From Archangium sp. (lineage in GTDB: Bacteria; Myxococcota; Myxococcia; Myxococcales; Myxococcaceae): 64,000 bases of DNA. Position numbers and translations under genes: made by a program. Positions 1 through 64,000 of the stretch are shown piece after piece. The stretch is taken from assembly GCA_030695565.1 (NCBI GenBank), contig JAUYRZ010000083.1, positions 1 to 64,000 on the forward strand, read 5' to 3'. A model generated the notes under the pieces. That model saw only the letters and a program-made list of their open reading frames with translations, was not told the origin of the DNA and did not search any database. The first letter of the stretch is position 1; each line of letters starts with the position of its first letter.

Positions 1-1
1 C

Positions 2-133
2 GAGTACTTCGGTGTTCCGGCTGCTCTGTACACAGACCTGCTCTCAGCTCACTCCAAGGGCACGTTTGTCACCCGCTTTATCCGCGGCCACTTCCCGTTC
101 CGTCGGCTGGGGCAGCCAAGCGATCTGACGTAG
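2..133 (+). CDS. C-terminal fragment of a KTSC-domain-like protein (gene truncated by window start)
   Basis: Open frame from base 2: EYFGVPAALYTDLLSAHSKGTFVTRFIRGHFPFRRLGQPSDLT*, with the KTSC-like pattern 'YFGVP..LY..LL.A.SKG.F....IR..FP.RRL'. Not in the supplied ORF track because it lacks a start. Confidence 0.6.
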   Translation, partial: EYFGVPAALYTDLLSAHSKGTFVTRFIRGHFPFRRLGQPSDLT

Positions 134-174
134 TAGTGCTAGGACCGCACGAAGGAGTTCGGGCCTGCGGTGCG

Positions 175-1902
175 TCAGGACTTCGATTGCTTGGCAAGGA
201 GCAAGACCGCCTCTACAAACTCGCGCAACTCCTTCACGAGCGGCGCAAGTTCTGTCTCGATAAGGGTGCGATCGAGCCCGGCCACGCAGTTAGCAATTTG
301 ACGCTTGTCCTTGAGCCGGTTCGATTGGAGTTTCTGTGCAGCAAGCTCGAATCTGGCTAGGCCTTTGACTTCAGACACGAGTTTGAGAATCTCACTTTTG
401 TTCCCATCGAATCCCATTGCGACGAGCACGGCATCGAATATGGGTAGCGTGAAGTAATCTTCGATATCGCCTTGGATGAGTTCGGCGTGATGTATTCTAT
501 TCTTGTCACAGTAGTCAGCGAATACTTCCCGTTCCTTGGGGGGGGCCGACCCTGTTTTGTCCAGCAGTACTCCGATGTCGCCGAAGGGCATGGCGCGACG
601 AAGCACGTCAAACACGCGCCGGTGTCCTTTGACAATGTTTCCGTCACCCTCAAGATGCTCGACCGCGAAGAAGCCTGCTTCCGGACTGAGTTCTCGTATC
701 CAATCCAGAATCATTGAGAAGATGACAACGTCGGTTTCCCCCTCGCAAACGATGACGCCTGAGTGACCAACGAGTCGCGAGGGTTCGGTGCCAAGCTCGC
801 GGAGTGCACTCCAAATTGCGCGAGCATCTTCGATGCCCTTTACGATGCTTTTGGGAGGTTCGCGGCGGACGAAGTAGCGGCCGCCTACGATAGGGCTGTT
901 GATTATCCCTTCGTCATGAGTGGCGACATAAACCGACTTTGCGTGTTCTTGTGCTTCGCGGTTTAGAAATGCAATTAGACGTTGTTGCGTCCTTCCGTGG
1001 AGTCGGAGACCGGGTTCGTCCAGTAGCAAATCCTCGTGCGGGTGCGAAACCGCATTTGCGATCAGCAGGACAAGGTCGCGCAGACCGTCGCCGCAGGCCC
1101 CTATCTCTCTGCCCGCGCCCTTCTCGTTTGGTTCGCGGATGTACAGCGTCCGTTCCAAGGGATTGGAGTCTCCTTGGTATGTCTCAAAGTCAAGCCCCTC
1201 TGTAATATCAGTGAAGGCGTGTCGAATTTGCGTGTATGTGCTGCGCGACTTGGTTGAGGTGTTGAGGTTCTCTAAATATGTAATCGCATTTTGAAGGTCA
1301 TCGATAGAGCCCTTGTTGGTTAGGTTAGAGAGCGCGGAGAAATGTCGATTTGTTTGGACAATTCTAACTCGTCTAATCGCGAAGTCTGCTGTTAGTGGCC
1401 CGCTATTGAAGCCGATTTGTGACATCGCTGTCGCGAGTTCGGGGCTGTCGGCTTCGTACGCGATATTTGACCCGTCACGATCCCAGGTGAACGTTATCGA
1501 TAGTCGGGCGGCGTTGTCCCAGCCATGGTTGTTCTGGTTGTATCGTCCATGGACCAATTCCATCAGGTTCGGCACGAGAGAGTCGAGTGTGGTCAGGGGG
1601 ACCGATTCCGATACTCGAGCTTTGCCCAACGCGTGGAGGAGTCTCGTTTTTCCGCTGTTGTTGGGTCCGGCAATTACGTGAACCCCAGGAGAAGCGGTCA
1701 AGGCCGCCTTGAGGTCAAACTGCGCTTCATCGTGAAGGCGAAAGTGTTTCCCGTGAGCGAGCACTTGGTGGGTCCCTTGGCTTTGTTTTCCTGTTGCTGT
1801 GGTGCGCTTGGTCTGACCTCGGATCAAGCCATGGAGGCGTAACGCCTGCATCTCTTTTGTCGCGCGCGCTAACTCAGGGAATGCCAGTGACGGCGAACTC
1901 AC
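175..1902 (-). CDS. OLD-family-like ATPase (AAA domain plus TOPRIM)
   Basis: Walker A GPNNSGKT, Walker B LLLDEPGLRLHG, TOPRIM-like VIVCEGETDVV ... GVLLDKTG. Local sequence is less GC-biased than the rest of the window. Confidence 0.75.
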   Translation of the reverse strand: MSSPSLAFPELARATKEMQALRLHGLIRGQTKRTTATGKQSQGTHQVLAHGKHFRLHDEAQFDLKAALTASPGVHVIAGPNNSGKTRLLHALGKARVSESVPLTTLDSLVPNLMELVHGRYNQNNHGWDNAARLSITFTWDRDGSNIAYEADSPELATAMSQIGFNSGPLTADFAIRRVRIVQTNRHFSALSNLTNKGSIDDLQNAITYLENLNTSTKSRSTYTQIRHAFTDITEGLDFETYQGDSNPLERTLYIREPNEKGAGREIGACGDGLRDLVLLIANAVSHPHEDLLLDEPGLRLHGRTQQRLIAFLNREAQEHAKSVYVATHDEGIINSPIVGGRYFVRREPPKSIVKGIEDARAIWSALRELGTEPSRLVGHSGVIVCEGETDVVIFSMILDWIRELSPEAGFFAVEHLEGDGNIVKGHRRVFDVLRRAMPFGDIGVLLDKTGSAPPKEREVFADYCDKNRIHHAELIQGDIEDYFTLPIFDAVLVAMGFDGNKSEILKLVSEVKGLARFELAAQKLQSNRLKDKRQIANCVAGLDRTLIETELAPLVKELREFVEAVLLLAKQSKS

Positions 1903-2180
1903 CTTGTCGCTGGTCTACGACTCGATTCCGGAGGTGAGTCTGGTGAGCGACGTGATGGTCGCGACCGGCGCGGGCGTCGAGACGGTCCTCGAAACGCCGT
2001 CAGGAAGGACCCATCAGGTCACCAGCTCCTCTTCCTCCGAGTCGAGCCCGTCGACCCAAAATCACGTGGTCAGGTGGCTTCATCAGGCCGCACCGGCGCT
2101 GGCCGCCTTGCACTCGAAATGGCGCCTCGTGCGAGTCGAGGTCGAGGCGAGCTGGGTGTGAACACGTTAGCGTCACGCCA

Positions 2181-2915
2181 ATGGCCGCACTCGCGCTGCA
2201 GGTGTCGTGGGCTTCACCTGACGAGTATCTGACCGCGTTCAACGCTGAGATTTCACGCGGCGGGTTGTTGGTGCGAGGTGCGTCACTGGTGGGCGTGCAG
2301 GCGGGCGCCGAGGTGGTGTTGTCGGCCAGCGTCACCGGCGGTGGCTCGGCGCAGGTCTCGGCGCGCGTGGCGGCCGTCGTTCCAGGCGTGGGCGTAGCGG
2401 TGATGTTCACGGGCGGTGTGCCGGAGGAGCTCAAGATTCTGGGCAGCCCGGTGCTCGAGGCCGAAGTGCTCCTGATGGAAGAAGAAGAGGAGGACGAAGA
2501 AGAAGTGAAAGGCCCGCCCGGCCCACTCTCGGAGCGGCTCAAGAAGATGACGGTGACCGAGAAGATGCAACTCGCGCTGACGGGCACTCGTGATGAACGC
2601 ATGGCCCTGTTTCGCGACACCAACAAGTCGCTGCACATCTTCGTGTTGAAGAACCCGCGCATCGGGCTGGATGAGATTCAAGGCGCTGCCAAGTCGCCGA
2701 ATGTCTCGCCCGACGCGCTCAAGATGATCGCGGAACATCGTGAGTGGGGCAGCAACGCCATCGTGGCGGCGTCGCTGGTGCGGAACCCGAAGACGCCGAT
2801 GCCGCTCGCGATGCGGATGCTCGAGAAGGTGCCGATGAGTGAGCTCAAAGCCATCGCCAAAGGCGGCGCTCGCGACCAGCTGGTGCACGCGGCCCGGAAG
2901 AAGCTTGCGGGGTGA
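2181..2915 (+). CDS. PilZ-like domain protein with acidic linker and helical C-terminal region
   Basis: N-terminal 'ISRGGLLVRGASLVGVQAGAEVVLSASV...ARVAAVVPGVGVAVMF' resembles PilZ; acidic run MEEEEEDEEEV; helical repeat-like C-terminus. Confidence 0.55.
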   Translation: MAALALQVSWASPDEYLTAFNAEISRGGLLVRGASLVGVQAGAEVVLSASVTGGGSAQVSARVAAVVPGVGVAVMFTGGVPEELKILGSPVLEAEVLLMEEEEEDEEEVKGPPGPLSERLKKMTVTEKMQLALTGTRDERMALFRDTNKSLHIFVLKNPRIGLDEIQGAAKSPNVSPDALKMIAEHREWGSNAIVAASLVRNPKTPMPLAMRMLEKVPMSELKAIAKGGARDQLVHAARKKLAG

Positions 2916-2921
2916 CCCGGC

Positions 2922-2983
2922 CCTCACCCCAACCACCCCAACCCTCTCCCCCCTCAGCCCCCCCTCAGGGGGAGAGGGAGCAC
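2922..2983. repeat. REP-like palindromic intergenic element, copy 1
   Basis: ccctcacccc...ccctctccccc...cagggggagagggagcac; stem CCCTCTCCCCC/GGGGGAGAGGG. Confidence 0.65.
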
Positions 2984-3021
2984 AGGAGACAGAGGGGTCC
3001 CGAGGGGATACAGGCTGACGG

Positions 3022-4696
<1,675 letters not shown>

Positions 4697-4725
<29 letters not shown>

Positions 4726-4818
4726 TCAGCTCGCGATGGCGCCCGAGGGCGTGGTGCTGCGCTCGAAAAGCGCGAGCACTTCGTCTTCCGGGAACGCACT
4801 GGTCGGGAGCGTCGCCCC
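4697..4818. repeat. Junction duplication, copy A (ABC-F 3' end plus redoxin C-terminal remnant)
   Basis: aagaccaagcagaagcagccgcg...gaacgcactggtcgggagcgtcgcc is nearly identical to 6799..6922. The minus strand still reads ATLPTSAFPEDEVLALFERSTTPSGAIAS*. Confidence 0.9.
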
Positions 4819-4822
4819 GGCG
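4733..4822 (-). pseudogene. C-terminal remnant of a redoxin gene (29 codons, in frame, with stop)
   Basis: Minus strand ATLPTSAFPEDEVLALFERSTTPSGAIAS* against the intact downstream gene's ATLPTSAFPEDEVLALFERSTTHPGAITG*. Confidence 0.8.
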
Positions 4823-5454
4823 CGTACAACATCGCCATTCGCGCCCACAGCCAGTCAACCCCGTCGTTGGCGTCGGAGTCGCCGCTGAGTGTCGAGGTCG
4901 TACTCCGGTCGACGAGGTTTGGGCTCGCGGACCTGCTCGCGGTGACGCCGGCGAGCAGTCAACCGATGCGCCTGGTCGCGGAAGACGACCCGACGGCCGG
5001 GCTGCCCGGCCTCGTGGTGACGTTCACGCTCGCGGTGCCAGGAGCCGTGCAAAGGCGGCGTCGCAAAACGCGCGGTACTGCTGCTGCGCAACGGTCAGCA
5101 CGTCGAGCGCAGAAGGCGTCTGACCCGGCGGAAGAAGAGGCTCGACGTAAATGAGCTTCTTCGAAGGGCCCATCAGGTCGTGAAGAAGAAACCCAAGGTC
5201 GAACAGGGGCAGCGCCAGGCGATCGGTGGCGGCGCGCTCACCACCTGGAAGCGCACCGCCATGGGGAGGCTCAGCGTCCACTGCCGATGCGCGACGCGCG
5301 GGAGCCCCGGTTCAGTGCAGCGACCCGCTCGGCCCCCATCTCGCGAGGTTGCGCTGTTTTGCCGCGTGCTACTGGGGGTGCCCATGCGAGTTGTCGCGCT
5401 CCGAGGTCACCGATGCCAATGAGAGCTCAGGCGAATACGACCAGAAGGCAAGGC

Positions 5455-6543
5455 ATGACCGGCGAGGGTGGGTGCACTCGTATCTGGCGGGACGAGCGCT
5501 TCGAGGTGCTCGCCTTCGACGACGGTGAGCACCTCGTGCAGCGCGCGAGCGATGGAGCAATCATTGCCCTCGGCTCCGCGGAGGACCGGGTGTTGGTCGA
5601 GGGCGCCGGGCCGGGGCTCAGGCTCGCAGCCGCGGGCGGTGGACGCCTGCTCGTCCATGAGGGTGGCGTGCTCCGCCTGCTCGGAAGGGCTGGCCTCAGA
5701 GAGCTCCGGCGAATCACGCTCGGCGGGCAGTTGGGCGCTGCCCGCCTCGTCACCGGTGGTGTGTTCTTCGTGCAGCGACTCAATGACGAAGCCTCTGAGT
5801 ACATCTGGTCGCCCGACGAGGGCCGGCAAGAGTCGTTCGGCCAGACGAGCACCATATCGCAGGGGTGCTACCCGGCGCTGGCGGCGGACGGGCGTCACCT
5901 CGCGTGGTTCGTCTGTCGACAGGAACGGGACTTGAAGTCGGCGATGCGCTTCGACGACGGCCGGAGCGTCGCGCAGGACTCGCTCGGCGTGCCGGAGCTG
6001 GACCTCGCTCGGCTTGATCTGGACTCGGGCCGGCTGGTGGTGACCGAGCTGCCCGCGCCGGTGCGCTCGCTCGCGTTGAGCGGCGGTCGCACCTGGCTCT
6101 TGCTGCACAGGTCAGCGGCGTCGGTGCTCATCGGACTCTGGGACGGGGGAGACGTGAAGTACCAGGACCTGCCCGCCGCGCTTGGCGAACTCACCGTCGT
6201 CGGCGCGCATGCCTTCGCCCTTCAGCCGCGGATCGATGACAAACCCGCAATGCTCTGGCGCATCGCGCTGGATACGGGCCGCGCCGAGCCCGTCGCCTCG
6301 GCCCGCGAAGGCCACCTCTTCAATCTCATCGCTGGCGGCTGCGCTGTTCACTGGCTCGAAGGGCAGCACGAGTCGAGCCTTCTGATGGCGAGCATCTTCG
6401 GTGGCGCGACCGGGCCCGCTGGCAGCGCCGTGTGCACGCTGCCCCTCGGTCCCGCCCCGGAGCAGCTTGCCGTGAAGAAGAAGGCCACGAAGAAGCTGAA
6501 CCTGCGCGCTCCGAAGAAGGCCGGCTCCAAACGCCGGAAGTAG
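5455..6543 (+). CDS. Hypothetical protein, probable beta-propeller-like
   Basis: Frame of ORF 5287..6543, start chosen at ATG 5455 (MTGEGGCTRIWRDERFEVLAFDDGEHLVQR...). Successive beta-hairpin-like blocks; Lys-rich C-terminus. Confidence 0.55.
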   Translation: MTGEGGCTRIWRDERFEVLAFDDGEHLVQRASDGAIIALGSAEDRVLVEGAGPGLRLAAAGGGRLLVHEGGVLRLLGRAGLRELRRITLGGQLGAARLVTGGVFFVQRLNDEASEYIWSPDEGRQESFGQTSTISQGCYPALAADGRHLAWFVCRQERDLKSAMRFDDGRSVAQDSLGVPELDLARLDLDSGRLVVTELPAPVRSLALSGGRTWLLLHRSAASVLIGLWDGGDVKYQDLPAALGELTVVGAHAFALQPRIDDKPAMLWRIALDTGRAEPVASAREGHLFNLIAGGCAVHWLEGQHESSLLMASIFGGATGPAGSAVCTLPLGPAPEQLAVKKKATKKLNLRAPKKAGSKRRK

Positions 6544-6798
6544 TCGAAGCGACAGGTTCGCTTCGGGTTCGGCCCCGGCGCCGCGTGACCGGAGAGCACC
6601 GGTTCACGCAGTCCCCTCGATGGCGAAGACGAGCTCGATCAGGCGGCCCTCTTCCCGGTCGAGCAGCTGCCCCTCGAGCCCAAATGACGAAACAAGAGGC
6701 CCTTGGCGACCGTCGCCCTCGCCGCGATCGCATTGGTGGATGCGCTCTCGTGTCGCGGCGTTGGTACCGGGCGATCGCACGCTCGAAGAGCCGAAGAA

Positions 6799-6922
6799 CA
6801 AGCAGAAGAACAAGCAGAAGCAGCCGCGCTGATCAGCCGGTGATGGCGCCCGGATGCGTGGTGCTGCGCTCGAACAGCGCGAGCACTTCGTCTTCGGGGA
6901 ACGCGCTGGTCGGGAGCGTCGC
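6799..6922. repeat. Junction duplication, copy B
   Basis: aagaacaagcagaagcagccgcgctgatcag...gaacgcgctggtcgggagcgtcgccc matches 4697..4818. Confidence 0.9.
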
Positions 6923-7306
6923 CCTGACCAGCACCACCACGTTGCCCTGGCCGTCGGTCACCACCGTGCCTGACTGCTGGACGATTCCGAAGAGCACCTT
7001 GCTCAGCCCCACGTCGTTGTGTGCTTCGCTGCCCGACACGACGGGGAAAGGCGTCTTCAGACTCGACGCGACCTCCGCGGCGCCGGCTGCATCGGGCACC
7101 ACGATGGCGACCGTGAAGCCCGCTGCTTCGGCCTGCGACGCGAACTGCACCAGTCGCTTCACGTGGGCGCGGCACACGGCGCAGTTGGCGGCTCGCATGA
7201 AGTAGAGCAGCGCACCGCTGCGACCCGGAGTGACCCGGAAGGGAGACCCTCGGTACGCGAGCGTGAGCTTCGGCAGGGAGTCACCGGTTTTGATGAGGTT
7301 GGGCAT
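6833..7306 (-). CDS. Redoxin / AhpC-TSA-like thioredoxin-fold protein
   Basis: MPNLIKTGDSLPKLTL...ALLYFMRAANCAVCRAHVKRLVQFA...FPVVSG; CxxC within a thioredoxin-like fold. Confidence 0.75.
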   Translation of the reverse strand: MPNLIKTGDSLPKLTLAYRGSPFRVTPGRSGALLYFMRAANCAVCRAHVKRLVQFASQAEAAGFTVAIVVPDAAGAAEVASSLKTPFPVVSGSEAHNDVGLSKVLFGIVQQSGTVVTDGQGNVVVLVRATLPTSAFPEDEVLALFERSTTHPGAITG

Positions 7307-7397
7307 GGGGGCCGAAGTTAACGCCGGGCCTCCAGTACTTCACGTCGTACACAGTTCTTAACGGCGCGACCCATCGGTCGAACGCTATCCCTGCGAC

Positions 7398-8303
7398 ATG
7401 AGCGAACGACTCGGCGCGAAGACCACCGCACAGCAGGCACTTCAGGGGCAGTCGCTTTTCGGCAAGCAGGCGATCGTCACCGGCGCCTCTTCGGGCCTGG
7501 GCATCGAGACCACCCGCGTGCTCGCGCTCGCCGGCGCCGATGTGGTGATGGCCGTGCGCAACATGAAGGCGGGTGAAGAAGTCGCCACCACGCTGCGCGC
7601 GAGTCTCCCCGCGGGGAGCGGCAAGCTCGAGGTCAAGCCGCTCGACCTGACGGATCTCGCGTCGGTGCGCCGCTTCAGCGACGAGTGGATCGCCAGTGGT
7701 CGCGCGCTCCACCTGCTCATCAACAACGCGGGCGTGATGGCCACGCCTGAGGGCAAGACCGTGCAGGGCTTCGAGCTGCAGCTGGGCACGAACCATCTGG
7801 GTCACTTCGCGCTGACCACGGGGCTGCTGCCCGCGCTCGAACGCTCCGCCCCGGCGCGCATCGTGGTGGTGTCGAGTGGTTTGCACACGCGCGGCAAGGG
7901 TGAACGGTTGCTCGCGACGCTGGAGGGCAAGCCGGTTCCGTACACGCCGTATGGTGCGTATGGCGATTCGAAGCTGGCCAACGTGTTGTTCGCGAAGGCG
8001 CTGGCCAAGCGGCTGCCCGCGGGGGTCGAGGTGTTCTCGCTGCACCCCGGGGTGATCCCCACGCCGTTGAGCCGCAGCATGGGCGCGATGGGCGCGGTGT
8101 TCCGCACGGTGGGCAAGCTCTTCATGAAGACGGTGGAGCAGGGCGCGGCGACCTCCATCTTCGCCGCGACCGCACCTCAGCTTGCGGGGCAGTCGGGCGC
8201 GTATCTGGCGGACTGCCGCGTGGCTCAGCCCACGAAGGAAGCGCTCGATCCGTCGTTGATCGACAAGGTGTGGGCTCAGAGCGAGAAGGCCATCAGGGCT
8301 TGA
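7398..8303 (+). CDS. SDR-family oxidoreductase
   Basis: IVTGASSGLGIET (TGxxxGxG), NNAGVMATP, VVSSG...YTPYGAYGDSKLAN (YxxxK-type). Confidence 0.92.
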   Translation: MSERLGAKTTAQQALQGQSLFGKQAIVTGASSGLGIETTRVLALAGADVVMAVRNMKAGEEVATTLRASLPAGSGKLEVKPLDLTDLASVRRFSDEWIASGRALHLLINNAGVMATPEGKTVQGFELQLGTNHLGHFALTTGLLPALERSAPARIVVVSSGLHTRGKGERLLATLEGKPVPYTPYGAYGDSKLANVLFAKALAKRLPAGVEVFSLHPGVIPTPLSRSMGAMGAVFRTVGKLFMKTVEQGAATSIFAATAPQLAGQSGAYLADCRVAQPTKEALDPSLIDKVWAQSEKAIRA

Positions 8304-8337
8304 GCCTCGGGGGCCATCTCTGTCGCCCAGCACAGCC

Positions 8338-8379
8338 CCTCACCCCGACCCTCTCCCCGCTTTCGCAGGGAGAGGGAGC
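8338..8379. repeat. REP-like palindromic element, copy 2 (supplies LysR gene 3' end)
   Basis: cctcaccccgaccctctccccgctttcgcagggagagggagcac. Confidence 0.75.
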
Positions 8380-9278
8380 ACGGCGTTGGCGGCGGCGAGC
8401 ACCGCCTCACGCAGCCAACGATGCGCTGGTTGTTGCTGACGATGCGGGTGCCACATCTGCTGAACCCGCAACGGCTCGTGGGCCAGGTGAACCGGCGCCA
8501 GTTGAATGGGAAACGCTTCGGCGAAGCGGCGCGCGACTCGTTCGGGAAGTGCGGCGATGAGATCCGTGCTCGCCAGCACCCAGGGCGCCACCAGGTAGTG
8601 CGGCGTGTAGAGCACCACGTTGCGCTTCAACTTCGCCCTGCGATCGAAGCTGCCTTCCGTGCCACCGCGCGGCGCGACGTGCAGCTGGGGCAGTGAGAGG
8701 TCAAGCCGCTCCGGGTGACGCAAGGCCGGGTGGCGCTTCCGGCCCGCCAGCACAAAGTGTTCCTTCACCAGCACCTGCCTCTTGAGCCCCCGCGGCGCGC
8801 GATCGCCCGGAGCGAGATCGAACACGCCGATGACCAGATCGAGCTCACCCGATTCCAGCTCGGTGCTCGGGAAGTCGCGCGGCAACGGCACCACGCGCAG
8901 CTTGAGGCCCGCATAGCGCCTCAGCTCCATCGCCAGCTGCGGCAACACGATCAACTGCGCGTGGTCGCTCGCCGCGATCACGAAGGTCTGCTGCGCCGTC
9001 GCCGGAGAAAACGGTGCGGGCGGGTTGAGCGCTTCCTGCAGTTGGCGCAGCGCGAGGGTGAGCGGCCCTCGCAGCTCGAGCGCACGCGCCGTGGGCACCA
9101 TGCCGGTCTTGCCCCTCACGAAGAGTGGATCCTCCAGCGCGTCACGAAGCCTCGCCAACGCATTGCTCGTCGCCGGCTGGGAGAGCCGTAGCCGGGCCGC
9201 GGCCTTGCCGACGCTCTGCTCCAGGAACAACGCATCGAGCACGCGCAGCAGGTTCAAGTCGAAGTTCGCCAGATTCAT
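8340..9278 (-). CDS. LysR-family transcriptional regulator
   Basis: From M71 of ORF 8340..9488: MNLANFDLNLLRVLDALFLEQSVGKAAARLRLSQPATSNALARLRDALEDPLFVRGKTGM, a classic LysR HTH. Confidence 0.9.
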   Translation of the reverse strand: MNLANFDLNLLRVLDALFLEQSVGKAAARLRLSQPATSNALARLRDALEDPLFVRGKTGMVPTARALELRGPLTLALRQLQEALNPPAPFSPATAQQTFVIAASDHAQLIVLPQLAMELRRYAGLKLRVVPLPRDFPSTELESGELDLVIGVFDLAPGDRAPRGLKRQVLVKEHFVLAGRKRHPALRHPERLDLSLPQLHVAPRGGTEGSFDRRAKLKRNVVLYTPHYLVAPWVLASTDLIAALPERVARRFAEAFPIQLAPVHLAHEPLRVQQMWHPHRQQQPAHRWLREAVLAAANAVLPLPAKAGRGSG

Positions 9279-9369
9279 CTGGTGAATCTTCATCATCTCC
9301 ACATCGGTGCGGTCAATGGGCGCTTTCAGGTGCACCTTCAGGTTCAGTTCAACCGACACGAGGCCCGCC

Positions 9370-10299
9370 ATGAAGAAGCTGCTCCCGTTGTTGCTCACCG
9401 CCTGTTCCACCCTGCCTTCCGCTGCACCCCACACGTTCGTGCCGCTCCCCGAGGCGGTCGCGCCCCTCGAGGTCTGCTGGATCGACACCGGCGGGGTGTC
9501 CGTACCCGGCGGCTACGGCGTCGGCGGCAGCCCGGAAGCAAAGACCTGGGAAGTCACCAGCGCCGCCCTCGTCATCCGCCACCCGAAGGGCGATCTCGTG
9601 CTCGACACCGGCATCTCCACCCAGGCCCAGGAAGAGAGCCGCGAGCTCGGCGGCTGGAGTGCCTTCGTCTTCGGCCAGACCGCCGGTCGCAACCTCCCGC
9701 GCCGCAACCTCGCCGACTCGCTCACCGCGCTCGGTGTGACCCGGCCGCTGGCGCTGCTGCTGTCTCACGCGCACGCAGATCACGCAGGCGGGGTCTCGGC
9801 CGTTCCCGACGTTCCAGTCTGGCTCGCCGCGGAAGAGAAGGCGTGGGTGGAAGCGAAGACGAGCGCGGTGCTCCCCGCCCAGGCGCGCGCGATGACCGGC
9901 CGCATGGTGCCCATTCCGTTCGCCGAGAAGCCCTTCGCGAACTACGACGCCAGCTTCGACGTGTTCGGCGACGGCAGCGTGGTGGTGGTGCCGACGTTCG
10001 GCCACACGCCCGGCAGCGTGGCGACCTTCGTCACCGTCTCAGCGACGAAGCGCTTCGTGCACGTGGGCGATGTGATCAACCTCGGCGAATCCATCGACCG
10101 CAAGGTGGGCAAGTCGTGGCTGATGCGCACGCTGACCGATGAAGACGACGCCGCCACGAAGGCTCAGGTCGCGAAGCTCGTGCAGTTGAGGGAGGCAGAC
10201 CCGGCGCTGACCATTCTGGCTGCGCACGATCGCCCTGCGTTCCTTCAACTGTTCGGGAACGACGACGGTGCACTGCCTCCTTGCATTGGCGCGCGCTGA
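9370..10299 (+). CDS. MBL-fold metallo-hydrolase, predicted lipoprotein
   Basis: MKKLLPLLLTACSTL lipobox-like signal; SHAHADHAGG (HxHxDH); FGHTPGS; VHVGDVINL. Confidence 0.85.
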   Translation: MKKLLPLLLTACSTLPSAAPHTFVPLPEAVAPLEVCWIDTGGVSVPGGYGVGGSPEAKTWEVTSAALVIRHPKGDLVLDTGISTQAQEESRELGGWSAFVFGQTAGRNLPRRNLADSLTALGVTRPLALLLSHAHADHAGGVSAVPDVPVWLAAEEKAWVEAKTSAVLPAQARAMTGRMVPIPFAEKPFANYDASFDVFGDGSVVVVPTFGHTPGSVATFVTVSATKRFVHVGDVINLGESIDRKVGKSWLMRTLTDEDDAATKAQVAKLVQLREADPALTILAAHDRPAFLQLFGNDDGALPPCIGAR

Positions 10300-10312
10300 G
10301 CTGGCGACTCGA

Positions 10313-10351
10313 CCCTCACCCCGATCCTCTCCCGGGGGGAGCGGGAGCACT
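10313..10351. repeat. REP-like palindromic element, copy 3 (supplies histidine kinase gene 3' end)
   Basis: cctcaccccgatcctctcccggggggagcgggagcac. Confidence 0.75.
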
Positions 10352-12073
10352 CAACAACGCGCTGAGCGCCGCGCGCAGTTTGCCCGGCAGCGCAGGCTTG
10401 AAGAGCACCGGATAGCCCGATTGTTTCAGCTCGCGAATGCGCCCCGCGGCCGTGTCACCGGTGACCAGCAACGTGGGTAACCGCTTCCCCACCTGCTGCT
10501 CGAGCCGCTCGATGGCCATCACGCCGTTCATGTTGTCCGGCAGGCGGTAGTCGCAGATCACCGCGTCGGGCACCTGGCTCGTGTTCAGCAAAGCGCTCGC
10601 TTCCGCGAACGAGCCCGCGCACAGCGGCTTGCAGTTCCAGCTCTCGAGCAGCGCGCTCATGCCGTCGCGCACGTCCTTCTCGTCGTCGAGCACCAGCACG
10701 CAGCGGCCCTGAAAGCCGGGATCCGCCGCTGGGCGCAAGGACACGGGCTCGATCACCCTCGCCGCGTCACCCAGCGGCACTTCCACCAACAGCTCCGTGC
10801 CGAGCTCGCGTTGCGGTTCCGAGATGAGCGTGAGGCGGTACTCCAGCGTGCGGCAGATGCCGCGCACGATGCTCAGGCCGAGGCCCAGCCCCTGCTCCCG
10901 ATCGCGCTCGGGATTTCCCACCTGGAAGAACTCTTCGAACACCTTCTCCTGCGCCTCGGGCGGAATGCCCAGGCCCGTGTCGGCGACCGAGAGCAGCACC
11001 TTGCCCCCTTCGAGGCGGGCCTCCACCGTCACCGTGCCCGCCGGTGTATAGCGAAGCGCGTTCGCCAGCAGGTTGCGCAGCACGCGGCCGAGCAGCTCCC
11101 GATCGCTCTCCACCACCAAAGTGGTCGGCTTGAACTCGAGGGCCAGGTTCTTCCGCTCGGCGGCGCCAGCCACCTCACCTTCCAGCTCGTGGAGCAGCTC
11201 CGACAAGGGAAAGTGGGTGAGGTTGGGTTTGAGCGCGCCCGCATCGACCCGCGAGAGATCGAGCAGCGCGTTGAGCAACCCGCCCAGCGCGCGGCTGGAG
11301 AGATCGATGCGATCGACGAAGGCCCGCTGCGTGGGATCCGTCACCCGCGCCGCCAACAGCTCGACGAAGAGACTCAACGCATGGAGCGGCTGCCGCAGGT
11401 CGTGGCTGGCCGCCGCGAGGAACCGCGCCTTCGAACGATACGCGTCTTCCACGCGCGCCTTCTCCACCTGCAGCGTCTGCGCGAAGTCTTCGCTCTCGAA
11501 GCGCAGCTCGACGGAGCGGGTGAGCATGCGGTTGAGCCGCAGCGTCAGAACGATGCACAGCGCCATGTAGATGAGCAGGCCTGAGCCCATCACGAAGTGC
11601 AGCAGATCGCGGGTGAGGAACATCAGGACCGCCTGGGGAATGGCGGTCAACGCGGCCATGCGCAGGAAGCTGAAGTCGTTCGCGAAGGCCACCACGCTCA
11701 CCACGCCCATGCCCGCGAAGAACACCAGGCGCAGCGCGGTCCACAACGGGTCGTCGACGTCGAAGAAGGAGATCGTCTCGAGGCCCCACATCACCGCCGA
11801 GAGCGCGTAGGTCACCTGCCACCAGCGCGACCACGACACGAGGTCGGGCTTCGGCTGTCTGCGCACCCACGCCTCGCGCACCACGTAGGGCACCCACAAC
11901 GCGATGTGGAGCAGGACCCAGGCCGCGACCGGCACGCCCGGGTGGCGGATCCACTCCAGCGCGCCGAGCAGGCCGATGCTGATGAAGTTGGCCACCGCCA
12001 TCATCAGCGGCGCGGTCTGCTCGTGTTGGGCCCGCTGCAGCTCGAGGCGAACGCGATCGACGTCAGCGGTCAC
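10316..12073 (-). CDS. Hybrid sensor histidine kinase with multi-TM N-terminus and C-terminal receiver
   Basis: H-box AAASHDLRQPLHALSLF; N-box NLLANALRYTP; DTGLGIPP; GLGLGLSIV; receiver VLVLDDEKDVRDG...AVICDYRLPDNMNG. Confidence 0.93.
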   Translation of the reverse strand: MTADVDRVRLELQRAQHEQTAPLMMAVANFISIGLLGALEWIRHPGVPVAAWVLLHIALWVPYVVREAWVRRQPKPDLVSWSRWWQVTYALSAVMWGLETISFFDVDDPLWTALRLVFFAGMGVVSVVAFANDFSFLRMAALTAIPQAVLMFLTRDLLHFVMGSGLLIYMALCIVLTLRLNRMLTRSVELRFESEDFAQTLQVEKARVEDAYRSKARFLAAASHDLRQPLHALSLFVELLAARVTDPTQRAFVDRIDLSSRALGGLLNALLDLSRVDAGALKPNLTHFPLSELLHELEGEVAGAAERKNLALEFKPTTLVVESDRELLGRVLRNLLANALRYTPAGTVTVEARLEGGKVLLSVADTGLGIPPEAQEKVFEEFFQVGNPERDREQGLGLGLSIVRGICRTLEYRLTLISEPQRELGTELLVEVPLGDAARVIEPVSLRPAADPGFQGRCVLVLDDEKDVRDGMSALLESWNCKPLCAGSFAEASALLNTSQVPDAVICDYRLPDNMNGVMAIERLEQQVGKRLPTLLVTGDTAAGRIRELKQSGYPVLFKPALPGKLRAALSALLSAPAPPGRGSG

Positions 12074-12674
12074 GCACGAGCCCCAGCTCCTGCGCGCGCA
12101 GCAGCGCCGTGGTGCGGCTGCTCACTCCGAGGATCCGGTAGATGGTCGCGAGGTGCACCTTGACGGTGTTCTCCGCCACGTTGAGGGCGACTGCGATGTC
12201 TTTGTTCGACAACCCGCGCGCCAACATGCTCAGCACCTCGACCTGCCGGGCGGTGAGCTCAGGCGCGGGTGCCCCTGCGGCACGCTCCCTCCGCTCGGGG
12301 AACGCCAGCTCGCCGTTCATCACCTTCCGCAGCGCTGCCAACAGCAGGTGACCGGGCGCCGACTTGAAGACGTAGCCCTGCGCACCCAACGCCATCGCCC
12401 GTTCGATCTCGAGCTGGCTCTCGTTGGCAGAGATGACCACCGCCGGCACCTGCGGCTGCAGCTTGCGCCCCAGCTCGAGCACGTCGAAGGGCTTCGAGTC
12501 AGGCAGCCCGAGATCGACCAGGAAGAGATCGAGATCGTCTCGCTCCTCCAGCACCTTCTTCGCGGCGCTCGCGTTCGCGGCTTCGATCACCTCCACGCCG
12601 GTGGCCAGCCCCGCCAACACGTGCACCAGCCCCTCGCGGAAGAGTGGATGATCTTCGACCAGGAGGATCTTCAC
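12063..12674 (-). CDS. LuxR/NarL-family response regulator
   Basis: KILLVEDHPLFREGL receiver; HTH ELTARQVEVLSMLARGLSNKDIAVALNVAENTVKVHLATIYRILGVSSRTTAL. Confidence 0.95.
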   Translation of the reverse strand: MKILLVEDHPLFREGLVHVLAGLATGVEVIEAANASAAKKVLEERDDLDLFLVDLGLPDSKPFDVLELGRKLQPQVPAVVISANESQLEIERAMALGAQGYVFKSAPGHLLLAALRKVMNGELAFPERRERAAGAPAPELTARQVEVLSMLARGLSNKDIAVALNVAENTVKVHLATIYRILGVSSRTTALLRAQELGLVRDR

Positions 12675-12680
12675 GGCAGC

Positions 12681-13700
12681 TCAGGCGCCATTGGTGCGGG
12701 CGGGCCGGAGCTGATGACGTTGCAGCAGCTCGGTCAAGTGCGTGCGATCCATGCGCGCGTGACGGGCGGCCGCCGACACGTTGCCCTTCTTCTTCTCCAG
12801 CAGCTGGCCCAGGTAGTGGCGCTCGAAACGTTCCAACACCTGCGCGCGCGCTTCGGCGTAGCCGTGCTCGATGCCGGGAATCGCGACGGTCGCGCCGAGC
12901 GGCTCGCTTTCGCCCGCGCCATCAACGAACGAAGGCACCTCGCTCATCGCCACCGTCGACTCCACCAGGTTGCGCAGCTCACGCACGTTGCCCGGCCAGC
13001 GATACGCGCGGAGCTGATCGAAGACCGCGTCAGAGAAATGATCGACGCGCCGCGACGTGCCCAGGAAGTGTTCGACCAGCTGCTCGAGATCGTCGGGCCG
13101 CGCGCGCAGGGGCGGGGCGGCAAGCGTGATGGTGCTCAGCCGGTAGAGGAGATCGAGCCGGAAGGCGCCCGTGCGCACGGCCTCGGGCAGCTCGCGGTGC
13201 GTGGCCGCCATCACCCGCACGTTCACCGAGATCTCCCGTGAGCCGCCGACCCTTCGAAAACGGCGGCGTTCGATGGCGCCCAGCAGCACCGACTGCAGTT
13301 GGGTGGGCAGCTCACCCACCTCGTCGAGCAAGAGCGTTCCGCCGTCGGCGCGCTCGAAGGCCCCGATGTGCGAGCTCTCGGCCCCGGTGAACGCGCCGCG
13401 CTCGTGACCGAACAGCTCGCTGGCCACCAGCTCGGAGGAGAGCGAGCCGCAGTCGACGATGATGAACGGCGCCGTCGCACGAGCCCCCCGCTCGTGCAGC
13501 TCGCGCGCGATCAGCTCCTTGCCCGTGCCGGATTCACCCTGGAGCAGCACCGTGCTGGTCACCGCCGCCGCGCGTTCGACCCGCCCCCTCAACGCGCGCA
13601 TCACCAGGGAATCGCCGACCAACGAGCTGCGGTTCTGCACCACCGCCATCTGGGGCCGGCCTGTCGCTCCCCCCTCCGTCAACGCCGCGACTCGAACCAT
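12681..13700 (-). CDS. Sigma-54-dependent transcriptional activator without receiver domain (PspF-like layout)
   Basis: GESGTGKELIAR, ELFGHERGAFTGA, GGTLLLDEVGELP, RWPGNVREL, C-terminal Fis-type HTH. Confidence 0.93.
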   Translation of the reverse strand: MVRVAALTEGGATGRPQMAVVQNRSSLVGDSLVMRALRGRVERAAAVTSTVLLQGESGTGKELIARELHERGARATAPFIIVDCGSLSSELVASELFGHERGAFTGAESSHIGAFERADGGTLLLDEVGELPTQLQSVLLGAIERRRFRRVGGSREISVNVRVMAATHRELPEAVRTGAFRLDLLYRLSTITLAAPPLRARPDDLEQLVEHFLGTSRRVDHFSDAVFDQLRAYRWPGNVRELRNLVESTVAMSEVPSFVDGAGESEPLGATVAIPGIEHGYAEARAQVLERFERHYLGQLLEKKKGNVSAAARHARMDRTHLTELLQRHQLRPARTNGA

Positions 13701-13757
13701 GGGTCACTTCGTAGTCACCTGGGCCAACGCCGGGAATACTTCGAAAGTGTTACGTCG

Positions 13758-15341
13758 ATGCGGTTTGATGCCCGGGCGATGCAAGGACCCGGCGGTATCG
13801 TCGAAGAGCTCGTTCACCAGTTCACCGATCCCTTCGCGTTCTACCGCGAGCTGATTCAGAACAGCATCGACGCGGGCTCCACTCGCATCGAGGTCAGCCT
13901 CTCGTATCGTCCGTCAGCGAAGCAGGGCCTGCTGCTGGTCTCGGTCTGCGACTGGGGCGAGGGCATGAACCGCGAGGTGATCGAGAACTACCTGGTCACC
14001 AAGTTCCGCTCGACCAAGGAGAACGACCTCACGAAGATCGGCAAGTTCGGCATCGGCTTCGTGAGCATCTTCGCGTGCAAGCCCGACGTGGTGACGGTCG
14101 ATACCGGGCGCGATGGTGAGTTCTGGCGCGTGCTGTTCCGCGCGGACACCACGTGGGACCTACTCAAGCTCGGCGAGCCGCTCGAGGGCACGCGCGTCAC
14201 CCTGCACAAGGAGATGCCCGCGCCGGACTACGTGCAGTTCGTCGAGAGATCGCGCGCGTCGTTGTCGCGGTGGTGCCGCCACTCGGATGTCGAGGTGACG
14301 TTCAGCGCAGGCGCGGTGGATGGCCGCGCGCCCCCGGCACCGAAGCCCGTGAAGGAGCCGCTCACCGTCGACGCGCCGTTTCAGGTCGAGCACGTGGAAG
14401 ATGGCACGCACATCATCGCGGGCCCTTCGCGCACCACGCCGCCGGTGACGGGCATGTACAACCGTGGCCTCACCTTGCTGGAGACCACCGAGCTGCTCGA
14501 GCCCGGCGTCACGATGAAGATCGTCTCGCGCTATCTCGAGCACACGCTGACGCGCGACAACGTGCGGCGCGATCGGCACTTCTCTCGCGCGATGTCGCTC
14601 GCGAAAGACCTGGTGAACGAGAAGCTGCTCGTTCAGCTGCCCGCGGAGTTGAAGGCCGCTGCGGAGCGGAGGGACGGTGCTGCGGATTTTCAGACCTTGT
14701 TCCTGTTCGCGATGACGCGGCTCAAGGCGAAGCAGCTGTGCTTCCGGCTCACGGGTGGCGGCAGCGTGTCGCATGAGGCGTTGATGAAGAGCGTCGGTGA
14801 GGAGGGCTTTCTGACGGTCTCCACCAAGCGGACTGCGCTGGTCGATCGACTGCTCGATGCGAAGTGGCCGGTGCTCGAGCTCGACGTGAATCAGGAGCTG
14901 GGGCGCGCGGTCGTTCAGTTGCTCAAGGTGAAACGCACGGTGCTCGCGGATGAACATTTTACGTATGCCGCGCCTCCAGAGGTGCCGACTCCGAAGGAGT
15001 TTGCGAGCGCGCTGGTGACGTTGCTGCAGGAGGCAGGGGCGGCGGTGAAGCAGGTCGAGGTGTCGGAGGTGCGGGGCGCGGCGGCGAAGTTGCCGTTCGT
15101 CTTGTTGGAGGCGTTGTCGCGGCCGGTTCTGGAAGAGGTGGCGACTGGCTCGGCCTTCGTGCGGAAGTCGCCGGGGCTGTTGTGCTTCAACTCGAGTCAC
15201 GAGGCGATCGCGAAGGCGGCTCCGTTGTTCTCGCGGGCTCCGCGGCTGGCGGCGGTGTTGATGGCCCGGTTGGTGTTGGTGAAGGCGAGCAGACTCGATG
15301 CGGCTCGTGATGAGGCGCTGACTGCGTGGGCGCTCACTTGA
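13758..15341 (+). CDS. GHKL (Hsp90/HtpG-like) ATP-binding protein
   Basis: Start ATG 13758 within ORF 13299..15341: MRFDARAMQGPGGIVEELVHQFTDPFAFYRELIQNSIDAGSTRIEVSL; CDWGEGM; IGKFGIGFVSIFA; GTRVTLH (N, G1 and G2 boxes). Confidence 0.85.
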   Translation: MRFDARAMQGPGGIVEELVHQFTDPFAFYRELIQNSIDAGSTRIEVSLSYRPSAKQGLLLVSVCDWGEGMNREVIENYLVTKFRSTKENDLTKIGKFGIGFVSIFACKPDVVTVDTGRDGEFWRVLFRADTTWDLLKLGEPLEGTRVTLHKEMPAPDYVQFVERSRASLSRWCRHSDVEVTFSAGAVDGRAPPAPKPVKEPLTVDAPFQVEHVEDGTHIIAGPSRTTPPVTGMYNRGLTLLETTELLEPGVTMKIVSRYLEHTLTRDNVRRDRHFSRAMSLAKDLVNEKLLVQLPAELKAAAERRDGAADFQTLFLFAMTRLKAKQLCFRLTGGGSVSHEALMKSVGEEGFLTVSTKRTALVDRLLDAKWPVLELDVNQELGRAVVQLLKVKRTVLADEHFTYAAPPEVPTPKEFASALVTLLQEAGAAVKQVEVSEVRGAAAKLPFVLLEALSRPVLEEVATGSAFVRKSPGLLCFNSSHEAIAKAAPLFSRAPRLAAVLMARLVLVKASRLDAARDEALTAWALT

Positions 15342-15384
15342 AGAAGACCTCGGTGACCCGACCCTCTCCCAGAGGGAGACGAGA

Positions 15385-18300
15385 ATGAGTGCGAAAGATC
15401 TCGAGAGCTCGCTGCGCGAAGGCGGCGAGAAGGTCAGCGAAGGCCGCATTCGCATCGACTCGGCGCGCGCCCTTCAACGCCTGCGCGACTTCCGTTTCGC
15501 CGAGCCTTCTCACTGGGTGCTCGAGGTGCTGCGCGCCGCCACGTTGAGCCACGCGAAGAACCTCACCATCCGTACCGACGCCGACGACGTGGAGATCTCC
15601 TTCGACGGCCGCGCCTTTCCCGCTGACCTGATGAGGCACCTCCCCGAGCAGGCCCTCAACGGCGGGCAGTCGGCTGACGAAAAGCGCACCCGCTTGCTCT
15701 CACTGGGCGTCGCCGGTGCATTGGGCGTCGGTGCCCGCTTCGTGAAAGTGCAGAGCGGTGGCGTCACCCTGTCGCTCGAGAACGATCGAGTACAGGTCAC
15801 CGAAGAGCGCACCACCGGCACCCATCTTCACCTGCGCAAGGCGTTCGGCTGGCGGGTGACGGCTGCCTTCTTCCGCGGCTCGCCAGAAGCGCGCGCCATC
15901 ACCGAACGCGCTCAGCGTCTTCCGCCCCGGCTCACCCTCAACGGAACCGTCATCCCCGCGCCTTCCCCCGCGAGCCTCGCGAAGAAGGGAGCGCAGGGCG
16001 AAGGTTGGCGGTTGGAGGCGTGGTTGCCTCCGGGCGCGCCGTTGCCCGTCTCCACGCTCGAGCTCGACGTCGGCGGCGTGGTGGTGGCCGAGCGGCAAAA
16101 GCCACTGCCCGGGTTGCAGCTGCGTGCCTGGCTGCGCGCCGATGACCTGCGCCGCAATGCGTCCGGCTCCGATGTGGTCGATGACGACGTCATCCTCGAC
16201 CAGGCCCTCGTCGCGCTGCGGAAGATCTCACGAGAGCTGCTCGAACAGCACGGCAAGCAGCTCGCGAAAGATCCCGCCTGGCGCACCGCCTTCCTCGACA
16301 CGTTGCTCGCCCAGGAGACCCTCGACCCGCAGGTGAAGAAGCTGCTTTTCGACGTACCGTTGTTGCCCAGCCCCGGTGATGAATGGCTCTCGCTCGACGA
16401 GCTCACCAAGGCCGCCAAGAGCAACGGCTGCGTCTACACCTCGAAGAGCACCTGGCCGCGGGGCTCCTTCCCACCCGCGACGGTGATGGTGGTGGGTGAA
16501 CCGCCCTTCGCCAGGCTGCTGCCGCCCGGCAAGCGTGTCGACGTCGAAGCGGTGGTCAAACAGAAGCGGGTGATCGCCGAGAATCGGCAACGCCACGAGC
16601 AGACGGCTACCGAGTCGCCCACGCTCCCCGCTCGTGCCTGGGTCGCGCGCGCGAAGATCGACGCGACGGCGCTCATCGGTGAGGTCGGTTTCGAGAGCAG
16701 CGGCAACGGCGCCTTCGTGCGCATCCTCCACAAGGGCCGCTTGATGGAGTCGGGTGAGCTCACCGCGCTCGCCCCGCTCCGGTTGCGCGCCGTCATCGAT
16801 TGGAACCGGCCGCTCGCCGACAGCTACTTCGCGGCGGAGGGCGGCACCAGGCTGCTGGGGCTGGTGCTCAAGTACGTCGAGAACGCCGCGACCAGGGCCA
16901 TCTGCGAAGCGCTGCCCAACCCCGAGGTGTTGCCGCACGCGTTCGATCTGCTCACCCGGCTGGTGACGTTGCGCAGCGCGCCGCTGGAGGAACTCCCCCC
17001 TGCGCTCCGGGGGGCCCCGCTCTTTCCGACGCAGACCGGCCTGCAGCTCTCGCTGAATCAACTCGAAGCAGCGCCGCGCTGGTCGTTCGTCACCACGCAC
17101 GTTTCCCGGGGGCCGCTCGACGGGAGTCTGCTGCTGGTGCTCTCGCCTCCGCAGGTGCAGGTGCTCAAGAAGCTGGCGCACCAGAAGCTGGAAGACCTCA
17201 CCACGCAGCTGCGCAACGAAGCCGAGGTGCGCCGTCGCATGGAGGGGCCGAAGACGGCCGCTGAAGTCTCGAACACGGTGGTGAAGGTGGCCGTGGAAGG
17301 AGAAGGCCTGCGCGGCGAGGTGGGCATTCCGAAGTTGCCCAGCACGAAGCTGGCGCTCACGCTGATCAAGTCGGGCCTGGCCCTCGAGAGCACGGAGCTC
17401 TCAGCGCGCTACCACCACGCCGTCGCCGCGGTGGATTGCGAGAGGCTCTCGCCGAACCCACGTTGGACGGCGGCGACCCGCGATGGCGCCTTCAAGGCGG
17501 TCTCTGCCGCCGTGCACGACGCCCAACGCAGGCTGGCCCTCGAGCTGGTGAAGCTGCCTCGTGAGAAGTGGTTCATCGGCGCCGAGCTCTTCTTCATCGC
17601 GTACCTGAAGAAGGAGCTCACCCCGCTCGATCGCGCGCGGCTCGACGAGGTCAACACCACCATCGCCCAGACGCCGTTGTTCAGCGGCGCCCGGGGCCCG
17701 CTCTCGTTGATGCAGCTGAAGGATCGCGTGAAGCAGGAGGGTCGCTTTTTCGTGGTCTCTTCCAACCGGCCGCAGGTGCCGCCTGACTTCGAGGTGTTGC
17801 TCGAGCCCGCTTCACTCGCCGAAGCGCTCGGCGAGGCACTGGGGCGCGCTCCGGAGGATCCCACCGCGGTGCTCTCGGCGCTGGAAGCACGCCGCCGGTT
17901 GCAGGCGTTGCCGGCCGCTGAGTTCAAGCTGCCTTCGGGCCTCGCGCTGGAGTGCCGCGTCACCGGCCCGAACTTCACCGCGCTCGCGGGCCTGCGTGAC
18001 GGCGTGGAAGACCAGGCGTCGGGCCACGTGCATCTCGAGGGGCGCGTGTACTCGGCGCTCCTCATTCCCTGCGCGTTGCCCCTCTCGGTGGTGATCGACG
18101 CGCCGGGGTTCGAGCCGAACGCGTTCCGCGAGCTCACTGGCGATCAACGCCTGGAGCTTGGGAAAATGGTCGCCGCCGCCATGCATGAGGTGTTGCGCGT
18201 GGCGCTGCAACGACCCGAAGACGACGCGAACGCGCGCCGCGTGCTGTTGCTGGCGCTCAGGCACAACCTCGAGCTGTCGGTTCCCGCGATTGAGGGTGAG

Positions 18301-26911: not shown

Positions 26912-29517
26912 AGCGCCTGCTCGTGCTGTGCAGTTGTCTTTCGCTGCTGGCCTGCCGAGCCATCACCCTTGAAGACTTCGATCGCCCGTACGCCTGCGAT
27001 CACGGTGGCGCAGACGGAGGCCCGCAGTGCTCCAACGGCTGGTCGTGCGGCTTCGATGATCGCTGCTTCGATCGCATCACCGACGGAGGCCAGCTCGTCG
27101 GCACCTGGCGCTGCACCATCGACGATCACTGCCCCGATGGGTGGCAGTGTGGGCAGGAGGTCGAGTCGCAACGGTTCTGCCAACAACGCGGCGTGGGCGC
27201 CGCTTCGCCCTGCACGGATGACGAGGGTTGCGAGGCCGCCTGGCGCTGCAGCGCGAACGGCCGCTGCTTCGATCCCGCTGACGTCACGGGCGGCACCGAA
27301 CGCGGCTGCACGCTCGACGCGCAGTGCCCCAACGCGTTTCGCTGCGGAGAGAGGGTCGACGGTCGACAAAACTGTCTCGCGCTCGGCGTGGCCGCGCAGT
27401 CGCCGTGCAACACGGATCGAGGTTGCGAAGCCGCGTACCGCTGCGACACTTTCGCGCACCACTGCGTCGAGGTGAGCGACGTCATCGCCACCGGTAACAC
27501 CTCGAGCCTTTCGGCCCTCGAGCTGAACCCGCGCGTACACGAGCCAGCGCCGCTCGCCTTCGCGATGACCCGCCTCACCTTCGTGCCCACCGGTTTCGCG
27601 GGTGGCGTGCGCGATGGCCAGGGCGTGATGTTCGCCAGTGCGTTGGCCGACGGCGGCCTGAGGGTGACCACGCAGCTGCGTGACGAAATCTCGTCGCAGG
27701 TGCTCTTCGAGCGGGTCTACCCGTTGCCCGGTGCGGTGACCGCACTCACCGATCTCGCGGTCACCTCTGAGGGGCCGGCCGTGCGCTTTGCCGATGGCGG
27801 TGCTTCACGGCTGTCGATCACAGACGGAGGCGGGTGGCGGCCGCTGCCCGGCCCGGTGGACTTCTTGCGTCAGCGCGATCCCTTCGATCAACAGGCCAGC
27901 ATGGGTACGGGCCTGGTGAGCGTGAGTGGCCCGCTCATCAGCGTCGACGGCTTCGATGCGGGCCTCGTGTTTCCCTTCAGGGTGCGCGAGGTGGTGGCGG
28001 CGCGCGACGCCATCTACGGGCTGACCGAGACCGGCTTCTACAAGACCGGCGACGCAGGGCTGGTGCCGCTGACCGTCGGCCCCGGCATCTCGCTCATCAA
28101 CCTCAGCGCGCCTTCACGCGGGGTCACCGCCGGGTATTTCGGTGACCCTCCAGGCCCCGGGCCCTTGTTCGGGCTCTCCGCCGAGGTGCGCCGGCCCAAC
28201 GGCAGCTTCGGCATGATGAACGTCGTCGAGGCGGGGCAGGGCTGGGAGAGCCCGCCGCTCTATTCCGCGTGCCCCGACGGCGGCAGCCCGCTGCAGGTGA
28301 GCTTCGATGCAGACGAAGACGACCAGGGGCGCCCCCTGCTCATCTCGCGGTGCGCCACCGACACCGGCTCGAGCTTCCCCGTGCAGATCAGAGCGCGCAG
28401 CGTGACTGACTATCGCGGGCTCATCGAAGATCAGACGCCGTTTCGCACGGGCCTCGTCACGCAACGAAGTGCGCCGTTCGTGCGCGCGCACGCGGGAGCC
28501 GACGGAAGGGTGTGGCACGCGATCGATCCTGATCAGCGCTCGCGCCTGGGGCGGATCCCGCTGCGGCCGGTGCTGCTCGATCGGCAACCGGACACGATGA
28601 TCAGCTTCGACGACGGGCCTTCGGCCGGTATCCGGGTGTTCTGCCAGGCCGGCGGTGAAATCTTCACCTCTGATCCGACTGGTGGCTTCGTCTCGCAGAT
28701 GTCGCCCGGGTCGGTTCGTTTGATTTCGATCATCCCCGACAAGAACTGGATCGTGGCCAGCGCAGGCCTGCTCGCGACCGAGAGTGGTTCGCCCCGGTTG
28801 ATCGCCACCGTGCCGGGCACCACCTTCACGGCGCCTGCCACCGGGGTCACTGCGCAGGTGCAGCTCGGCACGCAGCTGCGCGACGTGGTGCTGGTCGCTT
28901 CGGGTGACACCGTCTGGTTCGCCGACGTCACCGACGCGCAGTCAGGCCCTTTCGCGCAGCCGGCCGTGTTCTCGCGGGTGTTGGTGCCCGTGCCCGGCGT
29001 GGCGTTGCGCTCGTTGACCCTGGTGCCGCCTCGCACCGGTCTCCTCGAGGGCTTCCTCACCACCAGCAGCGCCAACTTCCGCATCGACACGCTTGACCTG
29101 GTGCGCTGGTCGCTCACCCCGGTGGCCACGCCGCCCGAGCTGCTCTCGCTGCCGCTGGAGGTCTGGGCCGAGCCAGACGCGGGCCAGGGGCGAACCGGTT
29201 TTGGAGACGGCCGCATCTGGTCGTTGCCCATCATGGTGCCGCTCACCTCGGCGCTGGTCGCGCGCGATGGCGGGGCGCTGGCGGCCAGCGACTTCGGCCG
29301 CAAGTGTGGCGACCTCTTCGCAGCCACCGCCGAGGGTCTCTTCCGCGCTGAAGCCGTCGCCGATGGTGGGTTGCCGGGCTGGGTGAAGGTCAATCTGCCG
29401 GTGAACCTCGACTCCACCGAGTCGGTGCGGCTCTACGAGACCCGCGACGTCGCCGACCGGCTCTTCATCGGTACCAAGACGGGGCAGATCGTCGAGCTCA
29501 CCTCCACCTGCCGGTGA
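26908..29517 (+). CDS. Large lipoprotein with N-terminal Cys-rich repeats and beta-propeller-like body
   Basis: MKRLLVLCSCLSLLACRA lipobox; two ~63-aa Cys-rich repeats (27106..27300, 27301..27486); start overlaps the upstream stop (GTGA). Confidence 0.7.
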   Translation: MKRLLVLCSCLSLLACRAITLEDFDRPYACDHGGADGGPQCSNGWSCGFDDRCFDRITDGGQLVGTWRCTIDDHCPDGWQCGQEVESQRFCQQRGVGAASPCTDDEGCEAAWRCSANGRCFDPADVTGGTERGCTLDAQCPNAFRCGERVDGRQNCLALGVAAQSPCNTDRGCEAAYRCDTFAHHCVEVSDVIATGNTSSLSALELNPRVHEPAPLAFAMTRLTFVPTGFAGGVRDGQGVMFASALADGGLRVTTQLRDEISSQVLFERVYPLPGAVTALTDLAVTSEGPAVRFADGGASRLSITDGGGWRPLPGPVDFLRQRDPFDQQASMGTGLVSVSGPLISVDGFDAGLVFPFRVREVVAARDAIYGLTETGFYKTGDAGLVPLTVGPGISLINLSAPSRGVTAGYFGDPPGPGPLFGLSAEVRRPNGSFGMMNVVEAGQGWESPPLYSACPDGGSPLQVSFDADEDDQGRPLLISRCATDTGSSFPVQIRARSVTDYRGLIEDQTPFRTGLVTQRSAPFVRAHAGADGRVWHAIDPDQRSRLGRIPLRPVLLDRQPDTMISFDDGPSAGIRVFCQAGGEIFTSDPTGGFVSQMSPGSVRLISIIPDKNWIVASAGLLATESGSPRLIATVPGTTFTAPATGVTAQVQLGTQLRDVVLVASGDTVWFADVTDAQSGPFAQPAVFSRVLVPVPGVALRSLTLVPPRTGLLEGFLTTSSANFRIDTLDLVRWSLTPVATPPELLSLPLEVWAEPDAGQGRTGFGDGRIWSLPIMVPLTSALVARDGGALAASDFGRKCGDLFAATAEGLFRAEAVADGGLPGWVKVNLPVNLDSTESVRLYETRDVADRLFIGTKTGQIVELTSTCR

Positions 29518-29541
29518 TCCTCAAGTAGAAGGCGCTCCGCC

Positions 29542-30126
29542 ATGCGCCTCTCGCTGCTGACCCTGTCCGTCGCCCTGTTCGCTTGTGGTCCCACGCCGGT
29601 GGTGCCCGACGCGGGCAGCCCGCTCGGTTGCCGCGACACCGCGAAGACGCCCGCCAACCTGATCGAGAACGGCGCCTTCGAGTGCGACACCTCGCCGCCC
29701 GAGTGGAGCGCGGTCTACGGCACCTTCGAGACCGTCAGCACGGGCCGCTCGGGCCGGGCCGGGCAGATCACCGTCAACCCGGCCGGCGGCCGCTTCGCCT
29801 ACAGCAAGGACTTTGCCGTCGATGCGGGCAATAAGACCTTCTGCTTCAGCGCATACCTCAAGGGCACGGCGCCCTTCATGCGCATGCGGGTGCTCCGGGT
29901 CATGAGCGGCAGCGTGCAAGAGGTGGCTTTCTCCGAGCAGGTCTTTTCTGACTTCAGAAAGATCCCCACGCTCAAGGTCACCAACGACAACGCCCCGAAA
30001 CTTCAGCTGGTCTTCGAAGCGCAGACCAACCGGAGCGATGGCATGAACGCCATGCCCGGCCAAACCCTGCTGATCGACGACGTCGACGTTTGGGAGAGCG
30101 CGGCCAACTGCAGTGAGACGCGCTGA
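29542..30126 (+). CDS. Lipoprotein, CBM-like beta-sandwich
   Basis: MRLSLLTLSVALFACGPT; NLIENGAFECDTSPPEWSAVYG...LLIDDVDVWE, the typical 'N.I.NGgFE...w......DDV.v' CBM-like pattern. Confidence 0.65.
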   Translation: MRLSLLTLSVALFACGPTPVVPDAGSPLGCRDTAKTPANLIENGAFECDTSPPEWSAVYGTFETVSTGRSGRAGQITVNPAGGRFAYSKDFAVDAGNKTFCFSAYLKGTAPFMRMRVLRVMSGSVQEVAFSEQVFSDFRKIPTLKVTNDNAPKLQLVFEAQTNRSDGMNAMPGQTLLIDDVDVWESAANCSETR

Positions 30127-30267
30127 AGGCCCTGCGACTGCGCTCAGGGTAGGCATCAGATTGGCTTCCCCAACCCCCTGCAATTCCCTTGGAACCCTCG
30201 GGGTGCTGTGACAGATGACGAGCTGATCGGACGCAGATCTTGGCGCGCGTCGTTGGAGTCACATCGC

Positions 30268-30912
30268 ATGCACCGAATGAAGAAGTCTCACGCTGCTGCC
30301 CTCGGCTTGATGCTGCTCGTCGCGTCGAGCTGCAAACCCGCTGGCGCGAAGAAGACGTTGCCGGGTCACGAGCTCTACGCAGCGTGCAAGTCGTGCCACG
30401 GCGCGCAGGGGTACGGGCAGCAGAACATCGCCGCCCCCGCCATCGCGGGGTTGCCGGTCTGGTATGTCGAGGCGCAGCTGGTCAAGTACCGGTCGGGCAT
30501 TCGCGGCGCGCACCCTGACGACTACGAGGGCCTGCGCATGCGCCCCATGTCGCAGCAGATGATGGACACCGGCGAGGTGAAGGCGGTCGCTGCGTACGTC
30601 GCGGCGATGCCCCCGATGAAGCAGCCCTCCACGCTCCAGGGCGGCGACGCCACCGCGGGCAGCGGCGCCTACGCGGTGTGCACCGCGTGCCACGGCCCCG
30701 ACGGCAAGGGCAACCAGGCGCTCAACGCGCCGCCCATCGCCGGCCAGCACGACTGGTACCTGGTCAGCCAGCTCAAGAAGTTCAAGTCGGGCATCCGCGG
30801 CACGCACCCCAAAGACATCACCGGCGCTCAGATGCGCCCGATGTCGATGACGTTGGCGGATGAGCAGGCGATGAAGAACGTCGTGGCCCACATCTCTACC
30901 TTGGCGAAGTGA
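30268..30912 (+). CDS. Diheme c-type cytochrome lipoprotein (cytochrome c4-like)
   Basis: CKSCHG and CTACHG motifs in duplicated domains; lipobox LLVASSCKP. Confidence 0.9.
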   Translation: MHRMKKSHAAALGLMLLVASSCKPAGAKKTLPGHELYAACKSCHGAQGYGQQNIAAPAIAGLPVWYVEAQLVKYRSGIRGAHPDDYEGLRMRPMSQQMMDTGEVKAVAAYVAAMPPMKQPSTLQGGDATAGSGAYAVCTACHGPDGKGNQALNAPPIAGQHDWYLVSQLKKFKSGIRGTHPKDITGAQMRPMSMTLADEQAMKNVVAHISTLAK

Positions 30913-30923
30913 GGCGGAACTTT

Positions 30924-31031
30924 ATGGCCGATGAAACGAACCCCGAAGCCCTGTCGACGATCATCTTCCTCCTCACCGCGGGGGGCGCGATTGCCTTCGC
31001 AGCGGTGGTCGCCTTCTTCGTCCTGAGCTGA
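30924..31031 (+). CDS. 35-aa single-TM small protein between cytochrome c and coxB
   Basis: Direct translation: MADETNPEALSTIIFLLTAGGAIAFAAVVAFFVLS*. Not in the ORF track (too short). Confidence 0.7.
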   Translation: MADETNPEALSTIIFLLTAGGAIAFAAVVAFFVLS

Positions 31032-31035
31032 AATC

Positions 31036-31749
31036 ATGATCAGCAAATACGTCCCCTCCGTTTCGAGCTTCTCCAACGACATCGACAGCCTGATCTGGCT
31101 CGTCACCGTCATCGTCGGCTTCTGGTTCTTCCTGGCCGAGGGCGTGCTGCTCTATTTGATCATTCGCTACACCGCGCAAGACGGCGTGAAGGCGAAGTAC
31201 ATCGCCGGCGAAGACCCCAAGGAGAAGCGCTGGGTCGCGTGGCCGCACTACCTGACGCTCGGCTTCGACGTGTGGATCATCGTCGCCGCCATTCAGGTCT
31301 GGCAGAACGTGAAGCAGACCATGCCCCAGGCCGACGAGACGGTGCGGGTCATCGCGCAGCAGTGGGCGTGGACCTTCGTGCACCCGGGCGCTGACGGCAA
31401 GCTCGACACCAGCGACGACATTCGCCTGGTCGACGAGCTCCACGTCGAGAAGGGCAAGACGTACCACTTCGAGCTGAACAGCCGCGACGTGCTGCACAGC
31501 TTCTCGGTGCCCGTCTTCCGCCTGAAGCAGGACATCATTCCCGGCCGCACCATTCGCGGCTGGTTCAAGGCCACCCAGACCGGCCACTACGACATTCAGT
31601 GCACGGAGATCTGCGGCATCGGTCATGCCCTCATGCCCGCGCGCATCATCATCGAGACCACGGAAGACCACGCAGCCTGGGTGATGTCGAAGACCCCGGC
31701 TTCGGCGTCGCTGACCGTGCCGTCGACGCAGGTTGGAGGAATGCCATGA
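31036..31749 (+). CDS. ctaC: Cytochrome c oxidase subunit II
   Basis: RVIAQQWAWTFVHPG, HVEKGKTYHFELNSRDVLHSFSVPVFRLKQDIIPGR, CTEICGIGHALMPARI (CuA CxxxCxxxH). Confidence 0.95.
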   Translation: MISKYVPSVSSFSNDIDSLIWLVTVIVGFWFFLAEGVLLYLIIRYTAQDGVKAKYIAGEDPKEKRWVAWPHYLTLGFDVWIIVAAIQVWQNVKQTMPQADETVRVIAQQWAWTFVHPGADGKLDTSDDIRLVDELHVEKGKTYHFELNSRDVLHSFSVPVFRLKQDIIPGRTIRGWFKATQTGHYDIQCTEICGIGHALMPARIIIETTEDHAAWVMSKTPASASLTVPSTQVGGMP

Positions 31750-33485
31750 GCAGCACCGCAACGGCCACGAAGCACGAGGACCACGGCCACGACTCTCACG
31801 GGCACGGGCCCGATGCGCACGCGCACCACCCCGAGCAGAACTTCTTCATGAAGTACCTGTGGTCGACCGACCACAAGATCATCGGCATGCAGTACCTGTT
31901 CACCGGCATGTTCATGGCGCTCATCGGTGGTTTCACCGTGTACGCCTTCCGCATGCAGCAGGCCTTTCCGGGCATGTCGATCCCCGGCTACGGCCGCGTG
32001 ACGGCCACCGATTACAACGCGCTCGTCACCACGCACGGCTCGGTGATGATCTTCTGGGTGGCCATGCCCGTGTTGATCGCGGCGCTGGGGAACTACCTCA
32101 TTCCCCTGATGATCGGCTGCGACGACATGGTGTTCCCGCGGCTCAACCGCTTGAGCTACCAGATCTTCCTCGTCAGCGTGATCGTGCTCATCGCCTCGTT
32201 CTTCGTCGAAGGCGGTGCCTTCGGTGGCGCGTGGACGAGCTACCCCCCGCTGTCGGCCAAGGCCCAGTACAACCTGACGCCGTTGGGGGCGCCGATGTGG
32301 CTGTTCGCCGTCGCGCTCGAGTTCGCCGCCTTCCTCATGGGCGGCATCAACTTCGTCACCACGGTGATGAACAGCCGCGCGCCGGGCATGAAGATGTTCG
32401 ACGTGCCCATCGTGGTCTGGTCGATCATCATCGCGTCGATCCTCTTCATGGCCTCGGTCGGTCCGTTGATCGCAGGCGCCGTGATGATGCTGTTCGATCA
32501 GACCCTGGGGACCGCGTTCTTCGACCCCAACAAGGGCGGAGACCCGGTGCTCTGGCAGCACCTCTTCTGGTTCTTCGGTCACCCTGAAGTGTACGTGGTG
32601 ATGTTGCCGGCGATGGGCATCGTGGCCGAGGTGATCGCCACCTTCAGCCGCAAGAAGCTCTTCGCCTACAAGACGGTGCTCTACACGATGATCGGCACCG
32701 GAGCGCTCTCGTTCTTCGTCTGGGCGCACCACCAGTTCATCGCCGGCATCGACCCGCGCATGGCGAACATCTTCAGCGTCACCACGCTGCTGATCTCGAT
32801 CCCCGTCGCCGAGATGCTCTTCGTCTACATCGCCACGCTGTACGGCGGCTCGATTCGCCTCACCACGCCGATGCTCTGGGCGCTGGCGTTCATCGGCGAG
32901 TTCCTGCTCGGCGGCGTGACCGGCATCTTCCTGGGCTCATCGGGCGCCGACATCTACTTCCACGACACGTACTTCGTGCTGGCGCACTTCCACTACACGT
33001 TCTTCCCGATCGCCTTCATCGCGGTGTTCGCGGCGATGACCTACTGGTTCCCCAAGATGTTCGGCCGGTACATGAACGAGGCGTGGGGCAAGGTGCACTT
33101 CTGGGGCACCATCGTGTCCTTCAACTTCATCTTCATTCCGCTCTTCCTGCTCGGCGCGCGCGGCGATCACCGCCGCATCTTCGACTACACGCACTTCCCC
33201 GACCTGATGAAGCCGGGCATGCAGGATCTGCGAATCTTGGCGACGCTCTCGCTGGTGGTGCTCCTGTCGTTCCAGGTCATCTTCCTGGTGAACTTCTTCC
33301 TGAGCATGGTGAAGGGCGAGAAGGCCCCCGCCAACCCGTGGAAGTCGAACACCCTGGAGTGGGTCGCGCCGTCGCCCCCGCCCCACGGCAACTTCCCCGA
33401 GGGTCTGCCCACTGTGCACCGTGGGCCGTACGAATACAGCCACCCCGATCGCCAGGATGACTACTGGCCGCAGAACGCGAGCTGA
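31746..33485 (+). CDS. ctaD: Cytochrome c oxidase subunit I
   Basis: STDHKIIGMQYLFTG, WQHLFWFFGHPEVYVVMLPAMGIVAEVI, YFHDTYFVLAHFHYTFF. Starts within the ctaC stop (ATGA). Confidence 0.97.
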   Translation: MSSTATATKHEDHGHDSHGHGPDAHAHHPEQNFFMKYLWSTDHKIIGMQYLFTGMFMALIGGFTVYAFRMQQAFPGMSIPGYGRVTATDYNALVTTHGSVMIFWVAMPVLIAALGNYLIPLMIGCDDMVFPRLNRLSYQIFLVSVIVLIASFFVEGGAFGGAWTSYPPLSAKAQYNLTPLGAPMWLFAVALEFAAFLMGGINFVTTVMNSRAPGMKMFDVPIVVWSIIIASILFMASVGPLIAGAVMMLFDQTLGTAFFDPNKGGDPVLWQHLFWFFGHPEVYVVMLPAMGIVAEVIATFSRKKLFAYKTVLYTMIGTGALSFFVWAHHQFIAGIDPRMANIFSVTTLLISIPVAEMLFVYIATLYGGSIRLTTPMLWALAFIGEFLLGGVTGIFLGSSGADIYFHDTYFVLAHFHYTFFPIAFIAVFAAMTYWFPKMFGRYMNEAWGKVHFWGTIVSFNFIFIPLFLLGARGDHRRIFDYTHFPDLMKPGMQDLRILATLSLVVLLSFQVIFLVNFFLSMVKGEKAPANPWKSNTLEWVAPSPPPHGNFPEGLPTVHRGPYEYSHPDRQDDYWPQNAS

Positions 33486-33490
33486 CCGCC

Positions 33491-34072
33491 ATGAGCTCTT
33501 TCCCCAGACCCATCGCGACGACCCGAAGTGTCACCGGCATCTCCACGGGCAAGCTGGCCGTGTGGTGGCTGATCGCTTCTGAAATCGTCATCTTCGGCGG
33601 CGTGCTCGGCAGCTACCTGATGCACCGCATCGGGCACCCGGAGTGGGCCAGCCAGGCCGCGCACACCAACACCGTGTTCGGCGCGGTGAACACCTTCGTG
33701 CTGCTGACCTCGTCGCTGTTCGCCGTGATGGCGCACCAGGCGGCGGATCAGAAAGACGGCAAAAAAGCCGCGAAGTTTCTCTACCTGACCACGCTGGGCG
33801 CGGTGATCTTCTTGATCATCAAGTCGGTGGAGTGGACCGGCGAAATTCAGCACGGGTTCACCATCACCTCGCACACCTTCTGGTCGTTCTATTACACGGC
33901 CGCCGGCATCCACGGCGTGCACGTGATCGTCGGCGCCATCATCATGCTGGTGATCGCCAACGACGCGCGCAAGGGCATCGACCTGCAGCGCGTCGAGGCG
34001 GTGGGCCTGTACTGGCACTTCGTCGACATCGTGTGGATCTTCCTCTTCCCGCTTCTCTACATCGCCAAGTGA
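33491..34072 (+). CDS. ctaE: Cytochrome c oxidase subunit III
   Basis: KLAVWWLIASEIVIFGGVLGSYLMHR; HGVHVIVGAIIMLVIAN; VGLYWHFVDIVWIFLFPLLY. Confidence 0.93.
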   Translation: MSSFPRPIATTRSVTGISTGKLAVWWLIASEIVIFGGVLGSYLMHRIGHPEWASQAAHTNTVFGAVNTFVLLTSSLFAVMAHQAADQKDGKKAAKFLYLTTLGAVIFLIIKSVEWTGEIQHGFTITSHTFWSFYYTAAGIHGVHVIVGAIIMLVIANDARKGIDLQRVEAVGLYWHFVDIVWIFLFPLLYIAK

Positions 34073-34081
34073 GCCGCCAAC

Positions 34082-34492
34082 ATGTCCGCTGACGCCACGA
34101 CTCCTCATGACGCTGCGCACGGCGGCGGTCACACCACGCACCACTACCCCTACGTGAAGATCTGGGGCGTGCTGCTGGTGCTGCTCGCGCTGTCGGTCAT
34201 CGGCCCCATGCTGGGCCACCCGATCGTCACGCTGCTGACGGCCTTCGGCATCGCCTTTGTAAAGGCGTTCATCGTCATCAAGTACTTCATGCACCTGACG
34301 GTGGAGAAGAAGTACATCGGCTTCCTCCTCCTGGTGATGATCGCGTTCATGCTCGTCTTCGTCGGCGGCGTCTCGCCCGACGTGATGAAGCACGAAGGCC
34401 AGCGCTGGGTGAACACCGCGGCGCAAGACGTGGTCACCAAGGGCCTGGCGGCTGACAAGGCCGCTGAAGGTCACGAGGGCAAGCACGAGTGA
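34082..34492 (+). CDS. Cytochrome c oxidase subunit IV (prokaryotic, COX4-pro type)
   Basis: HHYPYVKIWGVLLVLLALSVIGPM...FVKAFIVIKYFMHLTVEKKYIGFLLLVMIAFMLVFVGGVSPDVM. Confidence 0.85.
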   Translation: MSADATTPHDAAHGGGHTTHHYPYVKIWGVLLVLLALSVIGPMLGHPIVTLLTAFGIAFVKAFIVIKYFMHLTVEKKYIGFLLLVMIAFMLVFVGGVSPDVMKHEGQRWVNTAAQDVVTKGLAADKAAEGHEGKHE

Positions 34493-35085
34493 TGGCTGAA
34501 GGCGCCACGGTGACGCGTCTCCCCGAGAGGACGAAACGTCCTCCCGTCATCTCCAGCGCCGTGCTCGGTACGTTGTTCTTCATCGTGGCCGAGGTGATGT
34601 TCTTCTCGGGCGCCATCTCGGCGTTCACCATCAGCCGCTCCGGTGCGTTGCCCGGAACGTGGCCGATGCCGGGGCAGCCGCGGTTGCCCGCTGAAGCGAC
34701 CATGCTCAACACGGCGCTGCTGCTGCTCAGCGGCATCGTGTTGGTGGTGGCGCACCGGCTGTACCGCAAGCAGAACCCCATCGCGCACTGGGTGACCCTC
34801 TGTGCGTGGGCGCTCGGCGCCGGTTTCGTCGGGCTGCAGGGCGTGGAGTGGGCAGGCCTGCTCTCCCAGGGCCTCACGCTGACTTCGAGCCCGCTGGGCA
34901 GTTTCTTTTATTTGATCGTCGGCTCGCACGCGGTGCACGCCGTCGTCGCGCTCATCGCGCTGGGCGTTGCGTGGTTGCAGATGGCGCGCAACAAGCTGGC
35001 GCCGGGCCTGTTCTTCGGCGCGCAGACCTTCTGGTACTTCGTGGTGCTGCTGTGGCCCATCATCTACCTGCGGGTGTATTTCTAA
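34489..35085 (+). CDS. Second subunit-III-family (heme-copper oxidase subunit III-like) protein
   Basis: VLGTLFFIVAEVMFFSGAISAFTISR; GSHAVHAVVALIALG; QTFWYFVVLLWPIIYLRVYF. Start overlaps the upstream stop (ATGATG at GTGATGG). Confidence 0.85.
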   Translation: MMAEGATVTRLPERTKRPPVISSAVLGTLFFIVAEVMFFSGAISAFTISRSGALPGTWPMPGQPRLPAEATMLNTALLLLSGIVLVVAHRLYRKQNPIAHWVTLCAWALGAGFVGLQGVEWAGLLSQGLTLTSSPLGSFFYLIVGSHAVHAVVALIALGVAWLQMARNKLAPGLFFGAQTFWYFVVLLWPIIYLRVYF

Positions 35086-35306
35086 TGACGCGTGTGACTT
35101 CACTGCTGCTTGCGCTGCTGGCTTCCCCCGCCTTCGCCTGCGCGGTGTGTGGAGCGGGTGAAGACGATCCGTCGCGCACCTCGTACATCGGGATGACCAT
35201 CATCATCTCGTTGCTCCCGCTGGGCATGCTGGGCGGCATCGTGGGCTACGTGTTCATGAAGTCGCGTGAGCCGGCGCCCACCGAAGCAGACAGGGTCGAG
35301 CCGTAG
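35085..35306 (+). CDS. Small membrane protein of the oxidase operon
   Basis: Start in the TAATG overlap: MTRVTSLLLALLASPAFACAVCGAGEDDPSRTSYIGMTIIISLLPLGMLGGIVGYVFMKSREPAPTEADRVEP*. Confidence 0.75.
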   Translation: MTRVTSLLLALLASPAFACAVCGAGEDDPSRTSYIGMTIIISLLPLGMLGGIVGYVFMKSREPAPTEADRVEP

Positions 35307-35318
35307 CCGTCGCCCCTC

Positions 35319-35341
35319 CTTGTGGACATAATGGCCATATG
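35319..35341 (+). promoter_or_regulatory. Possible promoter/operator of the TA pair (CATAAT box, ATGGCCAT palindrome)
   Basis: cttgtggaCATAATGGCCATatg: a -10-like CATAAT lies ~7 nt upstream of the ATG and overlaps an 8-bp palindrome. Confidence 0.35.
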
Positions 35342-35611
35342 GACGTCTCCGTCAGAAAGCTGAAAGACAACCTCAGCGCGTACCTTCGACGCGTTCAGGC
35401 TGGCGAGCCCGTCATCGTCACCGACCACGGGCGGCCGGTCGCTGCGTTGGTCTCGCTCTCGCCCCAGGCTGACTCTCCCTCCGAACGGCTCGCGCAGCTC
35501 GAGGCGTCGGGTGAAGTCACCGCACCGACCAGCACCGTCTTCGAGAAGGTGAAGCGGTCTCGCGTGCGAGGCAAGAGTGTCTCCAGCACGCTGCTGAGCG
35601 ACCGCGGGTGA
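35339..35611 (+). CDS. Phd/YefM-family antitoxin
   Basis: MDVSVRKLKDNLSAYLRRVQAGEPVIVTDHGRPVAALVSLSP, a classic Phd/YefM N-terminus. Confidence 0.92.
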   Translation: MDVSVRKLKDNLSAYLRRVQAGEPVIVTDHGRPVAALVSLSPQADSPSERLAQLEASGEVTAPTSTVFEKVKRSRVRGKSVSSTLLSDRG

Positions 35612-36039
35612 TTCACTTTCTCGACTCGAGTGCCCTCGTGAAGCGCTACGTCGAGGAAGAAGGGAGCGCGGTGATCGCGCTGCTCTTTCGTGGGAAGAAG
35701 ATGCTCGCGGTCAGCCGCCTGGCTGAGGTCGAAGTGCCCCTCGCCCTGGCGAAGCGCGCCCGGCGGGGCGACTTGAAGGAGGCGGAGGCCCGCGCCCATG
35801 GTGAGCACGTGCTCCGAGACCTCAAGAGCATGCGGGTGGCCGAACTTCGCCAACGCACGTTCGAACACGCCCGCGAGCTCGGTTGGGCTCATGGGTTGCG
35901 TGCGTACGACGCGCTTCAGCTCGCTTCCGCCAGCCGCTTGAAAACCGAGACGGGCATGTCGCTCACGTTCTGGTGCGCCGACGAGGGCCTCAATCAGGCC
36001 GCCCGCGACGAGGGACTTCGGGTAGGGCTGCTCTCGTGA
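35608..36039 (+). CDS. vapC: PIN-domain VapC-like toxin
   Basis: IHFLDSSALVKRYVEEEGS...RLAEVEVPLALAKRA...LRAYDALQLASA; GTG start overlaps the antitoxin stop (GTGA). Confidence 0.92.
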   Translation: MIHFLDSSALVKRYVEEEGSAVIALLFRGKKMLAVSRLAEVEVPLALAKRARRGDLKEAEARAHGEHVLRDLKSMRVAELRQRTFEHARELGWAHGLRAYDALQLASASRLKTETGMSLTFWCADEGLNQAARDEGLRVGLLS

Positions 36040-36644
36040 GCCCCGAAGCAAAGAAGCCGTTCTGGAAGAACCCCTATTTGATCGGGTTTCTCATCGGAGC
36101 GACCTTCCTCACCATTCTCCCGTTCATGCAGCGCCAGTTCCTCAAGGCGCCGCCGCCGCTGCGCCAGCTCACCGCGTGGGATGTGCCCTCGTTGAGCGGC
36201 GCCCCGGTCTCCACCGCGGCGCTGACGGGCAAGATCGTGTTGGCCACCACCGAGGTGGGTATCTGCGACCTTGCCTGTCTCGAGCGCCAGAAGACCTTCG
36301 GCCTCGCCGTGCGCCACGTGGACGATCTGGGCGACAAGGTGGTGCTGGTCACCCTGGTCGGCGAGCAGGCCACCGCTGGCCTTGCCGAGCTGATCCAGAC
36401 CGCCACGCCTGCCTGGCGCTTCGCCGGCGGCACCGATGCGCACCTCGAGCCGCTCTTAGGCCAGCTGCAGGTCGGCCTCGACCAGTTCCTCGAGCCGCCG
36501 AGCGCGAACTTCGCCAAGGCCCACGTGATCGTGCTGATCGATCAGAACGATGCGGTGCGCGGATATTGGATGAACGACGGGGCGGGGCGCGGAAACTCCA
36601 TCAACGCAGCCCGGCTGCTGGCCAAGCACGGCCCCAACCCCTGA
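36036..36644 (+). CDS. SCO1/SenC-like copper chaperone, membrane-anchored
   Basis: GTG start overlaps the toxin stop (GTGA); TM YLIGFLIGATFLTILPFM; CxxxC in VGICDLACLERQKTF; H downstream. Confidence 0.75.
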   Translation: MSPEAKKPFWKNPYLIGFLIGATFLTILPFMQRQFLKAPPPLRQLTAWDVPSLSGAPVSTAALTGKIVLATTEVGICDLACLERQKTFGLAVRHVDDLGDKVVLVTLVGEQATAGLAELIQTATPAWRFAGGTDAHLEPLLGQLQVGLDQFLEPPSANFAKAHVIVLIDQNDAVRGYWMNDGAGRGNSINAARLLAKHGPNP

Positions 36645-36776
36645 ACCGCAACCAGAAGTGAGCGCTGGCATCAGCTGCACTCGATGTGTGCAGTCGACGC
36701 TTCAAGCGCTCGGAAATAGATGTTGTTCCCGCAGCACGGATTCGGTACGTGCCGCCACCTCCAAGAGGTCGACACC

Positions 36777-37505
36777 ATGGCTCAGATTTTTCCCCGGTGG
36801 ACCAATCAGACTCCCCGGCTCATCACCATCGGCGGCCTCCTAGGGCTCGCTGCGCTGATCTTCGCGGTCTACTGGTGGGCGTCGCCGTACCACACCGACG
36901 TCGGCTATCAGCCCAAACAACCCGTCGCGTACAGCCACGCGCTGCACGCAGGCGAGCTGAAGATGGACTGCCGCTACTGCCACGTGAACGCCGAGCGCGG
37001 CGCTTCTGCCGGTGTTCCTCCGACCGCGACGTGCATGAACTGCCACGCCCAGGTGAAGAAGGGCTCGGAGCAGCTCAAGCCCGTCTACGACTCGTGGCTC
37101 GACGGCAAGGGCGACAAGAGCATCGAGTGGGTGCGCATTCACAAGCTGCCCGACTACGCGTACTTCAATCACTCGGCGCACGTGGCGCTGGGCGTCGGTG
37201 AGAACCGCGCCGCCATCGGCTGCGAGACCTGCCACGGCCGAATCGACCAGATGGTGGTCGTTCGCCAAGATCAGCCGCTCTCCATGGCCTGGTGCATCGA
37301 CTGCCACAGCAACCCGGGCCCGAACCTGCGCCCCACCGACGCCGTCACCAAGATGGGCTGGAGCGCCGACCTCGACTGGCAGGAGAGCCAGAAGCGCATC
37401 GCCCTGACGCTCAACCCTCCGGGCTCGTTGTCGGGCGCGCAGAAGTTCGTCGACGGCCAATACAAAACGTATGCGACGGCCGGCTGTACCGGCTGCCACC
37501 GCTGA
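36777..37505 (+). CDS. actA: Alternative Complex III subunit ActA (pentaheme cytochrome c)
   Basis: Five CxxCH motifs (CRYCH, CMNCH, CETCH, CIDCH, CTGCH), N-terminal TM, and position before actB. Confidence 0.93.
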   Translation: MAQIFPRWTNQTPRLITIGGLLGLAALIFAVYWWASPYHTDVGYQPKQPVAYSHALHAGELKMDCRYCHVNAERGASAGVPPTATCMNCHAQVKKGSEQLKPVYDSWLDGKGDKSIEWVRIHKLPDYAYFNHSAHVALGVGENRAAIGCETCHGRIDQMVVVRQDQPLSMAWCIDCHSNPGPNLRPTDAVTKMGWSADLDWQESQKRIALTLNPPGSLSGAQKFVDGQYKTYATAGCTGCHR

Positions 37506-37526
37506 AGCTGTGAAGGAGCGAAAGTC

Positions 37527-40500
37527 ATGAAGAAGGATCCTTACGCGCCGCTTCGCGACTCGATGACGCAGCAGCCGGAGTACTGGCGCTCGCTCGAGCA
37601 CCGCAGCAATGACGAGTCGGTCAGCAAGACGGTCGACCTCGAGTTCCCCACGGGCATCACCACGCCCTCAGGCTTCAACCGCCGAGACGCGATGAAGCTG
37701 GCCGGCGCGTCGCTCGCGCTGGGTTCACTTGCGGGCTGCGAGAAGCTGCGCCGCGACCCCGAAGAGATTCTTCCCTTCGTGCGCGCCCCCGAGAAGTACG
37801 TCGCCGGCAACTCGCTGCTGTACGCGACCGCCGCCATGCGCTCCGAAGGTGCCATCGGCCTGCTCGCCGAGCAGAACGACGGCCGCCCCACCAAGCTCGA
37901 GGGCAACCCGCTGCACCCCTCGACCCTGGGCGCGAGCGACACCTGGGCCCAGGCCGAGATCCTCAAGCTCTACGACCCCGAGCGCGCCAAGTCGCCGCTC
38001 AAGGCCGGCGTCGCCGCCAAGTGGGAAGAGTGGGATGCGTTCGCCAAGGAGAAGCTCGCCCAGCACGTGACCGATCAGGGCAAGGGCCTGGCCTTCCTCG
38101 TCGAAGAAGAGTCGGGCCCCACCTTCGAGCGCCTGCTGGCGAAGCTGCCCCAGGCGAAGGTCGTGCGCTTCGACCCGCTCGCGCCTGACAACGCCATCCA
38201 GGGCGCGCAGCTCGCGTTCGGCCCCGGCGCCCGCGCGCACTACGACCTCGCCACCGCGAAGGTCGTCTTCTCGCTCGAGTCCGACTTCCTCCTCACGGGC
38301 CCCGATCACCTCAAGCTGGCGCGCCAGTTCGGTGCGACCCGCGCGGTGCACAAGCAGGAAGACGCCTCGAAGATGATCCGCCTGTACGTGGCGGAGGCCG
38401 GCTTCAGCAACACCGGCACCAACGCCGATCACCGCGTGCGCATCAGCTCGGCCGAGGGCGTCAACGTGCTCAAGGCCCTCGCGTCGGAGCTCGGGCTGAC
38501 CGACCTCGCCGCGGGCGGCGCGCAGCTGAGCGACGTGCAGAAGAAGTTCGTGGCGGGCCTCGCGAAAGACCTGACCGCGAACAAGGGCACCTCGGCGATC
38601 TTCGTCGGAGAGCGCCAGCCGGCCGCGGTTCACGCGCTCGGTCACGCCATCAACGCCGCGCTGGGCAACGTGCCCGCGACGATGAAGGTCAGCTTCTCCG
38701 AGGCGCCCGTCGCGCGCGTCGGAATGCACGAGCAGCTCGAGGCGCTGGTGAAGGGCCTCGGCACCGAGACCACCACCCTGGTCACCTTCGACGGCAACCC
38801 GCTCTACACCGCTCCGGGCTCGCTGAAAGTCGGCGAGGCGCTGAGCAAGGTCACCTTCGTGCACGCCGGCGTGCTCCCCGAAGAATCGGGGCTCAAGGCC
38901 ACCTGGCACCTGCCCACCGCACACTTCCTCGAGTCGTGGGGCGACGCGCGTGGTTGGGACGGCACCGCCAGCCTCGTGCAGCCGCTCATTCTCCCGATTC
39001 ACGGCGCTCGCGCCGCGGTCTCCGTGCTCGCGCAGCTGGTCGGCGAGGCCGAGACTTCTGATCGCAAGCTGGTCGAGCAGACCTGGCTCGGCAAGCAGGT
39101 CGCCGACGTGAAGGCCTGGCGCAAGTCGTTGCACGACGGCGTGATTCCGAACACCGCGCGCGCTGCTGCAGGCGCCGAAGTGAAGACCGCTGACGTCGTC
39201 GCTGCCGTGGCCACCGTGAAGGCCGTGACCGCCACGAAGGACTCGCTCGAGTTCATCGCGGTCGATGGTCACCTGAAGGACGGCCGTCTCTCCAACGTGT
39301 CGTGGCTGATGGAGCTGCCCGACTCGATGAGCAAGCTGTGCTGGGACAACGCGGCGATGATCTCGCCTGCGCTCGCCAAGGAGCTGGGCATCGGCAGCGG
39401 CGTGGTGAAGAACCGCTACGACGCCGAAGTGGTCGAGCTGAGCGTCGAAGGCCGCACCATCAAGGCGCCCACCTTCGTGCTGCCCGGCCTGGCCGACTAC
39501 TCCGTGGTGATGACGCGCGGCTACGGCCGCACCTTCGGCCACGTCGCCACCGGCGTCGGCACCGACGTGCACCCGCTGCTCGGCACCACCGGCTCGGTGG
39601 TGCAGGGGGTGAAGCTCACCAAGACGGGCACGGTGCAGGACCTCGCCTCGACGCAGGATCACTTCAGTGTCCCAGGCAACCCGCTCAAGGAGCTCTCCTT
39701 CGCGCAGATGTCGGCGGCCTCGACCGGCTCGCGTGATCGGGAGCTCGGCCTCGGCAACCCCGGTGACAGCGCGTACCGCCCGCTGTTCCGCTCGGCGACC
39801 GCCAGCACGTACCAGAAAGACGGCGCCGCCTTCGCGCACGTCGGCGACATCCCCGCGAACCTGGTCACCCTGGGCACGCCGAAGAACCGCCCCAGCAAGC
39901 CCATTCAGCCGCACAGCGAAGTCGTCTACGAAGGCCAGCAGTGGGGCATGGTCATCGACCTGTCTTCCTGCACCGGCTGCAACGTGTGCGCGATCGCCTG
40001 CGTCGCTGAGAACAACATCCCGGTGGTCGGCCGCGAGCAGGTGTTGCTCGGCCGCGAGATGCACTGGATCCGCGTCGACCGGTACTTCAGCGGTGACGTC
40101 GAGCAGCCCCGCGCGCTGCACCAGCCGATGACCTGCCAGCACTGCGAGAACGCGCCGTGCGAGCCCGTGTGCCCGGTCTCTGCGACGGTGCACGACGAAG
40201 AAGGTCTCAACGGCATGGCCTACAACCGGTGCATCGGCACCCGGTACTGCGCCAACAACTGCCCCTTCAAGGTGCGCCGCTTCAACTACCTCGACTTCAC
40301 CCACACGGGCGATTTCTACGTCGAGCCCGAGTGGAAGGAGCGCATGAAGACGCTCAAGCTGCAGCGCAACCCCGACGTCACGGTGCGCTACCGCGGCGTG
40401 ATGGAGAAGTGCACCTTCTGCACCCAGCGCATCGAAGAGGCGAAGGTCTCTGCCAAGCGCGCGGGCAACGATCGCAAGAAGCTGCCCGACGGCGCGGTGA

Positions 40501-40685
40501 CGCCGGCCTGCGCGCAGGCGTGCCCCACCCAGGCCATCACGTTCGGCAACATCAACGACCTCGAGTCGCGCGTCGCGAAGCTCAAGCAGAGCGAGCGCAA
40601 CTACGAGCTGCTGCAGGAACTCAACGTCCGCCCGCGCACCACGTACCTCGCGCGCGTTCGCAACGAGAACGAGGAGCTCGCCTGA
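37527..40685 (+). CDS. actB: Alternative Complex III subunit ActB (molybdopterin-like plus 4Fe-4S)
   Basis: TAT-like [22 protein letters not shown]; ferredoxin clusters [55 protein letters not shown]. Confidence 0.95.
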
Positions 40686-40686
40686 C

Positions 40687-42170
<1,484 letters not shown>

Positions 42171-42174
<4 letters not shown>

Positions 42175-42704
42175 GCACCAAGCTCTGGGGCGTGCTGGCT
42201 CAATACGAGAACCCGCACACCGTCACCAAGGGCTGCGAGGCCGTTCGTGACGCCGGTTACAGCGAGTGGGACGCCTGCGTTCCGTTTCCCGTGCACGGGC
42301 TGGATCGTGCGATGGGTTTGAAGCCCTCGAAGCTGCCGTGGATCGTGCTGGCCGTGGGCATCGCGGGCAGCAGCGCCGCGTTGTTCTTCGAGACGTGGGC
42401 GATGGGCTGGGCGTACCCGATCATCGTCGGCGGCAAGCCGCTCTTCTCGCTGCCCGCGTTCGTGCCCGTCTGGTACGAGCTCACCGTTCTGTCGAGCTGC
42501 GTGACCGCGTTCCTTGCGAACTGGATTCTCAACGGTCTGCCGCGCCCGCATCACCCGGCCTTCGCCAGCAAGGCGTTCGAGCGCGTCACCGACGATAAGT
42601 TCTTCATCATGGTCGAGGCGACTGATCCCAAGTTCGACCTCGAGAAGACGAAGGCGCTGCTCACCAGCACGGGCGCGACCCTCGTCGAGGAGTTGGAGCC
42701 GTGA
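42171..42704 (+). CDS. actD: Alternative Complex III subunit ActD (DUF3341-like)
   Basis: [61 protein letters not shown] overlap with actC. Confidence 0.93.
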
Positions 42705-43639
42705 AAACCCTCAAGCTGTCAGCGCTCTCCGTCGTCGTGCTCCTCGGCGGTTGCCGCGGTTGGGACACCGAAGAGCGGCCGATTCATCTCATCAAGAACA
42801 TGGACACCCAGGAGAAGGGCAAGGCGTACCGCCGCGACTCCACGGGTCTGTTCGCCGATGGTCGCATGTCGCGGCTGCCCGTCGAAGGCACGCTCGCGCA
42901 GGGCCAGCTGGTCGAAGACTTCCAGTTCGAGGAAGGCATCGACGAGGTCACCCCGGGCGAGCCCACCCAGGCGTTCCCCGCGAGCGTGAAGTCCGAGATG
43001 GACCTCAACGTCGCGCGTGGTCAGAACCGGTACCAGATCTACTGCACGCCGTGCCACGGCCCTGCGCTGGACGGGAAGGGTACTGTCGCCGGTCTCGCGC
43101 TCGATGGTGGGCCTCGGCTCACGGTGGCACCTCCCAGCCTGCACCTGGAGCGCATCTCCAAAGAGATGGTCGTCGGGAAGATCTACTCGGCGATTCGCAA
43201 CGGCGTGAACAACGGCAACATGCCGAGCTATGCGGCGCAGCTCTCCACGGCAGATCGGTGGGCGATCGTCGCGTACGTGAAGAGCGAGCAGATGAAGAAG
43301 GACTCTTCGGTTCCGCTCGAGCCGGGCAAGGTGGCCGGTCCCGACATCTCGAAGGGTGCGACTGCCGAAGCTGGGGCCGTTCTGTACAAGTCGAAGGGCT
43401 GCAACGCCTGTCACTCCGTCGACGGCACCAGGGTCGTCGGCCCGACCTTCAAGGGCATCTGGGGCCGCGTCGAAGGCACCAACGCGGGCGACGTGACCGT
43501 CGACCTCGCGTACGTGAAGGAGTCGATCCTCAATCCGATGGCGAAGATCGTGAACGGCTACCCGCCCGCCATGCCGCCTCAGCAGCTCAATGATCTCGAG
43601 GTCGAGAGCATCACGCTGTTCATGCAGACGTTGAAGTGA
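42701..43639 (+). CDS. actE: Alternative Complex III subunit ActE, here with two c-type heme domains
   Basis: Lipobox LLGGCRGW; CTPCHG and CNACHS in two domains; start overlaps the actD stop. Confidence 0.9.
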   Translation: MKTLKLSALSVVVLLGGCRGWDTEERPIHLIKNMDTQEKGKAYRRDSTGLFADGRMSRLPVEGTLAQGQLVEDFQFEEGIDEVTPGEPTQAFPASVKSEMDLNVARGQNRYQIYCTPCHGPALDGKGTVAGLALDGGPRLTVAPPSLHLERISKEMVVGKIYSAIRNGVNNGNMPSYAAQLSTADRWAIVAYVKSEQMKKDSSVPLEPGKVAGPDISKGATAEAGAVLYKSKGCNACHSVDGTRVVGPTFKGIWGRVEGTNAGDVTVDLAYVKESILNPMAKIVNGYPPAMPPQQLNDLEVESITLFMQTLK

Positions 43640-43652
43640 TCAGAGGCCGACC

Positions 43653-44894
43653 GTGAGCCACGAAATCAAGAAGCCGGAAGACATTCAGATTCCCCCGTCG
43701 AGCTTCCTCGCGAAGCTGCCCATCCTGGGCGGCATCATGGCGGTCGCTGGGCTGGGCGCCACGCTGGGCTCGGCCTTTGGCGAGCACAAGGCGCGCGCGA
43801 TGTTCAGCTACCTCTGGGCGTTCGAGACGGTGCTGGCGGTCGCGCTCGGCGGCCTGGGGTGGCTGCTGATCGATCACACCGTTCGCTCCGGTTGGGGCGT
43901 GGTGGTGCGTCGCTTCGTCGAGACCACCTCGGCGACGTTGCCGGTGTTCATCCTGCTCTGGCTGCCCATCGGCTTCCTCGGCTTCCACGAGCTGTTCCCG
44001 TGGAGCCACGAGAGCGACCCGATCCTCCTGAAGAAGGCGTGGTTCCTGAGCCCGGGCTTCTGGTACGGCCGCTCGTTCTTCTACCTCGTGGTCTGGGCGG
44101 CGCTGGGCTGGTGGCTCTACAGCACGTCGATCAAGCAAGACTCGCTGTCCGGTGACGAGAACGCGCCGCAGCGCGAGAAGCTGATCCACACCATCCGCAA
44201 GGTGTGTGCGGCGGGCTTGCCCCTCTACGGTGTGACGCTCTCGTTCGGCGCGATCGACTGGCTGATGTCGCTCCAGCCGCACTGGTACTCGACCATCTTC
44301 GGCGTCTACTACTTCACGGCCGGCATCCTGGCGTTCTTCGCCTTCGTGACGCTGATGTCGATGGCGGCGCAGGCGTCTGGTGCGCTCAAGACGGCGATCA
44401 ACACCGAGCACTTCCACGACCTCGGCAAGTTCATGTTCGGCTACACGATCTTCTGGGCGTACATCGCGTTCAGCCAGTTCGTGCTGATCTGGTACGCGAA
44501 CATTCCGGAAGAGACCGAGTTCTACATGGTCCGCATGGAAGGCGGCTGGCAGTACATCTCGTACGGTCTGCCCATCGCGCACTTCTTCGTGCCGTTCCTG
44601 TTCATGCTGTCGCGTCAGATCAAGCGCAACCGCTCGTTCCTGGCCTTCGGCGCCGTGTGGACGCTCGTCATGCACTGCGTCGACATCTACTGGCTGGTGA
44701 TGCCGAACTACGGCGCGCACGGTGAAGGCGGTCACCACGAGCCGCACCTCGCTCCGAGCTACCTCGACTTCACGGCGCTGCTGGGTATGGCCGGCGTGTT
44801 CCTCGCGGTCTACGGCGTGCTCTTGAACCGGAACAAGGTCGTGGCCATCAACGACCCCCGGCTCCCCGAGTCGCTGGCGCACGAGAACTACTGA
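43653..44894 (+). CDS. actF: Alternative Complex III subunit ActF
   Basis: Polytopic quinol:cytochrome c oxidoreductase-like protein, e.g. LPVFILLWLPIGFLGFHELFPWS, YSTIFGVYYFTAGILAFFAFVTL, LGKFMFGYTIFWAYIAFSQFVLIWYANIPEET. Confidence 0.93.
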   Translation: MSHEIKKPEDIQIPPSSFLAKLPILGGIMAVAGLGATLGSAFGEHKARAMFSYLWAFETVLAVALGGLGWLLIDHTVRSGWGVVVRRFVETTSATLPVFILLWLPIGFLGFHELFPWSHESDPILLKKAWFLSPGFWYGRSFFYLVVWAALGWWLYSTSIKQDSLSGDENAPQREKLIHTIRKVCAAGLPLYGVTLSFGAIDWLMSLQPHWYSTIFGVYYFTAGILAFFAFVTLMSMAAQASGALKTAINTEHFHDLGKFMFGYTIFWAYIAFSQFVLIWYANIPEETEFYMVRMEGGWQYISYGLPIAHFFVPFLFMLSRQIKRNRSFLAFGAVWTLVMHCVDIYWLVMPNYGAHGEGGHHEPHLAPSYLDFTALLGMAGVFLAVYGVLLNRNKVVAINDPRLPESLAHENY

Positions 44895-45589
44895 GCTGAA
44901 GGAACGCGTCGACGGCGGAACAGCGTCGACGCGAGCAACACCAAGGGAAGCACCGGTGCGACCGAGCAGGAACGGTCGGCCGGAGTGGTCGCCACGACGT
45001 CGGTGACCTCGCTCGCATTGCCCGCAGCATCGACGCGGAGGGCTTGCAGCCGCGTCTCTCCAGCACGCAGCCCCACGATGCTGACTGAGCCAGCAAGGCT
45101 CGCAGCGACGACCGTGGTGGGTTGCCAGGTCTGGCCTTCGTCCAGCACCACCAGGAACGAGTCGGCGTCTGCCGAGGTGATGGTGGTCAGTGAGCTCATC
45201 TGCCCGACCTTGCCCGTGCTGCTCACGACGACCTGCGGGGCGCCAGGGGGCGTCGTGTCGACTTCAGCGGTCACGTTGAAAGTGACCAGCTTGTCTCCGA
45301 ACTGACGCACTTCGTACGCGCCGGGAGCGAGCGCAGCGCGAGGGGTCAGCTGGGTGACACCCTGACCGAAGAGCCCCCGGATCGAGACCGTTGTGACCGC
45401 GACCTCGGTGCCCTGCGGGCCAGAGACCTGCACGAAGTTGTTGTCTCCGAAGACCCAGATCTTCGTGTTGCTCGGGACCACCGCAGCATTGCGGGGAAAG
45501 ACTTCGGGTGGCGGCGGGGCGATCGGCACGGCCCACGTGACGGTGGCGAACCCCAGGGCACTCCAGACCAAGGCCAGGCGGACGTTCAT
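44888..45589 (-). CDS. Secreted protein with MYXO-CTERM-like C-terminal sorting tail
   Basis: Start M24 of ORF 44888..45658 (MNVRLALVWSALGFATVTWA); C-terminus CSVAPVLPLVLLASTLFRRRR (Cys, TM, Arg cluster). Confidence 0.7.
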   Translation of the reverse strand: MNVRLALVWSALGFATVTWAVPIAPPPPEVFPRNAAVVPSNTKIWVFGDNNFVQVSGPQGTEVAVTTVSIRGLFGQGVTQLTPRAALAPGAYEVRQFGDKLVTFNVTAEVDTTPPGAPQVVVSSTGKVGQMSSLTTITSADADSFLVVLDEGQTWQPTTVVAASLAGSVSIVGLRAGETRLQALRVDAAGNASEVTDVVATTPADRSCSVAPVLPLVLLASTLFRRRRVPSAQ

Positions 45590-45663
45590 GGGACCGAGGC
45601 TAGCGTGGAGCATCGCAAGCGACACCGTGGCCTGCGAGGCGACAGGTCTCGGCGCCAACCACC

Positions 45664-46464
45664 GTGATCGACACGCGAGCGAGGTTGGCCTGCGCCGTGC
45701 TCTGCGCCGTCGCTTCTGTCGCTGCTGCCCAGACCTGCGACTTCACGCTGTGTCCACACGGCTGGGAGTACCGGCCGAGCACCTTCTCTGCCGACGAAGG
45801 TACCTGCCATCACTGCGATTGGTTTGGGTACTGCTCGCACACGATCAATCAATGTCCCGAGGGCAGCACGCTCAATCAGAAGACCGGCCTGTGCACGTGG
45901 GACCTCTGTGGTGGCGACGGCTGCGGTGGTGAGCTTCCGTTGTGCGACGCGCCCGCGCGGTACACGGGATCGAACGTCGATTGGATCGGCGTGTACGGCG
46001 TGTGCACCACCGGCCCGAACTTCCCGACGTGGGCGATCGCGCATGAGGTGCGGCGTTGCCGGGATGACTTCGAGCTCGATACGAAGCGAGGCGTCTGCGT
46101 GAAGACGTGCGCACTTGCCGATCTGATTCTCGCCAAGCCGTTCCTCCTCAACGAGAAGGGTACCGTCGTGACGTCCGTGCGGGTGGGCCAGCCCTACTCC
46201 GTGTGCGTGCAGGTTCAGAACATCGGGGGTGGAGATGCGGGCACCTTCAAGGTCGCCGGTGGTGGGTTGGCCGTGCCGTTCAATCCGACCGTCGTGGTCT
46301 CGAGCCTGGCCGCAGGCGACGTCACCGACGTCTGTGTGAACTATCCGACGACGCCCTCGGCGGGTGCGTACCGGGTCGGCGTCACGGCAGACAGCACGGG
46401 GCTGGCGACGGAGAGCGACGAGACCAACAACGAGCTGATTGTGAACGTCAGCGTCGTTCCCTGA
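45664..46464 (+). CDS. Secreted Cys-rich protein with CARDB-like C-terminal domain
   Basis: Signal peptide; Cys-rich N-terminus; ADLILAKPFLL...VRVGQPYSVCVQVQNIGGGDAGTFKV...ADSTGLATESDETNNELIVNVSV. Confidence 0.75.
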   Translation: MIDTRARLACAVLCAVASVAAAQTCDFTLCPHGWEYRPSTFSADEGTCHHCDWFGYCSHTINQCPEGSTLNQKTGLCTWDLCGGDGCGGELPLCDAPARYTGSNVDWIGVYGVCTTGPNFPTWAIAHEVRRCRDDFELDTKRGVCVKTCALADLILAKPFLLNEKGTVVTSVRVGQPYSVCVQVQNIGGGDAGTFKVAGGGLAVPFNPTVVVSSLAAGDVTDVCVNYPTTPSAGAYRVGVTADSTGLATESDETNNELIVNVSVVP

Positions 46465-46474
46465 CCGATTCGGC

Positions 46475-46529
46475 GAATTCGGTTGTGACGAAAGGGACCC
46501 TAGCCCGGCCTATCGTCACAACCGAATTC
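46475..46529. repeat. Perfect 17-bp inverted repeat with 21-nt loop
   Basis: GAATTCGGTTGTGACGA - N21 - TCGTCACAACCGAATTC, just after the CARDB gene stop. Confidence 0.9.
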
Positions 46530-46619
46530 CGCTGCTCGATGCGCGGGCGAGAACATGCAGGCCCGAATCGCCGCCACCGCGCCCGTGTTCAGCTGGGAGG
46601 GAGCACTTCGGCGCATGCC

Positions 46620-46688
46620 GCAAGTGGCATCTCGACTTCGCTCGATGCGAACGGTGAGTGGCCCCTCGACTGCTCTCGGGGTGAACGG
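46620..46688. repeat. Tandem pair of short hairpin repeats (TCGACTxCGCTC family)
   Basis: gcaagtggcatctcgacttcgctcgatgcgaacgg followed by gcccctcgactgctctcggggtgaacgg. Confidence 0.75.
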
Positions 46689-46723
46689 TACGAAGCACTC
46701 CGGTCCTTCTGCCCGGAGTCCCC

Positions 46724-47368
46724 ATGAAGATGTCGTGCCTCGTACCCCTGGTGCTCGCGCTGTGCGCAGCGACGACGGCCCAGGCAGAGAGCCGTTCCGC
46801 GCGTCTGCTCAGTGACGCCCCGAAGCTGATCGCTGGAGCCACACCCCGACTGCTCGACGCCGCGCTCGCTGCTGCCGACGTGAAGGAACTCGCCAACGCG
46901 CCCATCGAGTTCGGTGAACACTTCGCCAAGACCGCCGCGGTGGGCATGGCTTCTTCCGTCACCGGCGTGCTCATCGGCGCGGGCCTCGGCGTGTTGTCGA
47001 ACAACCTCATCGCCGCCGCCATCCCCGTGCTGCTGGCGAACCTGTTCCTGCCGCCCATCGTCACCGTGCTGGTCGCGATGCTCATCGGCAACTGGGACTC
47101 GCCGGGGCGCTTCAGCTTCTGGCTGCCGCTCGCGGGCGCCTTCGTGGCCAACGCCGCCGCCTACGTGCTGGCGAGCCTGCTCTTCGTGGTGCCGTGGACC
47201 AACCCGGCCGCGCTGCTGATCTACTCACTCATCGACGGCCTGCTCATGAGCGGCGCCAGCGTGGGCCTCATGCACGCGACGCAGAAGAAGCAGCCGGTCG
47301 TGGTGACCTCGTTCATTCCGGGCATCACGGACACCACGATGGTCCCGCTGATGAAGGTGAGCCTGTGA
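46724..47368 (+). CDS. Secreted/membrane protein of unknown function
   Basis: Signal peptide; four hydrophobic segments (SSVTGVLIGAGLGVLSNNLI, AIPVLLANLFLPPIVTVLVAMLIGNW, FWLPLAGAFVANAAAYVLASLLFVVPW). Confidence 0.65.
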   Translation: MKMSCLVPLVLALCAATTAQAESRSARLLSDAPKLIAGATPRLLDAALAAADVKELANAPIEFGEHFAKTAAVGMASSVTGVLIGAGLGVLSNNLIAAAIPVLLANLFLPPIVTVLVAMLIGNWDSPGRFSFWLPLAGAFVANAAAYVLASLLFVVPWTNPAALLIYSLIDGLLMSGASVGLMHATQKKQPVVVTSFIPGITDTTMVPLMKVSL

Positions 47369-48486
47369 GAGCGCTCCTCGTTGCGTTGACGGTGTCGTCC
47401 TCCTTTGCGCTCGCGCAGAACTGCCCGACGCGCGCCACCTGGCCCACCACCGAGTGGCCGCAGAACCTGGCGACTGGCAAAGACGCGCAGATCAAAGCGC
47501 TGGAAGACTTCGCCTTCACCATCATCGGCAAAGACTCCGAGCGGCTGGGCTACCGCACCGAAGGCCTGGTCATCATCAAGAACGGCGCGATCGTCTATGA
47601 GCGCTACGCGCGCGGCTTCGACGAGACCAAGCGGCACCTCTCGTGGAGCGTCGCCAAGAGCATCTCCAGCGCGCTGGTCGGCGTGGCGGTGAAACAGGGT
47701 GTGCTCAACCTCGACGACGGCGTCTGCCAGCTTCTCCCCGACTTCGAAGGCACGCCTCAGTGCGCCATCACCGTGAAAGACGCGATCACCTTCGGCACCG
47801 CGCTGGGCTGGCAGGAAGAATACGAAGACCAGAGCTACCAGGTGTCTTCCGTCATCTCGATGCTCTTCGGCTCGGGCCACAAGGATCAGCTCAGGCACAT
47901 CCTCACGCACAAGCTGGTCGCTGAGCCCGGCAAACGCTGGAGCTACTCCACCGGCGACGCCGAGCTCGCTTCGGCGCTCGCCAAGACCGCGCTCTCCAAA
48001 GGCCACGGCAAAGACGCCTTCTGGAAGCTGCTCTTCGACCCCATCGGCATGCAGCGCGCGACGTTCGAAGAAGACGCCAGGGGCACCCCGCTGGGCGGCT
48101 CGATGGTCTTCGCCACGCCGCGTGACTTCGCGAAGTTCGGCTATCTCTTCCTCAACGACGGCTGCTGGAACGGCGAGCGCATTCTCCCCGAGGGTTGGGT
48201 CGCGGCCAGCACCACGCCTTCCGACGTGTTCGTGGCCACCGCGCCCGAGGACGAGAAGACGCCCTCGGGCTACTCGTGGTGGCTCAACCGCCCGGTGCCT
48301 TCGCAGAACAAGCCGGCCCCCTGGCCCGACGTCCCCGAAGACACCTACGCGGCGCTCGGCCACTGGGGCCAGCGGATCATCGTGGTGCCCTCCGAAGACG
48401 TGATCGTCGTGCGTGTCGGCGACGACCGCGACGGCAGCATCGGCGTGAACGAGCTCACCAGGCTCAGCCTGGCGGTGACGCGATGA
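47365..48486 (+). CDS. Serine hydrolase (beta-lactamase / 6-aminohexanoate-dimer hydrolase-like)
   Basis: GTG start overlapping the upstream stop; SWSVAKSISSALVGVAV (SxxK); WSYSTGDAELASALA; class C-like fold motifs. Confidence 0.88.
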   Translation: MRALLVALTVSSSFALAQNCPTRATWPTTEWPQNLATGKDAQIKALEDFAFTIIGKDSERLGYRTEGLVIIKNGAIVYERYARGFDETKRHLSWSVAKSISSALVGVAVKQGVLNLDDGVCQLLPDFEGTPQCAITVKDAITFGTALGWQEEYEDQSYQVSSVISMLFGSGHKDQLRHILTHKLVAEPGKRWSYSTGDAELASALAKTALSKGHGKDAFWKLLFDPIGMQRATFEEDARGTPLGGSMVFATPRDFAKFGYLFLNDGCWNGERILPEGWVAASTTPSDVFVATAPEDEKTPSGYSWWLNRPVPSQNKPAPWPDVPEDTYAALGHWGQRIIVVPSEDVIVVRVGDDRDGSIGVNELTRLSLAVTR

Positions 48487-48791
48487 AGAACGTGCTTTCA
48501 CTGGTCGCCTTCGCGCTGCTCGCCAGTTGCGCCGACGAGAACGGCACGCCGCGCACCTACGACAACAACGACCTCGAGCTGGCGGTGGGTAACTCCGCGC
48601 GCATGGGCTGCAGCTGCATGTTCGTGATGGAGATGGATGAGGCGTACTGCCGCGCCTGGGTGAAAGCCTCGCCGGATGTGGCGAAGGTCTCCTTCGATGT
48701 GGCGAACAAGCGCGTACAGTCTTCTGCATTCATCAGCTGGGCCGCCACGGCCCGGTTCGTAGATGAGAAGAAGGGCTGCATCCTGGAATGA
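48483..48791 (+). CDS. Small lipoprotein
   Basis: MKNVLSLVAFALLASCADENG lipobox; ATGA overlap with the hydrolase. Confidence 0.65.
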   Translation: MKNVLSLVAFALLASCADENGTPRTYDNNDLELAVGNSARMGCSCMFVMEMDEAYCRAWVKASPDVAKVSFDVANKRVQSSAFISWAATARFVDEKKGCILE

Positions 48792-48807
48792 CCGAGAGGC
48801 GGAGCGA

Positions 48808-50019
48808 ATGAGCAGTGACAGTGCGGTCACTCAGCGCGCCTTCCTCACCGGGGCGCGGCTCAAGATCAGCAGGCTTCAGCTCGACGGCGATCTCGACGAC
48901 CTCTATCGCCAGGTGGCGGAGATCTCCTCGCAAGCGCTCAATGTGGAGCGGGTCGGCGTCTGGTTCTTCGACCCGGGCTTCACCTCGTTGTCCTGCAAGC
49001 TGCTGCACGACGTAAAAGGTGACGGCGCGCCGCCACCGCTCCTGATGTCGAAGCACCCCGGCTACCTCACCGCCATCCGCGAGCACCGCTTCGTGGCCGT
49101 CGACGACGCGCGCACCGCGTCGCCCACCAAGGAGCTGCTGGACTACCTCGAGACGTGGAACGTGACCTCGATGCTGGACGCCGCCGTGTACCGCAACGGC
49201 GCGATGGTGGGCATCGTCTGCCACGAGCACGTGGGGCCGAAGCGGTCGTGGAAGCGCGAGGAGTGCCAGTTCGCGGCCACCGTGGCCGACCTGCTCTCGC
49301 ACTTCATCGAGGTGAATGATCGGCTCGCGGCCGAAGCGCTCACCCACGCGCTCGAGCTCAAGCTCAAAGACGCGCACCGGCTCGATGCCCTCGGTCGAAT
49401 GGCGGCGGGCGTGGCGCACGATCTCAACAACCTGCTGGGGGTGATCACCAGCGGCCTGCTGGTGCTGCAGCGGGGTGGTGGCCTCGACGTGATCGCTCCG
49501 ATGGAGGAGTCAGCCCGGCACGCGGCTGCGCTCGTCGCGCAGCTGATGTCGCTGGGCCGCAAGAAGACCCCGGCGGCGATGCAGCAGCCGCTCGAACCCG
49601 TGATGGCCGAGCTCGAGAAGCTCGTCGCCGCGCAGACGAAGCCAGGCTGGCGCGTGGTGTTCGACGTCGAGACGGGCCTGCAGATCTGGGCCGACACGGG
49701 GCAGCTCCACCAGGTGCTGCTCAACCTCGTGCTCAACGGCATGCAAGCGATGCCCAGCGGTGGGGTGGTGGTGGTGCGCGCGAATCGGAAGAATGGCGGC
49801 ATCCACTTCGCGGTGATCGACGGTGGCGTGGGCATCCCCGAGGAGAACCTCGAGAAGCTGTTCGACCCGTTCTACACGACGCGCGCCGACGGCCACGGCA
49901 TCGGCCTGGCGGTGGTGCAGCAGCTGGTCTCGCAGCACGGTGGCGAGCTCTCCGTCAGCTCCGCCCCCGGTGATGGCTCGACCTTCGAGGTGTGGTGGCC
50001 GGAGTCGGTTCCCGGGTGA
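48808..50019 (+). CDS. GAF-domain sensor histidine kinase
   Basis: GAF-like N-terminus; AAGVAHDLNNLLGVI H-box; LLNLVLNGMQAMP; DGGVGIPEENLEKLFDPFYTTRADGHGIGLAVVQQLV. Confidence 0.93.
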   Translation: MSSDSAVTQRAFLTGARLKISRLQLDGDLDDLYRQVAEISSQALNVERVGVWFFDPGFTSLSCKLLHDVKGDGAPPPLLMSKHPGYLTAIREHRFVAVDDARTASPTKELLDYLETWNVTSMLDAAVYRNGAMVGIVCHEHVGPKRSWKREECQFAATVADLLSHFIEVNDRLAAEALTHALELKLKDAHRLDALGRMAAGVAHDLNNLLGVITSGLLVLQRGGGLDVIAPMEESARHAAALVAQLMSLGRKKTPAAMQQPLEPVMAELEKLVAAQTKPGWRVVFDVETGLQIWADTGQLHQVLLNLVLNGMQAMPSGGVVVVRANRKNGGIHFAVIDGGVGIPEENLEKLFDPFYTTRADGHGIGLAVVQQLVSQHGGELSVSSAPGDGSTFEVWWPESVPG

Positions 50020-50022
50020 GAC

Positions 50023-51174
50023 TCACTCGGCGCAGAACGCGCCGCAGTAGCTCCAGCTCGCACGCTCGAGCCGCCGAGGACCCCGCTCCTCGAGAAACCT
50101 CACCACCTGTTCGGGAGCGTCGGTGATCAACACCTGGTCGCTCCAGCCCCCGCGCCGGGCGAGCGCCTCGAGCAGCGGCGCCACCGGGAGCTGCGTGCGC
50201 CAGAAGGTCTCACCGAAGAGCACCATGGGCGCGACCTCGCCGCGCACCGTGCCGTAGTGATTCTGACAGGCGTCCTGGAAGATCTCCTGCACGGTGCCTG
50301 CCGCGCCCGGCGCGAAGACGATGCCGTGAGTGGCCAGGCTCACCAGGCCCTCTTCGCGCGTGCAGTTGGCGAAGTACTTGGCGTGGTGCGTGGCGAAGAC
50401 GTTGGGCGGCTCATGCCCGTAGAAGAAGGTCGGTACACCCAGCGACTCGGCGGTGGCGGCCCCCAGCGCCTGCTTCGTGCGCGCCGCCACGGCCAGCCAC
50501 TGCTGGTGCGAATACAGGGGCGCGGCGCTCAGCTGGCCGACGGCCTCGACCAACCGTGCGTCGTCGAGGTGCGCAGCGTGCGCGCCCAGGTTCGCCGCCT
50601 CCATCGCGCCGGGGCCGCCGCCGGTGGCCACCAGCAGCCCGTTGGCTGCCAGCTGTTTTGCGAGCCTCGCCACCGCGAGGTACTCCGGTGCGTCGCGGCC
50701 CAGCGCGTGGCCGCCCATGAAGGCCACCACCTTCGGGTGCCCCTCGAGGAACTGCTCGAGCGCCTCGGAGATGCCGTGATCGTGCAGGCGTCGCGCGAAG
50801 GCCTCGCGCAGGCCGGGCTCCTCTGCGCCGCCGGTGGCCCTGAAGTGCCGGTAGATGGTGGCGTCAGGGGTCTCGCAGTACGAGCACGGCGCGTCGGGCG
50901 AGAAGCCGGCGAACAGCTCGTCGGGCGAATACAGCGTGCTGCGCCACGCCACGTACGGAAACCCCTCCAGCCGGGGGAAGACCAGCGCGCCCCGCGAGAC
51001 GAGGTCGAGCAGCTGCGGTGCGTCGAGCTGGCAGCCCAGCAGCACCGTCGAGGTGACGTCGACCGCACCGAACGACACCGCGCGCAGGTCGACGTGGGCG
51101 ATGACGGCGTTCTTGAGATCTTCGCCGCGGGCGAGGTGCTGCCGCACGGCGTCGAGCGAGTGGAGTTCACGCAT
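50023..51174 (-). CDS. LOG-family-like nucleotide-binding protein
   Basis: VVAFMGGHALGRD...LVATGGGPGAMEAANLGA...VFAPGAAGTVQEIFQDACQN (GGGxGxME, PGGxGTxxE-like). Confidence 0.78.
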   Translation of the reverse strand: MRELHSLDAVRQHLARGEDLKNAVIAHVDLRAVSFGAVDVTSTVLLGCQLDAPQLLDLVSRGALVFPRLEGFPYVAWRSTLYSPDELFAGFSPDAPCSYCETPDATIYRHFRATGGAEEPGLREAFARRLHDHGISEALEQFLEGHPKVVAFMGGHALGRDAPEYLAVARLAKQLAANGLLVATGGGPGAMEAANLGAHAAHLDDARLVEAVGQLSAAPLYSHQQWLAVAARTKQALGAATAESLGVPTFFYGHEPPNVFATHHAKYFANCTREEGLVSLATHGIVFAPGAAGTVQEIFQDACQNHYGTVRGEVAPMVLFGETFWRTQLPVAPLLEALARRGGWSDQVLITDAPEQVVRFLEERGPRRLERASWSYCGAFCAE

Positions 51175-51285
51175 GAGCGCGAAGGGTACCTCGACGGGCG
51201 CTGAGCCCTCGACGGTTTCACCGCAAACCGCGACTCGCGCTCACCGGTTCCTTTTTGACCCTGCGCCGCGGGGAAGCCTGATTGT

Positions 51286-52773
51286 TCAGGTGGCCTCGAC
51301 CCGCTCGTGGGCGTGGGTCGACTGCGCTGCGAGGAGTTGGCGGCTGTGCGCGTTGAGCCCGACGATGCGCACCTTCGCGCCGAACGAGCCGAACTTGTGT
51401 GAGATGCGGTCGAGCGCAGCGACCGCGGCGCCATCCCAGACATGGGCGTCTCGGAGGTCGATCACCACCTCGTCGAGGTGGTCGTGGTACTCGATGGCGC
51501 CGAGCAAGTCGGTGACTGAGCCGAAGAAGAGCTCGCCTGCGACCCGGTACGTGCGCCGCGACCCCTCGAGCACGCTCTCGACGCGCGCCAGCTTCGAGAC
51601 CGCGCGCGCAAAGAAGAGCGCGCTCAACACCGCCCCGACGAGCACGCCCAGGGCGAAGTTGTTGGTGCTCACGATGGTGGCCACGGTCGCGACCATCGCG
51701 ATGGCCTCGGTCCGTGGCATCGAGGGCAGGCGCCGCAGCGATCGCCAGTCCATCGTGCCGATCGACACCATGAACATCACCGCCACGATGGCCGCCATCG
51801 GAATCTGCCGCACCCACCGGTCGAGCACGAGAATGAGGAAGAGCAGCAAGACGCCGGCGATGAATGACGACAGTCGGCCGCGCCCGCCCAGCTTGTTGTT
51901 CAAGACCGACTGCCCAATCATCGCGCAGCCCGCCATCGCGCCGAAGCAGCCGCTGACGATGTTCGCGGTGCCCTGGGCGAGGGCCTCCCGGTTCTTGTTG
52001 CTCGAGGTGTCGGTGAGATCGTCGAGCATCGCCGAGCAGAGCAGTGAGGCGAGCAGGCCCACCATCGCCAGCGTCGCCGAGTAGGGAGTGATGATGGCGA
52101 GGGTCTCGAAGGTGAGTGGCACCGCCGGCCAGCCCAGCATGGGCAGCGACGTCGGCAGCGCGCCCATGTCGCCGACCCGGCTGACCGCGCTCCCGGTCGC
52201 GATGGCCACGGCGGTGAGCCCCGTGATGGCGAACAACGGAGAGGGCACGACCTGCGCGATGCGCCTGGGCGTGAGGTAGATGATGGCGAGGCCGGCCGCG
52301 ACCATGGCGTACATCGCCCAGGGCGCTGCCTTGAAGTGTCGCAGCTGCGCCATGAAGATGAGGATCGCCAGGGCGTTGACGTACCCGGTCATCACCGAGC
52401 GCGGCACGAAGCGCATGTAGCGCGCGAGCTTCAGGGCGCCGAAGACGAGCTGGAGCACCCCGGCGAGCATCGTCGCAGCGAGCAAATACTGCAGGCCATG
52501 CGTCTTCACCAACGGCCCCATCACGAGCGCCGTGGCGCCAGTGGCCGCGCTGATCATTCCGATTCGACCGCCCAGAATCGAGGTCACCACCGCGATGCAG
52601 AACGAAGCGTAGAGCCCGATCTTCGGGTCCACGCCGGCGATGAGAGAGAAGGCGATCGCCTCGGGTATGAGCGCGAGCGCGACCACCACGCCAGCCACCA
52701 CGTCGCGCCGCGCGTTGCCGAACCACTCGTCCTTCAGGCTCGGCACAGCCGGCCCCGCGATTGCTTGAGACAT
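51286..52773 (-). CDS. SulP-family anion transporter with C-terminal STAS domain
   Basis: [35 protein letters not shown]; ~10 [28 protein letters not shown]. Confidence 0.93.
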
Positions 52774-53027
52774 CGCGGCCCCGTAGCTGAGCGTGGCTGG
52801 TGCGTCGACTGTCGTCGACCGACCCTGCCCATTTCATCTCGCATCGACCCTCCCCAAGTCGCCGTCTCGAGACGCCCGAAGAGGAGTGAGGCCACCAGCG
52901 CGCGACGGGAAGCTCCGAGGCTCTCGTGCGTGTTTCGACCGCAATGGGCTCCGCCAGTGGGGCGGCCTGGTTCTCGCACCGTGCGCCGCGGTAGTGGCCG
53001 GCGCCGGTTCCATGTAACTGCGCCTGC

Positions 53028-53909
53028 ATGAAGAGCCAGTGGTGGTCTGCGGTGTTGAAGTGCCCTCGTTGCGGTGGAGGGTTGGATGTCGGGCAGCACC
53101 TCGCGCGGTGCAGCGCGTGTGGCCCGTACCCCGTGCTCGGTGACGTGCCGCTGCTGGTGGCAGACCCTTCGGCCTACTGCGCGCGTTTTCACGACGCGAT
53201 CCTCGCGGCGCTGGCGGAGCAGGACCTCGCCGAGCGCGAAGTGGTCGCCGTGGTCGAGGCGTTCGCAGAAGGACGTTCGGAGCTCGCGCAGTCGTTCGGT
53301 GATGACTGGACCTCGCATGAGGCCTCGGGTGGTGATGCTCCGGTTCCGGTCAGAGGCGCGGCGGCGAAGGCGCTCGGTTCGTTGATGGCGGTGGCGCTGC
53401 GGGAAGGCCCGGCGAGCTGGATCACCCGGCGGCTCAAGCCCGTGAAGCTGACGCTCGAGGTGGGCTGCGGCGCAGGGGAGCGGTCGGAGGCGTTGGCGCA
53501 GAAATGTGAGCGCTTGTTGGTGGGCGACCTCTCGCTGCGCGCGGTGTTTCGCGCTCGAGCCCGTGCGGCCCGGCACGACGCAGAGGTCGCAGGCGTGGTG
53601 ATGGACGCGGAGGCGCTCCCGATTCGCCGCGGGACGCTCGATCTGCTGGTCGCGGAGCACGTGGTGGACTTGCTCGACGAGCCATTCGAGTTCCTCCAAC
53701 AGGCGCGGAAGGCGCTGAAGCGGGGCGGTGAAGTGCTCATCACCACGCCGGAGCCGTCGCTGGGGTTCGGCGAAGACGACGCGCTGGTGGGCCTCGCGTC
53801 GCAGGCGAAGTTCAAGGTGCACGAACGGCGCGATGGGTTGCCGTGGCTGCGGGTGAACTCCTCGCGCTTCGTCGAGTGCTACCTCGTGCAAGCGCTCTGT
53901 CTTCGCTGA
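53028..53909 (+). CDS. SAM-dependent methyltransferase with N-terminal zinc ribbon
   Basis: LKCPRCGGGLDVGQHLARCSACG; LEVGCGAGERSEALA; LLVAEHVVDLLDEPFEFLQQARKALKRGGEVLITTPEP. Confidence 0.85.
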   Translation: MKSQWWSAVLKCPRCGGGLDVGQHLARCSACGPYPVLGDVPLLVADPSAYCARFHDAILAALAEQDLAEREVVAVVEAFAEGRSELAQSFGDDWTSHEASGGDAPVPVRGAAAKALGSLMAVALREGPASWITRRLKPVKLTLEVGCGAGERSEALAQKCERLLVGDLSLRAVFRARARAARHDAEVAGVVMDAEALPIRRGTLDLLVAEHVVDLLDEPFEFLQQARKALKRGGEVLITTPEPSLGFGEDDALVGLASQAKFKVHERRDGLPWLRVNSSRFVECYLVQALCLR

Positions 53910-53915
53910 AGCGCG

Positions 53916-55022
53916 TCAGGCGAGGGAGATCTCGAAGCCCGTCCTCCCGCTCTGCCACTCGGTGCGCCCCACCTTCGCGGGAGTCACCCCGAACAAGGTG
54001 AACCCCAGCTTCTGCACCCGGAAGCCCTTCAGGGCAGGGGCGAGGGGATCGTTCTCGTCGAGCTCGAACGTGAAGAAGTGAAACGCCTGCGGCTGCAACC
54101 GCGCGTATGCGTGCTCGAGCAGGGCGCGGAACGTCTCCGGTGACTGCCCCTTCACGAACACGTTGGTCAGGTACGCGTAGCGGAACTCACCACCGGGCTC
54201 GGGCAGCTTCGGCCACCGCGCGATCGACGCCGCCAGGTTGAACCCCCGTTTCACCCACTTCATCGAGCCCTCGTACGCGTGCACGCGGTAGCGCTTCACG
54301 GGTGAGGGGTTCCAGAGGGTGGTGACGCCGATCACCCCAGACGCGTCCTCAGCGAGCAGCGTGTTCTCCAGCGTGAACCCCGGCCACCGCGCGAGGCGAT
54401 GTTCGAACTCGCCTTGATCGAAGCGGTAGCCGAACGCGCGCTGCCGATGTTCGGTCGCGAGCAACTCGACGATGCGTGGAACATCAGCCGTCGTCGCTGA
54501 GCGCACCTTCATTGAAGACGAAGGACTGCGCCGTCGCGTGAGCTGCACCGACACCGCATCGAACGCGTGGAGCCGCTGGTAGTACGGCTGATTCACCCGC
54601 TTCGCCTTGCGCTTCGTCAGCGCGTTCATCGCCGCGCGATTCGAGGTGAGGATCGCCGTGTAATACGCCGTGCAGGCGGTGCGTTCGCAGAGCACGTCGA
54701 AGAAGTCGCCGAAGAACTTCGCGAAAGTGCGCCCGCGATCGAAGCGAATGCGCAGGTCGCCCAGGTACCCGACGCGTGCCGGAGCACCATCGAGCCAGCC
54801 CTCGCGAATGAGCGCGGTGGCCATGCCGACGAGCCCACCTTCGCCGTCATCACCGACGTAGGTGAAAGGCTCCACCCGCTGCATGGCGTAGAGCGAGAAG
54901 AAGTCCGGCTCGCGCTGGGTGGAGAGCACCAGCTCGCCGCGCATGGGCACCGCGCTGAACAGGTCGAGGCAACCCTGGTTGTCAGCCGGCGTGGTCAGGC
55001 GGGGAATCACTTCGGAAGTCAC
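53916..55022 (-). CDS. GNAT-like acetyltransferase, probably two domains
   Basis: RLTTPADNQGCLDLFSAV...GYLGDLRIRFDRGRTFAKFF...VRSATTADVPRIVELLATEHRQRAFGY. Confidence 0.65.
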   Translation of the reverse strand: MTSEVIPRLTTPADNQGCLDLFSAVPMRGELVLSTQREPDFFSLYAMQRVEPFTYVGDDGEGGLVGMATALIREGWLDGAPARVGYLGDLRIRFDRGRTFAKFFGDFFDVLCERTACTAYYTAILTSNRAAMNALTKRKAKRVNQPYYQRLHAFDAVSVQLTRRRSPSSSMKVRSATTADVPRIVELLATEHRQRAFGYRFDQGEFEHRLARWPGFTLENTLLAEDASGVIGVTTLWNPSPVKRYRVHAYEGSMKWVKRGFNLAASIARWPKLPEPGGEFRYAYLTNVFVKGQSPETFRALLEHAYARLQPQAFHFFTFELDENDPLAPALKGFRVQKLGFTLFGVTPAKVGRTEWQSGRTGFEISLA

Positions 55023-55039
55023 GAGGCCGACTGTATCGA

Positions 55040-55831
55040 GTGCTTTCCGTTTATGTTCACCGCGTGACGTCTCGCGGGAACGCCCACCGCACCATCTCCA
55101 GCAAGCTGCTCCGCATGCGTGGCTTCTTCCGGCCCAGCCGCGGGCTGCAAGCGCGCGTGCGCCGGGTCACTTCACTGACGAAGTCCGAGCTCGACTCCAT
55201 GTGGACGCTCTTCGAGAGCGCCTACGCCGGAGCCCGCCGCGACGCCTTCGAGCGCGACCTCTCCGAGAAGCACCACGTCATCGTGCTGAAGGACGTGGAC
55301 CACCGGCTTCAAGGCTTTTCGACGCTGCTGCGCCTCGAGGTCGAAGGTGCGTGCGTCGTCTTCTCAGGCGACACCATCGTGGCGCCGGGCTTCTGGGGGC
55401 AGACCGCGCTCCAGCGAGCGTTCATCTGGTACCTGATGACCCAGCGTCACGCGCAGCCCGGGCGTCCGGTGTACTGGTTCCTGATCACCAAGGGCTACCG
55501 CACCTACCTGCTCATCTCGCGCTACTTCCCCAACCACTGGCCGCGGCACGACGCGCCGTTGCCGGTCAAGGAGTCGGCGCTGCTCGACACCTTGTGCACC
55601 GCGAAGTTCGGCACCACCTGGGACGCGGCGGCGGGGTTGTTGCGGTACGCGGGCAACGACGCCGTGCGCTTGACCGCCTCGCTGGCCGACGTGCCGAAGC
55701 GGCTCGAGTCGGATCCCGACGTGAAGTTCTTCCTGCAGACGAACCCGCGCTGGGCCGAAGGTGACGAGCTGTGCTGCCTCGCGCGCGCCGATGACGAGTT
55801 CGTGGAGAAGACCACCCGCATCTTTCTGTAG
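55040..55831 (+). CDS. Hypothetical, acyltransferase-like
   Basis: Intact ORF with GNAT-like central region (LQGFSTLLRLEVEGACVVFSGDTIVAPGFWGQTALQRAFIWYL) directly upstream of the GH3 gene. Confidence 0.5.
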   Translation: MLSVYVHRVTSRGNAHRTISSKLLRMRGFFRPSRGLQARVRRVTSLTKSELDSMWTLFESAYAGARRDAFERDLSEKHHVIVLKDVDHRLQGFSTLLRLEVEGACVVFSGDTIVAPGFWGQTALQRAFIWYLMTQRHAQPGRPVYWFLITKGYRTYLLISRYFPNHWPRHDAPLPVKESALLDTLCTAKFGTTWDAAAGLLRYAGNDAVRLTASLADVPKRLESDPDVKFFLQTNPRWAEGDELCCLARADDEFVEKTTRIFL

Positions 55832-55840
55832 AGGAGCCGA

Positions 55841-57382
55841 GTGAAGGTCACCGCTCTCAACCTCGCCTGGGCGCTGACCCGACGTGCTTCCGTCGCGCGT
55901 TTCCACGCGGCCCTGGCCGATCCGCAGCGGGCCCAGGAGCGCTGGCTCAGAGACTTCCTGCGCGACAACGCAGGCACCGCGTACGGACGGGCCCACGGGT
56001 ACGCCCGCATCACCTCGGTGCAGCAGTACCGCGAGCGCGTGCCGGTGGCGTCGTACGAGACCCTGGCGCCCTGGGTGGAGCGCATCGAAGGGGGTGAACG
56101 CGAGGTGCTCACCCGCGAGCCGGTGTTGATGCTCGAGCGCACGTCCGGGAGCGTCGCCGGGCCCAAACACATTCCGTACACCCGCGGGCTGTTGAGTGAC
56201 TTCGGCGCCGCCACCGGCCCCTGGCTCGACGATCTTTCGCTCTCGTTCCCCCGGCTCTTCACCTCGCGGCAGTACTGGAGCCTCTCGCCCGCCTCGCGTG
56301 ATCCCGAAGTGACGCGAGGTGGCCTTCGCATCGGTCTGGAGGACGACACCGAGTACTTCGACCCCGCCACCCGTTTCGCGATGAAGCGGCTGTTCGCGGT
56401 GGATGGTGCGGTAGGGCGGCTGCGGGAAGTCGAGGTCTGGCGGCAACGCACGCTGGAACAACTGATCGCCGCCGAAGATCTCGGCTTCATCTCGGTGTGG
56501 AATCCGTCGTTCTTCACGCTGCTGATGCAGGACCTGGTCACGCGCTGGGCGAGCTACGCGTACCCGCTCCCGAAGAAGCGCCGCACCGAGATCGAGGATC
56601 GATTGGAGAAGGCAGGCGCCTTCGTCGGCGAAGCGATCTGGCCGAAGCTGCAGCTCATCAGTTGTTGGACCGACGCATGGGCGGCGCAGGCGCTGCCGGG
56701 CTTGCGGCACTTCTTCCCGAAGACTCCGATTCAAGGGAAGGGGCTGCTCGCGACTGAAGGCGTCGTCTCGTTTCCGCTCTGGGGCGTGGAGGCCCCGGTC
56801 GCCGCGGTCACCAGCCACTTCCTCGAGTTCAAGTCACTCGATGACGGCGGGGTGTTCGGCGTGCACGAGCTGCGGAAGGGCGCGGCGTACTCACCGCTGC
56901 TCACCACGCGTGGTGGGTTCGCCCGGTATCGTTTGCCGGATCAGGTTCGCTGCGTGGGCTTTCATGAACGCGCGCCGTTGCTGCGCTTCGAGGGACGCCT
57001 CGATCGCGGGAGTGATCTTCGTGGGGAGAAATTGAACGCCACGCTCGCTGAAGGCGCGGTGCACGACGCGTTGAAGGAACACCCGGCTCGCTTCGCGCTG
57101 CTTGCTCCAGAGCTCACTGAGGTGCCGCGGTACGTGGTGTACGTCGAAGGCGCGGGCGAACCGGAGCGGCTTGCGGCCGATCTCGAGCAGCGGCTGGGGG
57201 AAGGCATGCACTACCGCTACGCGCGTGAGCTGGGTCAGCTGGGGCCTGTCGTCGCGCAGGTGGTCGCGAACGGTGAGGCTCGGGTTCTCGAGGAGCTCAC
57301 TCGCCGCGGGCAACGCATGGGTGACATCAAGCCCACCGGCTTCGATCCGCGGCCCATCTGGGGCGACGTCTTTCGGAAGTGA
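55841..57382 (+). CDS. GH3-family acyl-adenylating protein
   Basis: ERVPVASYETLAPWVERIEGGEREVLTREPVLMLERTSGSVAGPKHIPYT...ARVLEELTRRGQRMGDIKPTGFDPRPIWGDVF; GH3-like layout. Confidence 0.85.
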   Translation: MKVTALNLAWALTRRASVARFHAALADPQRAQERWLRDFLRDNAGTAYGRAHGYARITSVQQYRERVPVASYETLAPWVERIEGGEREVLTREPVLMLERTSGSVAGPKHIPYTRGLLSDFGAATGPWLDDLSLSFPRLFTSRQYWSLSPASRDPEVTRGGLRIGLEDDTEYFDPATRFAMKRLFAVDGAVGRLREVEVWRQRTLEQLIAAEDLGFISVWNPSFFTLLMQDLVTRWASYAYPLPKKRRTEIEDRLEKAGAFVGEAIWPKLQLISCWTDAWAAQALPGLRHFFPKTPIQGKGLLATEGVVSFPLWGVEAPVAAVTSHFLEFKSLDDGGVFGVHELRKGAAYSPLLTTRGGFARYRLPDQVRCVGFHERAPLLRFEGRLDRGSDLRGEKLNATLAEGAVHDALKEHPARFALLAPELTEVPRYVVYVEGAGEPERLAADLEQRLGEGMHYRYARELGQLGPVVAQVVANGEARVLEELTRRGQRMGDIKPTGFDPRPIWGDVFRK

Positions 57383-57393
57383 GCCCTCGTACG

Positions 57394-57428
57394 GCAATTG
57401 GCATCTCGACTGCGCTCGATGCGAACGG
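57394..57428. repeat. Short hairpin repeat, second copy of the 46620..46654 sequence
   Basis: gcaattggcatctcgactgcgctcgatgcgaacgg; differs from 46620..46654 at only two positions by eye. Confidence 0.8.
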
Positions 57429-57436
57429 CATGGTGA

Positions 57437-64000: not shown

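Follow-up and report, generated by a model that had tools for sequence, protein, structure and literature searches.

A short Hsp90-like ATPase (here called SM) and a giant protein whose head appears to be a dead version of the same fold (GIANT) are encoded head to tail, SM first, on the forward strand of a 64,000-nucleotide stretch of Archangium sp. DNA (the window; contig JAUYRZ010000083.1), and both open reading frames are found where the initial annotation had placed them (Table 1). Homology of the two proteins, loss of the ATP ligands, a repeat architecture, coupling of the two genes and co-occurrence across genomes were all observed. The proposal that an intact Hsp90-like ATPase is inherited together with a giant pseudo-ATPase and lies next to it in relatives is supported. 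On balance, we consider that SM and GIANT form the core of a multi-protein, ATP-driven machine that clamps its clients in the manner of Hsp90. More tentatively, and at slightly under an even chance, the system may represent an undescribed class of bacterial chaperone, an obligate hetero-Hsp90 whose second protomer, a catalytically dead paralogue, carries up to seven middle-type modules, joined by a third protein (C328) and in several phyla by a coiled-coil protein and a p97-like unfoldase; it would be a prokaryotic functional analogue of sacsin. In the open-access literature, no description of the pair or the cluster was found.

The locus

Table 1. Features of the SM-GIANT locus (positions in the window; the module HMM was built including these same GIANT modules)
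Feature	Position	Strand	Description
SM (small partner)	13758..15341	+	527 aa, predicted Hsp90-like GHKL ATPase with Hsp90 N-type and middle-type domains
SM N-box ELIQNSIDAGS (E31, N35, D38)	13848..13880	+	each residue kept in 80/80 scored relatives
SM G1 box DWGEGM (D65, G67, G69)	13950..13967	+	kept in 80/80 scored relatives
SM G2 box GKFGIGF (G95, G98, G100)	14040..14060	+	kept in 80/80 scored relatives
SM catalytic-arginine loop LEHTLTRDNVR (R266)	14535..14567	+	Arg in 80/81 relatives
SM/GIANT spacer	15342..15384	.	43 nt, perfect inverted repeat at 15360-15379
GIANT	15385..20889	+	1834 aa, putative pseudo-Hsp90 repeat protein
GIANT pseudo-GHKL head (aa 25-205)	15457..15999	+	ATP ligands lost; from profiles, AlphaFold2 model and column scoring
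GIANT module 1 (aa 211-422)	16015..16650	+	counterpart of the middle domain of SM; Gly in place of the catalytic Arg
GIANT module 2 (aa 432-643)	16678..17313	+	module HMM E=1.2e-48
GIANT module 3 (aa 644-864)	17314..17976	+	module HMM E=1e-54
GIANT module 4 (aa 867-1077)	17983..18615	+	module HMM E=2.6e-42
GIANT module 5 (aa 1078-1299)	18616..19281	+	module HMM E=4.8e-46
GIANT module 6 (aa 1301-1511)	19285..19917	+	module HMM E=5.9e-52
GIANT module 7 (aa 1513-1746)	19921..20622	+	module HMM E=1.1e-42
GIANT C-terminal tail (aa 1747-1834)	20623..20886	+	no module match

The inverted repeat between the two genes, GACCCTCTCCCAGAGGGAGA (15360-15379), is present as a single copy within the window, and no terminator-like site was found in the 43-nt spacer. 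In one relative (L072), an in-frame upstream extension of the GIANT gene (translated HPDPLPRGGEGDRSE) may hold an element similar to this repeat. Upstream of SM and divergent from it lie genes for a sigma-54 activator, a LuxR-type response regulator and a hybrid histidine kinase (10316-13700, reverse strand), separated from the start of SM by about 57 nt. This set possibly regulates the pair in the species of the window; beside the pair in relatives, the trio is not conserved. Genes for GNAT, SCP-2-like and OmpH-like proteins are located 3' of GIANT. Synteny of the flanking genes holds across the genus even where protein identity falls to 45%, and thus the locus is not an island there.

SM, a short Hsp90-like ATPase

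The reading of SM as an intact small GHKL protein with ELIQNSIDAG, DWGEGM and GKFGIGF was borne out, with the ligands kept throughout the 80 relatives scored. The N-box Asn, DxGxG and GxxGxG of a Bergerat ATP-binding N-domain are all present, and SM passes the cut-off of Pfam HATPase_c_3. It also has the middle domain with a catalytic arginine that characterizes the Hsp90 superfamily; when aligned by hhalign, R266 of SM falls on R336 of E. coli HtpG (SRE motif, LNVSREIL), the middle-domain catalytic arginine, which is the equivalent of R380 in yeast. An 18-sequence SM profile aligned with E. coli HtpG over 460 columns (E=5.6e-14, 24% identity), from HtpG residue 25 to residue 608 in its C-terminal part. 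The AlphaFold2 model of SM, a monomer prediction from an 18-sequence alignment, has a mean pLDDT of 88.7, and its best solved matches by Foldseek are HtpG, TRAP1 and Hsp90, the lowest E-value (6e-19) being to an HtpG model.

In having a Bergerat N-domain with all ligands together with the catalytic Arg, SM is similar to Hsp90, HtpG and TRAP1. However, it is shorter than HtpG and scores far below the HtpG equivalog model NF003555 (29.1 bits, cut-off 371 bits). Among the sacsin models, SM reaches 30.8 bits with Pfam SACS (cut-off 32.8) and 43 bits with NCBIfam P_loop_sacsin (cut-off 50), and GIANT matches neither. Judged from sequence and modelled structure, SM appears to be a divergent short Hsp90, and it is predicted to turn over ATP.

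The head of GIANT

By sequence, GIANT gave no significant match to any family in Pfam, NCBIfam, PADLOC or the PDB, GHKL entries included, and a 17-sequence profile of its residues 1-620 found no match in the PDB; its assignment to a family came from profile-profile and structure comparison only. Because GIANT alone matches no GHKL database entry, its co-linearity with SM was tested with profiles. The profiles of SM and of the GIANT N-terminus (18 sequences each) are collinear through 316 aligned columns (E=5.2e-13, 14% identity, probability 97.9%), in which residues 36-355 of GIANT correspond to residues 20-357 of SM through the head, the middle domain and then a 'PLF...G...SL' segment. The AlphaFold2 model of GIANT residues 1-620 (mean pLDDT 87, pTM 0.61) is, like that of SM, a monomer prediction, the two resting on 17-18 sequences; the order of helices and strands in its head equals that of the SM head. 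TRAP1 and other Hsp90s are its best Foldseek matches (E=2.6e-16), with TM-scores of 0.4-0.55, the upper value being reached by target length against N+middle constructs; that these scores are moderate is probably due to differing inter-domain angles. Thus, the co-linear head and the Bergerat fold that the initial annotation had proposed for the N-terminus of GIANT are both upheld, the model being placed on Hsp90 and TRAP1 and not on some other fold. In its N+middle fold, GIANT also resembles the known Hsp90 proteins.

The counterparts in GIANT of the SM N-box, G1 and G2 are EVLRAATLSHAK, FDGRAF and LGVAGALGVGARF. The N-box Asn is present in 80/80 scored SM proteins and in 0/77 GIANT heads, where the column of Asn35 is occupied by A, C, G, S and a few other residues, and the column of Asp38 never holds D. 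The Asp of DxGxG, likewise found in 80/80 SM proteins, is absent at the aligned column from all 77 GIANT heads; the column of Asp65 holds mostly F, C, W or Y, and although a D often stands one position further on, the DxGxG spacing is gone. The catalytic Arg is conserved in 80/81 SM proteins and in only 3/77 GIANT proteins, which mostly have Gln, His or Gly in this column. The ligand loss claimed earlier holds for Asn and Asp. The Glu before the N-box Asn, in contrast, is retained in 41/77 GIANT heads, and the head is thus degenerate and not erased.

In all three comparisons with congeners, the head was the most conserved of eight segments of GIANT (the head and seven modules), with dN/dS of about 0.24-0.5 (0.18/0.75 for G184, 0.18/0.78 for G132 and 0.34/0.67 for G119). 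Over its full length, GIANT has diverged more quickly than SM, with fast evolution of the modules. By the rates of the head, selection maintains it although it is dead. A fold that is kept, ligands that are lost in all relatives and retention under selection mark a pseudoenzyme of the GHKL fold, and each of these was found for the GIANT head, which is predicted neither to bind nor to hydrolyse nucleotide. Profiles and models together identify GIANT as a paralogue of SM in which the N+middle Hsp90 fold persists without the arginine or the nucleotide ligands.

Repeat modules of GIANT

The rest of GIANT consists of seven contiguous tandem modules of about 215 residues each (211-234), from aa 211 to aa 1746. 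A common module HMM, in whose construction these same modules were included, finds all seven (E 2.6e-42 to 1e-54) and none in shuffled sequences, and independent module-module profile comparisons within GIANT reach 1e-21. In pairwise profile tests, single modules show weak similarity to SM; the strong similarity between GIANT and SM runs through the head plus module 1. All full-length relatives in the family of the window have seven modules, and the number in other phyla ranges from one to seven. The best explanation of this pattern is that GIANT grew via tandem duplication of a middle-type module.

Distribution and coupling of the pair

The pair was found in 16 of 193 Myxococcota genomes, belonging to four families; here and below, genes beyond the window were called by a home-made caller, and counts of sampled genomes are given without phylogenetic correction. 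A contig scan of genomes with GIANT alone as query gave no relatives, and the SM alignment was used instead. With this alignment, genomes of 84,980 species yielded 214 relatives; the best 79 loci were kept, 67 of which have a GIANT head. The adjacency and the co-occurrence within Myxococcota that had been predicted are thus present. The pair is carried by Myxococcota, among them isolates of Nannocystis, Enhygromyxa and Plesiocystis, and by MAGs whose labels are Elusimicrobia, Eremiobacterota, Armatimonadetes, Planctomycetota and UBP9. Several of the loci with no adjacent GIANT (L106, L107, L110, L126, L134 and L136) sit in assemblies that, judged by their record series, have the pair at another of the loci.

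In 40 of the 47 pairs measured, the two genes overlap by 1-22 nt, mostly by 4 nt. Tree distances of SM and GIANT are correlated over 49 loci (r=0.93), to which shared ancestry contributes. The gene order is flipped at three loci (L122, L127 and L156), and at four others (L115, L166, L168 and L170) two different giants follow one small GHKL gene in tandem, which suggests that giants can diversify around a shared ATPase. The pair is real and old.

Several related arrangements were observed. In G027, an orphan pseudo-head gene (L068:1079-3136) has no SM detected upstream on its contig and no C328 in the genome; the system may have been lost there, the assembly may have a gap, or the partner may have diverged. 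At loci of the Eremiobacterota type, an extra pseudo-head protein of about 560 aa is encoded downstream of the pair on the opposite strand (L121:8194-9873, L129:14621-16297, L132:13226-14911 and L140:14720-16399, all reverse strand), and in three of these four a gene of about 620 aa lies between the pair and the extra pseudo-head. These genes may correspond to the two Peptidase_M3 matches among the neighbours.

A single open reading frame at L119:2232-7991 resembles an SM-GIANT fusion; because the bases at the junction are ambiguous, we rejected it as evidence, and it is probably a scaffold gap. Adjacent GHKL genes of about 714 and 619-661 aa were found in G002 and G019 (L069:6242-10259 and L071:1060-5180), followed by putative NADH-quinone oxidoreductase subunit genes. 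The motifs of the second head are FRELYANALDA, DNGSGL and GRFGIGF. These pairs were rejected as members of the same system, since both heads are intact and C328 is absent from the genomes. Relatives of this type (P0001) also occur in G012 and G026.

Further components

Clustering of the neighbours gave three more recurrent families, C328, C356 and C541. C328 proteins (about 285-355 aa) matched no known family and no PDB relative. Of the 193 Myxococcota genomes, the 16 that carry the pair all have C328, and the remaining 177 gave no match; the gene is frequently unlinked, and in the genome of the window it lies on another contig (G000:C120:47408-48259). By chance, such agreement has a nominal probability of 1e-23 if genomes are counted and of 2e-14 if genera are counted, phylogeny being ignored. 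Furthermore, SM and C328 match the same 2 of 150 genomes of Elusimicrobiota, and in 45 further genomes, chosen because they carry SM, we found C328 in 44, the coil in 44 and the AAA+ protein in 34.

C356 is a coiled-coil protein, with generic coiled-coil matches only and no stable Pfam family. C541 is an AAA+ ATPase with PF00004 above the cut-off. Its AAA domain is closest to p97 sequences (E=1.5e-5); unlike p97/VCP, it has a single AAA domain, and its long N-terminal region could be assigned to no known family. The order C356-C328-C541-SM, usually then GIANT, is found at loci of Elusimicrobia, Eremiobacterota, Armatimonadetes, Planctomycetota and some Myxococcota. The coil and AAA+ genes were not detected in the family of the window, and thus they cannot be essential to the core. 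In G055 and G057, a diverged coil adjoins C328.

Because co-occurrence of SM, GIANT and C328 is strict and the coil and AAA+ protein are undetected in the family of the window, we call the former three the core; the latter two are partners, missing from some lineages or diverged there beyond detection. The two-component system envisaged initially therefore has to be enlarged: C328 co-occurs perfectly in Myxococcota, and two more proteins join in other phyla.

Alternative explanations

One possible explanation other than a chaperone is that the proteins form a GHKL clamp that acts on DNA or the chromosome, similar to MutL, MORC or topoisomerase VI, with the coil and the AAA+ protein as an SMC- or loader-like apparatus. 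GHKL clamps in several families act on DNA, SM also matches MutL models (4.4e-8), and the C356 coil weakly resembles those of SMC and Rad50. However, the score of SM with MutL TIGR00585 is 32.5 bits against a cut-off of 180, structure and full-length profile comparisons favour Hsp90, and neither SM nor GIANT, C328 or the coil gave a match to an endonuclease, DNA-binding or topoisomerase domain. We regard a clamp of this kind as unlikely.

The initial annotation had left room for a defence-like role. Such a role could be that of a GHKL-type anti-phage or conflict system comparable to Tiamat TmtA or paraMORC, in which the ATPase would sense infection and GIANT would be the platform for recognition or effector function. 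The patchy distribution within Myxococcota and Elusimicrobiota and the faster evolution of GIANT than of SM would fit such a role. The GHKL head of SM also weakly matches the PADLOC models of TmtA (best 1.6e-8), which likewise has a GHKL head in a large-protein setting, but the match covers SM residues 22-106 only, about 85 residues of the shared GHKL core, out of the roughly 1300-1650 positions of the full-length profiles, and in the TmtA profiles the head is part of the large protein. Searches for effector domains such as nuclease, HEPN or TIR found none. GIANT had no match on 72,556 plasmids, and SM had only weak GHKL-domain matches on plasmids, phage records and viral contigs; the flanks, moreover, are those of a locus with kept synteny in the genus. 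Among 115 neighbour proteins, no PADLOC family recurs more than twice, the matches being mostly generic regulator-, helicase- and desulfurase-like proteins, and a general Pfam scan of the same proteins gave no common functional theme. This part of the initial proposal was not sustained, and we consider a defence function improbable.

GIANT might also be a duplicate in decay, with a functionless relic as its head, as the loss of all ATP ligands and the fast evolution of the modules might suggest; this is very hard to accept, since purifying selection acts on the head, the most constrained of the segments compared, the open reading frame is intact in the full-length homologues read, and co-occurrence is strict and gene overlap recurs across phyla.

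A candidate hetero-Hsp90 machine

In Hsp90, two copies of a single active protein form the working homodimer. Binding of ATP closes the lid of the N-domain, the active site is completed by an arginine of the middle domain, and the client is clamped by the dimer. To our knowledge, bacterial Hsp90 has been regarded as one homodimeric protein (HtpG) without a dedicated dead partner. In the Hsp90-type machine that we favour, SM would bind and hydrolyse ATP by means of its Bergerat pocket and R266 of the middle domain. The SM head would pair with the pseudo-head of GIANT, the second half of a hetero-clamp, and the ATP-dependent opening and closing of SM would be passed on to the chain of middle-type modules, which may serve as an elongated client-binding arm. 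C328 could be a third, near-obligate subunit or adaptor; with no fold known for C328, this role is conjectural. Where present, the coiled-coil protein and the p97-like AAA+ protein would extend the machine, perhaps in delivery, unfolding or release of clients. We infer such complex formation and chaperone activity from the features described above, and physical pairing of SM and GIANT and clamping of clients would be compatible with a role in protein quality control or in the assembly of large complexes. Unlike in Hsp90, the conserved partner would be a paralogue that is dead and has as many as seven modules of the middle type, accompanied by C328, the coil and the AAA+ protein.

The initial annotation had pointed to both sacsin and MORC; the comparisons favour Hsp90 and sacsin, and a MORC-type system is not favoured. 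Sacsin is a giant protein in which Hsp90-like N/middle segments recur; it has been proposed to be a 'super molecular chaperone' (PMC9880540, PMC3629688) and is known for its SIRPT (or SRR) repeats (PMC3629688). It has three Hsp90-like N+middle units, of which R474, R1839 and R2893 match R380 of Hsp90, and it has been argued to be ATP-driven, although its ATP mechanism is debated (PMC9880540). The Pfam SACS model is matched by 18/18 members of the SM family in A1 (E<=0.01). However, sacsin has three copies of head plus middle, in which most ligands are conserved, and the same chain includes Ubl, DnaJ and HEPN domains, whereas the SM/GIANT system has a single dead head, repeats only the middle-type modules and has its ATPase as a separate protein; several SIRPT repeats with DnaJ and HEPN in one chain were not found, there being one head and no DnaJ or HEPN match. 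Tiamat and the HEPN and paraMORC contexts (PMC3710099) are more remote. Sacsin thus seems to be the nearest architectural analogue.

If the proposal is true, the conserved hetero-pair with a pseudo-Hsp90 giant, an AAA+ protein and a coil would mean that bacteria have evolved multi-subunit Hsp90 machines. The system would give a tractable model for giant chaperones of the sacsin type, which are of interest for the ataxia ARSACS. Furthermore, at least three uncharacterised protein families would become part of a testable system with cultured hosts, namely Nannocystis, Enhygromyxa and Plesiocystis.
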